Positions 1-64,000 of a DNA stretch of 64,000 nt are shown here, piece by piece. Source of the DNA: Rosistilla oblonga (lineage in GTDB: Bacteria; Planctomycetota; Planctomycetia; Pirellulales; Pirellulaceae); the NCBI RefSeq assembly GCF_007751715.1, contig NZ_CP036292.1:1240001-1304000 (forward strand), given 5' to 3'. Position numbers and translations under genes: made by a program. How positions within the stretch are numbered: the first letter of the stretch is position 1; the number at the start of each line of letters is the position of its first letter. The notes under the pieces were generated by a model. That model was not told where the DNA came from and made no database searches. It was given only the letters and a program-made list of their open reading frames with translations.

Positions 1-927
1 TGGGGACAGGCCGACCTGCAACAAATAGCTGATGCGCGAAGTTATATCGAAAGCATCAACGATCGAGCGGAAGCCATCACGAGATATGACGCCGCAGCGC
101 GGCGCGAGACAATGATGCTGTTTCCCGATGGTCGCTTGTTAGAAGAGAGGTCTGTCGAGCGAGTGATGTTTGATGCGGAGGGGAATCGTTATTTGTGGAT
201 TGCGAGAAAAAGTCAGAACTTAAAGCGGGCCTATGAGGCGAAGGACCCGGCAGCCGACGTGCCGCTGACGACGCAATACCTGGCGATCTTGTATGTGAAT
301 GGGCAGCGGTACGAGTTGGACGGTGGCAAAGTGAGCAGGAGGATGCGGAAATCGGATCAATCGTCCTCGTTCCCCGGAGAAGGCAATGTTGACTTTCGCA
401 AGTTGGGGATCGGCGGATCGGTCTCGGAGAATGAAATCTTGCTAAAGTTGCTCGCCTCGGCGAATTCGGCAGACGTGATCGCCAAGGGGGATCAGGTTGA
501 GGTGCAATTGGCAACGCCCGAAGTTACTCCCTATTCGGACAAACCATTCACTGAATTGCAGTGGCGTTTTGATGCCGAAACGACAACGGTTCGTTCGTTC
601 CAGCGGATTTACCATGCCTTCTGGCGTGACAAGTTGTATCCATCGATTCAGGCGCGGGCTCGGTTTCAGTGGCAACGGATCGACGAACACGACGTTCCCA
701 GAACGGTCCTTGTCGAAAATCGCATTTATCCAACGCCTGGCCCAGGTAATTTGACCGGTGAGGTGGAGCCAAGCTATGCGCCGACCACGATCGATTGCCA
801 CTGGTTTTCGCTGAACCAGCCGCTTCCCGACCAACCTTTTTCGGTCGACTTCCTCTCCGACGAGAAAAAACTCCAATCGTTTGTCGATCCTGAGCTCAAC
901 GGTGCGATCCGTTTGGTGGATCGATAG
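1..927 (+). CDS. Unrecognised protein, C-terminal part (5' end outside window)
   Basis: The reading frame is open from the first base and ends with TAG, so about 308 residues of a longer protein are visible. An internal ATG pair at 112/115 has no clear ribosome binding site, and the in-frame sequence before it (an Ala/Arg/Glu-rich helix) reads as normal coding sequence. The visible part is soluble, with alternating hydrophobic strands, repeated aromatic/Pro turns and no membrane segment. It resembles the beta-rich hypothetical proteins with which planctomycetes measure or sort outer-layer material, but I do not recognise a family. Function unknown. Confidence 0.75.
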   Translation, partial: WGQADLQQIADARSYIESINDRAEAITRYDAAARRETMMLFPDGRLLEERSVERVMFDAEGNRYLWIARKSQNLKRAYEAKDPAADVPLTTQYLAILYVNGQRYELDGGKVSRRMRKSDQSSSFPGEGNVDFRKLGIGGSVSENEILLKLLASANSADVIAKGDQVEVQLATPEVTPYSDKPFTELQWRFDAETTTVRSFQRIYHAFWRDKLYPSIQARARFQWQRIDEHDVPRTVLVENRIYPTPGPGNLTGEVEPSYAPTTIDCHWFSLNQPLPDQPFSVDFLSDEKKLQSFVDPELNGAIRLVDR

Positions 928-994
928 CGATACGGTCACTATAGTTGCTTGGCGTCTGCAACACGTTACACCGCGGTGCACAATGAAAACGCAA

Positions 995-1029
995 CACGCG
1001 AGGCCAAGCAATTTGCTGGGCCTCGCGTG
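995..1029 (-). terminator. Probable rho-independent terminator of the porin gene
   Basis: A perfect 11-bp inverted repeat (995-1005 with 1019-1029) extends by four more pairs after one mismatch. On the minus strand it is followed by TTGCGTTTTC. It lies about 70 bases past the porin stop. A second 9-bp stem with a 4-base loop (1059-1080) lies closer to the stop but has no T-run. Confidence 0.5.
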
Positions 1030-1099
1030 GACGCATTATTGGCGTTGGCGTTGGCGATGCTGCCGCAGTGCTGCGGCAGCGGCGCTCTTTGGTTCGACT

Positions 1100-2365
1100 C
1101 TACAGCCGAATGTTCATCCTTGCACCGAGGATCGATGTCGGGTCCTCGAAGGTCGGAGTGTCGGAGGCCGAGCCGATCAGTTGGTAGTCGAACGTCAGGT
1201 CCATGAACGAACAGATGTTGAAGTTGTAGTACAGTTCGAGTCCTTGGCCGTCGCGGAGCGCCCCGGTTTCGTCCTTGATATCTTTTAGAAGTGCTTCGTC
1301 TTTGGTCGCGTCCAAGTAGTAATAGCCAGCGCCAAAGGAATCGTTGCGGCGGCTGCGCGAGAGCATGTTGTGACCGCCGATACCAGCGCTCAAGAACAGA
1401 CGCAGTGGGTTCACCGATTGGTCTCCAACACCGACGCGTCCGAACAGACCAAATCCGCGTCCTTGGCGGTCGCTGTAAAGGTACTGGTCGAAGTTATATA
1501 GGAAGGCGTACGTGCCCTCTTGCTTGTTGGTCAGATCGATCGTGACATCCTCCCCCGATCCAGAGAGGCTTGCACGTGGGTCGGGGACCAGTTCGCTGAA
1601 GTACTGAGTCGAATAGAGCGCGGTGAACGATTGGTGGCCAAGTTTTCCAAAGAAGTTGGTTGGCACGCGAAGACCCGCGGTCAGCAGTACGCCATTGTTA
1701 AACAGTTCATCAAAACCGCTGGTTCGCGTCGTGTCGGTTGGATTCATGATCGTGAACACGAACAGTGGCTCGTAATCGTGCAAGATCGCAAACCCGGCTC
1801 CCAGACTGGAGTAAGGTGAGGCGACGATCGCGGCTGGGTTGGTGACCAACGCGAGGTTCGAAAATTGAGAGATGCCGCGGCCATGGGCGAAGTCGTTGCG
1901 ATCGCCATCGAGCGTATCGAACTTACCCATAAAGAGAGCAAAGTTCTCCGACAGCGCCTGGGTCACGACGAGATTCGTGATGTAGAGGTTCTCGGTCTCC
2001 GCGGGCAGATGACTGGCGATCGTCGGCGGCATGACCGACCCGGTGTTAGCCGGATTGAGTTGTTCGCCAAAGCGATGCTCGGCGCGCAACCGAAAAAACA
2101 GCCCATCTTGCAGACCAAACTTGCTGGCGTCGACGTTCAACAGATAGTCGCCGTGACCGCTGTAGCGAAGCGAGTCGGGCAGGCTGTCGTTGCCGCCGCC
2201 GACCACGCCGAAACCAAATTGAGTCACATTGCCGGTGAAGCTGTAGCCGTTCTCCTGCATCGCCTCATAGGTTTCTGCCAATTCGCCAGCTTGGGCCGTC
2301 GATGTCACAAGAAGACATGCCAGACATGCCTTCCAAGTGATCCTAAGCGTTAAACAATGATTCAT
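1100..2365 (-). CDS. OprB-like carbohydrate-selective porin
   Basis: An outer-membrane beta-barrel protein of 421 residues. The start is the ATG at 2365, preceded by GGAAGGG at good spacing and followed directly by a signal peptide (hydrophobic stretch around residues 10-24, cleavage after AQA); an in-frame GTG six codons upstream is less likely. The mature protein is a series of short amphipathic strands rich in Gly/Phe/Tyr with turns such as GRGISQF and PYSSLGAG, and ends in a strand finishing RL, as expected for a barrel protein. This matches the OprB/carbohydrate porin family, which lets sugars pass the outer membrane. It is monocistronic, with its own hairpin downstream. Substrate cannot be read from sequence. 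Confidence 0.75.
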   Translation of the reverse strand: MNHCLTLRITWKACLACLLVTSTAQAGELAETYEAMQENGYSFTGNVTQFGFGVVGGGNDSLPDSLRYSGHGDYLLNVDASKFGLQDGLFFRLRAEHRFGEQLNPANTGSVMPPTIASHLPAETENLYITNLVVTQALSENFALFMGKFDTLDGDRNDFAHGRGISQFSNLALVTNPAAIVASPYSSLGAGFAILHDYEPLFVFTIMNPTDTTRTSGFDELFNNGVLLTAGLRVPTNFFGKLGHQSFTALYSTQYFSELVPDPRASLSGSGEDVTIDLTNKQEGTYAFLYNFDQYLYSDRQGRGFGLFGRVGVGDQSVNPLRLFLSAGIGGHNMLSRSRRNDSFGAGYYYLDATKDEALLKDIKDETGALRDGQGLELYYNFNICSFMDLTFDYQLIGSASDTPTFEDPTSILGARMNIRL

Positions 2366-2611
2366 CAGATTCCCTTCCGCCACTCGTGTGCTGGAACCAC
2401 ATTGCCTCGCTGTTGGAGGCAGCCCCTTGGGTTCCCATTAGAAATCCTATCGGTGCCGGTATGCTATCTCTCCATAGAGTTCCGGCGGGGCAACCCTTAG
2501 TCGCGGGGGCAGCACCGATACAATCGACACAGGCGGCGCAGCCTGAACGGTGTTGTGATGTTCTGGTCTTAGGGGGGGCGTGGCGGCGACCGTGGAATCG
2601 AAAACTCCCGA

Positions 2612-4009
2612 CTACAGCGTCTTAAGATATTCCAACACCGCCGTCCGCTCGGTTTCGGAAAGCTTGCTGGGGTAGTCGTGGCCTGCGGCACTTTTACCCA
2701 CCTGCTGCGTATCAAAATAGGTCCGGCGGATCGCCCAGTCGGTCTGCGTCAGCGGGACTCGATCGACCTGTTCGATCTGCAAACCGACGCGCTGTGCGTC
2801 GATCTCTGTTGCCGTTCGCCGCCAGATCTTGGGCCGTTGCTCGGGATGCAGCAGATGCCACAGCGTCGGAACGCTTCCGTTGTGCAGGTAGGGAGCACTC
2901 GCCCAGATGCCGTCAAGCGGCGGCGCGACGTAGCCGTTGGATTCCGCGTGCGAACCATCGCTGCCGTAATCGCTGAACCAGCTCTCGACGTACTTTTCTT
3001 TGGCTATCGTTGGCAAGGCGAGCAGCCGAATCGGATCGGTGCCAATGTCCTTCAGGGCAATCCGGCGGTTCGGGTATTCGCCCCCGTCGCCGTACGTTCC
3101 GTGGCAGTCGGCGCAGGTTTGATTAAAGACCACTCTCCCCTGCTCTGCCAACGCTGCGTCGATCGGGCCTTGGTACTTCGGCGGACGCATGCTTTGCAGG
3201 TAGGTGAGTACATCCTTGAAATCCGATTCCCATTCCCTGAACCGCTCCGGCCCATTCCCTCGGCTCAGCATGAACTGCATCAGCCCACGATGACTCAGCC
3301 GCGCAAAGCCATCGATATAGATGAACTCCTTCTTGTGAAGATTCCACCACGGCGGAGCGTCGAGATCGTGGTGCAACATCGGCGGCGGTTGGCGATCCAT
3401 CACGAGGTTCAAATCTTTATCGCGGTAGTTCATCAGGGCGACGCCAAAGATGACGGCGTTGCTGGTCCCGTGCGTGGTCCCCAGCGGCAGCACCGCCGAT
3501 CCCAGCTCCATCCGCGTCAGTCGTTTGCCGCTGCGAAACTTCACCTTCCGCATCTCTTCGCTGAGCGTCTGTAAGCCAAACGCGTTATTGGGGGCTCCTG
3601 GGTGAACCTGGCCATAAACCGTTCCGCCGTGACACGAGAAGCAATTCATCGTCCAGTTGCCCGCATCGTCGACGACGTATTGCAGCGGTCGACCGCTATC
3701 GTCGTTGGGACGCTTGGTCAGCCCATAGCGTTCAAACGCCATCTGCCGCCGTTGCTCGACAGTCGCGTCGGCAGCTTGGGCTCGCAGCTCTTTAGGCCAG
3801 ACCTCCCAAATCGCATCGAAATCGGACTGATGGAAATCGGGAGACAGGTAAACTTTTTCCGTCAGGAATCGGTACCCACGCTCCGCCGCGGCGATTTCCA
3901 AAGTTGCATCGTTCGGCGCAGCTGCGGCGGCGCGAGTCGTTGGATCGTCGGCACGCGCAGCTGTCATCGAGACGGCGACAATCAAGATGAAAAACAGTTT
4001 GACTTGCAT
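2612..4009 (-). CDS. Secreted di-heme cytochrome c, RoxA/peroxidase-like
   Basis: A periplasmic c-type cytochrome of 465 residues. The start is the ATG at 4009, with AAGG upstream and a signal peptide (residues 1-20, cleaved after ARA) immediately after it; the frame extends 14 codons further upstream without a better start. Two heme sites are visible: CFSCH at 123-127 and CADCH at 299-303. The C-terminal half has APYLHNGSVPTL, a signature shared by di-heme peroxidases (MauG/CcpA) and the rubber-oxygenase RoxA group. Length fits the RoxA-like group better than the shorter peroxidases. Its partner and substrate are unknown. It stands alone, transcribed in the same direction as the porin but 246 bases upstream of it. 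Confidence 0.8.
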   Translation of the reverse strand: MQVKLFFILIVAVSMTAARADDPTTRAAAAAPNDATLEIAAAERGYRFLTEKVYLSPDFHQSDFDAIWEVWPKELRAQAADATVEQRRQMAFERYGLTKRPNDDSGRPLQYVVDDAGNWTMNCFSCHGGTVYGQVHPGAPNNAFGLQTLSEEMRKVKFRSGKRLTRMELGSAVLPLGTTHGTSNAVIFGVALMNYRDKDLNLVMDRQPPPMLHHDLDAPPWWNLHKKEFIYIDGFARLSHRGLMQFMLSRGNGPERFREWESDFKDVLTYLQSMRPPKYQGPIDAALAEQGRVVFNQTCADCHGTYGDGGEYPNRRIALKDIGTDPIRLLALPTIAKEKYVESWFSDYGSDGSHAESNGYVAPPLDGIWASAPYLHNGSVPTLWHLLHPEQRPKIWRRTATEIDAQRVGLQIEQVDRVPLTQTDWAIRRTYFDTQQVGKSAAGHDYPSKLSETERTAVLEYLKTL

Positions 4010-4472
4010 TGCTGACCTTGGAGGAAGTTCAAGCGGTGAAGCTGACGGCACGCGATGATGAGCGTCGTGTGCCTGTCGATTATACGCGATCGGCGGAGGC
4101 GTGAAATCAAATAGCCATCGCGATTCGTCGGCACGCGAGATAGCAAACCATCCGCCACAGGTTGCTTCCCGCCGGTCTCGGCTGATTTCATGAGCAAAGC
4201 GATACTATTGGCTTTGCCGTCCCTGCATTGATTGCCTCCGCCTTGTTCGCAATTGTTTTGCTGGGCCCGACTGACTGTGAGCGGTATCTGCCCGCGACGC
4301 CCGCGTTGTAATCGGCGGGCTGACTTGGCGGAATCGTGTCATTGCTAACGGGAGCACTGGGGAAACCACGTCTATAACGCCACGCGTCTCGAAGCATTTC
4401 GATCCTCTTGCAGGCTGCGAGACGCATGTTCTCGTAGACAACTGATACAATGAGTACGTTGTTGGACGTGAC
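4010..4472. other. Gene-free spacer with one inverted repeat
   Basis: No convincing reading frame on either strand. The only structure seen is an inverted repeat, GCGTCTCG at 4384-4391 and CGAGACGC at 4418-4425, extended by three pairs after a mismatch. It lies about 50 bases before the small toxin-like gene, where it could be an operator or an mRNA hairpin. A TACAAT hexamer follows at 4446-4451, with no good -35 box. Confidence 0.35.
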
Positions 4473-4700
4473 ATGGCGCACCCGAACAAGCACATCCGCG
4501 AAGCACTCGAATACGGGAAATTACATGGGTGGCGATTTGAGAAAGCTGGCGGTCGGGCGCACATTTTTGGAACGATTTATTGTCGCCATGGGCACAGCGA
4601 TTGACTGATCTTTATCCATAGCACTCCCCGCAATCCCGAAGACCACGCTCGTCGAATTCGACGCAAGGTTGATCGATGCCCGAACCCTATTGGAGCTTGA
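4473..4700 (+). pseudogene. HicA-like small basic protein gene interrupted by an in-frame TGA
   Basis: Reading from the ATG at 4473 gives MAHPNKHIREALEYGKLHGW and so on. Codon 44 (4602-4604) is TGA, and the same frame continues without interruption through HSTPRNPEDHARRIRRKVDR to a TGA at 4698-4700. The complete 75-codon frame matches, from memory, a widespread family of 75-80 residue proteins that begin with NKHIRxAxEYAxxxGW and end with STPRNPENHARxIRRxxDRC; they resemble HicA-type RNA-binding toxins. In that family a cysteine sits where the TGA falls. A single base change of a TGC/TGT codon explains it, so I call a recent nonsense mutation. Selenocysteine or readthrough is possible but unsupported. 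The gene is followed at once by its usual partner. Confidence 0.6.
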
Positions 4701-4704
4701 GTTG

Positions 4705-4950
4705 ATGCAGGTATATGCATTCACCGTTCAAACGAATCGTAATTCAGATCCATCGATCGTCGATTCGATCTATTCCGTGTGCGACGATGCAACTGCGTTG
4801 GTGGAAGATGGCAAGTTAGCGATCGCGTTCGATCGTCGGGCTGATTCGCTCGAACAGGCGATTCGCGAAGCTGTCGATGCGCTCCGAAGTTTGTCAGTCG
4901 ATGTGACGTCGGTCACGCTGGATGTTGAATCTTTGGCGGTTCTCAATTGA
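4705..4950 (+). CDS. Small acidic partner protein (antitoxin-like) of the HicA-like gene
   Basis: 81 residues from the ATG at 4705, chosen because GGAG lies 9 bases upstream and because relatives start with MxxYxFTV; the frame is open for 12 more codons upstream. The visible pattern is an N-terminal beta strand (MQVYAFTVQT), a CDDAT motif, a strand containing IAFDRRADSLEQAI, then a helix and a final strand. This is the pattern of the small acidic protein usually encoded just behind the HicA-like family. It overlaps none of its neighbour, being 4 bases from the stop of 4473-4700. I infer an antitoxin or accessory role; no function is established to my knowledge. It is intact although the first gene carries a stop. 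Confidence 0.6.
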   Translation: MQVYAFTVQTNRNSDPSIVDSIYSVCDDATALVEDGKLAIAFDRRADSLEQAIREAVDALRSLSVDVTSVTLDVESLAVLN

Positions 4951-5099
4951 TGTCGCATAGCCCGAGGAACGCCGCGAAGTTGCGTCGCAACCAGCCGTTT
5001 CTATGGATGCAGCTTTGATCGTCCAACGTCCGTAGAAACTTCTCGCGTGGGCAATTTGTTAATTCTGTTACCGCTCGGACATCCTGTTTTGCAGTTTCG

Positions 5100-5654
5100 T
5101 TATTCTCGCATTGCTTCGCGGAGAGCTTTGAGTCCGCGGTGTAGGAGGCCGGCGACGGCGCCGGTGGAACGATCCAAGAGGCCGGCGACTTCTGAAAGTT
5201 TCTTTCCTTCCAAGTAGTGCATGCGAACCGCTTCACGCTGTGTTTCGGGGAGCGTTTCCAGAGCGGCGGCCAGTTGCACCACGCGTTCGTTGGTGGCGAT
5301 GTTTTGACTTGGTGTGGGATCGCTGCCCGCTAGCAGCTTTTCCAGGCAGAGCGACGATTGGCCGAGCCGATCTTCCAGCGAACGCTCGCGGTCGATGTTC
5401 CGCTTGTCGCGATGCAGATCGCGATCGACGTGGATTAGGTTGCGGGCAAGGATCTGCCGCAACCAGGCTCGCAGTTCGACATCGGTAGTGCCGCGAAAGT
5501 CGTCGATCGCTTGGTAGGCTTGGATCATCGATTGCTGCACGATGTCCGAAACGCCAACCTTGGCCCGGTAACGGGGACTCAGCTGAGCTCGCGCCAACGC
5601 TGTCAGATAGGGCGCGTACTGCTGCAATCGATCGACGTCTTCGGATTCGTTCAT
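5100..5654 (-). CDS. ECF-like RNA polymerase sigma factor
   Basis: 184 residues. Region 2 lies at about 10-90, with QYAPYLTALARAQL, the -10 recognition segment VSDIVQQSMIQAYQAIDDF and the following WLRQILARN. Region 4 lies at about 128-180, with LPETQREAVRMHYLEG and an HTH around LSEVAGLLDRSTGAVAGLLHRG. This is the short planctomycete type of sigma-70/ECF factor that directs RNA polymerase to alternative promoters. Its ATG follows the TAG stop of bioA directly (TAGATG), so it is most likely translated from the bioA message. No anti-sigma gene is adjacent. Target promoters are unknown. Confidence 0.85.
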   Translation of the reverse strand: MNESEDVDRLQQYAPYLTALARAQLSPRYRAKVGVSDIVQQSMIQAYQAIDDFRGTTDVELRAWLRQILARNLIHVDRDLHRDKRNIDRERSLEDRLGQSSLCLEKLLAGSDPTPSQNIATNERVVQLAAALETLPETQREAVRMHYLEGKKLSEVAGLLDRSTGAVAGLLHRGLKALREAMRE

Positions 5655-7022
5655 CTATTCGCCTGGGAATTCTTGGCTGATTCCATATCGCACCGCTTCG
5701 ACAAGCGTTTCAATCTCATCGGCTTGAATGCTCAGCGGCGGCATCAATACGATAACATCTCCCAGCGGCCGAATCCAAACTCCGCGATCCAACGCGTGCC
5801 GACAGACCCGGGCGCCGCGCGTCTGCCCAGCTGGAAACGGCTGCTTCGAAGCTTTTTCTTCGACCAGTTCGATTCCGACCATCAATCCGCGTTGGCGAAT
5901 GTTGCCGACGTGGCGATGGGACGCCAGCGGTTGCAGGCAACGCTGCAAATGATCGATCTTGGCGGGCAGGTTTTCCAGTACCTGCTCCTCTTCAAAGACG
6001 TCCAGCGACGCCAACCCTGCCGCAGCCGCCATCGGATTCCCGGAATACGTGTGTCCATGGAAGAACTGTTTGTTCTGATCCAGGTCGCCTAGGAATGCGT
6101 TCCAGACAGCGTCGCTGGCCAGCGTGGCAGCCATCGGCAGGTAGCCGCCGGTGAGTCCTTTGGCGATACACATCAGATCGGGCGAGACCTGTTCGTGCTG
6201 GCAGGCGAACATTTTTCCGGTGCGGCCAAACCCGGTCGCTACTTCGTCGCAGATCAGCAGGATGTCGAGTTCGCGAGTCAGGTCGCGGACGCGGCGGAGG
6301 AACCCCTCGGGATGCATGATCATTCCGGCGGCGCCTTGGACCAGCGGTTCCATCACGACGGCGGCGATCTGTTGATGCTGCCCGGTCACGAGCTCGCGAA
6401 AGGTTTCAAAATAGTGATCGCAAGCCGTTTCGGGCGTCACGTTTTCGGGCAACCGATAGGTGTCCGGACAGGGGCCGCGCAAGACGTCGAACAACAGCGG
6501 ACCGAACAGCGAATGAAAGTGTTCGACGCCGCCGAGGCTGACGCCGCCGGTCGTATCGCCGTGGTAAGCTGCCCCCATGGCGACGTATTTCGTTTTTTGT
6601 GGCTGCGGATTTTCTCGCTGCTGCCAATATTGAAACGCCATCTTCAGGGCGGCTTCGACCGACGACGAACCGTCGGAACTATAGAAGACGTGGTTCAGCC
6701 CTTCGGGAGTGACGTCGACCAATCGGCCGGTGAGTTCGACGGCGGTGCGGCCGATCATGCCCAGGGAAGTGACGTGGGCGATCTTGCCCAATTGGTCGCG
6801 GATCGCCGCGTTGATCGTGGGGTGATTGTGGCCGTGCAAGTTGCACCACAGACTGCTGGCGCCGTCCAGCAAGCGGCGACCTTCGATATCGAACAGCCAG
6901 TTTCCCTCACCTCGCTCGATCACCAGCGGCTCATAGTGAGCCATTTGGGTAAAGCCGTGCCAGACGGCGGTGCGATCGATGTGGGCGATATCCGCATTGG
7001 AATAGGTGGTTTTTGTAGTCAT
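5655..7022 (-). CDS. bioA: Adenosylmethionine-8-amino-7-oxononanoate aminotransferase
   Basis: A class-III PLP aminotransferase of 455 residues, the usual BioA length. It transfers the amino group of S-adenosylmethionine to 7-keto-8-aminopelargonate, forming 7,8-diaminopelargonate in biotin synthesis. Visible features: the substrate loop SSLWCNLHGHNHP, YSSDGSSSVEAALKMAFQYW, AYHGDTTGG, the PLP-binding ICDEVATGFGRTG, the Schiff-base lysine in CIAKGLTGGYLPM, and HGHTYSGNPMA. The combination of SSLWC and Tyr in the substrate region separates it from GabT and ArgD. No other bio gene is in the window; it is followed with no gap by a sigma factor gene, which is unusual for biotin genes. Confidence 0.9.
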   Translation of the reverse strand: MTTKTTYSNADIAHIDRTAVWHGFTQMAHYEPLVIERGEGNWLFDIEGRRLLDGASSLWCNLHGHNHPTINAAIRDQLGKIAHVTSLGMIGRTAVELTGRLVDVTPEGLNHVFYSSDGSSSVEAALKMAFQYWQQRENPQPQKTKYVAMGAAYHGDTTGGVSLGGVEHFHSLFGPLLFDVLRGPCPDTYRLPENVTPETACDHYFETFRELVTGQHQQIAAVVMEPLVQGAAGMIMHPEGFLRRVRDLTRELDILLICDEVATGFGRTGKMFACQHEQVSPDLMCIAKGLTGGYLPMAATLASDAVWNAFLGDLDQNKQFFHGHTYSGNPMAAAAGLASLDVFEEEQVLENLPAKIDHLQRCLQPLASHRHVGNIRQRGLMVGIELVEEKASKQPFPAGQTRGARVCRHALDRGVWIRPLGDVIVLMPPLSIQADEIETLVEAVRYGISQEFPGE

Positions 7023-7126
7023 GCCGGCTAGTTTGCCAGAATCGGCGGCGATACAGAAGCGTAGGCCCGATGTTTGCAGGCAACGGGTCGCACGCAGCCC
7101 GCAAATCGGATAAAAAGAGGCGGCTT

Positions 7127-7210
7127 GGCCGGGTGGCGGAATGGCAGACGCTGGGGACTTAAAATCCCTTGCCCGTTAAGGGCGTGCGGGTTCGAGTCCC
7201 GCTCCGGCTA
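7127..7210 (+). tRNA. tRNA-Leu (anticodon TAA)
   Basis: An 84-base class-II tRNA. The acceptor strands are GGCCGGG (7127-7133) and TCCGGCT (7203-7209) with discriminator A at 7210. The D arm carries GGAATGGCAGAC, the anticodon loop is CTTAAAA (anticodon TAA), a long variable arm is formed by GCCCGTTAAGGGC, and the T loop is TTCGAGT. The 3' CCA is not encoded. A strong terminator follows 25 bases downstream, so it appears to be a single-gene unit. Confidence 0.95.
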
Positions 7211-7234
7211 TTAAAATTGCGATCGACAACACAC

Positions 7235-7262
7235 AAACCCCGGTTCCTACCGGGGTTTTTTC
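7235..7262 (+). terminator. Rho-independent terminator of tRNA-Leu
   Basis: A 9-bp perfect stem, AAACCCCGG (7235-7243) with CCGGGGTTT (7250-7258), a 6-base loop and a T-run to 7261. Confidence 0.9.
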
Positions 7263-7663
7263 GTTTCCGCACGTTCCGGTGTCGTGAGACCCGGGAATGC
7301 TTGGGGGGGTGCCCTGGTGGTGCGTTTTGCGGTAGCCAGAAGGGCTTGGTTGTGGGGGCGCGGCGGCTGGGAGGGGGTGGATTGCGGTAGTATTTACCGC
7401 AAAAGCCATTCCGGAATCGCGGTTTGACTGGCAGACTTCCCATCGACTGGGTAGGGTTGAGCTGACGAGTTTCGCCAATGCTTTGGCGCAGTTCGCACTG
7501 CTAGCTCGCTCGCCTTGGCCGCTTTATCAGTTAACCACTTGGCCAGGGCGGGCGGACTAGCCGCGACGCTCTTTTCTCGTCTGTGGCTCATCTGCCAACC
7601 GGTTCGTTGGCTCTCTCTCGATGTCGCCGCATCGCTGCGGCGACGTTCGCTGAGCGGACGCTC
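7263..7663. other. Gene-free spacer
   Basis: No gene is supported here; small minus-strand frames that overlap the tRNA are chance frames. One 9-bp stem-loop (7623-7644, GTCGCCGCA/TGCGGCGAC) lies 20 bases past the stop of the large cytochrome gene on the minus strand, without a T-run; it may be a terminator-like structure for that gene. Confidence 0.4.
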
Positions 7664-10600
7664 TTAACGCTGTTGCGTCGAGCCTGTCGACTCGGCAACT
7701 TGCGTCGCTGGCAGGACGCCCAGATAGCTCAACAGATCGCTGATCTCTGACAGCGACAACGTATCCAACAGACCAGCAGGCATCGTGCTGGTGGTGCTTG
7801 GTTGGATCTGATCGATGTCTTGTTTCGGGATCACGACGACTTGGTTTTTGATGTCGCGAATCGTCACATGATCGCCATCGCTGGCCGACATCAAGCCGCT
7901 GTAAACCTTACCGTCGAGCGTCATCACACGCTTCGATTGGTATTGGTCGCTGATCACATGCGAGGGATACAGGATCGATTCGACCACTTCTTGTTTGGTG
8001 AAGCGGCGGGAGACTTGCGTTAGGTCGGGACCGACGCTCTCTCCCTGATTGCCAAATCGATGGCAACTGATGCACTGTGCCGCGGTGAACAATTGGCGTC
8101 CCTTGCTTGGATCGCCAACGCGTCCCTCATCGGTTCGCAGGTAATCGAGCAATTGCTCCATGTCCCATTTCGATTCGTCTTCACCCGGCAATTCGGCTGC
8201 CGATTTGTTGGGGTAGCTGCGAGCGTACCAGTCCTGCCAAGGACGCATCGGTTCTTTGGCATTAGGCGTTGGTTGGAAGCCAGTCCAATGTTCCAACAGC
8301 GTCAGCGATTGTTTTGGCGATGCGCCGTTTTCGATCGCACGCAATCCTAACAGGATGACTTGCCGTAACGCTTCGGGGTCGTCGGTGGCAATTTCGACAG
8401 AGCTCAATTGCGACAGTACGTCGACCGCAGCAGCCGGTTCGAGGATGTTCAGCGAACGGACTAGGTAGTCCCAGTTTTCGCCATCGGGATAGAGAGCGAG
8501 CCCCATCGCGACGGGAGTCCGGCGTTCGGGTTCTTCCCGCCAGATCTTCCGCAGGTGTGCTTGAGAATCCTCGTCGCCAGCCATCGCCAGCATCGCAACG
8601 ATACCGGTCCGCAAGCGGCGATAGACATCGCTGGTATGTTGATCGTTGCTGATCGAAAGGTCCAGGTCGCGAAGCATCGCAGCGGTATCGGTATCGATCG
8701 GACGCGGCAATTTGTAGATCGCTGCCAACGCGGCGTTGGGCCATTTGGACCCTTCTTCCAAGATCACGCGAGCTTCTTGTTCGGTCAGATGTTTTCCAAA
8801 GTCGCGCGTGACATTCATCATGTACAGCGGGTAACTGCTGCCCGATTGGGCCAACGCGGCTTCTTCGTAGAACCGGATCAATTCGAATCGTTGTTCGGGC
8901 GTCCAGTCGTATTCGATGAATTGCAGATGCATCGCGACGTGCGTGCGATCCTCTTCGGAGACATCGCTGCGAAGATATTCCATCGCACGTTCGACGATCG
9001 AGGTCGCTTGCAGGTAGGCACACAAGCGAACGATCTCGCGATTCATACGCGGTTCGCCCGTCGGGAACTCCTCGGCGATTCGCTCTCGCAATTCGGGAAC
9101 GTCGGCGGGCCGAACCTTGCCGCGATGCAGCGCGACTTCGGTCACTCGCAGCAGGTCGATGAAGTCGCCATCGCTGAGGAAGTCCTCCATCAAATTTGAC
9201 ATCTTCGCCAACACGGCTCGAGCAACCGCTTTATCGGTGGTCCGCGTGACCAGCGCCAATCCGCCGACGATGGCGACGCGCGGTTCATCGGATTGCAGCA
9301 CCATCTCTTGCCATTGATCCATTGGGATCTGTTCCAGCAACCGCCGGGCGGCGAACGCCAGTTGACGATCGTGATCGGCTAGCAGTGGTATAAGTTGTTC
9401 CGCAGGCGGGTTTTCCCCCGATCGCAACAGCGCTTCGCAGGCGGCGCGACAGACGCTGGGGTCGGTGTCGGCAAGCATTTCGGTCAGCCGCCGCGTGGTT
9501 TGTTCGCCGGGGTTGAGTCCCATCATTTCAGCAGCTTTGATCCGGACCGCTTCGCTTTTCGCTTTGCTCAATTCGAGGATCAGTTCCTCGCTCGGCAGCG
9601 GGCCAAACAATTGCATCAAGTTCATCGCACGGGTGCGGTAGTGCGGCGGGTTGTCGTCGCTGAAGGCGACACCGGCGACCAATTCACCCCACTCGTCGCC
9701 GAGCTCTTTTTGAACGCCAGCGATCTTTTGCCGGGCGTAAGCGGAATCGAGTTGCGGTTGGCGGATCGCCGCGGCGACGCCGTTGCCCAGGTTCTTAACC
9801 CGTTCGGGAATCTCGCCGTCCCACAGAACGCGATAGATTCCGCCGGCGGTACCTCGCCCACCAGTGGCGAAGTAGAGTGCGCCCTGCGGGCCGACGGCGA
9901 GGTCGGTCACGTTCAAGGGCTGGCCTTGCAGGAAGACCTCGCTATCGGCGGTGTATCCTGCGCCTTGTTTCTTGAGATCGACAGCCAGAATGCGTCCCTC
10001 GGACCAATCGGCCAGGAACAGCGAGTTCTGGTATTTTGCTGGGAAGGCAAAGTGTTCGTAGATCGTTGCACCGGTGGGTGAACCGCGACCGGTCTCGAGC
10101 ACGCTAGGAACGCGATCGAGGTAATATTCAGGCCACTTCGACCATCCGCTACGCCAGCCGAACTCGGCTCCTTCGGCAGCTTCGAACAGCAGTGTCGGGC
10201 GGTACCACGTTGCACCGACGTCCGATTCCATATCGCTGTCGTGAACAAACAGGCCGCCGTCGGGATGGAAGGCCAAGTCGTAGGCGTTGCGTAAACCACC
10301 AGCGACTCGCTGCACGCTGCGGCCTTCGATATCGGTCCGGAAGACGATTCCGCCGGGAGCTTTCACACCCATCGCATGTCCGCCGGGATCTTCGTATTTG
10401 GGAACTAGGTCGCCTTCGTAACTGCTCTTCAGCGTCGTCCCCGGTCCCTCGTCGGCATCGATGTGGACATGGTTTCCGACGACGCAATAGATCATTCCGT
10501 CGGGGCCCAAGGTCAAGCCATGGCCGCCGTGTTCGCCGGGATTGCCTTTGAACTTAACGATCAGACGTACCTGTTCTAACGTGCCGTTGCGATCGCGGTC

Positions 10601-11467
10601 GCTCAAACGGTACATGCCGGCACCGTCGGGACCATAACCTGTCACAAAAACTTCGCCGTTGAGAGCCAGGATGCCCTGACAGCTCTGCACCTTATCGCAG
10701 TAGGTGCGGACCTCTTCGGGAATCGAATCGCCATCGCGATCGAAGATCAGCAACAGCGGTCCGTTTTCCTGCGACGCGATGATGTGACCAAACTCATTAA
10801 ATGCCATCGCGATCACCGATCCAACCTCTTCGTCGTCGAAGACGCGTTGGACGGTGAAGCCCGGTTGGATCATGAAGCGTTCGCTGTTTTGATGCGATTG
10901 TTCAGCCACCACGTCGGCTTGGCGATCCCAGGGGATCGTGCTGCCCAGTTGGCCAAACGATTGTGCTTTGAGCCAGCGGCGGTCGTTGTAGAGTGCCGTT
11001 TGCCACATCGGTTGAGCCGCGTTGGCAACGACCCACGATTCGTCGCTGGAGAACGAGAACCATTGGCCGCCGGTGACCGCTTGGATCTGAACGCGAGCAG
11101 CCAAGGCGGCTGTCGATCCGCGTTGGTTGACGACTTTGACCGCGACGACGTTGCGGCCGATCGCCAAGAAGCGAGTGATGTTGAATTCGTCCAGCTTGCG
11201 GGCACTGCTGCCGGCACCGACGCGACGTCCGTTGACGAACAGTTCGTACTGGTCGTCGGCCGCGATCGTGACTCGGCCAGTGACCTGGGCTCGAACGTTA
11301 AAGCTCTTGCGGAAATAGCATTCGCGACCCTCGGGAATACTATCCTTTTGGAATCCCGGGGCCCAGATCCATTGAGCTTCCTGCGCGGAAAGACCGCCTC
11401 CGGAAAGCAGGATCAACGAGCTAAAAAGAACGCAAAGGCGGTTGCGGATGCTTCGATTGCCGTGCAT
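7664..11467 (-). CDS. PVC-type membrane-bound dehydrogenase with HEAT-like repeats and heme domain
   Basis: A secreted protein of 1267 residues. The signal peptide (cleaved near SAQ, residue 29) is followed by a jelly-roll domain, about 30-190, with WIWAPGFQ and YELFVNGRRVGAG, resembling sugar-binding modules. A six-bladed propeller dehydrogenase (about 200-560) follows, with GEHGGHGLTLGPDGMIYCVVG and FLADWSEGRILAV. An alpha-helical repeat region (about 590-1070) comes next. The C-terminal PVC heme domain has CISCH at 1132-1136, then GPDLTQV and DGKVYSGL. This arrangement is typical of large planctomycete proteins thought to oxidise sugars or related compounds in the periplasm and pass electrons to the attached cytochrome. 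Electron acceptor and substrate are not known. No neighbour appears to belong to it. Confidence 0.85.
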   Translation of the reverse strand: MHGNRSIRNRLCVLFSSLILLSGGGLSAQEAQWIWAPGFQKDSIPEGRECYFRKSFNVRAQVTGRVTIAADDQYELFVNGRRVGAGSSARKLDEFNITRFLAIGRNVVAVKVVNQRGSTAALAARVQIQAVTGGQWFSFSSDESWVVANAAQPMWQTALYNDRRWLKAQSFGQLGSTIPWDRQADVVAEQSHQNSERFMIQPGFTVQRVFDDEEVGSVIAMAFNEFGHIIASQENGPLLLIFDRDGDSIPEEVRTYCDKVQSCQGILALNGEVFVTGYGPDGAGMYRLSDRDRNGTLEQVRLIVKFKGNPGEHGGHGLTLGPDGMIYCVVGNHVHIDADEGPGTTLKSSYEGDLVPKYEDPGGHAMGVKAPGGIVFRTDIEGRSVQRVAGGLRNAYDLAFHPDGGLFVHDSDMESDVGATWYRPTLLFEAAEGAEFGWRSGWSKWPEYYLDRVPSVLETGRGSPTGATIYEHFAFPAKYQNSLFLADWSEGRILAVDLKKQGAGYTADSEVFLQGQPLNVTDLAVGPQGALYFATGGRGTAGGIYRVLWDGEIPERVKNLGNGVAAAIRQPQLDSAYARQKIAGVQKELGDEWGELVAGVAFSDDNPPHYRTRAMNLMQLFGPLPSEELILELSKAKSEAVRIKAAEMMGLNPGEQTTRRLTEMLADTDPSVCRAACEALLRSGENPPAEQLIPLLADHDRQLAFAARRLLEQIPMDQWQEMVLQSDEPRVAIVGGLALVTRTTDKAVARAVLAKMSNLMEDFLSDGDFIDLLRVTEVALHRGKVRPADVPELRERIAEEFPTGEPRMNREIVRLCAYLQATSIVERAMEYLRSDVSEEDRTHVAMHLQFIEYDWTPEQRFELIRFYEEAALAQSGSSYPLYMMNVTRDFGKHLTEQEARVILEEGSKWPNAALAAIYKLPRPIDTDTAAMLRDLDLSISNDQHTSDVYRRLRTGIVAMLAMAGDEDSQAHLRKIWREEPERRTPVAMGLALYPDGENWDYLVRSLNILEPAAAVDVLSQLSSVEIATDDPEALRQVILLGLRAIENGASPKQSLTLLEHWTGFQPTPNAKEPMRPWQDWYARSYPNKSAAELPGEDESKWDMEQLLDYLRTDEGRVGDPSKGRQLFTAAQCISCHRFGNQGESVGPDLTQVSRRFTKQEVVESILYPSHVISDQYQSKRVMTLDGKVYSGLMSASDGDHVTIRDIKNQVVVIPKQDIDQIQPSTTSTMPAGLLDTLSLSEISDLLSYLGVLPATQVAESTGSTQQR

Positions 11468-11590
11468 GGCTGGCTCTTCTTTCTCAGGTCCTTCGAGATT
11501 CTTGAGTGTTTAATCGCTCGACGTTACCGAAATTCAGGGGGGCAAGGCAAGAGCGAATTGTGCGACGAGCGTTGGGGTGGTTCAGCGAAT

Positions 11591-13252
11591 TTAGGCGACG
11601 TCGCTGAGCCAGCTGCGGAGTACGTTTGCAGCCGCGTCAGGGTTGCTCTCGACGATCGAATTGAGTTCGTCGCGGAGATTCGATCCGGTGACTTCCAGGG
11701 TCGGCGCGGCACCGACGCTGTTTGCTTGTTCCTCCTGCAGCGCCAATTCATCGACTGGCAGCTGAGGGATTTCCAAGCCGAAGCCGTCTGCAAAGTCGGC
11801 GACTGGAGCGGTCGGCGGTGCTTTGAGTGCGCTGCGAGCGACCAGCAATGCGACCAACGCCAGGACGACCAGGGCGATCGATTGCCAGGAGGAGGCGAGC
11901 CATGCTGTCGCGCGGCTGGTTGTTTCGGGAGTCAGATTATCGGGGCTGGGGAGATCGGGGTAATCGATCACGGTGACCAGAGGCGATCGATCGTCGCCGG
12001 CTCGCAAGCGAGGAATGATCGTCGTCACAGCGCTGGTGATCTCCTCTTTGGTCGACGACCGCAGACGCTCGCGATCGGCGGGTGAGAGCGGTGGAACATC
12101 CTCCGGACCTTTGTCGGGGTTTTCGGTCAGCCAGCTGCTCTTCCATAGCTCGTCGTAATAGCTGCCTCGCAGACTGATCACGACCGATGCGCGAATCGGT
12201 CGCAAGCCGGCTAGCTTGGTTTGCGTGTGAGTCGTGCCGACAACTTTTTCGGTCTGTTCGCTGGATTCGGTTTCTTTGCTGCGATTGGCCAGTTCTTCGA
12301 CGCGAGCTGCTTGGTTGCCATAGGCATTCGAAGCGACGCCGGGAGTGCCGCCGGTTTGTGGACGAGTCGATTCGACCAATCGCGAACTGCTTTGCTCTCT
12401 AAGCGTCGCCGGATTCGAATCGTATTTCAGTTCGGTCGATTCGGAATCCATCGTCGGATCGAGTTCGACGTCGACCACGACGCGAGGCGATCCGTAACCG
12501 GCCAGAGCATGGCGGATCTTGGTTTCCCAGGCCCGTTCGTAATGTCGTTTGGTGCGGTAGTGGGGATTGTTTTCATCGATCCAAGGATCCTCTGTCGCCG
12601 CCCGAGCATTGGTGTCGGTGACGGTAACGTCGGATGCTTCCATCCCGGCAAACGCGGCTCGGACCAGATCGGCGATCTCTTTTTTGGTGTACGGCGACAG
12701 CGGTTCGTTGCCGTGGGGAACGATCACGATCGACGCGGATTGTTTGGGTTTAGTCGCAAAACCTTGACGCTGGGAATCGTAGAAGACCGACGCTTTACGG
12801 ACTTCGGGGAACTGCATGATCCGGCCGGAAAGGTCGATCTCCTTCCCCTTCATGATCCGCTTTTCCAGCAGGTTGTTCGACGCAAAGGGGCTCGAGTTGT
12901 AGAGCGCGTCTTGCGTCGCGGCGGCTTCTTCCAAAGGGATCGCGTTGCCATCGCTGAGGGCGCGCAGGTAGACGTCGCGGGTCTCGCTGGGAACGCGAAT
13001 CCGGCTGCCGACAAATTCGTAATCTCGGAGCTCGGCGTTGCCAAACGCGATCTCCGCTTTGCGAATATCTTCGTCGTTTAGCAACCGGCCACCAAACAGA
13101 TACTGCGTCGATTCGGAACCACCGGATTGCAACAACAACCCCACGCCGATCACGATCACGGCGATCAACATCCCTGCGATCATCCGCGATTGGATGGGCA
13201 TGGCGGAGAAGTTTTCGCGGATCTGATTCCAGAAGGTGCCGAAGGTGTTCAT
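11591..13252 (-). CDS. fliF: Flagellar M-ring protein FliF
   Basis: 553 residues, the normal FliF length. FliF forms the MS ring in the inner membrane, the base on which the rotor and export apparatus assemble. There are two membrane segments, at about 23-42 (MIAGMLIAVIVIGVGLLL) and about 445-465. Between them are the ring-building domains with LYNSSPFASNNLLEKRIMKG, SASIVIVPHG, and AAFAGMEASDVTVTDTNA. The C-terminal tail, NPDAAANVLRSWLSD, is the FliG-binding motif. It is last in the flgB-flgC-fliE-fliF run, 62 bases after fliE. The next gene downstream is unrelated; fliG, fliH and fliI, which often follow fliF, are not in the window. Confidence 0.95.
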   Translation of the reverse strand: MNTFGTFWNQIRENFSAMPIQSRMIAGMLIAVIVIGVGLLLQSGGSESTQYLFGGRLLNDEDIRKAEIAFGNAELRDYEFVGSRIRVPSETRDVYLRALSDGNAIPLEEAAATQDALYNSSPFASNNLLEKRIMKGKEIDLSGRIMQFPEVRKASVFYDSQRQGFATKPKQSASIVIVPHGNEPLSPYTKKEIADLVRAAFAGMEASDVTVTDTNARAATEDPWIDENNPHYRTKRHYERAWETKIRHALAGYGSPRVVVDVELDPTMDSESTELKYDSNPATLREQSSSRLVESTRPQTGGTPGVASNAYGNQAARVEELANRSKETESSEQTEKVVGTTHTQTKLAGLRPIRASVVISLRGSYYDELWKSSWLTENPDKGPEDVPPLSPADRERLRSSTKEEITSAVTTIIPRLRAGDDRSPLVTVIDYPDLPSPDNLTPETTSRATAWLASSWQSIALVVLALVALLVARSALKAPPTAPVADFADGFGLEIPQLPVDELALQEEQANSVGAAPTLEVTGSNLRDELNSIVESNPDAAANVLRSWLSDVA

Positions 13253-13314
13253 GGTGCGGTGGAGATGGGTGAATTCGTTGTGTGGCAGCGTTGCGAGCGA
13301 CGGCTACGGCGATG

Positions 13315-13620
13315 TTAGATTTGCATTTGATTGATTTCTCGATACGCTTCGACCAGTTTGTTGCGGATCTGTTGCATCAACCGGAACGACATGTCCGCTT
13401 TTTGCACCGAGGTGAGGACTTCGATGCGGTCGACATCTTTGCCCGTCAGCATGTCGTGGACGGAGGCATTGGCTGAATTCTGAGCTGCGTTTACCTCTTG
13501 GAAACCGTCGACCAACAGGTCTGTGAACTGCTTGTAGCCCGGTTCCACTGGCTGCGTGCCGGGAACCGGCGGCGCGAGCGGCATCTGGGCTGGCGGAATT
13601 CGCAGAGAGACAGGGTTCAT
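13315..13620 (-). CDS. fliE: Flagellar hook-basal body protein FliE
   Basis: 101 residues, typical for FliE, which joins the MS ring to the proximal rod. The C-terminal half carries the family signature: VNAAQNSANASVHDMLTGK, then VLTSVQKADMSFRLMQQIRN and LVEAYREINQMQI. The N-terminus is Pro-rich and variable. It sits between flgC and fliF as in many bacteria and is probably co-transcribed with them. It has no signal peptide, consistent with export through the flagellar type III system. Confidence 0.93.
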   Translation of the reverse strand: MNPVSLRIPPAQMPLAPPVPGTQPVEPGYKQFTDLLVDGFQEVNAAQNSANASVHDMLTGKDVDRIEVLTSVQKADMSFRLMQQIRNKLVEAYREINQMQI

Positions 13621-13696
13621 TGGTTCGGTCGAGTTTCAAAAAACTGCCGCTATCGGAATGCTGGCTCACACAGCGCGGCACCGGTTGCGTTAGATG

Positions 13697-14119
13697 TTAT
13701 GCGATGATCGAGAGGCTCTCGCGTCCCAGGTTCTTGGTGATTTCCATCACCCCGATATTTGCTTCGTACGATCGCGTCGCTTCCAACGCGTCGACCATCT
13801 GCGTGGTCATGTCGATGTTGGGATAAGCGACGTAACCTTGGTATTTGCCTTCTTTGATCGCCAGTGGATGTTGCGGTTGATAGCGGTAGATCGGTTCGGC
13901 GTCGCTGATCTCGATCGAATCGACTTTAACGCCCGAGACGCCGGGATTGGTCGAAACCGATTCGTCGGTCTGGAACACGACGCTGCGACCTTTGTAGGGC
14001 GTGGCGTTGCCGTTTTCGTCTTTGAGCGACGACATGTTGGCGATGTTGCCCGAGATCGTGTTCAGTCGCACGCGTTGTGCAACCAGGGCGCTGGTGCTGA
14101 TGTCTAAAGCGGAGATCAT
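13697..14119 (-). CDS. flgC: Flagellar proximal rod protein FlgC
   Basis: 140 residues. The N-terminal rod signature (SALDISTSALVAQRVRLNTI followed by GNIANM) and the C-terminal heptad helix (VDALEATRSYEANIGVMEIT) are those of FlgC, a rod subunit exported by the flagellar secretion system. The central part includes GYVAYPNIDMTTQMVDA, the FlgC/FlgG family pattern. The gene starts 21 bases after the flgB stop. Nothing unusual is seen. Confidence 0.93.
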   Translation of the reverse strand: MISALDISTSALVAQRVRLNTISGNIANMSSLKDENGNATPYKGRSVVFQTDESVSTNPGVSGVKVDSIEISDAEPIYRYQPQHPLAIKEGKYQGYVAYPNIDMTTQMVDALEATRSYEANIGVMEITKNLGRESLSIIA

Positions 14120-14140
14120 TTATCTGCCTCTCTTTCGGTT

Positions 14141-14545
14141 CTAAACGCGTTCGCTGATCGCAACACGCAAGGTTTCGAACTGGTTCTTCATCAACGCGAT
14201 CGCCGTGTTGTGGAGGTTTTGGTTTTTGGCAATTTCGGTGACCTGGCGTTCCAGGTTAATTTCGCTGCCATCGTGGTACAGCAGGTTCTCCATCGCGCGT
14301 CGCGGGCCGTCCATCGGATCGATATCCGCGGCGTCGCCGGAATTGTATCCGGGAGACGGATTGCGGGTCGCTTCGATCGCTTCGGATAGCGCCGTTTGGA
14401 ACTCATCGGTCGACAGGTCGCGAGCTTGGTAGCCGGGCGTGTCGATGTTAGCCATGTTGCCCGCCAGCACGTTGTGCCGCCGTTGTGCGAAGATCGCACT
14501 CTGTTCCAACGCGGGCAGCGCCGTTTGATTAAAGATGTTCAGCAT
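14141..14545 (-). CDS. flgB: Flagellar proximal rod protein FlgB
   Basis: 134 residues from the ATG at 14545, which gives the canonical FlgB N-terminus (helix with LEQSAIFAQRRHNVLAGNMA then NIDTPGYQARDL); the frame is open further upstream but that part overlaps the preceding gene and does not belong to the family. The C-terminus, INLERQVTEIAKNQ followed by an amphipathic helix ending in the RVAISER segment, is the rod polymerisation helix. First of the rod/MS-ring genes in the run flgB-flgC-fliE-fliF. Confidence 0.93.
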   Translation of the reverse strand: MLNIFNQTALPALEQSAIFAQRRHNVLAGNMANIDTPGYQARDLSTDEFQTALSEAIEATRNPSPGYNSGDAADIDPMDGPRRAMENLLYHDGSEINLERQVTEIAKNQNLHNTAIALMKNQFETLRVAISERV

Positions 14546-14571
14546 CGGAACCCCTTCAGCATCGCAGGACG

Positions 14572-14976
14572 CTAAGCCGCTTGGCGACTGATCTGCTGTT
14601 TGGCAAATCGCACCGTAACCGCAGCGCCGCCCTGCGGGCAGTTCTGCCAGCTGAGTTCGGCACCGGTCATCTGCATCGCCGCTGGCAGATCGCAGGGGCG
14701 TTCGAGCAGGCCACGTCCGGAGTCGGCGATTTCCAGTTCGCATGCATCGGGCGATTCCCAACCGATGAAGGCTACTTCGCCGCCAGCTTCCATCGACGCG
14801 GTCGCTTGTTCAGCCAACGCGGAAACGATTTCCGCAAGTGGTCGGACCGGGGCCGGCAGCGGGATGTTGTTGGGAATGTCAACCTCGACGCGAAAGCGTT
14901 CTTCCAGGTCGAGATCACTGATCACTTGGTGGACGACATCGGCCAAGCACGCTGGCACTTTTCGAAACTTGGGCAT
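14572..14976 (-). CDS. Stand-alone histidine-kinase-type ATPase (HATPase) domain protein in the flagellar cluster
   Basis: 134 residues from the ATG at 14976, chosen for AAGGAG eight bases upstream; an earlier in-frame ATG at 14994 lacks this. The protein is only a GHKL/HATPase fold: a possible N-box helix (EIVSALAEQATASM, about 49-62), the G1 box DSGRG at 85-89 and a closing GGAAVTVRF. There is no dimerisation/phosphoacceptor domain, sensor or membrane segment. The N-box asparagine that coordinates magnesium in histidine kinases seems to be replaced by Glu/Gln, so ATP binding may be altered. It lies 26 bases upstream of flgB. I infer a regulatory role for the flagellar cluster, perhaps like an anti-sigma factor kinase; this is not established. 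Confidence 0.6.
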   Translation of the reverse strand: MPKFRKVPACLADVVHQVISDLDLEERFRVEVDIPNNIPLPAPVRPLAEIVSALAEQATASMEAGGEVAFIGWESPDACELEIADSGRGLLERPCDLPAAMQMTGAELSWQNCPQGGAAVTVRFAKQQISRQAA

Positions 14977-15014
14977 CGCTTCTGCTCCTTGCATTGGGAA
15001 TCCAAGAAGCTTGA

Positions 15015-15473
15015 TTACGAAGATTCGTCGAACTCAGCAAGGCGAGTCTCGTCGTCAAGTGAGTAGGAATCGGAAGATCTTGAGTTAAAGTTCGAAAAAT
15101 CGTGGATTTGTTTTGCCATCGCGTCGCGCTGCGTCGTCGCATGCCGCTCGCACGTCGCTTCGAGTTCCAGCACCAATTGGCCCAAGGCGTTGCACTGCCC
15201 CGCGACGCTCTGGCAGCGAGCGCGGGCCTCGGGCGAAGCCCACGCGAGGTCGCCGCGCGATTGCAGTGCCGCGATCTCGTCTTGCAATCGCTGCAGTTCC
15301 TCGATCAGCGTCTGCTTCTCCGCTAGCAATTGCAGCAATGCCGTAGCGTCTCCCGCGGTGATCTGTTGCTGCTGCTGTTTCCCCTTCTCGATCAGCACGC
15401 CCAGCAGCCGGAATTTATCGTCGACCAGTTGGCTCAAACGCAGGGCGGCTTCGGCGGGAGAGTGCGAGGTCAT
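15015..15473 (-). CDS. Probable FlgN-like flagellar export chaperone
   Basis: 152 residues, mostly two long helices with coiled-coil character. The central part has the FlgN-like pattern KGKQQQQQI-LLQLLAEKQTLIEELQRLQDE, then a second helix ending near ERHATTQRDAMA. FlgN proteins keep hook-associated proteins soluble before export. Sequence identity within the family is always low, so the call rests on length, helix pattern and the position 38 bases upstream of the HATPase protein and flgB. It could also be another coiled-coil protein of the flagellar apparatus. Confidence 0.5.
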   Translation of the reverse strand: MTSHSPAEAALRLSQLVDDKFRLLGVLIEKGKQQQQQITAGDATALLQLLAEKQTLIEELQRLQDEIAALQSRGDLAWASPEARARCQSVAGQCNALGQLVLELEATCERHATTQRDAMAKQIHDFSNFNSRSSDSYSLDDETRLAEFDESS

Positions 15474-15519
15474 CGATGGCGTCGTTATTTAGGAGGGAGA
15501 GGAAAGTCGGGCGTCGCGA

Positions 15520-18024
15520 TCAACTGTTCAGCAGCCACTGTAGAAATTGCGACCAACCGGCGCGATCGTAACGCGTCGTCTGTGCAAATCGGTCGTCGTA
15601 TTCCGGCGGAATTCGATCGAGGATCTGTTGGGCTTGTTTCAGGATCCGTTGCACGTCGGCCTGGCGATCCAACGCCTCGAAGCATCGCGATTGCTGTACC
15701 AACGCTTCCAACGCGATCGGTTCGTTGATGAATCGATTGATCGTGGCGCTGTAGGCGGTGATGGCATCTTCGTACCTTCGCAGTCCCAGCAGCGCATCGG
15801 CTTCGCCTAGGTAGCAGTTCCGCAGCATCCCCTGCTCTAAATCGCTGAGCGCTCCGTCGTCGTTGACGCTGTTGAGATCCGACCGCAGGCGACGATAGGT
15901 CTCCGCAGCGGCAGCCAAATGGTTTGAGTGGATCAGGTTTTGTTCGCGTCGACTCGAATCGAGCGTGTCGGCCATCTCCGCCCGCAGTTTAGGCCAATCG
16001 GCAGCGTAGCGATGAGCCTGCGCGGCCAGATAAACAGCGCGTCGCGCTTCGCGTAGTCCGGGGTACCGCGTGTTCACCTCTTCGAGTCGACGGATCGCGG
16101 TGTCGAACACCTGCTGGTTCTCGCGATACTGTGAAGCCAGTTCTTCGATCGGTGGTGTTGCCTGGTTCGGCTTCGGCGTCGTTAGAACGAAGTGTGTTGC
16201 GATCGCATCGGCGTACAGCAGTTCGCTTAATGCAATCAGCGAATCTCGCCAGGCGATACTGTCGGGAGCCAGCAGGCCGTCTTGCAGGTTGGCTTCCAGG
16301 TAAGCTTGTGCGGCGCTGGAATCTCCCAGTTCGCGAGCGGCTGCTGCGGCCAGCAGTCGGGCTTCATAAGAGAGGCTGTCGCGTGGAAACTCAACGATAC
16401 AGGCGTCGCAGGTCTGCATCGCCGCGGCGTAATCCTTCAACGCCAACAACGCTTTGGCTTGCAGGATCAGGCCGCGAGGCAGTTGGTCGCGCTGCTGATA
16501 TTTGAGGTAGGATTCCAGCAGATCCAGGCAGGGCTGGTAGAGGTGGGCGAGGTCGTATTGCTCGATCGCGTCCCACAAAAGATCGGGGTACTGCGGCGAC
16601 GTAAACCACAGCTCTGCCGCTTTGGCGTACGCCTTGCCCGCCATCGCATGAAGCTGTTTGGAGCGTTCGAGCGTTGCTCGATCAGCGGTCGCATCGGGGC
16701 GAAGGTTCTCCGCCAGCACGTTTTCGCCCCAGGCGGCATAACTGGCCGCTTCCATCCGCAACGTATCGGCGGGTTCGAAGATCGGTCGCAGTTCTTGCGT
16801 CACATCGATCGCGGTTTCAAATCGTTGCTGCTGTCGCAAGTTGTCGACCACCAGACTCAACCGGCGTCGGAACTCTTCCAGCGAAATCAGCCGCGGGTCG
16901 AAGCCGGTCGGATCGCCGAGGTCGCGGGCTAGATAGGTCGACGTGCCGATGCACTCTTGCGCCGTGCCGTGGTCGGCGAGGATCTCGAGTTCCTCGATCG
17001 CTCCAGCCAGCGAAACCGCAGGATCGACGTGGTTCTGACGGACCGCACCAAGCAATCCCAAGGCCTTGTCGTATTCGCCCAGCAGACGTTGCGCTTGGCC
17101 GGCGACCAGCATCGCGTCGAGTCCCAAGCGTTCATCGGCGGTCCGGGCGATTTCGATCAATTCCTCCAACGCGTCGTCGATGATCTGCCTCGCCTCGGGA
17201 GAGATCGTGGCTTTGGGGGAGATCCGGCGGCGGTCGCGGATCATATCGGCGGCCAGGCCGAGTTGGATCTTTGTCGATTCGAGTCGAGCTTTCGCATCGA
17301 CGCTCGGTTCGGTTGCCGCCTGGCGCGTGGCGGCGAGCGCTGCGTCCCATTCGCTTTGTTCGCGAAGGATTCGGGCGCGAAGCAGGTTGCCTTCGGCGCG
17401 TTCGATACCGTCGATCGTCTGCAGCGTCAGATACTTGTCGATCGTGGCGAGCGCAGCGGCGGGGGCGTATTCGGGAGACCGCAGTTGCGCATCGGCTAGC
17501 GGCTGCAGAAATCGGCGTTGCGCGTCGACGCGGTTTTGGATCCCCTGTTCGAATGCAATCGCGGCTCCCGTGAAATCACCGGTGCGATATTTCGCGTGCC
17601 CCAGCAACAAGGTCCCGTCGCGGGCGTAGATCTCGGGAAACCCAATCAGTTCAGCGTGTTTGAGTTTGTCGATCACGAGGCTCAGCTGAACGCGGAGCGC
17701 ATCGAGTTCGGGTTCTTCAAAGGCTTGTTGAACGGCGCTGGCCGCATCGAGAAATGCGTGCATTTGTCGCTGTTCCTCGGTCCAGTCGGGACTGGCGATC
17801 AGCGATTGGGTAAGCGAGTTGACGACCTTCCAGCGGCCTTCGTTGTATTCTTCTTGAGCCAGTTTGAGCGTGGCGTCGACGTTCACCGACGTCCGCTGCG
17901 CATAGGTGGCAAAGAGCGTCGCGAAGGTACCCAGAGCGACGACAGCTAGCACGGCGATGCTGGCTAGCTTCCAAGGGGTCGCCCGCGGGGCATTTGCTTT
18001 GTCGTCGGCCGTTGTTTCGTCCAA
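15520..18024 (-). CDS. Membrane-anchored TPR protein upstream of the flagellar genes
   Basis: 834 residues. A short Asp/Lys-rich cytoplasmic start is followed by one membrane segment at about 20-42 (LASIAVLAVVALGTFATLF). The rest is a long helical solenoid outside the membrane with repeated tetratricopeptide-like pairs, for example YRTGDFTGAAIAFEQGIQ, GEYDKALGLLGAVR, KDYAAAMQTCDACIVEFP and RRYEDAITAYSATINRF. Such proteins act as assembly scaffolds. It precedes the FlgN-like gene by 46 bases on the same strand, so it may be the first gene of the flagellar transcription unit, but nothing in the protein is specific to flagella. Confidence 0.7.
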   Translation of the reverse strand: MDETTADDKANAPRATPWKLASIAVLAVVALGTFATLFATYAQRTSVNVDATLKLAQEEYNEGRWKVVNSLTQSLIASPDWTEEQRQMHAFLDAASAVQQAFEEPELDALRVQLSLVIDKLKHAELIGFPEIYARDGTLLLGHAKYRTGDFTGAAIAFEQGIQNRVDAQRRFLQPLADAQLRSPEYAPAAALATIDKYLTLQTIDGIERAEGNLLRARILREQSEWDAALAATRQAATEPSVDAKARLESTKIQLGLAADMIRDRRRISPKATISPEARQIIDDALEELIEIARTADERLGLDAMLVAGQAQRLLGEYDKALGLLGAVRQNHVDPAVSLAGAIEELEILADHGTAQECIGTSTYLARDLGDPTGFDPRLISLEEFRRRLSLVVDNLRQQQRFETAIDVTQELRPIFEPADTLRMEAASYAAWGENVLAENLRPDATADRATLERSKQLHAMAGKAYAKAAELWFTSPQYPDLLWDAIEQYDLAHLYQPCLDLLESYLKYQQRDQLPRGLILQAKALLALKDYAAAMQTCDACIVEFPRDSLSYEARLLAAAAARELGDSSAAQAYLEANLQDGLLAPDSIAWRDSLIALSELLYADAIATHFVLTTPKPNQATPPIEELASQYRENQQVFDTAIRRLEEVNTRYPGLREARRAVYLAAQAHRYAADWPKLRAEMADTLDSSRREQNLIHSNHLAAAAETYRRLRSDLNSVNDDGALSDLEQGMLRNCYLGEADALLGLRRYEDAITAYSATINRFINEPIALEALVQQSRCFEALDRQADVQRILKQAQQILDRIPPEYDDRFAQTTRYDRAGWSQFLQWLLNS

Positions 18025-18048
18025 TGAAAGGCCTGGCTAAAGAGCTGT

Positions 18049-18828
18049 TTAGTTCGCGGAAAACTCAACAGGTTCGGTGTCGCACATCGTTGCTGTGTGC
18101 AACGTATCGACGCCGGTGACCTGCCCCATAATCCATTCGTTGACATCGCTCAAAATCTGCGGATGCAGTTCGTTGGCGACATCGTATTGCCGCAGATCCA
18201 ACCCGATCCGGGCGGCGTGCAGGTGTCGCAAATCGCGGCACAGGTCGTTGGTCGGGTAACCCGATTCGTCGGTTCCAAGCGCGATCATCATCGGCAGATT
18301 GCGAGCCGCCTCGAGGTTTGCCAACGGCCGCGATCCGGTCGGAAAGCGTCCGCCCAAAGAGATCGCGCCGGCAAACGCAGTCGGGTGACGCAGCGCGGTC
18401 CGCAGAGCCATCGTGCCACCTTCGCGATAACCGACTAAGCAGACGCGGTCGCGATTGATGCTGTATCGCGAACTAGCAAGTTCGATCGCATCGAACAGCG
18501 TTTGTTCGGTGATCGCAATTCCGGCTTCGCTTTGCAGCCAGGAGAAGCCGTGTCCCATCGAATCGGTAGCACGCGGCGCTCGAACGCCGACACCGATGTA
18601 GTTTTGCATGCTGATCGAAGGGACCACGCTGGACATCTGCGTTTGGTCGCTCCCTTCGTTGTGGAGCCAAATCACCAGCGGGTACTGGTAGTTGGATTCG
18701 TATTGTACGGGGAGGAAAAAGGAAGACCTGCCACAGCTTTCAAGCGTCGCCGAGGAATGCGACTGAGGATTGTTGGCCCATGAGAAGCTGCCACTCGCCG
18801 AAGCGTTTTCTGACCAAAGACGGTTCAT
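18049..18828 (-). CDS. Alpha/beta-hydrolase-fold protein lacking the nucleophile serine
   Basis: 259 residues from the ATG at 18828; the frame continues upstream but without family-like sequence. It has the esterase/dienelactone-hydrolase layout: an early strand YPLVIWLHNEG, a nucleophile-elbow strand RVCLVGYREGGTMALRTAL, an Asp-bearing strand LPMMIALGTDESG, and a late His (H222 in ANELHPQ). At the elbow the usual Gly-x-Ser-x-Gly reads Gly-Tyr-Arg-Glu-Gly (133-137): the serine is Arg135 (codon CGC, one base from AGC). As written it should not act as a serine hydrolase; it may be a binding or structural relative. It is 24 bases upstream of the TPR/flagellar run on the same strand. Confidence 0.7.
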   Translation of the reverse strand: MNRLWSENASASGSFSWANNPQSHSSATLESCGRSSFFLPVQYESNYQYPLVIWLHNEGSDQTQMSSVVPSISMQNYIGVGVRAPRATDSMGHGFSWLQSEAGIAITEQTLFDAIELASSRYSINRDRVCLVGYREGGTMALRTALRHPTAFAGAISLGGRFPTGSRPLANLEAARNLPMMIALGTDESGYPTNDLCRDLRHLHAARIGLDLRQYDVANELHPQILSDVNEWIMGQVTGVDTLHTATMCDTEPVEFSAN

Positions 18829-18958
18829 AATCGAAGATGTCCTGGGGACCGAGAAAAGGAAAGGCCTGGGGGAGAGCCATTCTGCTCGCGAGAATCGAAA
18901 CGTTTTAGATTTCCTTCGTGTATCTGTCAACACTAAGATTAGATATCAAATCACCACT

Positions 18959-18993
18959 CTTGGTTGTCCCCGAGTCGTCGGGGACAACACAAG
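18959..18993 (-). terminator. Strong stem-loop between mdh and the hydrolase gene
   Basis: An 11-bp perfect stem, GTTGTCCCCGA (18963-18973) with TCGGGGACAAC (18978-18988), has a GTCG loop and extends by CTTG/CAAG beyond a one-base bulge. It lies about 90 bases past the mdh stop on the minus strand. No T-run follows directly, so termination is inferred from strength and place. Confidence 0.5.
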
Positions 18994-19082
18994 AATGGGC
19001 GTTTAACATCGTGATCTACCTGGCCACACGAGGGCCGATTGGCATAGGGTCTCGCTAGTCAAAAGACAGCTTGTTAGACAGC

Positions 19083-20165
<1,083 letters not shown>

Positions 20166-20267
20166 TCAGCCTGCGACCGCAAGGATCCTTGGCTTTCGAC
20201 GCGGGGGGGCGCAGCGCGATCGGGCTCTCGCCGCCAATATTTTGCGAGGCCTGCAATTGCTAGCAAT

Positions 20268-20303
20268 CGCGCGGTGCCTGCAGCAGAGCAATCGCACCGC
20301 GCG
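20268..20303 (-). terminator. Perfect 10-bp stem-loop downstream of the 458-residue membrane protein gene
   Basis: CGCGCGGTGC (20268-20277) pairs with GCACCGCGCG (20294-20303) around a 16-base loop that itself holds a CTGCAGCAG. It lies 21 bases past the stop at 20325 on the minus strand. No T-run follows. The rest of the spacer to mdh (20031-20324) shows no gene. Confidence 0.35.
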
Positions 20304-20324
20304 AACGGTTCAGTCCATGCCCGA

Positions 20325-21701
20325 TCAAGACTGCCGGTCGTCGTCGAGGTTGGGGATGACATCGGGGAGCATGCGATCCCGCTTGGCTCGCATCTGGCGA
20401 TCGGTTCGAGCCGCTTTGGTGAGATAGGCGATTGTGGCAAGCAGTCCCGCCAGGAAGACGATCGCGATCATCCAACCGATTCGGGCGAGGCTGGCCTTGG
20501 CCGTTCCGGCTGGCTTGATGCTGATCGTGGTCGCGGCGATCAACGGTCCGATCTGCCGGTCGCCTCCTTTGCTGCTGACGAAGTCGGTTTCGTAGGTCCA
20601 CAATCGATAGAAGAATCCGTCGACGTCGATCATCGCTTTATGCATCAGCATCGCCTTGGTGACGCGGCCGTTTTCGCTGACCAGGTCGTTCAGGAATGGT
20701 GGCAGGTCGAGCATCGCCAGGGTGACCGGATAGCGGTTGCCGAACGCGATCGGTTCGCCGCCATCCTTCGGTTGGATCCTGACTTCGGCGTTGTCCAGAT
20801 CGCCAAACGCATCGATCTCCCAGTAATGATCCTGGCCGATCTGTTGCTGCAGCGAAGGGGCGACGATCTGTTGGATCCGCGCCGTTTCCAATCGCACGCG
20901 AATGAACTGGCCGATCAACTTTTTCGACTCGGTAGGGTTCAGCAAGACCTGCGGGCGAATCGGTTTTGCCGCGGTGTCGTCGTCGGCCGCTCGCGAGGCG
21001 GCTTTGAGGAATTCGTAAAAGGCATTCGATTCGGCCGACGAGAGCGCCGATCGGTTGTGGCGTTGGATCAAGCCGATCTGGCCGACGTCGAAACCGGCTC
21101 GGCTGAGCATCAACCAGCCGGCGGGAAGGGGCATGTTCGGGTCGGACTGGGTGGGGAACCACTGCACGCTGCGGCAAGCGATCAGCCCCGGCGCGGTCTG
21201 GCTGGGGCTGGCGATCTGAAACCCGCGGGCCCGCAGCGGCTGACTCAACGTCGCGGCGGTCTTCCACTGGTCGGGGATCTGGCGGCAGAGGATGCCGATC
21301 TGCTCTTCATCGACGACGGCTTTGACAAGCCACATCGCATCGAAGTCCAGCGATTCGGCGAGCCGCTCGGGAATCGGAATCCGCTGTGCCGCAACGGCTT
21401 CCCCCTGCAGGTCGATCGCGTGCGGGAGATTGGGAGGCAGCGCGGCGGTTTGCGCCAACCGTTCGTCGAGCTGTCGATCGCTCATCCGCGCGATCCGCCA
21501 CAGCACGCGAGCCGCTTCGGCGGGGACTTCGCTGGTCGTCTCCTGCGCTTTCCACCACTGGCGGACCGCTTGCAGATCGGTTTCCGAAACGCCGGGGATC
21601 CCTTGGTCTGCAGGTTCGTCAGCCGCTTGCCCAGCGGCGGAATGACCGAGCCCGATGACCAGGGCGAACGAAATCGGCAGCAGGGCGATAGAGGTTCTCA
21701 T
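20325..21701 (-). CDS. Exported membrane-anchored protein, paralogue of the upstream gene
   Basis: 458 residues from the ATG at 21701, where a signal peptide begins (RTSIALLPISFALVIGLGHS); an ATG at 21722 is the alternative and would overlap the previous gene by 14 bases. Most of the protein lies outside the membrane, with one segment near the C-terminus (IGWMIAIVFLAGLLATIAYL) and a short basic cytoplasmic tail. The stretch MIDVDGFFYRLWTYETDFV matches the spacing of VDIDGIFLKRYLYRSVGGYE in the next gene upstream, so the two share a domain. I do not recognise the family. The tight spacing says the two proteins work together, perhaps as a membrane pair. Confidence 0.6.
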   Translation of the reverse strand: MRTSIALLPISFALVIGLGHSAAGQAADEPADQGIPGVSETDLQAVRQWWKAQETTSEVPAEAARVLWRIARMSDRQLDERLAQTAALPPNLPHAIDLQGEAVAAQRIPIPERLAESLDFDAMWLVKAVVDEEQIGILCRQIPDQWKTAATLSQPLRARGFQIASPSQTAPGLIACRSVQWFPTQSDPNMPLPAGWLMLSRAGFDVGQIGLIQRHNRSALSSAESNAFYEFLKAASRAADDDTAAKPIRPQVLLNPTESKKLIGQFIRVRLETARIQQIVAPSLQQQIGQDHYWEIDAFGDLDNAEVRIQPKDGGEPIAFGNRYPVTLAMLDLPPFLNDLVSENGRVTKAMLMHKAMIDVDGFFYRLWTYETDFVSSKGGDRQIGPLIAATTISIKPAGTAKASLARIGWMIAIVFLAGLLATIAYLTKAARTDRQMRAKRDRMLPDVIPNLDDDRQS

Positions 21702-21708
21702 CGTCGGA

Positions 21709-22893
21709 TCAATCCAGTTCATCGAAGAGCTTGAGGTCGGGTTGAGTTCGCTTTTGACGCAGCAGGTGATCGCGGCGCTGGCTGCGGCGAAAGCTCCAGT
21801 ACCACAGGCCGGTCGCGGCGGCGGCGATCATCGCTGCGGCGGCGAAGGCGATCGCAATTCCCGATCGCGGCGGCGGTTCGCTGCTTGCGGCGGCGGCTTG
21901 GGATGCCGGTTCGATTCGGGCGACCAATAGCGGCGCCTGTTCGTAACCGCCGACCGAACGATACAAGTAGCGTTTCAAGAAGATCCCGTCGATGTCGACC
22001 ATCGGTCCCGATTCGTCGACGCCCGTACCTTTTAAAGCGGCGATCTGCGGCGGGACGCTGGGGCTGTAGACGACGATCGGTCGTTCCGATCCATCGATCG
22101 GTCGCAGCCAGACCATCCAATAGTCTTCGATTTGAAACGGATTGGGTTTGGCATCGATTCGCGATGCTTGGACCGCCTGGCCATACATCCGCACATGCCG
22201 CCCGCGATAACTGACCGATTGTTCGATCAGCGGAACGACACCGACATAAACCGGATCATCGGATAATCGATCCTCGTCGGCGATTCGTTCCAGCGAGCGA
22301 TAGAAGGCTTTGAAATCCCCTTGGTTCCAGACGGTGCCATCTTCGATCGTGTCGAAGTAGGTGGCATCCAACGCGCTCTGCAGACCGAGTCGCAATTGTT
22401 CGAGTTCGGGTTCGGTGGCATCGGCGTCGAGCAGCGCGGCGTCAAAACGAGTCGGATCGGCAAAACCCGACTCGCGAGCGGCGCTGGCGACCGTCGCCGC
22501 CAGAGCGGTTTGCTGTTCGTCAGGCTCCGCCATCGCCGCCGGATCGCGATGCCGAATCGCTGCCAGGCGGCGAGTCAAACGATCGCGGTCCTCGTCGTTC
22601 AGCTGAGCTATCAGTTTCGTGAAGTCAGCTGCCGCAGCGGTTTTTGCTGCTGCGACCGGAAGGAAATCCGGCTGGCTGGGAATTTCAATTCCTGCCGGAG
22701 TAGTGATCGGAACTCCCAGCCGCGCAAAAATCTTGCGGTAGACTTCGGGATCGCCAGCTTGCTGCATCAGCAGCAGCACCAGGACGAGAGCCAGTGTCAG
22801 CGTGGTCAGCCTGCGACCGTTGGATCGAGCTGTCGACTTGTCGGTTCGCTGGCGATACAGCGTCCGCTCAGTCAATGAACTACGGATTTTCAT
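21709..22893 (-). CDS. Membrane protein with large external domain, first of a paralogous pair
   Basis: 394 residues with an N-terminal membrane segment at about 30-46 (LTLALVLVLLLMQQ), a long external region, and a second segment near the C-terminus (IAIAFAAAAMIAAAATGLWYW) before a basic tail ending KLFDELD. The external part contains a helical region followed by a beta-rich domain with YRGRHVRMYGQAVQA, DYWMVWLRP and VDIDGIFLKRYLYRS. That last domain is shared with the protein encoded just downstream. Function is unknown. Its start region overlaps a divergent promoter area with a TATAAT box and a 12-bp palindrome. Confidence 0.6.
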   Translation of the reverse strand: MKIRSSLTERTLYRQRTDKSTARSNGRRLTTLTLALVLVLLLMQQAGDPEVYRKIFARLGVPITTPAGIEIPSQPDFLPVAAAKTAAAADFTKLIAQLNDEDRDRLTRRLAAIRHRDPAAMAEPDEQQTALAATVASAARESGFADPTRFDAALLDADATEPELEQLRLGLQSALDATYFDTIEDGTVWNQGDFKAFYRSLERIADEDRLSDDPVYVGVVPLIEQSVSYRGRHVRMYGQAVQASRIDAKPNPFQIEDYWMVWLRPIDGSERPIVVYSPSVPPQIAALKGTGVDESGPMVDIDGIFLKRYLYRSVGGYEQAPLLVARIEPASQAAAASSEPPPRSGIAIAFAAAAMIAAAATGLWYWSFRRSQRRDHLLRQKRTQPDLKLFDELD

Positions 22894-23169
22894 TGGGATG
22901 TTCGGTATATGAGATACAATACATTATACGTTTCCCGGTATACCGGCGGTTGGCTGTTGTAAGCCCGGGGAGGCTCTTTATATTGAACTGACGCGGGAGC
23001 CTTACCGTGTGGTAGTGTTACGGGAGTGGAGTCCGCCCTAGTTTTTAGGTTAAGGGGCGCGCCGCGGATTCCAGTCATCATGCTACCAAAATAGCTCCAA
23101 CGTACCTTTTCCAACACCGGCATCTCCCATGCCAACCGCCCCTCCAAGCTGATTGAATTCAGGGTTCGA
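22894..23169. promoter_or_regulatory. Divergent promoter region with TATAAT box and 12-bp palindrome
   Basis: For the minus-strand pair, TATAAT reads at 22928-22923, and a perfect palindrome CCGGTATACCGG lies at 22935-22946, six bases upstream of that box, in operator position; no good -35 box is seen. For the plus-strand TPR gene, TTGTAA (22957-22962) and TATATT (22979-22984) are separated by 16 bases. Both are by-eye calls. The start at 23170 is supported by AGGG six bases upstream. Confidence 0.35.
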
Positions 23170-26100
23170 ATGATCTACCAAACCAAGATGGTCCCGACGG
23201 GGCTGCTCGCGATTGGACTTGCTCTGTTCGCACTTCCGCTGCACCTCTCCGGCGGCGAACCGGCGGAGATGTATCTGAAACAACTGCGAGCGAACCGCTA
23301 TTACGATATGGCGTTGATCTATTTGGATCGGATCGAAAAAGGGGCCCCTGCTTCGGATGAGATCCGTTCGTCGCTGCAGTTGGAACGCGCCCAGACCTAT
23401 CTCGAGATCGCCGGTTCGACGCGCGTTCCCGCGGTCCGCGACGACAACTTCCTCAAAGCCGAAGCGGCGTTGCGTTCGTTTATCGATCAACAGAAGGATC
23501 ATCCTCGCGTCGCCGAAGCCCGGATGCAGTTGGGCAAACTGTTGCTGACGCGTGCAGTGGTGCTGTTGGAACGGAAGGATATCGACGATGCCCAACGCGA
23601 TGCGGCTCGCGGTTCGTTGGACGCCGCAGCGCAGGTGTTCGACCAGATCGTCGAAGACCTGCGGGGCAAGCTGAAGGATATGCAAGGCAATAAGATCGAC
23701 CCCAGCGATTCCGCGGCGTTGGCGCTGCGAGAGCGTTATCGCGGTGAGTTCTTGGGAGCGAATCTGTTGGGTGGCGATGTCCGCGAACGCGCTGGCGACA
23801 CCTTTCCAAAAGATTCCCCCGAACGCGTCAAACGCTACGACGCAGCTCTGGCCAAATACAAAGAGCTAGCCGAAAAGTACAGTTCGCTGTTGCCCGGCGC
23901 GCAGGCCGCCTTCTTCATCGGCCGGGTGCAAGAGAAGAAAGGGGATTCCGCCGCGGCGTTGATCGCTTATGAAAATACGCTCCGTCAGCCCGACGTCGAA
24001 GCGCTCCGTCCAGCCAAGACCGAAGCGGCAGCTCGCGCGGTCGACATCTTGATGTCCAACGACCCGCCGAAAGTTAAAGAGGCGATTGCATTGGGGGCTC
24101 CCTGGTTGGGCGGCTTGCGTCCCAATGAACGCTCGTTGCCCGAGTGGCAGGTTTTGCGAACCGCTTTGGCCAAAGCTTACGTAGCATCGGCGGCGGATCA
24201 GAAACCGGCCGACGCGCGGAAAACGAAAAGCACCGCCCGCTCGCTGTTGGTTGCTGCGACCAAGGTGCCGGGCCCACATCTCGACGAAGCTCGACAGTTG
24301 TTGGGCGACATCGGAGTCGAGGTTGCCGAGGAATCGGCCGCGCCGGTGGAGGCTCCCAAGTCGTACGCCGAAGCATTGGCCAGCTGCCGCGAATTGGTCG
24401 AAGCCGCCAAGCTGTCGGCGCTCCCGATCGAAGTCTTAAAACAAGAGATCGCTCGCGGTGGCGATAACGTCGACGAACTGAAAAAACAGTTGGCCGATGC
24501 GCAAGCCGACGTCGAGAATCGCTATCAGGTCGCGTCGAGCATCATCCAACAGGGGCTGTCGCTGACGACTGGCGAAGACACGCAGGAAACGATCAATCAG
24601 GGGCGGTTCTTTCTCGCCTGGCTCGAATCGCAACGCGAGCGATACTGGGAAGCTGCGGTTGTTGGCGAATTTGTCGCCCGCCGTTTCCCGACCGATGCGT
24701 TGGCGTTGCAGTGCGGTTTGGTCGCCTTAAATGCTTATCAATCGATGCTGCAGGCGGCGGATGAATCGCGACAAGCTGCTTTGATGCGTAAGATCGAACC
24801 GCTGGCAGTTTTCCTGTCGGAGAAATGGCCCGAGGATCCTAATTCGGCATCGGCGGCGAATCTGTTGGTGCAGATCTCGATGCTGGACAAGCGTTGGGAT
24901 GATGCGGAGAAGTACCTTGTCAAACTGCCCAGCGATTCTCCGGCACGGGCCAAGTTTCAGAATCTGTTAGGTCAGTTTCTGTGGAACGAATACCAGCAGC
25001 AAGTCAAAGAGCAGCAGACCGAAAAAGCGGCGGCTACGTTAGAACGCAGCATGCAGCAACTGGAGGCTGGGTTGCAGTTGGTGCAACGCGAGGGCGTCGA
25101 TAACACGACGCTGTTGTCGGCGCTGCTGCTGTCCAAAGCCAAGCTGCAGAACGACGATGCCAAAGCCTCGCTCAGCATTCTCGAAAACGAAACCTATGGA
25201 CCTTTAAATCGTCTCAAAGGCGAGGGGGCTCTGAGTCCGCCGGGCCAAGGATTTGTTCCCGATACCTATCGGACCGCGCTGCAAGCGTTGGTCAGTCAGT
25301 TGAAAGATGGCGGCGACGGCGACAAGTTGTTGCCGAAGGCGAAGGGGATGATGAGCGATCTGCGGACGGCTCTGGAGTCGGAACCCGACTCGGGCAAGAA
25401 GCTGATCGGTATCTATTATTCGCTGGCGAAAGATATTCGCCAACAGATCGAAAACGCGAAACCAAACGAGAAGGCCAAGCTGATCGATGCGGTCAAGTTG
25501 TTTTTGGTAAACGTTGGCCAGCAATCGACCGATCCGGCGACGACGCACTGGGTCGCTCAGACCTTTATGGAGATGGGCGAATCGGCGATGGGGAACACTC
25601 CGCCGCCGGCGACTGGGCAAGCGAAGGCGCTGTTGGAAGCGGCGGCGAACGAATTGCAAACGCTGCTCGATAAACCGGGCGACGACGCCGATGCGGTTCG
25701 CCAGATCCGGTTTGAACTAGCGACAACCTCGCGGATGCTGGGTGACTACAAGCAGGCGATCAACCAGTTCGAACAGATCTTGAAAGAGAAGAACAGCATG
25801 ATCGACGCTCAGGTTCAAGCCGCCCTCAGCTACCAACAGTGGGCGCTTTCGCCTGGCTTCAATCCCAAATATGTCAAGAACGCGTTGAACAGCGCGATGT
25901 CGGGCGCTCGCCCCGACGCGGCTCGAAAGAACACGATCTGGGGCTGGGGAAAACTGGCCAAACTGGCTCAGGGGAAACCTGCGTTTGAAGCGACCTTCTT
26001 CGACGCTCGCTATCGGATCGCCGAGTGCATGTACCTGACAGGCCAGCGATCGCCCGAGGCCAGCGATAAAGCGAAGTACGCCGAACGAGCGGAGAAGGTG

Positions 26101-26223
26101 ATCTTGGGAACGCTGCAACTGTATCCCGAGCTAGGCGGTCCAGAGGACGTCCAACGCAACGACCAACTGATCCGCCAAGCTCAAAAGGCTCAAGCCAAAC
26201 CGGTGACTGGGCTGCCGAAATAG
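23170..26223 (+). CDS. Large secreted TPR protein, first gene of the TPR-ExbB-ExbD operon
   Basis: 1017 residues. The signal peptide (hydrophobic region about 9-26, ALPLHLSGG) is followed almost entirely by paired helices. Tetratricopeptide-like units are visible throughout, such as NRYYDMALIYLDRIEKG near the start, AAALIAYENTLRQPDVEALR, RWDDAEKYLVKLP, and GDYKQAINQFEQILKEKN near the end. It is a periplasmic repeat scaffold. The gene is followed by a second, smaller TPR protein 92 bases downstream, then by an ExbB and two ExbD genes, an arrangement seen in planctomycetes. I infer that it is moved by, or anchors, a proton-driven ExbB/ExbD motor; its partners are unknown. Confidence 0.7.
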   Translation: MIYQTKMVPTGLLAIGLALFALPLHLSGGEPAEMYLKQLRANRYYDMALIYLDRIEKGAPASDEIRSSLQLERAQTYLEIAGSTRVPAVRDDNFLKAEAALRSFIDQQKDHPRVAEARMQLGKLLLTRAVVLLERKDIDDAQRDAARGSLDAAAQVFDQIVEDLRGKLKDMQGNKIDPSDSAALALRERYRGEFLGANLLGGDVRERAGDTFPKDSPERVKRYDAALAKYKELAEKYSSLLPGAQAAFFIGRVQEKKGDSAAALIAYENTLRQPDVEALRPAKTEAAARAVDILMSNDPPKVKEAIALGAPWLGGLRPNERSLPEWQVLRTALAKAYVASAADQKPADARKTKSTARSLLVAATKVPGPHLDEARQLLGDIGVEVAEESAAPVEAPKSYAEALASCRELVEAAKLSALPIEVLKQEIARGGDNVDELKKQLADAQADVENRYQVASSIIQQGLSLTTGEDTQETINQGRFFLAWLESQRERYWEAAVVGEFVARRFPTDALALQCGLVALNAYQSMLQAADESRQAALMRKIEPLAVFLSEKWPEDPNSASAANLLVQISMLDKRWDDAEKYLVKLPSDSPARAKFQNLLGQFLWNEYQQQVKEQQTEKAAATLERSMQQLEAGLQLVQREGVDNTTLLSALLLSKAKLQNDDAKASLSILENETYGPLNRLKGEGALSPPGQGFVPDTYRTALQALVSQLKDGGDGDKLLPKAKGMMSDLRTALESEPDSGKKLIGIYYSLAKDIRQQIENAKPNEKAKLIDAVKLFLVNVGQQSTDPATTHWVAQTFMEMGESAMGNTPPPATGQAKALLEAAANELQTLLDKPGDDADAVRQIRFELATTSRMLGDYKQAINQFEQILKEKNSMIDAQVQAALSYQQWALSPGFNPKYVKNALNSAMSGARPDAARKNTIWGWGKLAKLAQGKPAFEATFFDARYRIAECMYLTGQRSPEASDKAKYAERAEKVILGTLQLYPELGGPEDVQRNDQLIRQAQKAQAKPVTGLPK

Positions 26224-26315
26224 ACCACCAGAACCCGACCCGAATCTGTCAGCGGCGATCGCCGTTGGCAGGCTACTACTTTTCGTAACTATCCGAATCC
26301 GGAATCGATAACCTC

Positions 26316-27350
26316 ATGAACAGAATCCTGCACCAAGCGATCGCGGTTGGCGTTTTCGCGATTTCGATCCACGTTTCTCCCGCCGCGTTTGCTCAACTCG
26401 ATCGCGTCTACCCAACCCAAGGGCCCGTGGTCAGCGGCTCGATCATTCAAACGCAGCCCGACGGCGTGGTGATCCAGGTCGGCGGCGCAGAGCGAAAGTT
26501 TACGCTCGACAAGATCGACCGCGTCGTCTTCGATCGCGAGCCGGGGCCGTTGACCGAAGGCCGCAGTTTGGTGCGGCAAGAGCAATATGAAGCGGCGCTG
26601 ACACAGCTTGGTCAAATCAACATGGCTCAGATCAGCCGCGCGGAAATCAAAGCCGATGCGATGTTCTATCGCGCCTTCAGTCAGGCTCAAGTCGCGTTGG
26701 CCGGGCAGGGAAACAAAAACGCTGCGGTCAAAGAGATGTACGGTTTTGTGACCTCGGTCGGCAAAAACAGCTTCCATTTTTATGACGCTGCGAAAACCTT
26801 GGGCGATCTGGCGCTGGCCGTTGGCAGCTACGATAACGCGGTCAAATATTACGGTGCCCTGGCTCGATCCAGCGACGCGAATCTGCAGCTGCAGTCGCGG
26901 TATCTTGTCGGTTGGTCGTACCTGCAACAGAAGAAGCTCGACGAGGCCGACAAGGCTTTCGCCGCGGTAACCTCCGCTTCGGTCAGTTCGCCCGATCAGC
27001 TCCGCTATCAGAAACTGGCGCTCGCCGGACAAGCGGCGATCGCGGCTGGAAAGGGAGATCCCGACAAGGGCTTGGAGAGTCTGAACAAGTTGATCGAAGA
27101 GAGCGACGCGGCGGACGCAGAGCTATTCGGTCGGCTGTACAATGCCCAAGGCGCTTGCTTGGCTGCCAAGAGCGATCCCGAGGGAGCTGTATTGGCTTAT
27201 CTGAAAACCCACCTTTTGTTCCCTTCGGACCCCGATTCGCACGCCGAAGCGCTTGCGGAATTGGTACAGTTATGGCCACAGGTCGGGCATCCCGAACGAG
27301 CCAACGAGGCGCGTACGATTTTGCAGACCCGATACCCTGGGCGAAACTGA
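26316..27350 (+). CDS. Secreted TPR protein of the ExbB/ExbD operon
   Basis: 344 residues with a signal peptide (about 1-26, cleaved after AFA). An N-terminal beta segment (VVSGSIIQTQPDGVVIQVGG then KFTLDKIDRVVFDREP) resembles a small SH3-like domain. A helical repeat domain follows: QYEAALTQLGQINM, ALAVGSYDNAVKYYGALA, KKLDEADKAFAAV and GLESLNKLIEES. The combination of a short barrel and TPR units suggests an adaptor that binds peptides or envelope polymers. It lies between the large TPR gene and exbB and is probably in the same operon. No family name is assigned. Confidence 0.65.
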   Translation: MNRILHQAIAVGVFAISIHVSPAAFAQLDRVYPTQGPVVSGSIIQTQPDGVVIQVGGAERKFTLDKIDRVVFDREPGPLTEGRSLVRQEQYEAALTQLGQINMAQISRAEIKADAMFYRAFSQAQVALAGQGNKNAAVKEMYGFVTSVGKNSFHFYDAAKTLGDLALAVGSYDNAVKYYGALARSSDANLQLQSRYLVGWSYLQQKKLDEADKAFAAVTSASVSSPDQLRYQKLALAGQAAIAAGKGDPDKGLESLNKLIEESDAADAELFGRLYNAQGACLAAKSDPEGAVLAYLKTHLLFPSDPDSHAEALAELVQLWPQVGHPERANEARTILQTRYPGRN

Positions 27351-27535
27351 TTCGCGGCGCGTCGTCGGCAGGCTGCTGATGCTGCTTGCCGTTAAGATCC
27401 GCAAAACCTCAATGCGGTTTCGGCTCGCCCGGCGGAGGGTAAAAAACTTAGCTGATAATTTACCTCCGCTGTCTACAATAACACTTCCAAACTAACCCAC
27501 CCCACATGCAATCACACTGTGCTGGAGATACTTTG

Positions 27536-28417
27536 ATGACCCGATTGTCGAATCTGAACGATGCAAAGCGGCCTGCGTTGGGCCTTTTCGGGTGGTGTTT
27601 CATCGCCCTGGCCTTCTCGATGTTCGCGCTGATCACGCCCGCGGTAGCACAGGACGACGCAGCCGATGAATTCGCCGACGCGCCAGCCGAACCGGCCGCC
27701 GCAGCTCCCGCCGAACCAGCTGCCGAAGCCGCCGCTCCAGCCGGAGGCGCCGCGCCTGTGGACGCTGCCCCCGACGCAAGCGATCAGAGTCTGTTGGGTT
27801 GGGTTTATCAGTCGCTGGGGCTGACTTACCTGTTGGTCTTCTTGGCGCTCTCGTTCACTTTTGTCTCGCTGTTGGTGATGAACCTGTTGACCGCGCGTCG
27901 CGATACGCTGTGCCCGCAGGAACTTGTCGACAGTTTCGAAGAGAAGCTCGACAGCAAAGACTTTCAGCAAGCCTACGACTTGGCGCGTTCGGACGAATCG
28001 GTCCTGGGGCATGTCCTGTCGGCTGGGTTGGCGAAATTGTCCAAGGGTTACAACAAAGCGCTCGAAGGGATGCAGGAAGTTGGTGAAGAGGAGAGCATGA
28101 AGCTGGAGCACCGTTTGAGCTACATGGCGTTGATCGGAAACATCAGCCCGATGATCGGACTGTTTGGAACGGTCGACGGTATGATTCGTTCGTTCCAGGT
28201 GATCGCGACAAGCGGTTCGACACCGAAGCCAAGCGAATTGGCGGGTGGTATTTCGACGGCGTTGTTCACGACGCTTGTCGGGTTGGCGATCGCGATCCCC
28301 GCGATCGCTGCCTACAACATCCTGCGGAATCGCGTGACGCGATTGTTGTTGGAAGTTGGTGTGACCAGCGAAGACTTGATGAGTCGCTTTGAAGATATCA
28401 AGCCAGGCGCCAAGTAG
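27536..28417 (+). CDS. ExbB/TolQ/MotA-family proton channel subunit
   Basis: 293 residues. The start is the ATG at 27536, with GGAG nine bases upstream; the frame runs 10 codons further up. A signal-like segment (about 18-38, GWCFIALAFSMFALIT) leads to a Pro/Ala/Glu-rich periplasmic linker (about 40-83). The conserved core follows: a first membrane helix (LTYLLVFLALSFTFVSLLVM), a cytoplasmic loop with ALEGMQEVGEEESMKLEHRL, then ISPMIGLFGTVDGMIRSFQV and GGISTALFTTLVGLAIAIPA, the MotA/TolQ/ExbB signature. It should form a pentameric channel with the ExbD proteins encoded behind it and convert proton flow into force on envelope proteins. The long linker is typical of planctomycete members. Confidence 0.9.
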   Translation: MTRLSNLNDAKRPALGLFGWCFIALAFSMFALITPAVAQDDAADEFADAPAEPAAAAPAEPAAEAAAPAGGAAPVDAAPDASDQSLLGWVYQSLGLTYLLVFLALSFTFVSLLVMNLLTARRDTLCPQELVDSFEEKLDSKDFQQAYDLARSDESVLGHVLSAGLAKLSKGYNKALEGMQEVGEEESMKLEHRLSYMALIGNISPMIGLFGTVDGMIRSFQVIATSGSTPKPSELAGGISTALFTTLVGLAIAIPAIAAYNILRNRVTRLLLEVGVTSEDLMSRFEDIKPGAK

Positions 28418-28522
28418 TCGTTTGGTACACCGGCCTGAATTGGTGAAGGCCGGGATCGCATTTTCCTTTTCATGTTCGCTGACGCATCGCGGTGCGTCAG
28501 CCATCCACCCCAGAGCACGAAC

Positions 28523-28960
28523 ATGCGCGTGAAGTCGAAGAAACCCGAGATCGAAGAAGGCGATTTGACGCCGATGATCGATATGACATTTCAATTGATC
28601 GCGTTTTTTATGGTGTTGATCAATTTCTCGCAGACCGAGGCGAACGAACGCGTTCAATTGCCTAGCAGCGAATTGGCGCGGCCGCCGGAGGGCGAGATCG
28701 AATCGCCGATCATCATCCACGTCGCCGCCGATGGGACCGCGATCATCGGTGCCGAAGAGATCTCCGTCGATACGATGCGACCGATCCTCAATCGAGAGAT
28801 CAGCGTTTTGAAAGCCGACGGCAAGGCCGCCGAAGATGCCAACATCATCATCCGCGCCCACAAGGATGCGGCGACCGGCAAGGCTCAGGAGATCATCTCG
28901 GTTTGCCAGGAGGTCGGCTTTGAGAACTTCTTATTGCGGGCCAAGGAGGAGGTGCTATGA
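28523..28960 (+). CDS. ExbD/TolR-family protein (first copy)
   Basis: 145 residues from the ATG at 28523; the frame upstream (18 codons) is not family-like. It has the standard layout of a short basic N-terminus, one membrane helix with the essential aspartate (GDLTPMIDMTFQLIAFFMVL, Asp in MIDM), and a periplasmic domain with PIIIHVAADGTAIIGAEEIS and IIIRAHKDAATGKAQEII. ExbD proteins carry protons through the ExbB ring and connect to periplasmic partners. Its TGA stop overlaps the ATG of the next gene (ATGA), showing translational coupling. It lies 106 bases after exbB. Confidence 0.9.
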   Translation: MRVKSKKPEIEEGDLTPMIDMTFQLIAFFMVLINFSQTEANERVQLPSSELARPPEGEIESPIIIHVAADGTAIIGAEEISVDTMRPILNREISVLKADGKAAEDANIIIRAHKDAATGKAQEIISVCQEVGFENFLLRAKEEVL

Positions 28961-29445
28961 AAATTCGCAATAAGAGCGAAGGGATCAAAAACGAGTTGCA
29001 GATGACGTCGATGATCGACATCGTGTTTCTGCTGCTGGTCTTCTTTATCATGACGTTTAAAATCGTCGAGCAAGAAGGCGACTTTAATATCAAGATGCCG
29101 CTGGCTTCGCAGGACCAGCAATCGCAGAGCGATGATCTGAACATCCCGTTGAAAGTACGCATGGAAGCCGATGCCAACGGAGAACTGCAGCGGATCCGCT
29201 TGAACGAGATCGATCTTGGGACCGATTTCGCCAAGCTCCGTGAGACGGTTGTCGGGTTGGTCGGCGCCGGCGGCGGACCATCCGAAGGCGAGGATGGCCA
29301 GGAGGTCGAGATCGATGCCGATTACAACCTCCGCTACGAATATACGATCGAAGCGATCACGATGGTGACCGGTGAGAAGCGTGGCAAAGAGACTGTTAAG
29401 TTGATCGATAAGATCAAGTTTGCCCCGACACGGCGTCCTCAATAG
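28957..29445 (+). CDS. ExbD/TolR-family protein (second copy)
   Basis: 162 residues. The N-terminal membrane helix has the essential Asp in TSMIDIVFLLLVFFIMTFKI. The periplasmic domain (KMPLASQDQQ, IPLKVRMEAD) has a Gly/Ser/Glu-rich insert (GAGGGPSEGEDGQE) before a last part that reads IEAITMVTGEKRGKETVKLI. It overlaps the first ExbD gene by four bases and has a strong GGAGGAGG ribosome binding site. Two different ExbD copies behind one ExbB are common and probably form a mixed dimer. A terminator follows 30 bases downstream, closing the operon. Confidence 0.9.
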   Translation: MKIRNKSEGIKNELQMTSMIDIVFLLLVFFIMTFKIVEQEGDFNIKMPLASQDQQSQSDDLNIPLKVRMEADANGELQRIRLNEIDLGTDFAKLRETVVGLVGAGGGPSEGEDGQEVEIDADYNLRYEYTIEAITMVTGEKRGKETVKLIDKIKFAPTRRPQ

Positions 29446-29476
29446 GTTCTCGCCGACCCCAATTTGATTCGACTTT

Positions 29477-29512
29477 GCCGCCAGCGGACTTTGTGCCGAT
29501 GGCGGTTTTTTT
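29477..29512 (+). terminator. Rho-independent terminator of the ExbB/ExbD operon
   Basis: CCGCCA (29478-29483) pairs with TGGCGG (29500-29505), followed by seven T (29506-29512). The loop is long (16 bases), but place and T-run are good. Confidence 0.75.
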
Positions 29513-29706
29513 GTGGACATGCGCGATTGTCCAGCCGTCACAGTCGTTGAATTCGAAGCGTTGCAACGCAGGGTGAAAGGTTTCCTGTTACCTAGATCGG
29601 GTATGGTGGAACATTCTGCGGTGGAGTGCCGAACCCGTTGTTATGCCTACTTGATCTTGTCTTCTCAAGTTCGGTTCTTCGGTCACCTTGCGAATCGGAA
29701 ATCCAC

Positions 29707-30915
29707 ATGTCTCTGGATGTTGAGAAGCTTGTCGTCGGCACGGTGTTGAAGGAGTCGTTGTATAGCGATTCCGGTCAGCTGCTGCTTCGCCGTGGTTCTT
29801 ATGTCAGTGAAGAAGTCTACAAGCGGTTGCGTCGCCGCAGCGCGTCGCGGATTGTTGCTCCGCCACCGGTCAGCTTGGATTCGTATGCGGCGGGGCTGCC
29901 CGGTTCCGACGCCTCGCGGCACGGGTGCAAGCCGTACGACGATCGACAGGTTCAGCGTTTGCAGCAGCGTTTTGAATCCGCCGCCGAGACGGTGACCGAT
30001 CTGGCTGATGCGTTTAATCAGCGGAAGTTGAAGTCGGCGCAGGGTCTTCGCGATCTCGCCGGCGACTGTATCGACGACATGTCCAACGACATGGATCAAG
30101 TGCTTTCGGCGATGTGTGAGGTCCCCGAGGATCATCGGCTGGCGGCGCGATGTATGCGGATGGGGATGATCTGCGTCGCGATCGGAATGGAGATGGATCT
30201 GCCGAAAGATGAGCTGATCCAAGTCGGAACGGCGGGCGTCGTGCACGACTGGGGGCTGTTCAGTTTGCCGCCGGAGTTGCGTTACATCCACCCGGAGATG
30301 ACCTTTCAGCAGCGGATTCAATACACGCGACATCCGTTTTATGCCCACGACCTGTTGCGGGCGATTTCCAACGTTGATGGTTCGGTGTTGCTGGCGGTGC
30401 TGCAGGCCCACGAACGGATCGACGGCAGCGGATTTCCCAGCGGTTTGCGCGGCGATCCGATCTGCCTCTTCGCGCGGATCCTGGCCGTCGCCGATACGTA
30501 CCTGGCGTTGACGGCGCCGGTCGGCGATCTGCCCGCGGTTGTGCCGTGCGATGCCGTCGCGTACCTGGTCGGCCAGTTGGGCAAGTCGCGGTTCGATCCG
30601 CGCGTGGTGCGTGGGTTCCTGCAATCGATGGCTCAGTTTCCGATCGGCAGCCTGTTGCAGTTGAACGACCATCGTCAGGTCAAGGTGCTTCGCAGTAACG
30701 GCAAGCAGTATGGGCGGCCGATCGTTCAGGATCTGATGAGCAGTGAGATCTTGGATCTCGCCCAGCACGATCTGGACATCGTCAAGCCGATCTTGCGGCA
30801 CGACCCGTCGGAGTATCGTTTGAAGCCGGAGTTTCGTCGGTTGATGGATAACCGCGACCTGCCGGAGTATCTTCATAAAGATTGTTTCGTGAGGCCGGAA
30901 ATGGTCGATGTCTAG
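29707..30915 (+). CDS. HD-GYP-type cyclic-di-GMP phosphodiesterase-like protein
   Basis: 402 residues from the ATG at 29707; upstream in-frame starts lie in the spacer. The N-terminal part (about 1-135) has a beta-rich head (VLKESLYSDSGQLLLRRGSY) and a helical linker. An HD-GYP domain follows at about 140-320: VVHDWGLFSLPPELRYIHP, RHPFYAHDLL, then QAHERIDGSGFPSGL and DTYLALTAP. The metal-binding His-Asp and the HE..DG.GFP segment are kept. The usual Lys of HDxGK is Leu, so activity may be changed. These enzymes hydrolyse cyclic-di-GMP, linking it to motility and attachment. It starts 195 bases after the ExbD terminator, so it has its own promoter. Confidence 0.8.
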   Translation: MSLDVEKLVVGTVLKESLYSDSGQLLLRRGSYVSEEVYKRLRRRSASRIVAPPPVSLDSYAAGLPGSDASRHGCKPYDDRQVQRLQQRFESAAETVTDLADAFNQRKLKSAQGLRDLAGDCIDDMSNDMDQVLSAMCEVPEDHRLAARCMRMGMICVAIGMEMDLPKDELIQVGTAGVVHDWGLFSLPPELRYIHPEMTFQQRIQYTRHPFYAHDLLRAISNVDGSVLLAVLQAHERIDGSGFPSGLRGDPICLFARILAVADTYLALTAPVGDLPAVVPCDAVAYLVGQLGKSRFDPRVVRGFLQSMAQFPIGSLLQLNDHRQVKVLRSNGKQYGRPIVQDLMSSEILDLAQHDLDIVKPILRHDPSEYRLKPEFRRLMDNRDLPEYLHKDCFVRPEMVDV

Positions 30916-30977
30916 TTCGCGTCGGATGAACCGGAACGTCCGCCCTCCCCTTTCTTTTGCTCTTGGAGATCTCTGCG

Positions 30978-31754
30978 ATGGCGTTACCTGGAATCAAGCT
31001 CTTCGATCTGACCGGCAAGTCGGCAATCGTGACGGGCGGTTCAAAAGGGCTTGGGCAAGCGATGGCGGCCGGTTTGGCTTCGGCCGGTGCCGACGTGATG
31101 TTGGTCAGCCGCTCGCAACAGGAAGCTGCCGACGCAGCCAAACAGATCGCCGACGAATTTGGGCATCAAGCTTTTGGGATCGCTGCGGACGTCAGCTGTC
31201 CCGATCAAGTCGAATCGATGGTGGCTCAGGCGATCGATCGGTTTGGCAAGATCGATATCTTGATCAACAGTGCGGGGATCAATATCCGCGGCAGTATTGA
31301 ATCGCTCACGCTCGACGAATTTCGGCAGGTTCAATCGATCAACACCGATGCGATGTGGTCGTGTTGCAAGGCGGTGGTTCCTCACATGAAGCGATCTGGC
31401 GCGGGCAAGATCATCAACATGGCAAGCACCTTGGGCTTGGTCGGGCTTGCGAATCGCACGCCCTACGCGACCAGCAAGGGAGCTGTCGTGCAGCTGACTC
31501 GCGCTTTGGGGTTGGAGTTGGCCGGCGATGGGATTCAGGTCAACGCGATCTGCCCAGGGCCGTTCTTAACGCCGATGAACGCTCCGATCGCGGAGACCGA
31601 AGAGGGGAAGCAGTTTATCGTCGGCGCGACAGCGGTTAAACGCTGGGGCCAGTTGGAAGAGATCCAAGGAGCGGCGATCTATCTGGCGAGCCAGGCATCG
31701 AATTACATGGTCGGCAGCATGGTCGTGGTCGATGGCGGCTGGACGGCGCGATAA
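30978..31754 (+). CDS. Short-chain dehydrogenase/reductase (gluconate 5-dehydrogenase-like)
   Basis: 258 residues from the ATG at 30978, with GGAGA at suitable spacing. It has the full classical SDR set: TGGSKGLG (19-26) for NAD(P), the N-N-A-G equivalent [10 protein letters not shown], the catalytic Ser in [11 protein letters not shown], Tyr and Lys in [15 protein letters not shown], and PGPFLTPMN after the active site. Members with this sequence style reduce 5-keto-gluconate or related sugar acids, but SDR substrates cannot be set from sequence. It is 62 bases downstream of the HD-GYP gene and might be co-transcribed. Confidence 0.85.
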
Positions 31755-31790
31755 GCGGCGGCGTCGCGAGCGATTGGCGTTTTGCGTGCG

Positions 31791-32834
31791 TCAATCGGCT
31801 TGGAAATAGAGCAGCACGCCGATGATCAGGGTCACAAACGCGACGATCGCCAGCATCATCGAGAGCGATGCCTCGGGGCGTTCCATTCCCTGGCCGCTGC
31901 GTCGGATCCGATCGCGCAGCCGATTTTGGCCGATCCCGATCGCTGTCTCCGCCCCAACGTCGGCTCGCTGTCCGAGATCGGCTTTGGCGCCTGCGAGGAT
32001 CGATTCCTCGACGTTGTGTTCGGCCGCGATCTGCAGCATCACACCCTGGACGTGGCGGGCGTTGAAGGGCCGCTTCTCGGGATCTTTTTCCAGCAGTTGC
32101 GCGATGATCTCATCAAACGCCGATGGGCATCCGGGGATGCGATCGCGAACGCGCGGCGGAGTGCCGTGAAGATGAGCTTCGAACAGCTGCATGAAGTTAT
32201 CGCCGCTGAACGCTTTTTCGCCCGTCAGCATCTCGTACAGGCAGCAGCCCAACGCGTACAGATCGACCTTTCCGGTGATGGTTGTTTCACCTGTGATCTG
32301 CTCGGGAGCCATGTAGGCGTGCGTGCCGACGGTCATCCCCGCACCGGTCAGGTCGCTGTTGTGGAGATCGCGAGCGATTCCAAAGTCGCCTAGTTTGACG
32401 GTGCCGTCGGATGTCAGAAAGATGTTTGCAGGTTTGATGTCGCGATGGATCACGCCGTGGTTGTGGGCGTATTGCAGCGCTGAACAGATCTGGATCGTCA
32501 GCGAGACAACCTCTTGCCAGGTCAGGCATTGGCCGCCGTGAAACAGCTCTTTGACCGAGCCGCCGTCGACAAGCTCCATCACGTAAAACAGCTGGCCGTC
32601 GTGTTCGCCGCCACCGTAATATTCGATGATGTTGCGGTGCGACAACCGCTGCAAGATAGCCATCTCGCGCTCGAAACGAGCGCGGATCAGCGGGTCCCGC
32701 GAGACGGCGGGATGAAGGATTTTAACGGCATAACGGGAGCCATCACGAGGGTCGGTCGCGTCGCATATCGTACCGACTGTGCCGACACCGATCGTCGTTC
32801 TAAGCTGGAGGTCTTCCAGCCGAATCTCTTTCAT
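31791..32834 (-). CDS. Tail-anchored serine/threonine protein kinase
   Basis: 347 residues. The kinase domain covers about 8-265: Gly-loop (GVGTVGTICDA), Lys in YAVKILHPAV, the catalytic HRDIKPANIFL, DFGIARDLHN, and APEQITGE, with AHLHGTPPRVRD and EKDPEKRPFNARHV in the C-lobe. All key residues are present, so it should be active. A linker leads to one C-terminal membrane helix (MMLAIVAFVTLIIGVLLYF), leaving no external sensor domain, which is unusual because most bacterial kinases of this type have one. It is read in the same direction as rplU, 112 bases behind it. Substrates are unknown. Confidence 0.88.
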   Translation of the reverse strand: MKEIRLEDLQLRTTIGVGTVGTICDATDPRDGSRYAVKILHPAVSRDPLIRARFEREMAILQRLSHRNIIEYYGGGEHDGQLFYVMELVDGGSVKELFHGGQCLTWQEVVSLTIQICSALQYAHNHGVIHRDIKPANIFLTSDGTVKLGDFGIARDLHNSDLTGAGMTVGTHAYMAPEQITGETTITGKVDLYALGCCLYEMLTGEKAFSGDNFMQLFEAHLHGTPPRVRDRIPGCPSAFDEIIAQLLEKDPEKRPFNARHVQGVMLQIAAEHNVEESILAGAKADLGQRADVGAETAIGIGQNRLRDRIRRSGQGMERPEASLSMMLAIVAFVTLIIGVLLYFQAD

Positions 32835-32946
32835 CGGTGGCTCGTTTCACGCTAGGCAACGGACCATCGGAATCAAGCCCGATGATCGGGAGGGACGCGG
32901 TACCGCACACCGCAGTCGCGATGTTTCGCCTTTGCGGAAACGCCGT

Positions 32947-33258
32947 TTAGACTTCGATCGATTCGATTCGTACGCGAGTGTACAGTTGGCGATGGCCGGT
33001 GCGGCGCTTCGAGTTCTGGCGACGACGAAACTTCTCGACGTAAACCTTTTCGCCCTGCTTAGGGCCCAAAACGGAAACCTTCACGCTGGCACCGCTGACA
33101 GTTGGCGAACCCAGCTTGAAGCCGTCGTCCGAACCGATCGCGAGAACCTTAGGGAAATCGAGGCTTTCGCCCTGACCGACATCGCGGTAATCGATATCGA
33201 TTTCTTGTCCGGGCTCAGCACGGTATTGCTTGCCACCATCCACGAAAATTGCATACAT
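32947..33258 (-). CDS. rplU: Ribosomal protein bL21
   Basis: 103 residues, the normal length of bL21, a protein of the large ribosomal subunit that binds 23S rRNA. Family sequence is clear: MYAIFVDGGKQYRAEPGQEI at the start, GPKQGEKVYVEKFRRRQNS in the centre and RTGHRQLYTRVRIESIEV at the end. In most bacteria rpmA (bL27) follows directly. Here a kinase gene follows, and no bL27 frame is seen within the window, so rpmA must be elsewhere. A promoter and a leader hairpin precede it. Confidence 0.95.
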   Translation of the reverse strand: MYAIFVDGGKQYRAEPGQEIDIDYRDVGQGESLDFPKVLAIGSDDGFKLGSPTVSGASVKVSVLGPKQGEKVYVEKFRRRQNSKRRTGHRQLYTRVRIESIEV

Positions 33259-33313
33259 CGTAGATTGATTCCTGTGTCTTATCGTAAGTGTCTGATATAT
33301 AAACTTGCGTTAT

Positions 33314-33385
33314 CGTGCCGAAGATTGGGCACGTTTTAGCTGCGTGAGATTGGATGACTATAGACGCTGGGACAATTTTGTTGAA
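33314..33385 (-). promoter_or_regulatory. Promoter and leader hairpin of rplU
   Basis: On the minus strand, TTCAAC (33385-33380) and TATAGT (33362-33357) are separated by exactly 17 bases, giving a sigma-70-like promoter about 100 bases before the rplU ATG. The leader contains the stem CGTGCC/GGCACG (33314-33319 with 33328-33333, 8-base loop), which could take part in ribosomal-protein autoregulation. Confidence 0.45.
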
Positions 33386-33460
33386 GGGCTAAAATAAGCC
33401 GCACCGTCGGTGATACCAGATTTTCCTGCCTCCGCAGCGACCGCAACCGCTTTGTCGGCT

Positions 33461-34189
33461 CTATTCCGGCGTCTCAAAGTTATTAATTTCCCAGTGCTGT
33501 TCGCCGTCGTAGTCTCTTTGGAACGACAGGGTGACCAGGACCGGATCGGGGATCGTCCCCGAAGTATCCCGGAAGCGGAGCGTCCAGCGACGCGATCCTG
33601 CCATCTTTACGCTGTCGGTTGCTCCCTCGAACTCCCACTCAGGCTTTTTGTCGGCATTTATCAGCGTCTTAACGAGCGGTTGTGTAATAAAATCGCTGAA
33701 GACTGGCCCGCTGGGAGGCATGTCCGCATTTTCATCGGGCTCCGTCTTTTCGGCATAGTACCGCGAAAGGTTAACGCTTTTGTACAGTCGGTCGCGCTCT
33801 GCCAGCGACATTTCAAAGCAGAACTCGACTTCGCCAGTCTTAAAAGAATCCAGCCAATTCTGAGCGAATCGCTTGGCGGTATGGAGTTGGATTTGATCGG
33901 CGGCGTTCTGAGCGGCGACCGCCCAGCTGCCGAAGAAGATCGCCAGCCCAAGGCCAACTAATGCGAAGCTTCTTCCCGCATAGGGTAGTTTTGACGGTCT
34001 AAGGGCGATTAGAGCGGCTGCGATCGCCAGGATTGGCACGATCCACATGTAGGGACCAGCCAGTGCAACGACGCTGATCAGTCCCAGCAGCATCGAAATG
34101 ATCCCCGAAACTCGCAGCGGGTGGCTTTGCAGTTGGTCCGGATCGTTTTCGACCGATGTAAATATTACTTTGGGTGAACCCGAATCCAT
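33461..34189 (-). CDS. Membrane protein of unknown function (DUF4190-like N-terminus)
   Basis: 242 residues. Two or three membrane helices lie at about 28-95 (VSGIISMLLGLISVVALAG, VPILAIAAALIAL, FALVGLGLAIFFGSWAVA), the pattern of small DUF4190-type domains found in planctomycete membrane proteins. The external C-terminal half (about 100-242) is a mixed alpha/beta domain, with AKRFAQNWLDSFKTGEVEFC and RRWTLRFRDTSGTIPDPV, resembling NTF2-like domains that follow such helices. No catalytic residues are recognised. It is read alone, convergent with nothing, 202 bases upstream of rplU in the same direction. Confidence 0.65.
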   Translation of the reverse strand: MDSGSPKVIFTSVENDPDQLQSHPLRVSGIISMLLGLISVVALAGPYMWIVPILAIAAALIALRPSKLPYAGRSFALVGLGLAIFFGSWAVAAQNAADQIQLHTAKRFAQNWLDSFKTGEVEFCFEMSLAERDRLYKSVNLSRYYAEKTEPDENADMPPSGPVFSDFITQPLVKTLINADKKPEWEFEGATDSVKMAGSRRWTLRFRDTSGTIPDPVLVTLSFQRDYDGEQHWEINNFETPE

Positions 34190-34481
34190 CAGTTGCGACT
34201 CTTGTTATTCGAATGGCGGTCAAACGCCCCGCCGGTTCGCGGAGCTATCGAGCATTGAGGAACTACGCAGCTTAGCTGTCGGAGGTTCGATCCGGTGCCG
34301 CGCGAACTCTCGATAACCACCACGCGGCGACGGGTTTGAGCGGATTTTGGAAAATATCCCCTGCAACCTTGGCTGGCGAGCGGTTTGCCAACCTTCCGCA
34401 GAAGCACTCAGCGGCGTAAAATTCCCGCCTAGCTTGGTGTGCGACCAGGCACTTCAAGAAAATTAGAAAAGGAAGATCACG

Positions 34482-35594
34482 ATGACTGCCCAGGCTGTCC
34501 AGGAGCGAATCTATAATTTCTCCCCAGGTCCAGCAACCATGCCGCTATCGGTATTGCGCGAGGTGCAAGACGAATTGCTGTGCTTGCCTGGAGCGGGCTG
34601 TTCGATCATGGAAATGTCGCATCGTGACAAGATTTTCCTCGACATCCTGCACGCTGCCGAAAATGGCGTCCGGTCGCTGTTGAACGTTTCCGATGACTAC
34701 GCCGTCCTCTTCCTGCAAGGCGGGGCGCGACTGCAGTTTTCGATGATCGCGGCGAATCTGTTGCGAGGCCACAGCGGCAAGGCTCAATACCTCGTCACCG
34801 GCAGCTGGGGAAAGAAGGCGGTCGAGGAAGCTGTCAAAGAGGGCCCGACCGAGGTCATCTGGGACGGCAAACCGAACAACTACAACAACCTCCCCGGCGA
34901 AGGCGATTACACCGTCGACCCTTCGGCTGCGTATCTTTATTACTGCAGCAACGAAACGATCCAAGGCGTTCAGTTTCAATCCGAACCCACGGCTCCCTCG
35001 GGCGTTCCGTTGATCTGCGACGCGTCGAGCGATTTCTTGTGCCGGCCGTTGGATATCGAAAAGTACGGCATGCTCTACGCATGTGCTCAGAAAAATGCAG
35101 GCCCCGCGGGCGTCACCGTGACGGTGATTCGCAAGGATCTGTTGGAGCGATCGCAAGCCGAGCTGCCCGGTTATCTGAACTACAAGAACCACGCCGATAA
35201 CGATTCGGAATGGAACACGCCGCCAAGCTTCGCGATCTACGTGCTGGGCAAAGTCTTGAATTGGTTGCGCGATGACATCGGCGGCCTGCAAGCGATGCAC
35301 GATCTGAACCGCGAGAAGGCAGCGTTGCTGTACGATTTGATCGATCAGCACCCCGAGTTTTACATCGGCCACTCGGTCCCCGATTGCCGATCGTTGATGA
35401 ACGTCACCTTCAAATTGCCTAGCGACGAACTGCAGGCGGCATTTTTGAGCCAAGCCGCAACGCACAATCTGGGCAGCCTGAAGGGACATCGCAGCGTCGG
35501 CGGAATTCGCGCCAGCATCTACAACGCGATGCCGCGCGAAGGCGTTGCCGCCTTGGCTGATTTCATGAAAGACTTTGTTGCTAAAAACGGTTAG
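34482..35594 (+). CDS. serC: Phosphoserine aminotransferase
   Basis: 370 residues. The enzyme makes 3-phosphoserine from 3-phosphohydroxypyruvate and glutamate, the second step of serine synthesis, and also serves in pyridoxal phosphate synthesis. Visible: NFSPGPATMPLSVLREVQDE at the N-terminus, MEMSHRDKIF, LLFLQGGARLQFSMI-type substrate loop (here VLFLQGGARLQFSMIAANLL), GSWGKKAVEEA, CDASSDFLCRPLD, the Schiff-base Lys in YACAQKNAGPAGVTV, and HRSVGGIRASIYNAMP at the end. It is followed by serA 169 bases downstream; the two complete adjacent steps of the pathway. Confidence 0.95.
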   Translation: MTAQAVQERIYNFSPGPATMPLSVLREVQDELLCLPGAGCSIMEMSHRDKIFLDILHAAENGVRSLLNVSDDYAVLFLQGGARLQFSMIAANLLRGHSGKAQYLVTGSWGKKAVEEAVKEGPTEVIWDGKPNNYNNLPGEGDYTVDPSAAYLYYCSNETIQGVQFQSEPTAPSGVPLICDASSDFLCRPLDIEKYGMLYACAQKNAGPAGVTVTVIRKDLLERSQAELPGYLNYKNHADNDSEWNTPPSFAIYVLGKVLNWLRDDIGGLQAMHDLNREKAALLYDLIDQHPEFYIGHSVPDCRSLMNVTFKLPSDELQAAFLSQAATHNLGSLKGHRSVGGIRASIYNAMPREGVAALADFMKDFVAKNG

Positions 35595-35763
35595 TTCCCT
35601 CGCCCATGCAGTAAGAGGGCTGCCGCCGGAGGATCACACGTTGGCTGACACCAGCCGACTCGCATCCCCGCGGAACCGTTTGCGTTAGGGACTTCTTCAA
35701 CCGATGTCCCTGACGATTGCTTATTTCACCCATCGCAGACTTTTATCAGAACCGACGGAAACC

Positions 35764-37392
35764 ATGCACCGAATCATCGTTCTCGACAGTATTGCCCAAG
35801 AAGGCCTTGATATTTTGGATGCCGAACCGGGTGTCGAATACGACGTCCGCACCGGACTCAAAGGCGAAGAACTCCGGCAGGCGCTGACGGAATACGATGG
35901 CGCGATTCTCCGCAGCGGCGTGAAGATCACGCCCGAATCGGTCGCTGGCAACACGCGGCTGAAGGCGCTCGTACGAGCTGGCGTGGGAACCGACAACATC
36001 GACAAACCGGCGGCCACCCGGCAGGGCATCGTTGTGATGAACACGCCGACCGGAAATACGGTCAGCACCGCCGAACATGCGTTTGCCCTGATGATGTCGC
36101 TGTCGCGGAATATCGCCGCAGCGAACCAAAGCCTTGTCGAAGGCCGCTGGGATCGCAAGCTGTATATGGGTAACCAGTTGGCTGGCAAAACCTTGGGCAT
36201 CGTCGGGATGGGACGGATCGGTCGCGAAGTCGCTTCGCGAGCCAAGGCGTTCGAAATGCGAGTCGTCGGTTACGATCCGTTTTTGACCGAAGAGCAGGCT
36301 GCGAAACTTGGGATCGATTACGCAGCGACTGTCGACGATCTGTTGCCGCAGATCGATTACCTGACCGTCCACACGCCGCTGACTCCCGAAACAACCAACT
36401 TGGTCAGCAAGGCGAACCTCGAAAAACTGAAGCCAGGCGTCCGCTTGATCAACGCAGCTCGCGGCGGGATCTACGACGAAGAAGCGCTGATCGAAGGTTT
36501 GGACAGCGGCAAGATCGGCGGCGTTGCGTTGGACGTTTACCCCAACGAACCCTGCACCGACAGCCCGCTGTTTGGCCGCCCCAACGTCGTCTGCACACCG
36601 CACTTGGGAGCGAGCACCGAAGAGGCTCAAACACAGGTCGCGGTCGAAGGTATTCACCTGTTGATCAACTTCTTGAAGACCGGCGAGATCCGCCACGCGG
36701 TGAACGTCGCGGCATTGGATCCCAAGACGCTGGCCGACATGAAGGGCTTCCTGAACGTGGCTCATCGCCTGGGCGTCCTGTTGGCTCAGTGGCATGGTGG
36801 CGGAATCGCGTCGGTGCAACTGCACTATCGCGGCGAGATCGCTTCGAAGAGCACCCAACTGCTGACCAGCGCGTTCTGCGCCGGTCTGTTGGAAAACGCT
36901 TTGGAGGAAGAGGTCAACGTGATCAACGCCGAGGTTTTGTTGCGTGATCGCGGAATCGACTTGGTCGCTCACCAGCACCACGAAATGGGGTCGTTTACGT
37001 CGTCGATGACCGTTGAGGTTTCGGGCGGCGATCGCAGCGTAAAGGCTTCCGGAGCGCTGTTGGGACACAACATGCCACGCTTGGTAATGTTGGACGATCA
37101 TCGTCTGGAAAGCTACCTCGACGGCAAGCTGTTGATCTTCACGCATGCCGACGTCCCCGGAATTATCGGTCGCGTCGGAACCGTGTTTGGCCAGCACAAC
37201 GTCAACATCGGCCAGATGGCAGTCGGCCGCGCCGGCGGCAGCCAAGGCAGCCGCGCTGTGGGCGTCTTGAATCTCGACGGCGTGCCATCGCAAGCCGCTT
37301 TGGACGAAGTGCAAGCGATCGAAGCGATCGACCACGTCTGCGTGATCGAATTGCCGCCAGCGGATCAATTGCCAGCTTGGCTGCAAGCGTAA
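35764..37392 (+). CDS. serA: D-3-phosphoglycerate dehydrogenase
   Basis: 542 residues from the ATG at 35764; the frame can start at 35704 but those 20 residues are not family-like. It oxidises 3-phosphoglycerate with NAD, the first step of serine synthesis. The catalytic and NAD domains show ALVRAGVGTDNIDKPAATRQ, GKTLGIVGMGRIGREVASRA, LINAARGGIYDEEAL and the catalytic His in CTPHLGASTEEAQ. The intervening (ASB) domain covers about 320-455. The C-terminal ACT domain (LLIFTHADVPGIIGRVGTVF) is the site of serine feedback in related enzymes. Length and domain set are those of the long bacterial type. Confidence 0.95.
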   Translation: MHRIIVLDSIAQEGLDILDAEPGVEYDVRTGLKGEELRQALTEYDGAILRSGVKITPESVAGNTRLKALVRAGVGTDNIDKPAATRQGIVVMNTPTGNTVSTAEHAFALMMSLSRNIAAANQSLVEGRWDRKLYMGNQLAGKTLGIVGMGRIGREVASRAKAFEMRVVGYDPFLTEEQAAKLGIDYAATVDDLLPQIDYLTVHTPLTPETTNLVSKANLEKLKPGVRLINAARGGIYDEEALIEGLDSGKIGGVALDVYPNEPCTDSPLFGRPNVVCTPHLGASTEEAQTQVAVEGIHLLINFLKTGEIRHAVNVAALDPKTLADMKGFLNVAHRLGVLLAQWHGGGIASVQLHYRGEIASKSTQLLTSAFCAGLLENALEEEVNVINAEVLLRDRGIDLVAHQHHEMGSFTSSMTVEVSGGDRSVKASGALLGHNMPRLVMLDDHRLESYLDGKLLIFTHADVPGIIGRVGTVFGQHNVNIGQMAVGRAGGSQGSRAVGVLNLDGVPSQAALDEVQAIEAIDHVCVIELPPADQLPAWLQA

Positions 37393-37668
37393 TCGCCCTG
37401 TCGCGATCCCTCGATTGATGCGGCGATCAACGGTCGTCGCGTTGTGGGCAGACTGCCGATCGAATCCCGGTCGGCACTCAGTTCCCGTGAATTCAGCGTT
37501 TCACGGGCAGACATTGGCGGTATATTGATTGTGTTCGACGTCAGCTTTGGCGTTTTGTGAACCGGTTGTTTTTTCCGTTTGCGATTCTGCTCGCTTGGCG
37601 AGTAGAGCGACGCCCGCGGGGCGACTGCCAATCGATGGGAAGCACTTGCCCGCTCCAGGAGCCTGATG

Positions 37669-38277
37669 ATGGACGAACACGATTCGATCGATCTATTTGC
37701 TCGTGTCCGCGAAGGGGAAAAAGAGGCCGAGTTCGAACTGTTCGACCACTACGTCGTGCGGTTATTGGGGCTGGTGCGGAAACGAATCTCGCCGCAATTC
37801 GCCCGGCGTATCGAAGCCGAGGATGTCGTCCAATCGGCCTATCGCAGCTTCTTTTCGGGCGTCCAAGACGATCGCTTTGTGTTGCAAAACAGCGGCGATC
37901 TGTGGCGGTTGTTGGCTGCGATCACGATGCACAAATTGCATCGCCAATTGGAACGCAATAAAGCTGCCAAGCGTTCGGTCAAACGGGAGCACAGCATTCA
38001 ATTGCAGTTGGGAGATTCCAGCTGTACGTTTTCGGTCGATGCCGTCGCCAGCGAACCGACTCCCGAAGATGAGGTCGCTCTTAGCGAAGAGATCGGGCTG
38101 CTGATGAGTTCCTTCGATACGGGACAGCAGACGATGTTCGAGATGCGTTTGGCCGGAGCGACGATCGACGAGATCGCCGCGCAGATGGAGTGTTCCGAGC
38201 GGACCGTCCGCCGCTTCTTCGACCGGAAGGTCAAACCGATGCTCGAAGCGAGGTTTGGTTTGCCCCAACCGTCGTGA
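37669..38277 (+). CDS. ECF-like RNA polymerase sigma factor (second)
   Basis: 202 residues; of two adjacent ATG codons the one at 37669 is chosen since AGGAG lies seven bases before it. Region 2 is at about 10-85 (RVREGEKEAEFELFDHYVVR, EAEDVVQSAYRSFFSG, LWRLLAAITMHKLHRQ). An insert (VKREHSIQLQLGDSS) separates it from region 4 at about 130-190, whose HTH reads TIDEIAAQMECSERTVRRF. This is the planctomycete-specific short sigma group in which the two domains are divided by a variable linker. It has little similarity to the one at 5100-5654. No anti-sigma partner is adjacent. Confidence 0.88.
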   Translation: MDEHDSIDLFARVREGEKEAEFELFDHYVVRLLGLVRKRISPQFARRIEAEDVVQSAYRSFFSGVQDDRFVLQNSGDLWRLLAAITMHKLHRQLERNKAAKRSVKREHSIQLQLGDSSCTFSVDAVASEPTPEDEVALSEEIGLLMSSFDTGQQTMFEMRLAGATIDEIAAQMECSERTVRRFFDRKVKPMLEARFGLPQPS

Positions 38278-38302
38278 TTCGTTTGGGCTTTGGCTCTTCT
38301 CG

Positions 38303-39604
38303 CTATTCCTGCGAACGCATTGTAACGCGCGGCACCAGTGGCGACTGGAGATACGGCGGTTGAGGCGGTGGCGAAGGCAGCAGATCCAAGACCGGGTTGT
38401 TCGGTTCGCCAGCAAACAGCGGCTGCGAATACTCGGGAGCGACCAGTTGTTTGGGAGCGCTGATCGCCAGCGGTTGCGGAGTGCTTAGCACCGCGATCGG
38501 GCGATTGGCTTGCACCGCCAGGATCCCCGCTGGGAGATTGCGGTTGTCGGCGTCGCACGCTCCGATGAATTGCCAGCCCGCTTCGTCCATCGCAAACCGG
38601 AACTGCATCAGGTCGAACGGATGAGCCGGGCGATTGTTGGCGACGAGCGATTGGACGCCTAACAAGTGGTTGGACGATTGCAGCAGCGAATCGCCAAGCT
38701 GGCCGTTGCGGATCGTCACGCCGCCGGCGATGTTTGTCAGCAGTCCCTGCTCGATTCGGCACTGCCCCAACCAAACGTCGGCGGTTCCGGTCAGCTTGTG
38801 GGCCAAGTTGTCGAACACGCGGCTGACTTCGATGCCCGTGATCGACGATCCGCCGAGATCGATGTTCCATCCATCGCGGCTCAAACGGCAGCTGACCGGG
38901 CCGTTGAATTCACAACTGTGGCCAAGCTTGGGCAGCTGTGGGAAGTAGTCCGACAGCAGCGAATAGGGCAGCGACGTGCCGCCGGTATGCAGTTTCCACG
39001 CGGTCTCGGGATAGCGGCGGCTGCGGTCGCGGGTGATCGAGATCGTCGCTGGCGATGGCATCTCGCGACCGGCGATCTTGAACTGCATGATCGTTTCGTT
39101 GGCGTAATCGTGCGGTTGCACATACGCTTGCAGATCGGTCAGCGTGACGCCGCCGCTGGTGCTCAAAATGCTCAGATCGTCCGCGGCGATCCGGACCGGA
39201 TTGGTCGTCAGTTCGGGATGGCACAGGAAGCGATCGTGCAGCAGATGCCAAGCGTGTGGCAATTGCGGGGCTCGGACCTCTGGTTGTGCCAGTCGCAGCG
39301 CGAGCCTGCCGTCGCGGGTTGTGAACTGCACCACGCGGATGCTGCCGATGTCGGCTCCCGTTTCCGGATCGGTCACGTTCACCCGTTCCAGCTGCATCGC
39401 GCCGGGAGCCAAGACTTTCAGTTCGCCGATTTCAAAACGCAGCCCGAATCGATCGCACAGCTCGTTTTCCAGCCGCTCTCGCCGCCAGTTGTCGAACCAA
39501 GGCGTGCTGCGAACCAAGACTGTCGATACCGTCAGCAGTGTGGGTAGCGCACAGGCGACCACAAACACTAATTGACAGATCAGTCGTTGAGTTCTTTCGT
39601 GCAT
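38303..39604 (-). CDS. Membrane-anchored protein with AsmA/TamB-like region
   Basis: 433 residues from the ATG at 39604; a longer start at 39664 has no membrane or family support. One N-terminal membrane helix (LICQLVFVVACALPTLLTV) leads to a large periplasmic beta-rich part. Its first segment, with ELCDRFGLRFEIGELKVLAP, VNVTDPETGADIGSIRVVQF and GRLALRLAQPEVR, resembles the N-terminus of AsmA/TamB proteins, which bridge the envelope. Repeats of strand pairs continue to about 370, and a Pro-rich tail follows. Role unknown; related proteins affect lipid or outer-membrane transport. It is convergent with the sigma factor gene, with 25 bases between their ends. Confidence 0.6.
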   Translation of the reverse strand: MHERTQRLICQLVFVVACALPTLLTVSTVLVRSTPWFDNWRRERLENELCDRFGLRFEIGELKVLAPGAMQLERVNVTDPETGADIGSIRVVQFTTRDGRLALRLAQPEVRAPQLPHAWHLLHDRFLCHPELTTNPVRIAADDLSILSTSGGVTLTDLQAYVQPHDYANETIMQFKIAGREMPSPATISITRDRSRRYPETAWKLHTGGTSLPYSLLSDYFPQLPKLGHSCEFNGPVSCRLSRDGWNIDLGGSSITGIEVSRVFDNLAHKLTGTADVWLGQCRIEQGLLTNIAGGVTIRNGQLGDSLLQSSNHLLGVQSLVANNRPAHPFDLMQFRFAMDEAGWQFIGACDADNRNLPAGILAVQANRPIAVLSTPQPLAISAPKQLVAPEYSQPLFAGEPNNPVLDLLPSPPPQPPYLQSPLVPRVTMRSQE

Positions 39605-40011
39605 CCTTGCACCGATCGGTTGATTGGCCTTCGCCCATGGAGCCGTCCAAAATCGGGGCTCCACGTTCGCAACGCAGCGAGCGCAATCGTAGTGATTGAT
39701 CGGCGTTGATGGTAGAGCGAACGGGCCGCAGGAATTGCGAAACCCCCGGTTTCAGTTCGGTTTGCCCGCACCGCAACCGAGCTCGATTCGGCGGATTGGT
39801 CCGCTAGCATCGCTCGCCCGATAAAGCCCGCTGTGGCTGTAACGGCTTGTCGGCCTGCCGCTTGTCCGGCGGGAGCCTGCGATTGCTTCCGCTACCAATA
39901 AAAAATGCCAGCAAACCCGGATTGGATTTGCTAGCAATAAGATTTGATTCCTCGCAACGCTTCGTCAGCGATTGACCAGCGCGGCGAAGCGGTGCCGACA
40001 CGGCTGCCGGA
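39605..40011. other. Gene-free spacer holding a terminator
   Basis: No supported gene on either strand. The only clear element is the terminator of the kinase-tubulin operon described separately. The rest is GC-rich without repeated structure. Confidence 0.4.
39897..39935 (-). terminator. Rho-independent terminator of the kinase-tubulin operon
   Basis: On the minus strand a 12-bp stem, including three G-U pairs, forms between 39935-39924 and 39918-39907 with a 5-base loop, followed at once by ATTTTTTATT (39906-39897). It lies 77 bases past the stop of the kinase-tubulin gene. Confidence 0.75.
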
Positions 40012-43000
40012 TCAATTCGCGAAGGTCATCGATTTGGCGGTCGAATTGCTTTCGGTCGGTTCGGTCCACTGGATATCACAGCGGCTCATTAGGCGTCCGG
40101 CGATCGTAAGGTCGGCACCGAGGGTGCCGACGAGATTTCCCAGGATCGAGGCGACGGGAATTTCCGAGGCTTCGTGCAGGATCATCGTCTTGGCATTGGG
40201 AGCGACGAGGGTGGTGATCTCGCAGCCGACGGCGGCTTCGATCGCTGGTTTCAGCGACGCGAGTTGACGTTTGTCGTCGCCGACCAGCAGCACGCGTTGA
40301 CGGCCACCGAATCGCAACAGTTTGGGACGGGCTCGTTTGAGCGCGGTGTCGATCAGCGATTTCAATTCTTCGCTCGATACGACGCCCGCTCCGCTAGTAT
40401 CGTTCAGCATTTCGTTTGCCGTCTCCGCTGCGGAGGCCATCATCTGGTCCAGCATGTCGCCAATTTTTGGCGGCGTTACGGGAGCCGACGGGCTGAGGCA
40501 TCGGAACAATAGTTTGTCGGCGAATTGATCGTGCAGCGCGGCGGCGACAACCGGTTGGATCTTCCGCTCGGTTAGGTTCGATGACAGGCCGCTTGGCAGT
40601 TGCAGACCCAGCAGCAGCTGATGCAGGTCGGCGAGTTCGTTGGCGTGCGACAACAACTCTTGTTCCAAGCACTTGACCTGGTCGCCGATCTCTTCGAACA
40701 CGATGCCGTTTGGTTTCTGCAGATCGGCTCGCATCAGATCCAGCATCGCCCCCGAGATTCTCGACAGATCGATTTGTTTGACCCGCGTCGATGTCAGGTC
40801 GCTCATGGCGAGATGCAGCGCATCGTTGGCTCGTTCGCGAAGGCTTGTGATCTCGTGCTCGTTCTCTTGAGCGTAAGCAAAACACTGCTTCGTGATCGCT
40901 CGCAGCAGACCTACCGATTGGAACAGGTCCAACTTTTGGTCGCGGAGTTTTTTACGCAGCAGTTGCATCAGCGATCCGATCGATCCCTTCCCCAGCTGTG
41001 GCAGTTCTTGCGTCGGTTCATCGGATTCCGCAGCCATTGCGAGCAGCGGTTGAACTTTGGCACGAGCGCAGATCACTGCGTCTTTGGCGATCGGCGCCGA
41101 TGGGTCGCGCCGCGACTTCATCTCTCTAGCGATCGTTTGTTCCAGTTCGGTGCACCACGTTTCAGGCTTTTGCTGCAGGACTTCTTCGATCTGTTGAGCC
41201 GCCCACAGCGTCGGCGAAACACCGATCTGGTTGAGCGTCGAGATCACATCGTGCCGCAGGTTGGCGTGTTGGGTTTTGGGATCTCCCATCCAGCCGCGGA
41301 TGACTTGGTCGATCGAGCGTTTCTGCAGCCCTTCGAGATCGATCTGCGGGCGGACTTCCAAAGGTGCGGAACCAAAGCTGCGGAGCGTCGCATCGGTGCG
41401 ATTCTCGTTTTCGACTTCCGGGCGTTTCCTCGCTTGATCCATCAAAGCGGGAGCGATGAAGGCATCGTTCCAAAGGTAGTCCGAGAGCAATTGAATGCCG
41501 TCTTGGTCCTTCGATGGTGCCGCGACATAAGCGGCTGGCAACGGGGTTCGCGCGGCCGGAACGGATGCCAATGTGTTGGCCCGATCCTCGGGATAACCTT
41601 TGTTTGGTTGCAGGAAGTAGTGCATCTCGCTGAGCGCCGCGTGAGTCGATGCGATCGACAGCGGGTCGGCGTTGGCAACGTCTTCTGGTACCGAAGCCAA
41701 CATCAATGGACGGACTTCGATTTCGGCAAGGTTGTGTTCGTCCAACAGGTTGCGAAGCATGAACGTAACGTCCAGGAACATGCCGCTGGCGGTACCGCCA
41801 TACAGTGATCCGACGACGTAGATCCGCGGCTTGCGGTTGCCGTCGGGATCGTTTTGTAGTTCGGAGATCGATTGCGAGAGCATCCGTTTCAGATGGCTGG
41901 CATGGTCGATCAACGCCAAGCGTCCCAGCGGGCGGAGCCCTTCGGTGCGTCGTGTTTTGGGGACGTTGTAGATCCACCGGCGGCTGATCGATGTGAACCG
42001 ATCGCCGTGCGATTCACGATAATCGTGAGGGCTCTTCAGCGGGAAACAGGCGCGTTGAACGTTGCAGATCAAATTGTTGGCGATTTCGAATTCGCGAAAC
42101 CTATACAGTTCGGCATCGTCGGTGTCGATCAACAACCCCTGCAGATTGCAAAACGTCGATTCGGAGTTTGTTTGTTTCAGGCACAGTTGTTCCATCACGC
42201 TGCGACCGACGCCACCGAGACCGATCACCAGAGCTTCGCTGGTCTCTAAGCTGGAAAGTTCTTTCGAGTCGAGTCGCGGGAGATTGGCGACGGCTGGGCG
42301 GTTGCTGACCGACAAGCTTTCGCTCAGTTCGTCGAATCGCTGTGTATTCCCATCGACGGGGTTGGCTTGCGTCGGGATCGCGATCGGCCGTTCGCTCGAT
42401 TGCTTCAGACGATTCACGAGGTCGCGGCAACTGGGGAAGCGGCGGTTGGGATCTTTTTCCAAAGCGCGTGCGATCACAGGCCGGTCGGCCGGCGGAAGCG
42501 ATTCCAAGTTGGGCGCGCTGTGAACGTGTTGGGTTGCCAGTTGAGCAATCGTTCGCCCGGCGAACGGTCGGTGTCCGGTCAACATCTCTTGATACATAAC
42601 GGCCAGTGAATATTGGTCGCTGTTGTGATGCGGTCGGCCATCGAAGACTTCCGGCGCAGCGTAGATTGGCGTCAGTCCGCCGACCATCGAACACTCGATA
42701 TCGCCGAGGTCTTTCAGCAGACCGAAGTCGCCAACTTTGACGTGACCGCCAACGATCAACAGGTTCCCAGGTTTGACGTCCAGGTGCTGCAGTTGAAATT
42801 CGTCGTGTAGATAATCGAGTCCATCGGCGGCGTCGTGCAGGTAGCCCAGCAGGTCCGGCTTAGGAATTCCACACGATCCCCGCTCGCGATGCTTGTTGTA
42901 GATATCCTCCAAACTGCCAGCGGCCAGTTCGGTGACGATGATCAATTGACCATTGATGATCTCGAATCGTTCCAACGACAACAGGAACGGATGGTTAACT

Positions 43001-43206
43001 CCTTTGATCCGGTTCAAGGAACGCAATTCGCGCGAACCCCGTTCGCTGTCGTGCGAACCGAAGACAAATTTGATCGCCTTCTCCATCCCGCCGGGCGCTT
43101 CGGCGCTCCAGACTTCGCCGTAGCCACCAGCACCCAGTTTGCGCAAGACCTTGTAGCCAGCGATGGTTTCCGTGCCCGATTCGATTTTTAAAGCTGAAAT
43201 AGTCAT
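40012..43206 (-). CDS. Serine/threonine protein kinase fused to a tubulin/FtsZ-like domain
   Basis: 1064 residues in two parts. Part 1 (about 15-268) is a protein kinase: Gly-loop GAGGYG (25-30), ATP-binding Lys46, catalytic Asp143 in HLDVKPGN (Leu replaces the Arg of HRD), DFG 160-162, APE 184-186. It looks active. After a flexible linker, part 2 (about 325-1064) matches the Tubulin_2 type: nucleotide loop GLGGVG (329-334), an aspartate loop in LLIDTDDAEL, and GGTASG (470-475), equivalent to the tubulin signature GGGTGSG, then long helical regions and a final alpha/beta segment with VLLVGDDKRQ. I infer a GTP-binding protein whose assembly is governed by phosphorylation. It lies 12 bases behind the AAA+ gene in the same operon. 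Function not known. Confidence 0.8.
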   Translation of the reverse strand: MTISALKIESGTETIAGYKVLRKLGAGGYGEVWSAEAPGGMEKAIKFVFGSHDSERGSRELRSLNRIKGVNHPFLLSLERFEIINGQLIIVTELAAGSLEDIYNKHRERGSCGIPKPDLLGYLHDAADGLDYLHDEFQLQHLDVKPGNLLIVGGHVKVGDFGLLKDLGDIECSMVGGLTPIYAAPEVFDGRPHHNSDQYSLAVMYQEMLTGHRPFAGRTIAQLATQHVHSAPNLESLPPADRPVIARALEKDPNRRFPSCRDLVNRLKQSSERPIAIPTQANPVDGNTQRFDELSESLSVSNRPAVANLPRLDSKELSSLETSEALVIGLGGVGRSVMEQLCLKQTNSESTFCNLQGLLIDTDDAELYRFREFEIANNLICNVQRACFPLKSPHDYRESHGDRFTSISRRWIYNVPKTRRTEGLRPLGRLALIDHASHLKRMLSQSISELQNDPDGNRKPRIYVVGSLYGGTASGMFLDVTFMLRNLLDEHNLAEIEVRPLMLASVPEDVANADPLSIASTHAALSEMHYFLQPNKGYPEDRANTLASVPAARTPLPAAYVAAPSKDQDGIQLLSDYLWNDAFIAPALMDQARKRPEVENENRTDATLRSFGSAPLEVRPQIDLEGLQKRSIDQVIRGWMGDPKTQHANLRHDVISTLNQIGVSPTLWAAQQIEEVLQQKPETWCTELEQTIAREMKSRRDPSAPIAKDAVICARAKVQPLLAMAAESDEPTQELPQLGKGSIGSLMQLLRKKLRDQKLDLFQSVGLLRAITKQCFAYAQENEHEITSLRERANDALHLAMSDLTSTRVKQIDLSRISGAMLDLMRADLQKPNGIVFEEIGDQVKCLEQELLSHANELADLHQLLLGLQLPSGLSSNLTERKIQPVVAAALHDQFADKLLFRCLSPSAPVTPPKIGDMLDQMMASAAETANEMLNDTSGAGVVSSEELKSLIDTALKRARPKLLRFGGRQRVLLVGDDKRQLASLKPAIEAAVGCEITTLVAPNAKTMILHEASEIPVASILGNLVGTLGADLTIAGRLMSRCDIQWTEPTESNSTAKSMTFAN

Positions 43207-43218
43207 TGTGCCTACTAT

Positions 43219-44553
43219 CTATAGTTCGCTGAAGTAGCTCTTACATGCTTGGTCCAAGAAGTCGGGTCTCAGTTGAGGTGGGATCTTCTTGTACTTACAA
43301 AAGTTGTTCACTTGGGTGAGGATGTCGCGCGGCTGACAGCGTCGCAGCGACCGACCGCTCTGTTCGTAGAACCTCAACAGATGCTCGGCGGCTCCCTTGG
43401 CCGGAGCGAACCCCATCTTTTCAACGTTGTGGTTGAATATCCGCGTAAACTCTTTCGGATCGGGGTCGTCGACCATGATCTTGTAGGGGACGCGACGCAG
43501 GAACGCTTCGTCGACCAATTGGTCGGGGTTCAGGTTTGTCGAGAAGATGATCAGCTGTTCAAACGGCAGTTCGATCTTTTTGCCCGATGGTAGAGTCAGG
43601 AAGTCGATCCGATTTTCGAGCGGGATGATCCACCGGTTTAATAGTTCCTCGGGCTGGATGCGTTGTCGGCCAAAGTCGTCGATCAACAGACAGCCGCAGT
43701 TGCTTTTCAGTTGCAGCGGTGCTTCGCAAGTGTTGGACCGTGGGTCGTGGCGGACCTCCAAATTATCCATCACCAATTCGCCACCAACGATTACCGTCGG
43801 GCGTTGGATCCGAATCCAGCGTCGATCCCATTGCTGCGCCTTGATGATTCCGTCGCCCGTTTCGGGGATCGGCATCGGTCGATGGAAGGCATCGTCTTGG
43901 ACCTTGATCAGATTGCCATCATCGAAGATCGCGTGAGGAATCCAGACCTCTTGCCCCAGGCATTGGGTCAAGCATCGTGCGATCGTGGTCTTGCCGTTGC
44001 CGGGAGGTCCAAACAAAAACAGGCCGCTGTTGCTGTTGATCGCCGGACCTAGTTGATCCAGTAGTTCGTTGTTGTGCGAGATGCCCGACAGTGCGCCACG
44101 CAGGTCGTCGTATCCGATCGGGTCGAGTCCGGCCGCTTGCGCCTCGACGCTCAGGACGTAGTCGCTCAGTGGAACCGGAGCTGGCCCGGTGTAAGCGCAG
44201 TGACTCATGTGTGTCTGCGCTCGCTTTTGGCCGTTTTCGGATAATGAATAGTAGTAGTCGTTGAAAGCTGCGGGGCGAACGTGGGTGATCAACTGACGCG
44301 TTCGCTGAGCTTCCAGTAGTGGTTCGACAACGCCAAATGGAATCCCGGTCCGCTCTGCCATCGCGCGACCGCTGAGTGTTCCCGTATTGAGGAAGATCTT
44401 TAATATCAACGCATCGATATACGATTCGGAGAGTCCCGTCTCGTCGAGATTGCGCGGTTCGGTTGGCCAGAAGGTGTCACCACCTAATAAGCCAGACAGA
44501 AGCGCGGAATCGATGCTGTGCGTTTGATTCAATACAGTCACTAAGATCACCAA
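43219..44553 (-). CDS. AAA+ ATPase with N-terminal winged-helix domain
   Basis: Up to 444 residues. The start is uncertain: TTG at 44553, GTG at 44550 or 44541 and TTG at 44535 all precede the conserved part and none has a good ribosome binding site. A winged-helix-like domain covers about 35-115 (GTLSGRAMAERTGIPFGVVE). The AAA+ core shows Walker A GPPGNGKT (182-189), Walker B LLIDDFG (289-295), sensor 1 IIFSTN (335-340) and an arginine-finger region FLRRVPYK. A family of such ATPases occurs widely, often near pili or signalling genes; its role is open. Its stop is 12 bases before the kinase-tubulin ATG, so the two are translated from one mRNA and probably act together, for instance in remodelling tubulin-like polymers. 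Confidence 0.85.
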   Translation of the reverse strand: MVILVTVLNQTHSIDSALLSGLLGGDTFWPTEPRNLDETGLSESYIDALILKIFLNTGTLSGRAMAERTGIPFGVVEPLLEAQRTRQLITHVRPAAFNDYYYSLSENGQKRAQTHMSHCAYTGPAPVPLSDYVLSVEAQAAGLDPIGYDDLRGALSGISHNNELLDQLGPAINSNSGLFLFGPPGNGKTTIARCLTQCLGQEVWIPHAIFDDGNLIKVQDDAFHRPMPIPETGDGIIKAQQWDRRWIRIQRPTVIVGGELVMDNLEVRHDPRSNTCEAPLQLKSNCGCLLIDDFGRQRIQPEELLNRWIIPLENRIDFLTLPSGKKIELPFEQLIIFSTNLNPDQLVDEAFLRRVPYKIMVDDPDPKEFTRIFNHNVEKMGFAPAKGAAEHLLRFYEQSGRSLRRCQPRDILTQVNNFCKYKKIPPQLRPDFLDQACKSYFSEL

Positions 44554-44755
44554 CCGAGAGTCGAACGATATTGGTTTGCAGACATTCCGCTAAAACGTAG
44601 CTCGCTAGTTCAACCAGGGAAGTGAGAACGGACAAACTCACGAAAAAGATGTATTGCTTTGTGCACTGTGTGATTTGCGTCCTAGACTTCGAAAGATCTC
44701 TGGACATAACAGGTACCAAAATGGACAAGCCGTCCTCTTGCGGGTTGCACTGAAT

Positions 44756-45889
44756 ATGACAATCGTTCCGAATATGATCGCAACCAATAAACCTCCTGCC
44801 GATGTTGGCAGCGATGTGTGGTTCCTCAGCGGCCCAACGCGGCCGGGTGATGTTTCTCGCTACATTCCTGTAGAAGAAGAACCATTTGTGGTTGGGCGTA
44901 AGCCGAACGTGAACCTGACATTGGGATACAACACCGTCAGCAGTGCGCACGCCAGTCTATGGACAGAAGAAGGGCAACTGTGGTTGCAGGATCTGGGCAG
45001 CACCAACGGAACCTTTGTCAACGGGCAACGGATCTCACAACCGGTTCGATTGGGTGAAGAGGATCTCGTTCACTTCGCCGAAGCGTTGTTCCGAATTCGC
45101 CGCCAAAGCATCGGTGCCTCGACATCTGGAACTATTCCGCAGAACGTTTGCGATCAAGCGTTGGCTCTTGTTCAGTTCGATCGATTGATGAGCGAACGAT
45201 TGGTCGTTCCGCATTTCCAACCGATCGTGCGGATGAGCGACAACGAGATGTTGGGGTTTGAGATCTTGGGACGTGGACGCGTCTTCGGCCTGGAATCGGT
45301 CGGCGCGATGTTCGAAGCCGCGTCGCAATTGAATCTCGAAGTCGATCTCAGCCAGATGCTGCGCTGGGAAGGAGTTCGCGTCGGCCGCAGCCTGCCGCAA
45401 TGTCCTGTCTTATTTGTAAATACACATCCCGCCGAACTCGCCAATGATGGGCTCGAGACCTCTTTGGAACTGCTCCGCGATATGGCGGGCAGCACGCGGC
45501 TGGTACTCGAAATTCACGAATCGGCGGTCACCAATCCCGAATTACTATGCCAGTTGCAGGCCAAACTTCAGGCCCTCGGGATCGGGCTGGCCTACGACGA
45601 TTTCGGTTCCGGCCAAGCGCGACTGAGCGAATTGGTCCAAGCGCGGCCCGAATTTGTCAAATTTGATATGTCGTTGATCCGCGACATCGATACTGCCAGT
45701 CCCGAGCGCCAACGAATGCTCGAAGCTCTGGTCAAGATGGTCCGCGATCTCGACATCCAAGCGTTGGCCGAGGGGATCGAAAGCAAGGCGGAAGCAGAGT
45801 TCTGCATGCAGGTCGGATTCGATTTGGCCCAGGGGTTCTATTATGGCCGCCCCGTTCCGATCGAAGCGGCGACCGATCGCAGCGAATAG
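44756..45889 (+). CDS. FHA-EAL protein (phosphothreonine reader plus cyclic-di-GMP domain)
   Basis: 377 residues from the ATG at 44756; the frame is open further upstream but only the part from here fits. An FHA domain lies at about 45-115, with VGRKPNVNLTL, VSSAHASLW and LQDLGSTNGTFVNG, the loops that bind phosphothreonine. An EAL domain lies at about 140-370: E169 in FEILGRG (EIL for EAL), N222 in NTHPAEL, E252 in LEIHES, D281-D282 in YDDFGSG, K302 in VKFDMSLI and E339 in AEGIES. The metal and substrate residues are all kept, so it may hydrolyse cyclic-di-GMP. It is divergent from the AAA+ and kinase-tubulin genes, 202 bases apart, and so could read that kinase's targets. Confidence 0.85.
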   Translation: MTIVPNMIATNKPPADVGSDVWFLSGPTRPGDVSRYIPVEEEPFVVGRKPNVNLTLGYNTVSSAHASLWTEEGQLWLQDLGSTNGTFVNGQRISQPVRLGEEDLVHFAEALFRIRRQSIGASTSGTIPQNVCDQALALVQFDRLMSERLVVPHFQPIVRMSDNEMLGFEILGRGRVFGLESVGAMFEAASQLNLEVDLSQMLRWEGVRVGRSLPQCPVLFVNTHPAELANDGLETSLELLRDMAGSTRLVLEIHESAVTNPELLCQLQAKLQALGIGLAYDDFGSGQARLSELVQARPEFVKFDMSLIRDIDTASPERQRMLEALVKMVRDLDIQALAEGIESKAEAEFCMQVGFDLAQGFYYGRPVPIEAATDRSE

Positions 45890-46694
45890 CCGTCGCTGGC
45901 ATTTTCGCTAGCTTTTTTCCTATCGCGACACGATCCGCGGCCGGTTGCCCCGATCGATTCCGCCAACCGTAGCCTCTCCCGCGTTTACGGTGAATTCATC
46001 GATGAAACCTCCGTCGGGGCTCGTCTTGCCAACTGCTGGCAATTCGCTTCTTGCACCCCGGATCACGGATGCCGCTTGCGAGGCTGCGAACTCTTTCCAA
46101 GCAACGGTTGGGAGCGTGGGAGCACATCAGATGCCCGGCCCAACACGCGGTCCCAGCCTCGGCGAGTTGCGGAACATCCGCAAAATAGCTCTACGTGACG
46201 CTTGTGCACGCCCATCTGGCGGGTGTAGATTTTAAAGCGAGCTGGATTTTTTGCTTGCGTACCCCAGTGTTTCTAGTATAAACCATGTCTTACATCCTAG
46301 TAGTGTTGGTGGGGCTACCCGCTGGCAGGGCTGTTAAGTGTTTGTGCTTGGACGAATTAGCCGGCGCGACGTGGTCCAAGAGAAACGGATGCTCGGGCGT
46401 GTCGGCTGATACCTCAAATTGAAACAGTGATTTGCCCGCCTGCCCCCCCGAGCGAATCTTGGCTGGTGAGGGCCGGAGGTGTTAGGCTGGAAGGCAATGG
46501 TGTTCGATCGGGGCGGTGTTGCTAGTGAGCAAGCCAGATTGGTTTTAGGATTCTCCGCCGTCGTGGACGAGGCAGCGAATCCAGGCTGAATCGACCGGGG
46601 TTAGCTCGGCCTTGTCGACACGTCCACTGACCCGAATTCTATCTGCAACAAAGCGTTAGAATGCAAAGCAGTTGTTTCGAATAAGGAATCGATA
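45890..46694. other. Long gene-free spacer with a partial dispersed repeat
   Basis: No supported gene in 805 bases. At 46403-46420 an 18-base stretch (CGGCTGATACCTCAAATT) is identical to 53134-53151, the right end of the inverted repeat near 53.1 kb, and the match continues with one change into AAAC. A run of seven C at 46443-46449 follows. Otherwise nothing is seen. Confidence 0.4.
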
Positions 46695-47420
46695 GTGCAA
46701 TTGACTCCCGTGCCGCGGCGTTCTTCGGTAGATGAAGTGGTCGAGCGGATCCGACATGAAATCGAGTCGAAAGGACTCAGCGCCGGCGATCGTCTGCCCG
46801 GTGAGATGGAGCTGATTAAGCAGTTGGAGGTCAGCCGGCCGGTGTTGCGCGAAGCGTTGGCGCGATTGCGTGGTCTGGGGCTGGTCGAGATCCAACGCGG
46901 CAACGGCACCTTCGTCGCCGAGACCGATTCGTTGACCAGTTGTGTACGGATGTTGAGGTCGGCCGTTACGATCTCGCCCCGCGAACTGCTCTCTTACACC
47001 GAACTCCGGACCGCCATCGAAATCCAAGCTGTGCGGCAGGTCGCGCAGCGTGGGACCGCGGCCGATGTGGCGGAACTGCGGGCGATCCTCGAGCGGTTGG
47101 TCAGTATCGATCAGCCCTACGAAAAGTCGCTCGAACTCGACTTCCGCTTCCACCGTCGCATCCTCCAAGCGGCCGACAATCTGTTGATGCAGAACATCAT
47201 GGAAGTGATCTATGAGTTTGTGTTGACGCAGATGGCGCAAACGACGCCCTCCCCTGCCGACAATGAATTGGGGCACAAGTTGCACATCGCGATCGTCGAT
47301 GCGATCGAAAATCGCGATCCCCAAGCGGCTGAACTTGCGATGCGACAACATATGGAAGTTGTCCTTCAACGTTTGACAGCGATGGTCGACGCAATCGAGA
47401 CAGAACCAAAAGAGGATTGA
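46695..47420 (+). CDS. GntR-family regulator, FadR/FCD type
   Basis: 241 residues from the GTG at 46695, with AAGGA eight bases before it. The N-terminal winged helix (about 8-75) has the GntR pattern, VVERIRHEIESKGLSAGDRL, MELIKQLEVSRPVLREALAR and LGLVEIQRGNGTFVA. The C-terminal all-helix FCD domain (about 95-230) has the metal-binding type residues in LELDFRFHRRIL and ELGHKLHIAIVDAI and ends with MRQHMEVVLQRL. Such regulators respond to organic or sugar acids. The DUF1553 gene begins about 105 bases downstream in the same direction, so that group is a likely target, or is at least co-transcribed. Confidence 0.9.
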   Translation: MQLTPVPRRSSVDEVVERIRHEIESKGLSAGDRLPGEMELIKQLEVSRPVLREALARLRGLGLVEIQRGNGTFVAETDSLTSCVRMLRSAVTISPRELLSYTELRTAIEIQAVRQVAQRGTAADVAELRAILERLVSIDQPYEKSLELDFRFHRRILQAADNLLMQNIMEVIYEFVLTQMAQTTPSPADNELGHKLHIAIVDAIENRDPQAAELAMRQHMEVVLQRLTAMVDAIETEPKED

Positions 47421-47525
47421 TCGCTTTGGGCGATAGGCTCCGGAGAGCAAATGCTACGGAGCACTCTCGCCTCTCGGATTCTTCCACTGCGGTGCGTCCT
47501 TTAAGACAGATGAAGAGGCTGAGGC

Positions 47526-50318
47526 ATGATTCCTGGGAAAGAGTCGTTTTGCAGCATTCGTTCCCAGCGAACGATGTTCACATCGCTGAACACTCTGCTG
47601 ATCGTCGTGGTGTCGCTGATCTCCGCCGCGTCGCATCTGCAGGCTGTCGATTTTGAGAACCAGATTCTTCCGGTTCTTCAAGAACACTGCATCGATTGCC
47701 ACGGTCCCGATGCTGCCGAATCGGATCTCCGGCTCGATAGTTTGCTGACTGCATTGCGAGGTGGTGATTCGGGGGAAGCCGCGATCGTGCCGGGAGACAG
47801 CAAACGCAGCGATCTGATCCACCGTCTGACCAGCGACGACGCGGCCCACCAAATGCCTCCCGACGGCGACCGCTTGCCGCCTGCACAAGTTGAGCTGTTC
47901 AAGGCATGGATCGATGATGCCGAGTTATGGCAATCGGCGCAGGCGGAACTGGCCAAGCAGACGATCGATCACTGGTCGTTTCAGCCGTTGCAACGGCCAA
48001 GGGTTCCCAACGGCTCCGATTCGCAAGCTCATGCGGTCGATGCCTTTCTCGATGCAAAGCTCTCGGCGGCGGGGCTGTCGCAGTCTCCCACCGCGCCCCG
48101 TCGACGACTGGTTCGCCGCGCTTATCAAGTGCTGCACGGGCTGCCTCCAACGCCACAGCAGGTCGACGCGTTTGTCGGCGATACTCGCGACAACGCCTGG
48201 GAATTGCTGGTGGACGATCTACTGGCCAGTCCGCGATATGGTGAGGCGATGGCGACGCAGTGGCTGGATCTGGTCCGGTTTGGCGAGACGCATGGCTTTG
48301 AAACCAACCGCGAACGCCCGAACGCTTGGTATTACCGCGACTGGGTGATCGACGCGTTTAATGCCGACCAGCCCTACGACGATTTCGTTCGTCAGCAGAT
48401 CGCGGGCGACGCCCTTGGCGCCGATGTGGCGACGGGGTTTCTGGTCGGCGGTCCATACGATCTGGTCAAAGGAGCCGACCCGTTGTTGCGATTGACGCAG
48501 CGGCAGGACGAATTGGCCGACATCGTCAACACGACGGGAACCGCTTTCCTCGGTCTGTCGCTAGGTTGTGCGCGATGCCACAACCACAAGTTCGATCCGG
48601 TTTCTCAGACCGATTATTACGCGATGCAGGCGGTCTTTTCGGGAGTCAACCACGCCGAACGGGCATTGCCTTTACGTGACGACGCGCGGAAGCAACTGGA
48701 AGAAATCGATCGCCAGATCGCCGACGCTCGCCAGCATTTGTCACCCTTCGTCGCCAAGGATGTATCGCGGCCAGCGGTCGACGCCAAAGGGAACGTGGAG
48801 AATTTGGAGCCGATCGACGCGCGGTTCGTTCGCTTTACGATTTTGGCAACGAACCAGTCGCAGCCTTGTATCGATGAGTTGGAAATCTTTAGCGGCGATC
48901 AAAACGTAGCCCTTGCCAGCGGCGGCGCGATCGCGACGTCCAATGGTGACTTTGTCCATCCGCTTCATAAGTTGGAACACATCAACGACGGACGGTTTGG
49001 CAACGCCCGCAGCTGGATCGCCGCCAAAGCGGCCGGCGGTTGGGTTCAGATCGAACTTCCCAAAACCCACGCAATCGACCGGATCCAATGGGCTCGCGAT
49101 TCGGACGGAAGGTATCGCGACCGCTTGGCGACCGAATATCGAATCGAGATCTCGATCGATGGCGATGCCTGGACGGAAGTTGCCAACGGAGCGGATCGGT
49201 TGCCGCATGGCGATTCCAGCGCGACGCCGTACCGCTACGACTTCGCCCACGCAACCGAGGCCGAAGCCGAGATGGGCCGCCAGCAATTACAGCGGTTGGA
49301 AGAACTCAATTCGCTGCGTGAATCGCTCTTAAAGACGCCGACCGTTTACGCCGGAACGTTCAGCCAGCCCGCACCGACACACCGGCTCAACCGCGGCGAA
49401 ATCGGATCGCCTCGCGAACAGGTCGCTCCCGCAGCGATCCGCTCGCTGACCGATTTATCGCTCGCCAGCGACACGCCCGAACAACAGCGACGTGTGGCGA
49501 TCGCAAACTGGATCGCATCGGCCGACAATCCGTTGACCGCCCGCGTCTTTGTGAATCGGATTTGGCAGTTCCACTTCGGCACCGGGATCGTCGACACGCC
49601 CAGCGACTTCGGCGGCAACGGCACTCCGCCAACCCATCCCGAACTGCTCGATTGGCTCGCCGCCGAATTGATCGACAGCGGGTGGTCGACCAAACACATC
49701 CACCGCCTGATCCTGACCTCCAAGGCTTGGCAACAGGATAGCCTTCCTCGCGACCAAGGCCTGGCGATCGATGCGAGCAGCCGATTGCTGTGGCGATTCC
49801 CGCCGCGACGCCTGTCGGCCGAAGCGATCCGCGACAGCATCCTGTCGGTCACCGGCAAGTTGGATCTGAAGCAAGGTGGCCCCGGATTTAGCGCGTTCGA
49901 AATCGAACCCGAAAACGTGCGACACTACTTCCCCAAAAAGGACTTTGGTCCAGCCGATTGGCGGCGGATGGTTTATATGACGCGCGTTCGTCAGGAACGC
50001 GATGCCGTCTTTGGCGTCTTCGATTGCCCCGACTTCAATCAAGTCGTGCCACAACGCAATCGATCGACGACACCGCTGCAGGCTCTGAATCTTTTGAACA
50101 GCCGGTTCGTTTTGCAGCAGGCCGACTTCCTGGTCCAGCGACTCGAGAGCGAGGCGAGCGATCCGGCGGCGAAAGTCGCCCTGGGCTATCAGCTCTGTTT
50201 CTCGCGGCTCCCCGATGCGGAAGAGTCGGCTGCGGCGCTCGCCTTTATCGAACAAAGCGACTGGCAACAGTTTGCTCGAGCGATCTTGAACGCCAACGAA
50301 TTTGTCTTCGTCCCTTAA
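47526..50318 (+). CDS. DUF1549/DUF1553 protein with cytochrome and discoidin-like domains
   Basis: 930 residues. The ATG at 47526 has a GAGGC element before it; an internal ATG at 47574 begins the clear signal peptide. Order of parts: signal (to about 40), a planctomycete cytochrome C domain with CIDCHG (about 55-60) and MPPDG, DUF1549 (about 155-370, with HGLPPTPQQVDAF, LDLVRFGETHGFE, RCHNHKFDPVSQTDYYA), a discoidin-like (F5/8 type C) domain (about 435-565, with FVRFTILATNQS, GGWVQIELPKTHAIDRIQWA), and DUF1553 (about 640-915, RVFVNRIWQFHFGTGIV, ELLDWLAAELI). Such proteins are typical of planctomycetes and always stand with a DUF1501 protein. The inserted discoidin domain suggests carbohydrate binding. 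Enzymatic role is not established. Confidence 0.88.
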   Translation: MIPGKESFCSIRSQRTMFTSLNTLLIVVVSLISAASHLQAVDFENQILPVLQEHCIDCHGPDAAESDLRLDSLLTALRGGDSGEAAIVPGDSKRSDLIHRLTSDDAAHQMPPDGDRLPPAQVELFKAWIDDAELWQSAQAELAKQTIDHWSFQPLQRPRVPNGSDSQAHAVDAFLDAKLSAAGLSQSPTAPRRRLVRRAYQVLHGLPPTPQQVDAFVGDTRDNAWELLVDDLLASPRYGEAMATQWLDLVRFGETHGFETNRERPNAWYYRDWVIDAFNADQPYDDFVRQQIAGDALGADVATGFLVGGPYDLVKGADPLLRLTQRQDELADIVNTTGTAFLGLSLGCARCHNHKFDPVSQTDYYAMQAVFSGVNHAERALPLRDDARKQLEEIDRQIADARQHLSPFVAKDVSRPAVDAKGNVENLEPIDARFVRFTILATNQSQPCIDELEIFSGDQNVALASGGAIATSNGDFVHPLHKLEHINDGRFGNARSWIAAKAAGGWVQIELPKTHAIDRIQWARDSDGRYRDRLATEYRIEISIDGDAWTEVANGADRLPHGDSSATPYRYDFAHATEAEAEMGRQQLQRLEELNSLRESLLKTPTVYAGTFSQPAPTHRLNRGEIGSPREQVAPAAIRSLTDLSLASDTPEQQRRVAIANWIASADNPLTARVFVNRIWQFHFGTGIVDTPSDFGGNGTPPTHPELLDWLAAELIDSGWSTKHIHRLILTSKAWQQDSLPRDQGLAIDASSRLLWRFPPRRLSAEAIRDSILSVTGKLDLKQGGPGFSAFEIEPENVRHYFPKKDFGPADWRRMVYMTRVRQERDAVFGVFDCPDFNQVVPQRNRSTTPLQALNLLNSRFVLQQADFLVQRLESEASDPAAKVALGYQLCFSRLPDAEESAAALAFIEQSDWQQFARAILNANEFVFVP

Positions 50319-50414
50319 GCCTCAACGGATCGAACGCGCTCACCCTTCGCGTCCGTCGCTTCGGCGGCGGTCAACGCCTCCACGCATCAAAGCTTCCCCT
50401 GAGATTGATTTGTC

Positions 50415-51872
50415 ATGCAAACTTCATCACGTCGACAGTTGTTGTTGAATGCCGCCGGAGGGCTCGGCGGGATCGCTGTGGCCAGCATGTTGCATCAGCA
50501 GGGTTTGCTTGCTGCGAACAATGCACCACTGCGACCGCAGATCGATCCATCGCAACCGTTTGCCAGTCGCGACAGTCACTTTGCACCGCGAGCGAAAAAC
50601 GTCTTGATGATCTTCTGCAGCGGCGCGTGCAGCCAGATCGATACGTTCGACTACAAGCCGGAACTGATCAAACGGCATGGCCAACCGTTGCCGGGAGCTG
50701 AGAATCTGCTGACCTTTCAAGGCGCCCAGGGCAACCTCACCAAGAGCCCTTGGAAGTTCCGGCCGCGAGGCGAATCGGGCAAGATGGTCTCGGATCTGGT
50801 TCCGATGTTGGGAGAGCTTGCCGATGAGATGTGCTTCTTCCATTCGCTGACCGGAAAGACGAACACGCACGGTCCGGGCGAAAACTTCATGTCGACAGGC
50901 TTTACGCTCGACGGTTTCCCCAGCATGGGAGCGTGGCTGACGTGGGCGTTGGGAACCGAAAACACCGACCTGCCCGCCTACGTTGCGATTCCCGATCCGC
51001 GTGGCACGCCGCAGTCTAGCGTCAACAATTGGGGTCCCGGTTTCCTGCCCGCTGCGTTTCAAGGGACCGACTTCAACGCGGCCAAACCGCTGCGGAATCT
51101 ACAGCGTCCGGCGGGGATCGATGCGGAGACCGATCGGCGGACGCGGGCGTTTCTGCAGTCGATGAATCGTCGCCACTTGGAAGACTATCCCGGCGATTCG
51201 GAACTGGCTGCGCGGATCGCCAGCTATGAACTGGCGGCGCGGATGCAGTTGAGCGTGCCCGAGGTGAGCGATCTGTCGACCGAATCGGCGGCGACGCTGA
51301 AAATGTACGGCGCCGACGATACACAGAATTCGTTGAAGGCGGCCTATGCTCGCAACTGCATCTTGGCGCGACGATTGGTCGAACAGGGCGTGCGGTTTGT
51401 GCAGGTCTTCAACGGGGCATATCAAACCGGCGGCGAAGGTGTCAGCAACTGGGACGGGCACAAGGCGTTGGAACAACAGTACAGCAAACATGGTCCGGTG
51501 TTGGATAAGCCGACTGCGGCGCTGGTCCGCGATATGAAACAACGAGGTCTGTTGAAGGATACGCTGATCGTGTGGTGTACCGAATTCGGTCGGATGCCGA
51601 CGTTTCAAGCCGGTGCCAGCGGCCGCGATCACAATCCCGATGGCTTCACCGCGTGGATGGCCGGTACGGGCGTGAAGGCGCCGTACACTTACGGGGCGAC
51701 CGATGAGTTTGGGCACAAGGCAGTCGAAAAAGTTGCCACCGTCTACGACTTTCACGCCACGATCCTGCATATACTAGGGCTCGATCACGAGCGGCTGACC
51801 TTCTACCACAATGGAATCGAACGCCGTTTGACCGATGTTCACGGACACGTCATCAAGGAAGTGCTCTCCTGA
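50415..51872 (+). CDS. DUF1501 protein (Tat-exported)
   Basis: 485 residues, following the DUF1553 gene by 96 bases. The N-terminus, [20 protein letters not shown], is a twin-arginine signal. The family pattern continues with [95 protein letters not shown] and [15 protein letters not shown]. The fold belongs to the alkaline phosphatase/sulfatase superfamily. DUF1501 and DUF1553 proteins are nearly always adjacent in planctomycetes and probably work together in the periplasm on an unidentified polymer. No unusual residue is seen. Confidence 0.9.
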
Positions 51873-51926
51873 GCCAGCTCGATCGCCGCGTCTGTATTCC
51901 CTTCCAAACGCGGTGTTCGAACTGAG

Positions 51927-53042
51927 ATGACCAAAACGAAAACCCTCTCGCTGTTGCTGATCGCCAGCCTCATCATCACCTGTTCCCCACGTCCGGCCAA
52001 CGCGGCTGATCGACGTACCGAAAACGTGGTCCTGATTTCGATCGATGGGCTGCGTTGGCAGGATCTCTTTTCCGGAGCCGACGCGCGATTGATGAACCGC
52101 GACGATGGCGGCGTCCGCGAACTCGATCCGCTTCGCCAGCGGTTTGACGCCAGTACGCCCGAAGCGCGTCGCGCCCGCTTGATGCCCTTTTTCTGGAGCG
52201 TGATCGCCAAACAGGGACAGGTCTACGGCGACGTCAACGCGGGAAGCGTCGTCCGCGTCACCAACGGTCGCTACTTTTCATATCCCGGATACAGCGAACT
52301 GTTGTGTGGTTTTGGCGACGAGACGATCGATTCGAATGCCAAGCGGCCGAACAAAAACGTCAGCGTTCTCGAGTGGCTCAACGGCAAGCCCGCGTATCAC
52401 GATCGCATCGCCGCGTTTGGTTCTTGGGATGTGTTTCCCTTCATCTTGAACCAGCAGCGCAGCGGGATCTATGTCAATGCCGGCTGGCAGGACTTGGATG
52501 TCTTTGGCAACGAAAGGGAACTGGCTCAGTGGAACCTGTTGTCGAACAGTCTGCCTCGCTATTGGAGCGCCGTGCGATACGATGCCTTCACCGCGCGGGG
52601 CGCGTTGGAATACTTGAAAGTCAAACAGCCGCGAGTGCTTTATGTCGCCTTGGGCGAAACCGACGACTGGGCTCACGATGGTCGGTACGATCAATATCTC
52701 GACGCCGCCTTGCGATCGGATCGGGCGATCGAACAACTGTGGAACACGTGCCAGAAGATCGACCAATACCGCGACAAGACGACCTTCATCATCACCACCG
52801 ATCATGGCCGCGGCGACGATCGCGTCGGTTGGAAGAGCCACGGGGCGTCGATCCCCGGATCGGAATTCATCTGGATCGCCGTGTTGGGCCCCGATACGCC
52901 GCCGTTGTCGAAACCATCGACCGCGGAGTTGACGCAGGCGCAAGTTGCGGCGACCGTTGCCGCGGCATTGGGCGAAGATTTTACCACCAGCGACAATCGA
53001 ATCGCCAAACCATTGGCCGAGGCGTTCGACGTCTCTCAGTAG
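51927..53042 (+). CDS. Secreted alkaline phosphatase-superfamily protein
   Basis: 371 residues with a signal peptide (about 1-27, cleaved after ANA). The fold signature begins VVLISIDGLRWQDLFSGAD, with the metal-binding Asp, and ends IITTDHGRGDD with the second Asp-His pair; further conserved parts are RYFSYPGYSELLCGF (likely nucleophile region), VALGETDDWAHDGRYDQYL and WKSHGASIPGSEFIW. It belongs to the broad phosphodiesterase/phosphatase group, close to the planctomycete alkaline phosphatase family proteins. It follows DUF1501 by 54 bases and is probably part of the same operon. Substrate unknown. Confidence 0.8.
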   Translation: MTKTKTLSLLLIASLIITCSPRPANAADRRTENVVLISIDGLRWQDLFSGADARLMNRDDGGVRELDPLRQRFDASTPEARRARLMPFFWSVIAKQGQVYGDVNAGSVVRVTNGRYFSYPGYSELLCGFGDETIDSNAKRPNKNVSVLEWLNGKPAYHDRIAAFGSWDVFPFILNQQRSGIYVNAGWQDLDVFGNERELAQWNLLSNSLPRYWSAVRYDAFTARGALEYLKVKQPRVLYVALGETDDWAHDGRYDQYLDAALRSDRAIEQLWNTCQKIDQYRDKTTFIITTDHGRGDDRVGWKSHGASIPGSEFIWIAVLGPDTPPLSKPSTAELTQAQVAATVAAALGEDFTTSDNRIAKPLAEAFDVSQ

Positions 53043-53076
53043 CCGAGAAACATGCTTCGCGACGGTGCGAGCCCAA

Positions 53077-53141
53077 ATCAGCCGCCACGCGTTAGCGTAC
53101 GGTTCCCTTGGACAACCGGACGCTAACGCATGGCGGCTGAT
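53077..53141. repeat. Imperfect 28-bp inverted repeat, MITE-like
   Basis: The arms are 53077-53104 and 53114-53141 (26 of 28 positions pair), with a 9-base loop. The right end and the bases after it (53134-53151) recur exactly at 46403-46420. It sits between the phosphatase-like gene and the histidine kinase. It encodes nothing. It could be a small mobile repeat or an intergenic stem-loop family; it can also act as a terminator of the preceding operon. Confidence 0.6.
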
Positions 53142-53256
53142 ACCTCAAATTAAAACGCCGGTTCGCCGTGCGCGTCGGTGACGAAATTTCTAACGCCGCC
53201 GCTGAATTGGGTTACGATGGGAGGGGGGAACATCGTGTTGGTAAAGGGGACGATTG

Positions 53257-56200
53257 ATGCGCAGCCGAAAACGGTTTATGTCGCTCGTCGCAGGGGGCAC
53301 CCTCGCGTTGGCGGTGCCGTTGTGCGGAGCGATGCTTGCGCAGCGTATGTTTCCCGAGTCGCGGTTCCAACATCTGCCGCTCCATTCGCTGTTGGAAGCG
53401 ACGGGCGGTTTGATCGCGATCGCGATCGCCAGCATCTTGATCGTCGAACGGGCGCGACGCGAGAACAACCGGCACTACCCGGTGATGGCTGCCGCTCTGA
53501 TTTCGATGGGCGTGTTGGATCTGTTCCAAGCTGGCGTCGCAGTCGGCGATAACTTTATCTGGCTGCACAGCGTAGGGACGTGTCTGGGCGGTGTCGTCTT
53601 CGCCTTGGTTTGGTACCGCACCTGGTTGCAGAAGCACGGTGCGCGGTGGATGCCCAGTATCGCACTGGCCGCCAGCGTGAGCCTGGGGACACTGAGCTGT
53701 CTGTTCGCGTCGTCGTTGCCGACAATGATCTGGGCCGATCAGTTTACGTTGGCGCCACGATTGCTGAACGGGATCGGCGGGCTGGGCTTTCTGGTCGCCT
53801 GCGGCTTCTTTGTCCGCCGCTTTTATCTGGCCGCGCGCTACGAAGATTGGCTGTTCCTCTCCTGCACGCTGATGCTTGGAACCGCGGCGATCTTATTCGG
53901 ACTCTCGACGCTTTGGGATGCCACGTGGTGGTGGTGGCATCTGCTGCGGATCTTTGCGTATGCCGCCGCCCTGGCCTACGCGATGCAGGTCTTTTTTCGG
54001 ACCGAAACCGAATTGATCCAGTTGAACCGTCAGTTAGTTGTTTCGAATAAGACGCTCGATGAAAGCGTTCGATCGACGACAGCCGATCTACATGTGGCGC
54101 ATCGCGAGTTGGCCAAGCACCAGCATCTGTTGAGCACGTTGGTCGAAAACATCCCCGATCCCGTCTTCTTCAAGGATCTCGAGGGTCGCTTTTTTCGAGC
54201 CAACCAGGCGATGGCTTCCAGTTGCGGATTGGCGAGTCCCGAAGCGATGTTGGGCAAGACCGATGCCGATATCTGGACAACGGAATTCGCACAGCAGACC
54301 GATGTCGACGAACAAGCGATCATCCGCAGCGGCAAGCCGTTGATCAACAAAGAGGAGTTGTTGGTCCGCCCCGATGGCCGACAGCGATGGGTGCTGGTGA
54401 CCAAGATGCCGCTGAAGGATGAGGCGGGCAACGTGGTCGGAACCTGTGGGATCGCACGCGACATCACCGAACGCAAGCACCAGGAGGAACGCATCTCGCG
54501 GATCAATCATCAGCTGGAACACCTCAACGAAGAACTGCTGACTAGCGAGAAACGCTATCGCGGGCTGGTCGATCATTCTCCCGAAGCGATCTTGATGCTC
54601 GATCTCGATTCGCAATTGTTCGTCGATGGCAACGACAGCGCGCTGAAGATCTTTGGGATCACGCGAGAGCAATTGCTGCGATCTCGGCCCAACGATCTCA
54701 GCCCGCCCCTGCAACCCGATGGGAAAACGTCGGACGAGAAAGCACACGAATACATCCGCCAAGCTTATGCAGAGGGAGTTGCCGTCTTCGATTGGGTTCA
54801 CCAACGCATCGACGGCGGGCTGGTCGAATGCGAGGTCCGGCTGGTCAGCCATCCCGACCGCAACCGGCGAATGATCCGAGCTAGCGTGATCGACAACTCG
54901 TGGCGGAAATCGTTGGAACGCGAACTCCGCAGCGCTCGCGATCAAGCGGAGCGATCGAGTCGCGCGAAAAGCGAATTCCTGGCCAACATGAGTCACGAGA
55001 TTCGCACGCCGCTGAACGCCGTGATCGGATTGACCGAAGCGGTCTTGCGGACCAATCTGTCCGAATCGCAGCGCGATCATTTGAGCACGGTCGTCGATTC
55101 CGCTGAATCGCTGCTGTCGGTGATCAACGATATCCTGGACTTCTCCAAGATCGAAGCTGGCCATTTGCAGATGGAGCACGCCGATTTTAATCTTCGCGAT
55201 CTGTTGGACGATACGCTCAAATCGCTCGCGCTTCGCGCCGAGCACCGTGGCAACGTGATGTTGTGTGATTGCGATGCCGACGTCCCTGCGACGCTTGTCG
55301 GCGATCCGTTGCGGTTGCGGCAAGTGATGACGAACCTATTGAACAACGCGATCAAGTTTACCGAGCGGGGCGAGATCCTTGTGCGCGTTGGCGTGGCCAA
55401 AGGGATCGGTGACGATCGCGTGCGGCTGCATGTCGTCGTCAAAGACAGCGGAATCGGGATCCAGCCCGACCAGATGGATCGACTGTTCGAAGCCTTTGAA
55501 CAAGCCGATTCGTCGACGACGCGGCAATACGGCGGCACCGGTTTAGGGCTCAGCATCTGTGCCCAGTTGGTCAAATTGATGCAGGGAAAGATCTGGGCGG
55601 AAAGCGATTCGCAGCACGGCAGCGAGTTCCATTTTGAAGCCGAGTTTGGTGTCGCCAGCGGCGAGCCGCAAGTGCTTCCCGACGGCGACCTGTTGGTTGG
55701 CGTTGGCGTTTTGGTTGTCGAGCCCAATCCAACCAATCGGGCGATCTTGGAACAGATGCTGGTTGCCAAACAGATGTCGCCGATCGCTGTCGCAGCGATT
55801 CCTGAGGCGTTGGAAGTGATCGACCGCAGCGCCGCGACGCCTCATCCGATTCGGGTCGCGTTGTTGGACGACCATGTCGGCGATCCGCAGTCGTTGCTGC
55901 AAGTCGCCGGCGATGGAAAGACTCGGTTGCCGATTCGAGTTGTTGTGATGGGCGTCGTCGAAGGGCAACGAGATGCCACCGCGGGAGCTGCGGCGTGGCT
56001 GACTAAGCCGGTCAAGCAATCGGAGCTGTTTCAAGTGCTGTGCAAAGTACTGCAAAGCGACCGCCCGAGAGTAACGGCGGTTCCCGTCGCCGCCACGCCA
56101 GAGATCGTGCTGCCGCCGCTGGATATCCTGCTGGTCGAGGACAGCGTGGTGAACCGAACCGTTGCGATCGCGATCTTAAAAGGGCATCGGGTCGAGATCG

Positions 56201-56478
56201 CGGAAAATGGCCGGCAGGCCTTGGAGCAACTGGAACGGCGAGCGTTTGATGTCGTCTTAATGGATGTGCAGATGCCCGAGATGGATGGCTACGAAGCGAC
56301 CGCCGCGATCCGCCGCCGCGAACAGGGAACCGATCGGCATCAATACATCATCGCCATGACGGCGCATGCGATCCAAGGGGATCGCGAGCTGTGTCTGGCG
56401 GCGGGAATGGACGACTACGTCTCCAAACCGGTCCGCCGCGAAACCTTGATTGCCGCGATTGCCAAAGCGAATCCTTGA
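53257..56478 (+). CDS. Membrane-bound hybrid sensor histidine kinase
   Basis: 1073 residues from the ATG at 53257 (a TTG one codon earlier is also in frame), with AAGGGG nine bases before. About eight membrane helices cover residues 8-255, ending with a Trp cluster (ATWWWWHLLRIFAYAAAL). Two PAS domains follow (about 290-415 and 425-555), then HisKA with SHEIRTPLNAVIG, HATPase with NNAIKF, DSGIGI and GGTGLGLSI, and two receiver domains. The first (from LLVGVGVLVVEPN) lacks the acidic pair and is degenerate; the second (ILLVEDSVVNRTVAI, VVLMDVQMPEMDG, Lys in YVSKPV) is complete. The signal and the partner regulator are unknown; no response regulator gene is next to it. Confidence 0.9.
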   Translation: MRSRKRFMSLVAGGTLALAVPLCGAMLAQRMFPESRFQHLPLHSLLEATGGLIAIAIASILIVERARRENNRHYPVMAAALISMGVLDLFQAGVAVGDNFIWLHSVGTCLGGVVFALVWYRTWLQKHGARWMPSIALAASVSLGTLSCLFASSLPTMIWADQFTLAPRLLNGIGGLGFLVACGFFVRRFYLAARYEDWLFLSCTLMLGTAAILFGLSTLWDATWWWWHLLRIFAYAAALAYAMQVFFRTETELIQLNRQLVVSNKTLDESVRSTTADLHVAHRELAKHQHLLSTLVENIPDPVFFKDLEGRFFRANQAMASSCGLASPEAMLGKTDADIWTTEFAQQTDVDEQAIIRSGKPLINKEELLVRPDGRQRWVLVTKMPLKDEAGNVVGTCGIARDITERKHQEERISRINHQLEHLNEELLTSEKRYRGLVDHSPEAILMLDLDSQLFVDGNDSALKIFGITREQLLRSRPNDLSPPLQPDGKTSDEKAHEYIRQAYAEGVAVFDWVHQRIDGGLVECEVRLVSHPDRNRRMIRASVIDNSWRKSLERELRSARDQAERSSRAKSEFLANMSHEIRTPLNAVIGLTEAVLRTNLSESQRDHLSTVVDSAESLLSVINDILDFSKIEAGHLQMEHADFNLRDLLDDTLKSLALRAEHRGNVMLCDCDADVPATLVGDPLRLRQVMTNLLNNAIKFTERGEILVRVGVAKGIGDDRVRLHVVVKDSGIGIQPDQMDRLFEAFEQADSSTTRQYGGTGLGLSICAQLVKLMQGKIWAESDSQHGSEFHFEAEFGVASGEPQVLPDGDLLVGVGVLVVEPNPTNRAILEQMLVAKQMSPIAVAAIPEALEVIDRSAATPHPIRVALLDDHVGDPQSLLQVAGDGKTRLPIRVVVMGVVEGQRDATAGAAAWLTKPVKQSELFQVLCKVLQSDRPRVTAVPVAATPEIVLPPLDILLVEDSVVNRTVAIAILKGHRVEIAENGRQALEQLERRAFDVVLMDVQMPEMDGYEATAAIRRREQGTDRHQYIIAMTAHAIQGDRELCLAAGMDDYVSKPVRRETLIAAIAKANP

Positions 56479-56574
56479 TCCTGCTTTACCTTTTGCCAGC
56501 CGTCGTACAAAATGGCGGCTTAACGGAATCAAGGATCACGCGTCGATCGCGTTGTTCAACACAGCGGAGCGACA

Positions 56575-57834
56575 GTGAACAAGCCCGGGCAACGGCGACA
56601 AGCCGCTATCTCTTTCATCCTGATCACCCTGTTCATCGATATCTTGGGGATCGGGATCATCATTCCCGTGCTGCCCGAATTGGTGAAGAGCTTCGTCGAG
56701 GGGAGCACCGCCAACGCTAGCTGGTATGTCGGCGTGATCGGTTCGGTCTACGCGTTGATGCAGTTCATCTTCGCCCCAATCGTCGGAGCACTGTCGGATC
56801 GCTTCGGTCGCCGACCGGTGATCCTTTGTTCGCTGTTTGGCCTCGGCGTCGACTTCATCGTCCAGGGCTTGGCGACCAATATCGGTTGGTTGTTTGCCGG
56901 GCGGATCTTTGCCGGCGTGATGGGAGCCAGCATCTCGACCGCCAACGCTTATATCGCCGATGTTTCGACAGCCGATACGCGGGCGCGTAACTTCGGCTTG
57001 GTCGGAGTCGCTTTTGGAATGGGCTTTATCATCGGACCAGCGCTTGGCGGATTGCTGGGTGCTTTCGATCTGCGGTTGCCATTTTTTGTTGCCGCAGGGC
57101 TGGCGCTGGTGAACTGGTTGTACGGCTACTTCATTTTGCCCGAATCGCTGCCGCCAGAGCGTCGCAGCAGTTTCACACTCGCCAAAGCCAATCCGCTTGG
57201 ATCGCTGCAACGCCTGCGTCAGTATCCGATCGTCGCGGGGTTAGCTGTCGCGATCGTCTGCACCTCGCTGGCCCAACGCGGCTTGGAAAACGTCTGGGTT
57301 CTGTACACCGGATATCGATTCGATTGGAATCAACAGACCAATGGACTCGCCTTGGGGCTGGTCGGATTGATGGCGATGTTGGTGCAGGGAGGACTGGTGC
57401 GGCCGACGATCAAGCGGTTTGGTGAACGCCGCACCGTTCTGATCGGCGTGACGATCTCCTTCATCGCATTTCTCGGATACGGATCGGCGACGCAGGGCTG
57501 GATGATTCCCTGCATCATCATCTTCGGCGGCTTTGGAGGAGTCAGCGGGCCGGCGATGCAGAGTCTTGTCGCCGGGGCGATCGATCCGTCGGAGCAAGGG
57601 AAGGTGCAGGGAGCGCTGACGTCGTTGATCAGTCTGACCAACGTGATCGCACCGACGTTTTTCACCGCCGGATTGTTCAGCTACTTCATCTCCGACGACG
57701 CCCCGATCCACTTGCCGGGGATTCCCTTCTACGTCGGTGCGGCGCTGATTTTTACAGCGCTGTTGATCATCCGCCGCGTCTTTCGACGGATTCCAGAGAC
57801 CGAACAAGTCGAAGCGGGCAGCTTGGCGACTTGA
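56575..57834 (+). CDS. MFS transporter, TCR/Tet-type
   Basis: 419 residues, starting with GTG at 56575, with GGAG eight bases before. Twelve membrane helices can be drawn. The N-terminal half has the drug-exporter pattern ILITLFIDILGIGIIIPVLP, then the A-like motif GALSDRFGRRPVIL (GxLaDrxGrkxxl) and FAGRIFAGVMGASISTANAY. Motif C-like sequence is VGVAFGMGFIIGPALGGLL. This is the TCR/Tet subgroup, known for tetracycline-proton exchange but present widely with unknown substrates. A housekeeping efflux role is more likely than resistance here. It lies 97 bases behind the histidine kinase and converges with the DUF1844 gene. Confidence 0.88.
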   Translation: MNKPGQRRQAAISFILITLFIDILGIGIIIPVLPELVKSFVEGSTANASWYVGVIGSVYALMQFIFAPIVGALSDRFGRRPVILCSLFGLGVDFIVQGLATNIGWLFAGRIFAGVMGASISTANAYIADVSTADTRARNFGLVGVAFGMGFIIGPALGGLLGAFDLRLPFFVAAGLALVNWLYGYFILPESLPPERRSSFTLAKANPLGSLQRLRQYPIVAGLAVAIVCTSLAQRGLENVWVLYTGYRFDWNQQTNGLALGLVGLMAMLVQGGLVRPTIKRFGERRTVLIGVTISFIAFLGYGSATQGWMIPCIIIFGGFGGVSGPAMQSLVAGAIDPSEQGKVQGALTSLISLTNVIAPTFFTAGLFSYFISDDAPIHLPGIPFYVGAALIFTALLIIRRVFRRIPETEQVEAGSLAT

Positions 57835-57857
57835 TCTTCGCGGTTTCAGTCGTTTCT

Positions 57858-57880
57858 CGTCGGGCAATTTCTGCCCGACG
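57858..57880. terminator. Bidirectional stem-loop between convergent genes
   Basis: A perfect 9-bp stem, CGTCGGGCA (57858-57866) with TGCCCGACG (57872-57880), and a 5-base loop, sits between the stops of the MFS transporter and the DUF1844 gene. It has no long T-run, but place and strength suit a shared terminator. Confidence 0.5.
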
Positions 57881-57883
57881 CGA

Positions 57884-58315
57884 TTACATCGATACGAACA
57901 ACATCCGCAACTGGTGCAGCGTCTGCGTTAAGTTGTCGTGTTCCTGACCGGTCAGGTTCCGCTTGGTCTTTTCTTGCAACATCGCCAGCGTGTCGATGTA
58001 GTGCTTGGCGATCGCTTTATTCGGTTCGCTTTCACCCGTCATCGGGTTGGGAACCTTGCCCAGCGAGATCAAGGCTTGAGAGCCGAGCATCGCCACCAGC
58101 ATCTCAAACGATGCGGGAGGTGGTTCGATATCGCCAGCGGGCTGCGAGTCGTCTGCCGCTTGAGACTCTTCAGTCGCAGCAGGCGTTGCGTCGTCCGGAG
58201 CGCTCTCGGCAGCTGCTTGCTTCTCCGCCAGAGCTTCCTTTTCCTTTTGAACCTGCGTTTTCCAATCGTCGTCGATGATCAGCTTGGGTTCTTTTTCTTC
58301 GTTTTCTTCGCTCAT
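57884..58315 (-). CDS. DUF1844 protein
   Basis: 143 residues. A charged N-terminus with LIIDDDWKTQVQKEKEALAE is followed by an acidic, Ala-rich linker (about 35-65). The conserved DUF1844 region is ASFEMLVAMLGSQALISLGK, then MTGESEPNKAIAKHYIDTLA and LTGQEHDNLTQTLHQLRMLF. Function is unknown; the family is soluble and found in planctomycetes and other bacteria. It starts 30 bases after pyrG on the same strand and is probably co-transcribed. Confidence 0.88.
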   Translation of the reverse strand: MSEENEEKEPKLIIDDDWKTQVQKEKEALAEKQAAAESAPDDATPAATEESQAADDSQPAGDIEPPPASFEMLVAMLGSQALISLGKVPNPMTGESEPNKAIAKHYIDTLAMLQEKTKRNLTGQEHDNLTQTLHQLRMLFVSM

Positions 58316-58345
58316 GATTTTTGCAAAGTTGTAAGGGATAAAAAA

Positions 58346-60007
58346 CTAGCTGGAGGCCGAATCGGGAGCCGGTTGTGAAGCGGCCCGATCGTGTTCGGTC
58401 TTGTTGATTCGGCGTTGGATCGCGGCTTCGATGAAGCCCGAGAACAACGGATGCGCCGACAGCGGCTTGCTCTTGAATTCCGGATGGAACTGAACCGCGA
58501 CGAACCAAGGATGCTCGGCGATCTCGATGATCTCGACCAGTTCGTGGTCGGGGCTCGTCCCGGCGATCCGCATCCCGTTGGCTTCGAATTGGCTGCGATA
58601 GCTGTTGTTGAACTCGTACCGGTGGCGGTGGCGTTCGACTACTTCGTCGGTGCCGTAACACGCCGCCGATTTGCTGTGTCGGTCGAGCTTCGCTTGCTGA
58701 GCTCCCAATCGCATCGTGCCGCCCATCTGCGTGATGTTGCGTTGTTCGTCCAACAAGCAGATCACTGGGTTTTGCGTATCGCGGTCGAACTCCGTCGAAT
58801 GGGCGTCGGTCAATCCGATCACGTTGCGACCAAATTCGATCGCGGCACATTGCATGCCCAGACAGATTCCGAAAAACGGAATGTTCCGCTCGCGAGCGAA
58901 CTGAATCGCCTGCACTTTGCCTTCGATGCCTCGCTCGCCAAAACCGCCGGGGACCAAGATGCCGTGGTATCCCGACAGCATCCGTTCGACTCCTTCACGT
59001 TCGATATCGGCGCTTTGCACGCGGCCGATTCGCAGCTGAGCCTTGTTGGCGATTCCCGCGTGATCCAACGATTCGTAGATCGATTTGTAGGCGTCTTTGT
59101 GTTCGGCGTATTTGCCGACGACGGCGATGCTGATCTCGTGCTGCGGATTACGCATCGAGTGCAGCATCTCCGACCAGCCGGTGATGTCCAGCGATTTAGC
59201 GTTCAGCCCCAGTCGCTTGATGATCAAGCTGTCCAGTTTGTTCTCGACCAGACTCAGCGGGACCTCATAGATCGAGAAGTCCTTGTCCTTTTCTTCGATC
59301 ACCGCTTCCAAGGGGACGTTACAGAACAGAGCGATCTTTTCGCGATCCTCGCGCGTCACGCTGTGTTCGGTGCGGCAGATCAGGATGTCCGGTTGGATAC
59401 CGATCTCTCGCAATTGGCCAACGCTGTGCTGCGTCGGTTTTGTCTTCAGTTCGCCCGCGGCCTTCAGGTAGGGGATCAGCGTTAGGTGAATGTACAGGCA
59501 GTTTTCCTTGCCGACATCCAGCGAAAACTGGCGGATCGCTTCCAGGAAGGGCAAGCCTTCGATATCGCCAACCGTGCCACCGATCTCGGTGATCACGACG
59601 TCGACGTCGTCGTCGTCGCCCAGCTTTTGCACGACCGATTTGATCTCGTCGGTGATGTGCGGGATCACCTGGACCGTTTTGCCCAGGAATCGCCCCTGGC
59701 GTTCCTTTTCGATCACCGACAGATAGATCTGGCCGGTGGTGTAATTCGAATCGCGGGAAAGCGGGCCGTTGGTGAAGCGTTCGTAGTGCCCCAGATCCAG
59801 GTCGGTCTCGCTGCCGTCGTCCAGGACGTAGACCTCGCCGTGCTGGTAGGGGCTCATCGTCCCCGGATCGACGTTGATGTACGGGTCCAGCTTCTGCATG
59901 CGGACGCGCAGTCCACGTTGTTCCAACAGCATGCCAATCGATGCGCTGGTCAAGCCTTTGCCAAGGGAACTTACCACGCCGCCGGTTACGAAAATGTGCT
60001 TTGTCAT
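58346..60007 (-). CDS. pyrG: CTP synthase
   Basis: 553 residues, the usual length. The enzyme converts UTP to CTP using ATP and glutamine, the last step of pyrimidine nucleotide synthesis. The synthetase part (about 1-270) begins [17 protein letters not shown] and holds [35 protein letters not shown] and [20 protein letters not shown]. The class-I glutaminase part (about 295-545) holds [14 protein letters not shown], the catalytic Cys in [10 protein letters not shown] and the His-Glu pair in [14 protein letters not shown]. All key residues are present. The DUF1844 gene follows 30 bases behind. Confidence 0.97.
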
Positions 60008-60191
60008 GGGAAAATATCTTAGCCTGTTGCCCCCGGTCGCGTGAAGGGACCGAAGCCAAAGTCTTGAGTTTGGCGGGCGGCCCGGTTAAAGTCCCAGAAG
60101 CCCCGATGCGCGATCCGATGCCAGTGATGCATGCCTTGGGGGGCTGTGTTTGTTTTTAGTTCCTGTCGAACCCACGTCTTGAGAACCTTTC

Positions 60192-61739
60192 ATGCGTTGT
60201 CTCGTTGTATCGGTCGTCCTGTTCATCAGTTGCCTAGGTGTTGGCGGCGACGCGACGGAGGGCAAGGCGCAAGCCGCAGAACCATCGCGGCCCAACATCG
60301 TCTACATTTTGGCCGACGATATGGGGATCGGAGACGTTCAGGCGTTTAACCCCGAAGGCAAGATCGCCACGCCGGCGATGAACAGGTTGGCTGCCGAGGG
60401 GATGCGTTTTAACGACGCTCATTCCGGTTCGGCCGTCTGTTCGCCGACGCGTTACGGAATTCTGACCGGCCGCTACAGTTGGCGGACGCGGTTGCAATCG
60501 GGAGTCACCTGGGGCTATTCGCTGCCGTTGATCGATTCGGGGCGGATGACTGTCGCGTCGATGCTGAAGTCGCAGGGCTACAACACCGCCTGCATCGGCA
60601 AGTGGCATCTCGGATTGGAGTGGGGGCTGAAAGATCCTTCGAAGAAGCCGAGCGATGATCCGAAGGAACCTTGGGACAACATCGACTTTGCCAAACCGAT
60701 CACCTCCGGCCCGCTGCAGCTTGGGTTCGATACCTTCTTCGGCATCTCGGCTTCGCTGGACATGCATCCTTATGTCTACATCGAAGACGATCATTTGACC
60801 GACATCCCGACTAAAGAAGTGGCTGCGTCGGGGGGGAAGAAGTTTTGGCGCAAGGGGCCCGTCGGCGATGACTTCCAACACATCGGCGTCTTGGATCGCT
60901 TGACCGACCGAGCCGTCGACTACATTGAAACGCAATCCGCCGACAAACCGTTCTTCCTCTATTTCCCATTGCCAGCGCCTCACACGCCGATCGTTCCGAC
61001 CGAAGCGTTTCAAAACAAAAGCGGTCTCAACGAGTGGGGCGATTTTGTCATGCAAGTCGATTCGGTTGTCGGTTCGGTAATGCAGGCGATCGAAAAACAG
61101 GGGCTCACCGACAACACGTTGATCATCGTCACCAGCGACAACGGCGCGACGCCGAAAGCTGATTTTGCGGAGCTGAAGGCCAAGGGGCACAATCCGAGTT
61201 CGGTCTACCGCGGCAACAAAGCCGACGCGTTTGAAGGCGGCCACCGCGTGGCGTTCATCGCTCGCTGGCCCGCCGTGATCGCCGCCGGAACCGCATCGGA
61301 CGCAACGATTTGCCACACCGATCTGCTGGCGACCGCGGCGGAAGCGACCGGCGCGGAACTGCCCGCCGACGCGGCTGTCGATTCGGTCAGCATGCTGCCG
61401 TTGATGAAAGATGCCGACACGCCGACGGTTCGCGAAGCGACGGTTCACCACTCGGTCAACGGTTCGTTTGCGATCCGTAAGGGCTCGTGGAAGCTGATGT
61501 TCTGCCCCGGTTCGGGCGGATGGAGCACGCCGCGTCCGCCTGCGGCGAGAAATCAAAAGCTTCCGCCGCTGCAGTTGTTCGATCTGGCGACCGACATCGG
61601 TGAAACCAAAAACGTTGCCGACAGCCACCCCGAAGTCGTTCAAGAATTGAGCCAGTTGATGGCTCAATATATCGAGCGTGGCCGTAGCACGCCGGGTGCT
61701 GATCAAGAGAACGAAGTCGAAATCCGGTTGATGAAATAA
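60192..61739 (+). CDS. Secreted sulfatase (first of a pair)
   Basis: 515 residues with a signal peptide (about 1-29). The type I sulfatase pattern is complete: NIVYILADDMGIGDVQAF with the two metal-binding Asp, the formylglycine motif CSPTR with Cys83 (AVCSPTRYGILTGRYSWRTR), IGKWHLGLEWG, LYFPLPAPHTPIVPTE and VTSDNGATPKAD. Cys83 would be converted to formylglycine by an enzyme encoded elsewhere. It removes sulfate from a sulfated sugar or related compound outside the cytoplasm; such genes are abundant in marine planctomycetes. The second sulfatase follows 75 bases behind. Confidence 0.9.
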   Translation: MRCLVVSVVLFISCLGVGGDATEGKAQAAEPSRPNIVYILADDMGIGDVQAFNPEGKIATPAMNRLAAEGMRFNDAHSGSAVCSPTRYGILTGRYSWRTRLQSGVTWGYSLPLIDSGRMTVASMLKSQGYNTACIGKWHLGLEWGLKDPSKKPSDDPKEPWDNIDFAKPITSGPLQLGFDTFFGISASLDMHPYVYIEDDHLTDIPTKEVAASGGKKFWRKGPVGDDFQHIGVLDRLTDRAVDYIETQSADKPFFLYFPLPAPHTPIVPTEAFQNKSGLNEWGDFVMQVDSVVGSVMQAIEKQGLTDNTLIIVTSDNGATPKADFAELKAKGHNPSSVYRGNKADAFEGGHRVAFIARWPAVIAAGTASDATICHTDLLATAAEATGAELPADAAVDSVSMLPLMKDADTPTVREATVHHSVNGSFAIRKGSWKLMFCPGSGGWSTPRPPAARNQKLPPLQLFDLATDIGETKNVADSHPEVVQELSQLMAQYIERGRSTPGADQENEVEIRLMK

Positions 61740-61814
61740 ACTACTCGGCTGCAACTGAAATCGAGTCAACGCCCTCCCCTTCCCTTCCACAACACCAAAC
61801 CCCATAGACTCTCG

Positions 61815-63302
61815 ATGACCATTGCTCATGCGCTTCGTTGCCTGATGTTTGCGATAGCCGTTTGTTTCACGTCGGCTGCGTTTGCTGCGGATAAGCCCAA
61901 CGTGATCCTGATCTTCATCGATGACATGGGCTGGGGCGATATCGGTTGTTACGGCAACGATTTCGTCGACACGCCGCGGATCGATCAACTGGCCGCCGAA
62001 GGGATGCGGTTCACCGATTTTTATGCCGCGGGAGCTGTCTGTTCGCCGACACGATGTGCGCTCCAATCGGGACAGAACCAAGCTCGGATCGGGATCACCG
62101 CTCACATCCCCGGGCACTGGCGTCCGTTTGAACGGGTGATCACGCCGCAGACGACGATGGCCTTGCCGTTGGATACCGTCACGGTGGGCGAATCGATGCA
62201 GCAGGCGGGATATAAGACCGGATATATCGGCAAGTGGCACCTAGGAGATTCGCCCGGCTTCCTCCCCGATCGCCAAGGCTATGAATATTCGGCGGTCATC
62301 AACGGCCCGCATCTGCCGGGCAAGTTTCGCGTCGCCGGACGCAAGGACATCAAACCGAAGCCGGGGCAATATCGGACCGACTTCGAAGCCGATCTGTGTG
62401 TCGACTTCATCGAGCAGAACAAATCGAAGCCCTTCTTTTTGATGCTCTCTCCGTTTGCGGTTCACATCCCGCTTGGAGCGATGTCCGAAAAGGTGCAGAA
62501 GTATCAAGACAAAGCAAAGGCGACGGGGCGCGAGCTGCCCAATCCGATCTACGCCGCGATGATCGAGCATTGCGATGACATGGTCGGCCGGATCGTCGAC
62601 GCGGTCGAAGCTCAAGGGCTGACCGAAAAGACGATGATCGTCTTCACCTCCGATAACGGCGGGTTGTATCGACGCTACGATTACCGTCCTGCCGCCGATG
62701 ACAACGTCAGTTCGCTGGCACCGCTGAAAGGCGAAAAGGGATCGTTGCACGAGGGAGGTGTCCGCGTGCCGTTGATCGTCAAATATCCAGCCAAGGTTGC
62801 CGCCGGTGGCGTCTGTGCCGAACCGACGATCAGCTACGATTTCTACCCGACGTTTGTCGAACTCGCCGGCGGCAGCTTGCCGGCGAATCAGACGATCGAT
62901 GGCGTCTCGTTGCTGCCATTGTTGGAGAAGCCCGATGCGACGCTACCCCGTTCCGCCTTGCATTGGCACTATCCGCACTACCACCACGATCGCCCTGCCA
63001 GCAGTATCCGTGAGCGCGATTGGAAGCTGATCGAATATCTCGATGGGACCGGCGATGTCGAGCTTTATCACATTGCGTCGGACATCGGTGAAAGCGAGAA
63101 CCTTGTCGAAGAGAAAGCCGGCCGCGCGGCCGATCTGCGTCGCAAGTTGGCGACCTGGCGACATGAGGTCTCGGCTCGGATGCCAATCCCCAATCCCAAC
63201 TACGATCCCGCCCGCGCCGATCAGTGGTGGAGTTTGCGATCGGGAAAACCTGTCGACAGCGATAGCCGAAAACGCTTTCCGCCGACCGAAAAAGATCTGT
63301 AG
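61815..63302 (+). CDS. Secreted sulfatase (second of a pair)
   Basis: 495 residues with a signal peptide (about 1-25, cleaved after FAA). It shows VILIFIDDMGWGDIGCYG, the formylglycine motif CSPTR with Cys76 (AAGAVCSPTRCALQSGQNQA), IGKWHLGDSPGFLP, MLSPFAVHIPLGAM, VFTSDNGGLYRRYDY and a C-terminal domain ending in RKRFPPTEKDL. The Cys before Ala-Leu after the motif and the long RIGITAHIPGHWRP loop separate it from the first copy, so they are diverged genes rather than a recent duplication. Together they probably remove different sulfate groups from the same glycan. It is followed by the tandem repeat array. Confidence 0.9.
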   Translation: MTIAHALRCLMFAIAVCFTSAAFAADKPNVILIFIDDMGWGDIGCYGNDFVDTPRIDQLAAEGMRFTDFYAAGAVCSPTRCALQSGQNQARIGITAHIPGHWRPFERVITPQTTMALPLDTVTVGESMQQAGYKTGYIGKWHLGDSPGFLPDRQGYEYSAVINGPHLPGKFRVAGRKDIKPKPGQYRTDFEADLCVDFIEQNKSKPFFLMLSPFAVHIPLGAMSEKVQKYQDKAKATGRELPNPIYAAMIEHCDDMVGRIVDAVEAQGLTEKTMIVFTSDNGGLYRRYDYRPAADDNVSSLAPLKGEKGSLHEGGVRVPLIVKYPAKVAAGGVCAEPTISYDFYPTFVELAGGSLPANQTIDGVSLLPLLEKPDATLPRSALHWHYPHYHHDRPASSIRERDWKLIEYLDGTGDVELYHIASDIGESENLVEEKAGRAADLRRKLATWRHEVSARMPIPNPNYDPARADQWWSLRSGKPVDSDSRKRFPPTEKDL

Positions 63303-63331
63303 GGTGAGCGGATTGGGGCGCGATCAATCGA

Positions 63332-64000
63332 GCGAGTGAAGTCGTAGCGCTTCACCCTCCCCCAAACGCAGTTTGGAAGGGGAGGGTCGGACGAGCGAAG
63401 CGAAGTTCGGGGAGGGGCGTCGCGCGGCGTTCGCTCCTGTCCGATGTGTTGTTAGACCCTCCCCGGAAAACGTCGCTAAACGCTCGTTTTCCGACCCTCC
63501 CTGCTTCACTGGGCGAGTGAAGTTGTAGCACTTCACCCTCCCCCAAACGCAGTTTGGAAGGGGAGGGTCGAACGAGCGAAGCGAAGTTCGGGGAGGGGCG
63601 TCGCGCGGCGTTCGCTCCTGTCCGATGTGTTGTTAGGCCCTCCTCGGAAAACGTCGCTAAACGCTCGTTTTCCGACCCTCCCAGCTTCGCTGGGCGAATG
63701 AAGTTGTAGCACTTCACCCTTCCCGCAAACGCAGTTTGGAAGGGGAGGGGCGAACGAGCGAAGCGAAGTTCGGGGAGGGGCGTCGCGCAGCGGTCGCTCC
63801 TGCCCGATGTGTTGTTAGGCCCTCCCCGGAAAACGTCGCTAAACGCTCGTTTTCCGACCCTCCCAGCTTCGCTGGGCGAGTGGAGTTGTGTCGCTTCACC
63901 GTTCCTCAAACTGAGTTTGGAAGGGGAGGGGCGGACGAGCGAAGCGAAGTTCGGGGAGGGGCGTCGTGCGGCGTTCGCTCCTGTCCGATGTGTTGTTAGA
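63332..64000. repeat. Tandem array of ~181-bp intergenic repeats (3 full copies and a part, running off the window)
   Basis: The marker TTCACCCT recurs at 63351, 63532 and 63713, and its shortened form TTCACC at 63895, giving periods of 181, 181 and 182 bases. Each unit contains small inverted repeats: GTGAAGT with ACTTCAC, CCAAAC with GTTTGG (3-base loop), and GGAAAACG with CGTTTTCC (12-base loop). Parts such as GGGGAGGG and GACCCTCCC recur within the unit. A period of 181 is not a multiple of three, so open frames through it change phase and are not genes. Copies differ by scattered substitutions and small indels. The array continues past the window edge. Function unknown. Confidence 0.85.

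Follow-up and report, generated by a model that had tools for sequence, protein, structure and literature searches.

A kinase-tubulin fusion with AAA+ ATPase and FHA-EAL gene partners in Rosistilla oblonga: a possible signalling module of planctomycetes

Genes and predicted domains at the locus

The window analyzed here, a stretch of 64,000 nucleotides from Rosistilla oblonga, contains a gene for a protein kinase fused to a tubulin-type domain, a gene for an AAA+ ATPase on the same strand, and a divergent gene for an FHA-EAL protein. Their features and the basis of each assignment are as follows.

40012..43206 (-): kinase-tubulin fusion, 1064 aa (open reading frame and Pfam)
42421..43155 (-): Ser/Thr protein kinase domain, residues 18-262 (Pfam PF00069)
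41437..42243 (-): tubulin-type GTPase domain, about residues 322-590 (Pfam PF13809 and structure model)
41782-41799 (-): T4 loop GGTASG (motif location)
40309..41280 (-): predicted helical insert inside the second tubulin domain, about residues 643-966 (secondary structure of the model)
40123..40302 (-): predicted second half of the activation domain, about residues 969-1028 (model and alignment)
43219..44553 (-): winged-helix AAA+ ATPase of the tubulin-linked subfamily, 444 aa (frame, alignment, and model)
44200..44427 (-): predicted N-terminal winged-helix domain of the AAA+ protein, residues 43-118 (model)
43984-44010 (-): AAA+ Walker A (alignment)
43660-43689 (-): AAA+ Walker B (alignment)
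44654..45889 (+): FHA-EAL protein, longest frame (TTG 44654), divergent from the other two genes (frame and Pfam)
44888..45076 (+): FHA domain, residues 79-141 (Pfam PF00498)
45131..45133 (+): Thr160, candidate phosphosite after the FHA domain (alignment)
45182..45853 (+): EAL domain, residues 177-400 (Pfam PF00563)

Both parts of the fusion were matched by Pfam above their cut-offs, the kinase at residues 18-262 (109.8 bits against 31.7, E 1.9e-31) and Tubulin_2 (PF13809) at residues 326-566 (80.5 bits against a curated cut-off of 27, E 1.9e-22). The original prediction, a complete-looking kinase joined to a Tubulin_2-type domain in one 1064-residue frame, is borne out by these matches and by the motifs. 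The G-loop, Lys46, the catalytic Asp143, DFG at residues 160-162, and APE were all found in the kinase; HLD stands where HRD would be expected, and DFG is kept. In the tubulin part, IGLGGVG (328-334), IDTDD (360-364), and GGTASG (470-475) were located.

The structure of the tubulin part was predicted with a mean pLDDT of 79.5. Among the matches listed for this model, Z ranged from 20.8 to 23.7 over 267-339 aligned residues at 8-15% identity, and the tubulin-superfamily matches extended from about model residue 17 to about 711-757. CetZ was matched with Z 23.7 over 299 residues, and TubZ, FtsZ, and tubulin with Z of about 21. TubZ was also the first Foldseek match; the Foldseek TM-scores were low, at 0.16-0.24 by query among the tubulin-superfamily matches listed. 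A tubulin fold with both domains is thus predicted for the C-terminal part of the fusion, and the suggested profile and structure checks of residues 325-1064 both returned tubulin-type results (the Tubulin_2 match and Z of about 21-24). Helices run through model residues 319-661, and an insert of about 330 residues appears to interrupt the second tubulin (activation) domain; this placement is our own reading of the order of elements in the model against that of tubulin. Directly after the second half of the activation domain, R1038, R1042, D1044, and W1047 are near-invariant in the alignment. With the tubulin part as phmmer query, no PDB sequence was matched at E up to 1.

The stop codon of the AAA+ gene lies 12 bases before the fusion ATG, as originally reported. 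Only AAA-type matches were given by Pfam for this protein, all of them below cut-off. Across 19 aligned AAA+ sequences, neither the Walker A core (G-x-PGNGK) nor any position of Walker B (LLIDDFGR) varies, and the AAA+ fold was matched with Z up to 12.6 among the matches listed. Profile matches to spastin and VCP are located around the P-loop. Types such as Vps4, katanin, and spastin are absent among the 50 structural matches listed, which does not exclude them.

In the FHA-EAL protein, the EAL domain scored 140.4 bits and the FHA domain 65.2 bits in Pfam. The protein likely starts at ATG 44756; the 202-base gap to the AAA+ gene given earlier holds for this internal ATG and not for the longest frame (TTG 44654), which leaves 100 bases. 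All 12 of the checked positions, which we take to be the catalytic and metal-binding residues of EAL domains, are present in the protein of the window, as had been claimed. R82, H99, N118, and N123 of the FHA domain are kept in every aligned FHA-EAL protein, Ser96 is invariant in the alignment, and position 160 is Thr in 32/32 aligned proteins with an intact EAL domain.

Co-occurrence of the genes in related genomes

The tubulin part was matched in 23 of 40 genomes, that of R. oblonga included. The linked AAA+ subfamily (at least 700 bits) was complete in 20 of these 23 and found in 0 of the 17 genomes without the tubulin part (Fisher 2.6e-8, a value that overstates independence owing to shared species ancestry). 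Fragments of the AAA+ gene at contig ends were seen in G009 and G021, both with the tubulin part; G006 has the tubulin part and no member of the linked subfamily. In 6 of the 20 genomes the AAA+ gene is unlinked, lying 3.5 Mb from the tubulin gene in G020 and on another contig in G005, G027, G032, G034, and G038. Some of these genomes had also contributed to the search profiles A1 and A4, which makes presence in them partly circular; this touches neither the absence elsewhere nor the six unlinked cases, which were outside the alignment used as search query. Among 392 genomes of the phylum, the fusion (at least 560 bits) and the linked AAA+ (at least 766 bits) occur in an identical set of 10; the next AAA+ score was 623.

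The association was also seen from the side of the AAA+ protein, with loci of relatives obtained by a search with the AAA+ alignment (best 80 of 586 matches). Within these 80, a tubulin gene lies at 22 of the 26 loci scoring at least 690 bits and at 0 of the 54 loci scoring 622 bits or less. The remaining 4 of the 26 have the tubulin part elsewhere in the genome (502-782 bits), and all 26 sit in genomes with the tubulin part. The largest common neighbour cluster among the 54 paralogue loci comprised 5 loci. One genome of this set, G431, seems to be identical to G027. Scanning genome contigs with the tubulin part as a single protein gave no relative.

For the third gene, the loci were filtered before counting. 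L120 (the same protein as L076) and L091 and L095 (other Tubulin_2 proteins with no kinase) were dropped, L073 (no kinase) was kept outside the 51, and L086 and L090-L098, Pfam Tubulin_2 matches other than the kinase fusion, served as a contrast set only. An FHA gene is present at 29/30 tubulin-first loci, and the FHA-EAL gene in 49/49 judgeable loci with intact kinase motifs. In Rhodopirellula europaea it is missing at the locus and present elsewhere in the genome at 62% identity. L104, whose genome gave no FHA-EAL match, was excluded from the FHA count because its contig stops at the AAA+ gene. No match spanning FHA and EAL was found in the whole genomes of L073, which lacks the kinase, and L062, whose kinase is degenerate (HLN for HLD); these are two cases, and the FHA-only matches there (40 bits or less) could hide a degenerate-type protein. 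At ten loci of other Tubulin_2 proteins, some on short contigs, no AAA+, FHA, or EAL match was found.

A GGDEF-type gene is added in 21 loci. Of these, 16 have degenerate motifs in EAL as well as GGDEF, and the other 5 have both motifs intact. L072 carries a second GGDEF-type gene, outside the 16, whose RFGGEEF motif is intact; at L068 the EAL domain is degenerate and the neighbour clusters contain no GGDEF-type gene. Neighbour clustering showed that only AAA+, FHA-EAL, and GGDEF-type genes are common to more than 7 loci.

The survey confirms that the association of the fusion, AAA+, and FHA-EAL genes is conserved in relatives; the three are not scattered, with the qualification that some of them have the AAA+ gene unlinked. 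The proposed tie of phosphorylation to cyclic-di-GMP is supported, in that FHA-EAL tracks intact kinase motifs and many loci have a GGDEF-type partner. At least 6 of the 12 checked EAL residues are lost in 17/48 loci. Degradation of c-di-GMP therefore cannot be the general output, and these degenerate EAL domains argue against hydrolysis as the core function.

A possible phosphorylation-gated module and alternative readings

The joint occurrence of the fusion, AAA+, and FHA-EAL genes in relatives points to a single machine made up of all three products. We give about even odds (0.5) to the reading that they form one phosphorylation-gated signalling module around the tubulin-fold protein. In such a module the kinase would phosphorylate itself, Thr160 in the FHA-EAL protein, or both, and the FHA domain would dock on phosphothreonine, either of the fusion or of its own Thr160, bringing the EAL domain to the tubulin-like assembly. 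An intact EAL domain could then lower c-di-GMP locally; where EAL and the adjacent GGDEF are both degenerate, they may serve in nucleotide binding or as a scaffold. The tubulin-like part would act as a GTP-dependent switch or assembly, which the AAA+ ATPase may load or disassemble. Points against the module are the GTP loop GGTASG of the window's fusion, the missing T7 motif, the low Foldseek TM-scores, the degenerate EAL domains, and the tubulin part of G006, which has no AAA+ partner of the linked subfamily.

A dynamic cytoskeletal filament, the interpretation originally proposed, is the strongest alternative, and a rather doubtful one. Here a phosphorylation-controlled GTP polymer, severed or remodelled by the AAA+ protein, would serve shape or budding in cells without FtsZ. 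The predicted two-domain tubulin fold fits such a polymer, as does the GTP loop of most members, which is GGTGSG or a close variant. We take GGGTG[ST]G to be the glycine-rich GTP loop of FtsZl1 (Tubulin_2); the window protein has GGTASG. The expected lack of FtsZ also holds, with no PF00091 match in the R. oblonga genome or in any other of the 40 genomes and matches in 13 of 14 control genomes. However, the T7 catalytic motif NxDxx[DE] has no counterpart as a conserved Asn/Asp pattern at residues 565-610 in up to 52 sequences, where only R593 (44/51) and D590 (24/51) stand out, and the helical insert would sit within the activation domain. The patchy presence of the protein, in 23/40 genomes and 10/392 in the phylum, indicates that it is not a general FtsZ replacement, and the AAA+ matches listed are mainly of Mg-chelatase, ComM, MCM, and sigma-54 activator types.

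It is quite improbable that the locus serves DNA positioning, with the AAA+ winged helix binding DNA and coupling it to the tubulin-like assembly as TubR couples DNA to TubZ. The predicted winged helix has MarR-type matches (Z 11.4-12.2 over 71-79 residues among the matches listed), MCM and ComM are among the AAA+ matches, and TubZ came first in Foldseek. Winged helices can bind proteins as well, however, and most of the orphan AAA+ paralogues, which have no tubulin partner, align to the linked-subfamily profile starting near position 26, with the winged helix included.

A system of phage defence or conflict, composed of kinase, AAA+, and tubulin-like parts, is very improbable. In its favour, PMC7159879 describes GTPase systems with tubulin parts as conflict systems, and PADLOC gave mad6 (159.5 bits) and PD-T4-6 (138.5 bits) for the kinase and IetA (38.8 bits) for the AAA+ protein. 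Against it, the kinase matches are confined to the kinase domain (4-289 at most for the two best), the NCBIfam scores fall far under cut-off (MAD6 74.3 against 460, IteA 35.4 against 510), and only AAA+, FHA-EAL, and GGDEF-type genes recur as neighbours at more than 7 loci.

Relation to described systems and meaning

The kinase-tubulin fusion is already known (PMC2875224, PMC9871819, PMC11032199), including from a 2024 kinase survey. Makarova and Koonin described FtsZl1 (Tubulin_2) with an N-terminal kinase in four planctomycetes in 2010 (PMC2875224), and a reviewer of that paper noted a diguanylate phosphodiesterase associated with the family in Pirellula staleyi. The fusion of the window shares with FtsZl1 the Tubulin_2 match, the FtsZ-like N-terminal part, the long helical region, and the N-terminal kinase. 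In the 2010 account, alignment was not possible past helix H5 and the C-terminal domain had no similarity, whereas our model places tubulin-like elements after the helical part. The typical operon partners given there are vWA and GTPase genes, and OmpA genes are a further partner type of the family; the neighbours common to more than 7 loci here are AAA+, FHA-EAL, and GGDEF-type genes. FHA is absent from its main text, and AAA is mentioned there for chelatases only. Planctomycetal Ser/Thr kinases with a tubulin-like domain are also in print as domain architectures without gene partners (PMC11032199). Compared with CetZ, TubZ, FtsZ, and tubulin, with which it shares the predicted fold, the fusion has low identity, no PF00091 match, no T7 motif, a large predicted insert, and an N-terminal kinase.

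The three-gene module was not found in the open literature, including the accessible text of PMC2875224, PMC9871819, PMC6952346, PMC4672568, PMC7159879, PMC11032199, PMC1262709, and PMC10632474; the context tables of the 2010 paper may list the same partners. In the same open literature, no tested function was found for the fusion, in print since 2010.

The GarA/OdhI-type switch combines an FHA domain, a conserved flanking Thr before it, and a kinase partner. The FHA-EAL protein resembles this arrangement, but its Thr follows the FHA domain and is itself followed by the EAL domain.

A fuller picture is rather improbable: FtsZ-less planctomycetes would have GTP-dependent kinase-tubulin assemblies, read by FHA, coupled to c-di-GMP through EAL/GGDEF, and loaded by a winged-helix AAA+ protein, with EAL/GGDEF turned into a sensing or scaffold pair in one part of the tree. 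If the reading as a GTP-dependent assembly is true, it would be a bacterial signalling cytoskeleton, to which we know of no counterpart. The predicted second tubulin domain, unalignable in 2010, would change the reading of the family, and the paired degeneration of EAL and GGDEF offers a natural experiment on enzymes turning into sensors. The fixed set of partners gives a handle on which Thr is phosphorylated, whether FHA binding requires it, and whether the tubulin part is a target of the AAA+ protein. Through the module, Ser/Thr phosphorylation, c-di-GMP, and a tubulin-fold protein would be linked in organisms that divide without FtsZ.

Architecture and predicted fold of the fusion protein

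The three genes of the locus are as follows:
40012-43206, minus strand: kinase-tubulin fusion, 1064 residues (frame translation and Pfam)
upstream of the fusion, same strand: AAA+ protein, 444 residues
divergent from the AAA+ gene: FHA-EAL protein

The fusion of a kinase to a Tubulin_2-type domain, as put forward in the original prediction, was verified by Pfam. The Ser/Thr kinase domain covers residues 18-262 (109.8 bits), and Tubulin_2 covers residues 326-566 (80.5 bits against a cut-off of 27). The gap between the AAA+ gene and the fusion is 12 bases, as given in the original prediction. The EAL domain is intact at this locus, and no GGDEF neighbour was found there. The whole FHA-EAL protein was matched at one place in the window's genome, the 12 other matches being to one domain or part. 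One further AAA+ paralogue is present in this genome at 48% identity (G000:C1:805672-806940). Relatives of this second paralogue are widespread in planctomycetes without a conserved neighbour, and are also found under Obscuribacterales and Cyanobacteria record titles (L171, L177). The statement that planctomycetes mostly lack FtsZ also held here: PF00091, the profile of canonical FtsZ and tubulin, was absent from the window's genome and from all of the 40 genomes searched (own included); 13 of 14 control genomes were matched.

The tubulin part was modelled as residues 306-1064 from 21 sequences (mean pLDDT 79.5, pTM 0.63). In VIA-align, the model resembles chains of the tubulin superfamily: CetZ (Z 23.7 over 299 residues), BtubA (21.8), TubZ (21.2) and FtsZ (21.2). 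In these comparisons the aligned region runs from model residue 14-18 to about 711-757. Tubulin-superfamily entries made up 49 of the 50 matches listed by Foldseek, with a modest best E-value of 2.4e-4 and low TM-scores. The predicted element order is read as GTPase domain, S7 and H9, a helical insert, then S8 to H11. The T7 motif is missing. The AAA+ model (31 sequences, mean pLDDT 82.3) has a winged helix at the N-terminus, followed by the AAA+ part. Among the matches listed for this part were Mg-chelatase BchI (Z 12.6), an uncharacterised Pyrococcus protein (12.5) and ComM (12.2), together with subunits of MCM and sigma-54 activators, FleQ among them (Z about 11), Z values within 1 being ties.

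The family was named FtsZl1 by Makarova and Koonin 2010 (PMC2875224), where an N-terminal kinase was noted in four planctomycete members and a reviewer flagged a diguanylate phosphodiesterase associated with the Pirellula staleyi gene. The kinase-tubulin architecture is also mentioned in PMC9871819 and PMC11032199, so the fusion is not new. Within the main-text passages covered by the search, no paper was seen to name the AAA+ protein as a partner or an FHA-EAL protein as a conserved one.

Conservation of the three genes

A match to the tubulin part was found in 23 genomes out of 40, a set made up of the window's genome and 39 relatives. Neighbourhoods of up to 20 kb were taken around these 23 matches (the window's genome from the window itself) and around 18 further Pfam hits in 392 genomes of the phylum, and 40 stretches were fetched. 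An FHA or FHA-EAL gene adjoins the fusion or its AAA+ gene at 29 of the 30 distinct kinase-bearing loci found from the tubulin side, window included, and the AAA+ gene lies within the fetched stretch at 21. None of the partner genes showed up in the ten stretches fetched around other Tubulin_2 proteins (L086, L090-L098), although some of those contigs are short.

The search was also made from the AAA+ side with an alignment of that protein, and the best 80 of 586 loci were analysed. Two score groups emerged: 26 loci reached at least 690 bits, and 54 had at most 622. A tubulin gene was found at 22 of the 26 high-scoring loci versus none of the 54 low-scoring paralogue loci, which had no conserved neighbour. 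For the remaining four loci (L110, L111, L119, L122), each genome encodes a complete tubulin part at a different site (502-782 bits). Genome G431 is probably G027 again, by its coordinates.

In whole-genome searches of the 40 genomes, the linked AAA+ subfamily (at least 700 bits) was complete in 20 of the 23 genomes with the tubulin part and in none of the 17 without it, where the best score was 633. G009 and G021 have AAA+ fragments at contig ends, which we tentatively read as the same linked gene, and G006 has the tubulin part without the subfamily. Among the 392 phylum genomes, the same 10 hold both genes. The co-occurrence p-values are descriptive because the samples overlap and the species are related. 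At G391:C3:168575-168916, a frame of 137 residues aligns to the tubulin profile at its C-terminal end alone (90.5 bits) and is possibly a remnant of a lost gene.

The co-occurrence of the three genes in relatives, put forward for checking in the original prediction, was supported. In six genomes (G005, G020, G027, G032, G034, G038), whose AAA+ sequences were outside the search alignment, the AAA+ gene is not linked to the fusion, being on a different contig or at a distance of 3.5 Mb.

FHA gene, kinase state and c-di-GMP domains

With the AAA+-side loci added, 51 distinct kinase-tubulin loci were obtained, and an FHA gene is present at 48 of them; the full set of 12 checked EAL residues is kept in 31, and 17 have six or fewer. 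It is missing at L062, L100 and L104. For L100 (Rhodopirellula europaea), whole-genome search located an FHA-EAL gene on another contig (62% identity). For L104 the contig ends at the AAA+ gene, and the whole FHA-EAL protein was unmatched in the genome. The L062 kinase (G006:C29) is degenerate, with HLN for HLD and an altered G-loop, and its genome lacks the linked AAA+ subfamily. L073 (G028:C247), not counted in the 51, represents a naturally occurring form of the module that lacks the kinase: its AAA+ gene overlaps the tubulin gene without an intervening kinase, and the locus has no FHA gene. Searching the L062 and L073 genomes gave only FHA-domain matches, of at most 40 bits, and no FHA-EAL match. 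From these searches, an FHA-EAL gene accompanies 49 of 49 judgeable intact-kinase loci and was not found for the two without an intact kinase, a small contrast (n = 2) in which a degenerate-type FHA-EAL gene appears only as an FHA match and could be missed.

Twenty-one distinct loci (22 counting a duplicate) also carry a fourth gene, of GGDEF type. Six examples were scanned: three have GGDEF, CBS and Response_reg (the last below cut-off in one), one has only CBS over cut-off, and two have GGDEF alone; the two architectures were grouped because their GGDEF regions resemble each other, and they are not necessarily orthologues. By motif reading, GGDEF and EAL are both degenerate in 16 loci and both intact in 5. 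At L072, a second GGDEF-type gene (15042-16700) with intact RFGGEEF lies beside the degenerate first one. A tree of 51 proteins requires 4 changes to explain the degenerate EAL state, but only 1 is forced by well-supported branches, so EAL degeneration may be a single event.

Candidate phosphosites and proposed mechanism

Candidate phosphosites were identified by alignment. Thr160, C-terminal to the FHA domain, is kept by 32 of 32 proteins with an intact EAL and by 10 of 18 with a degenerate one. Conservation in the activation loop of the kinase is 51 of 54 rows for Ser173 and 52 of 55 for Thr179, duplicates included. All three residues may be phosphorylated. Among the degenerate-EAL FHA proteins (L061-L085), M-x-T-[QE] occurs at or near the start in 14 of 17, judged by eye, and most have a Thr-rich motif C-terminal to the FHA domain; these might be further phosphosites.

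The fusion, the AAA+ protein and the FHA-EAL protein most likely constitute a phosphorylation-gated module, whose interactions and activities we infer. The support is the presence, co-occurrence and motifs of the genes, together with a predicted fold. The kinase would mark the fusion or the FHA-EAL protein, and the FHA domain would then dock. The AAA+ protein would act on the tubulin part, and EAL, with GGDEF in some lineages, would tie phosphorylation to c-di-GMP. All FHA proteins, EAL intact or degenerate, retain the FHA residues, suggesting phosphate reading as the core of the module and cyclic-dinucleotide catalysis as an optional part.
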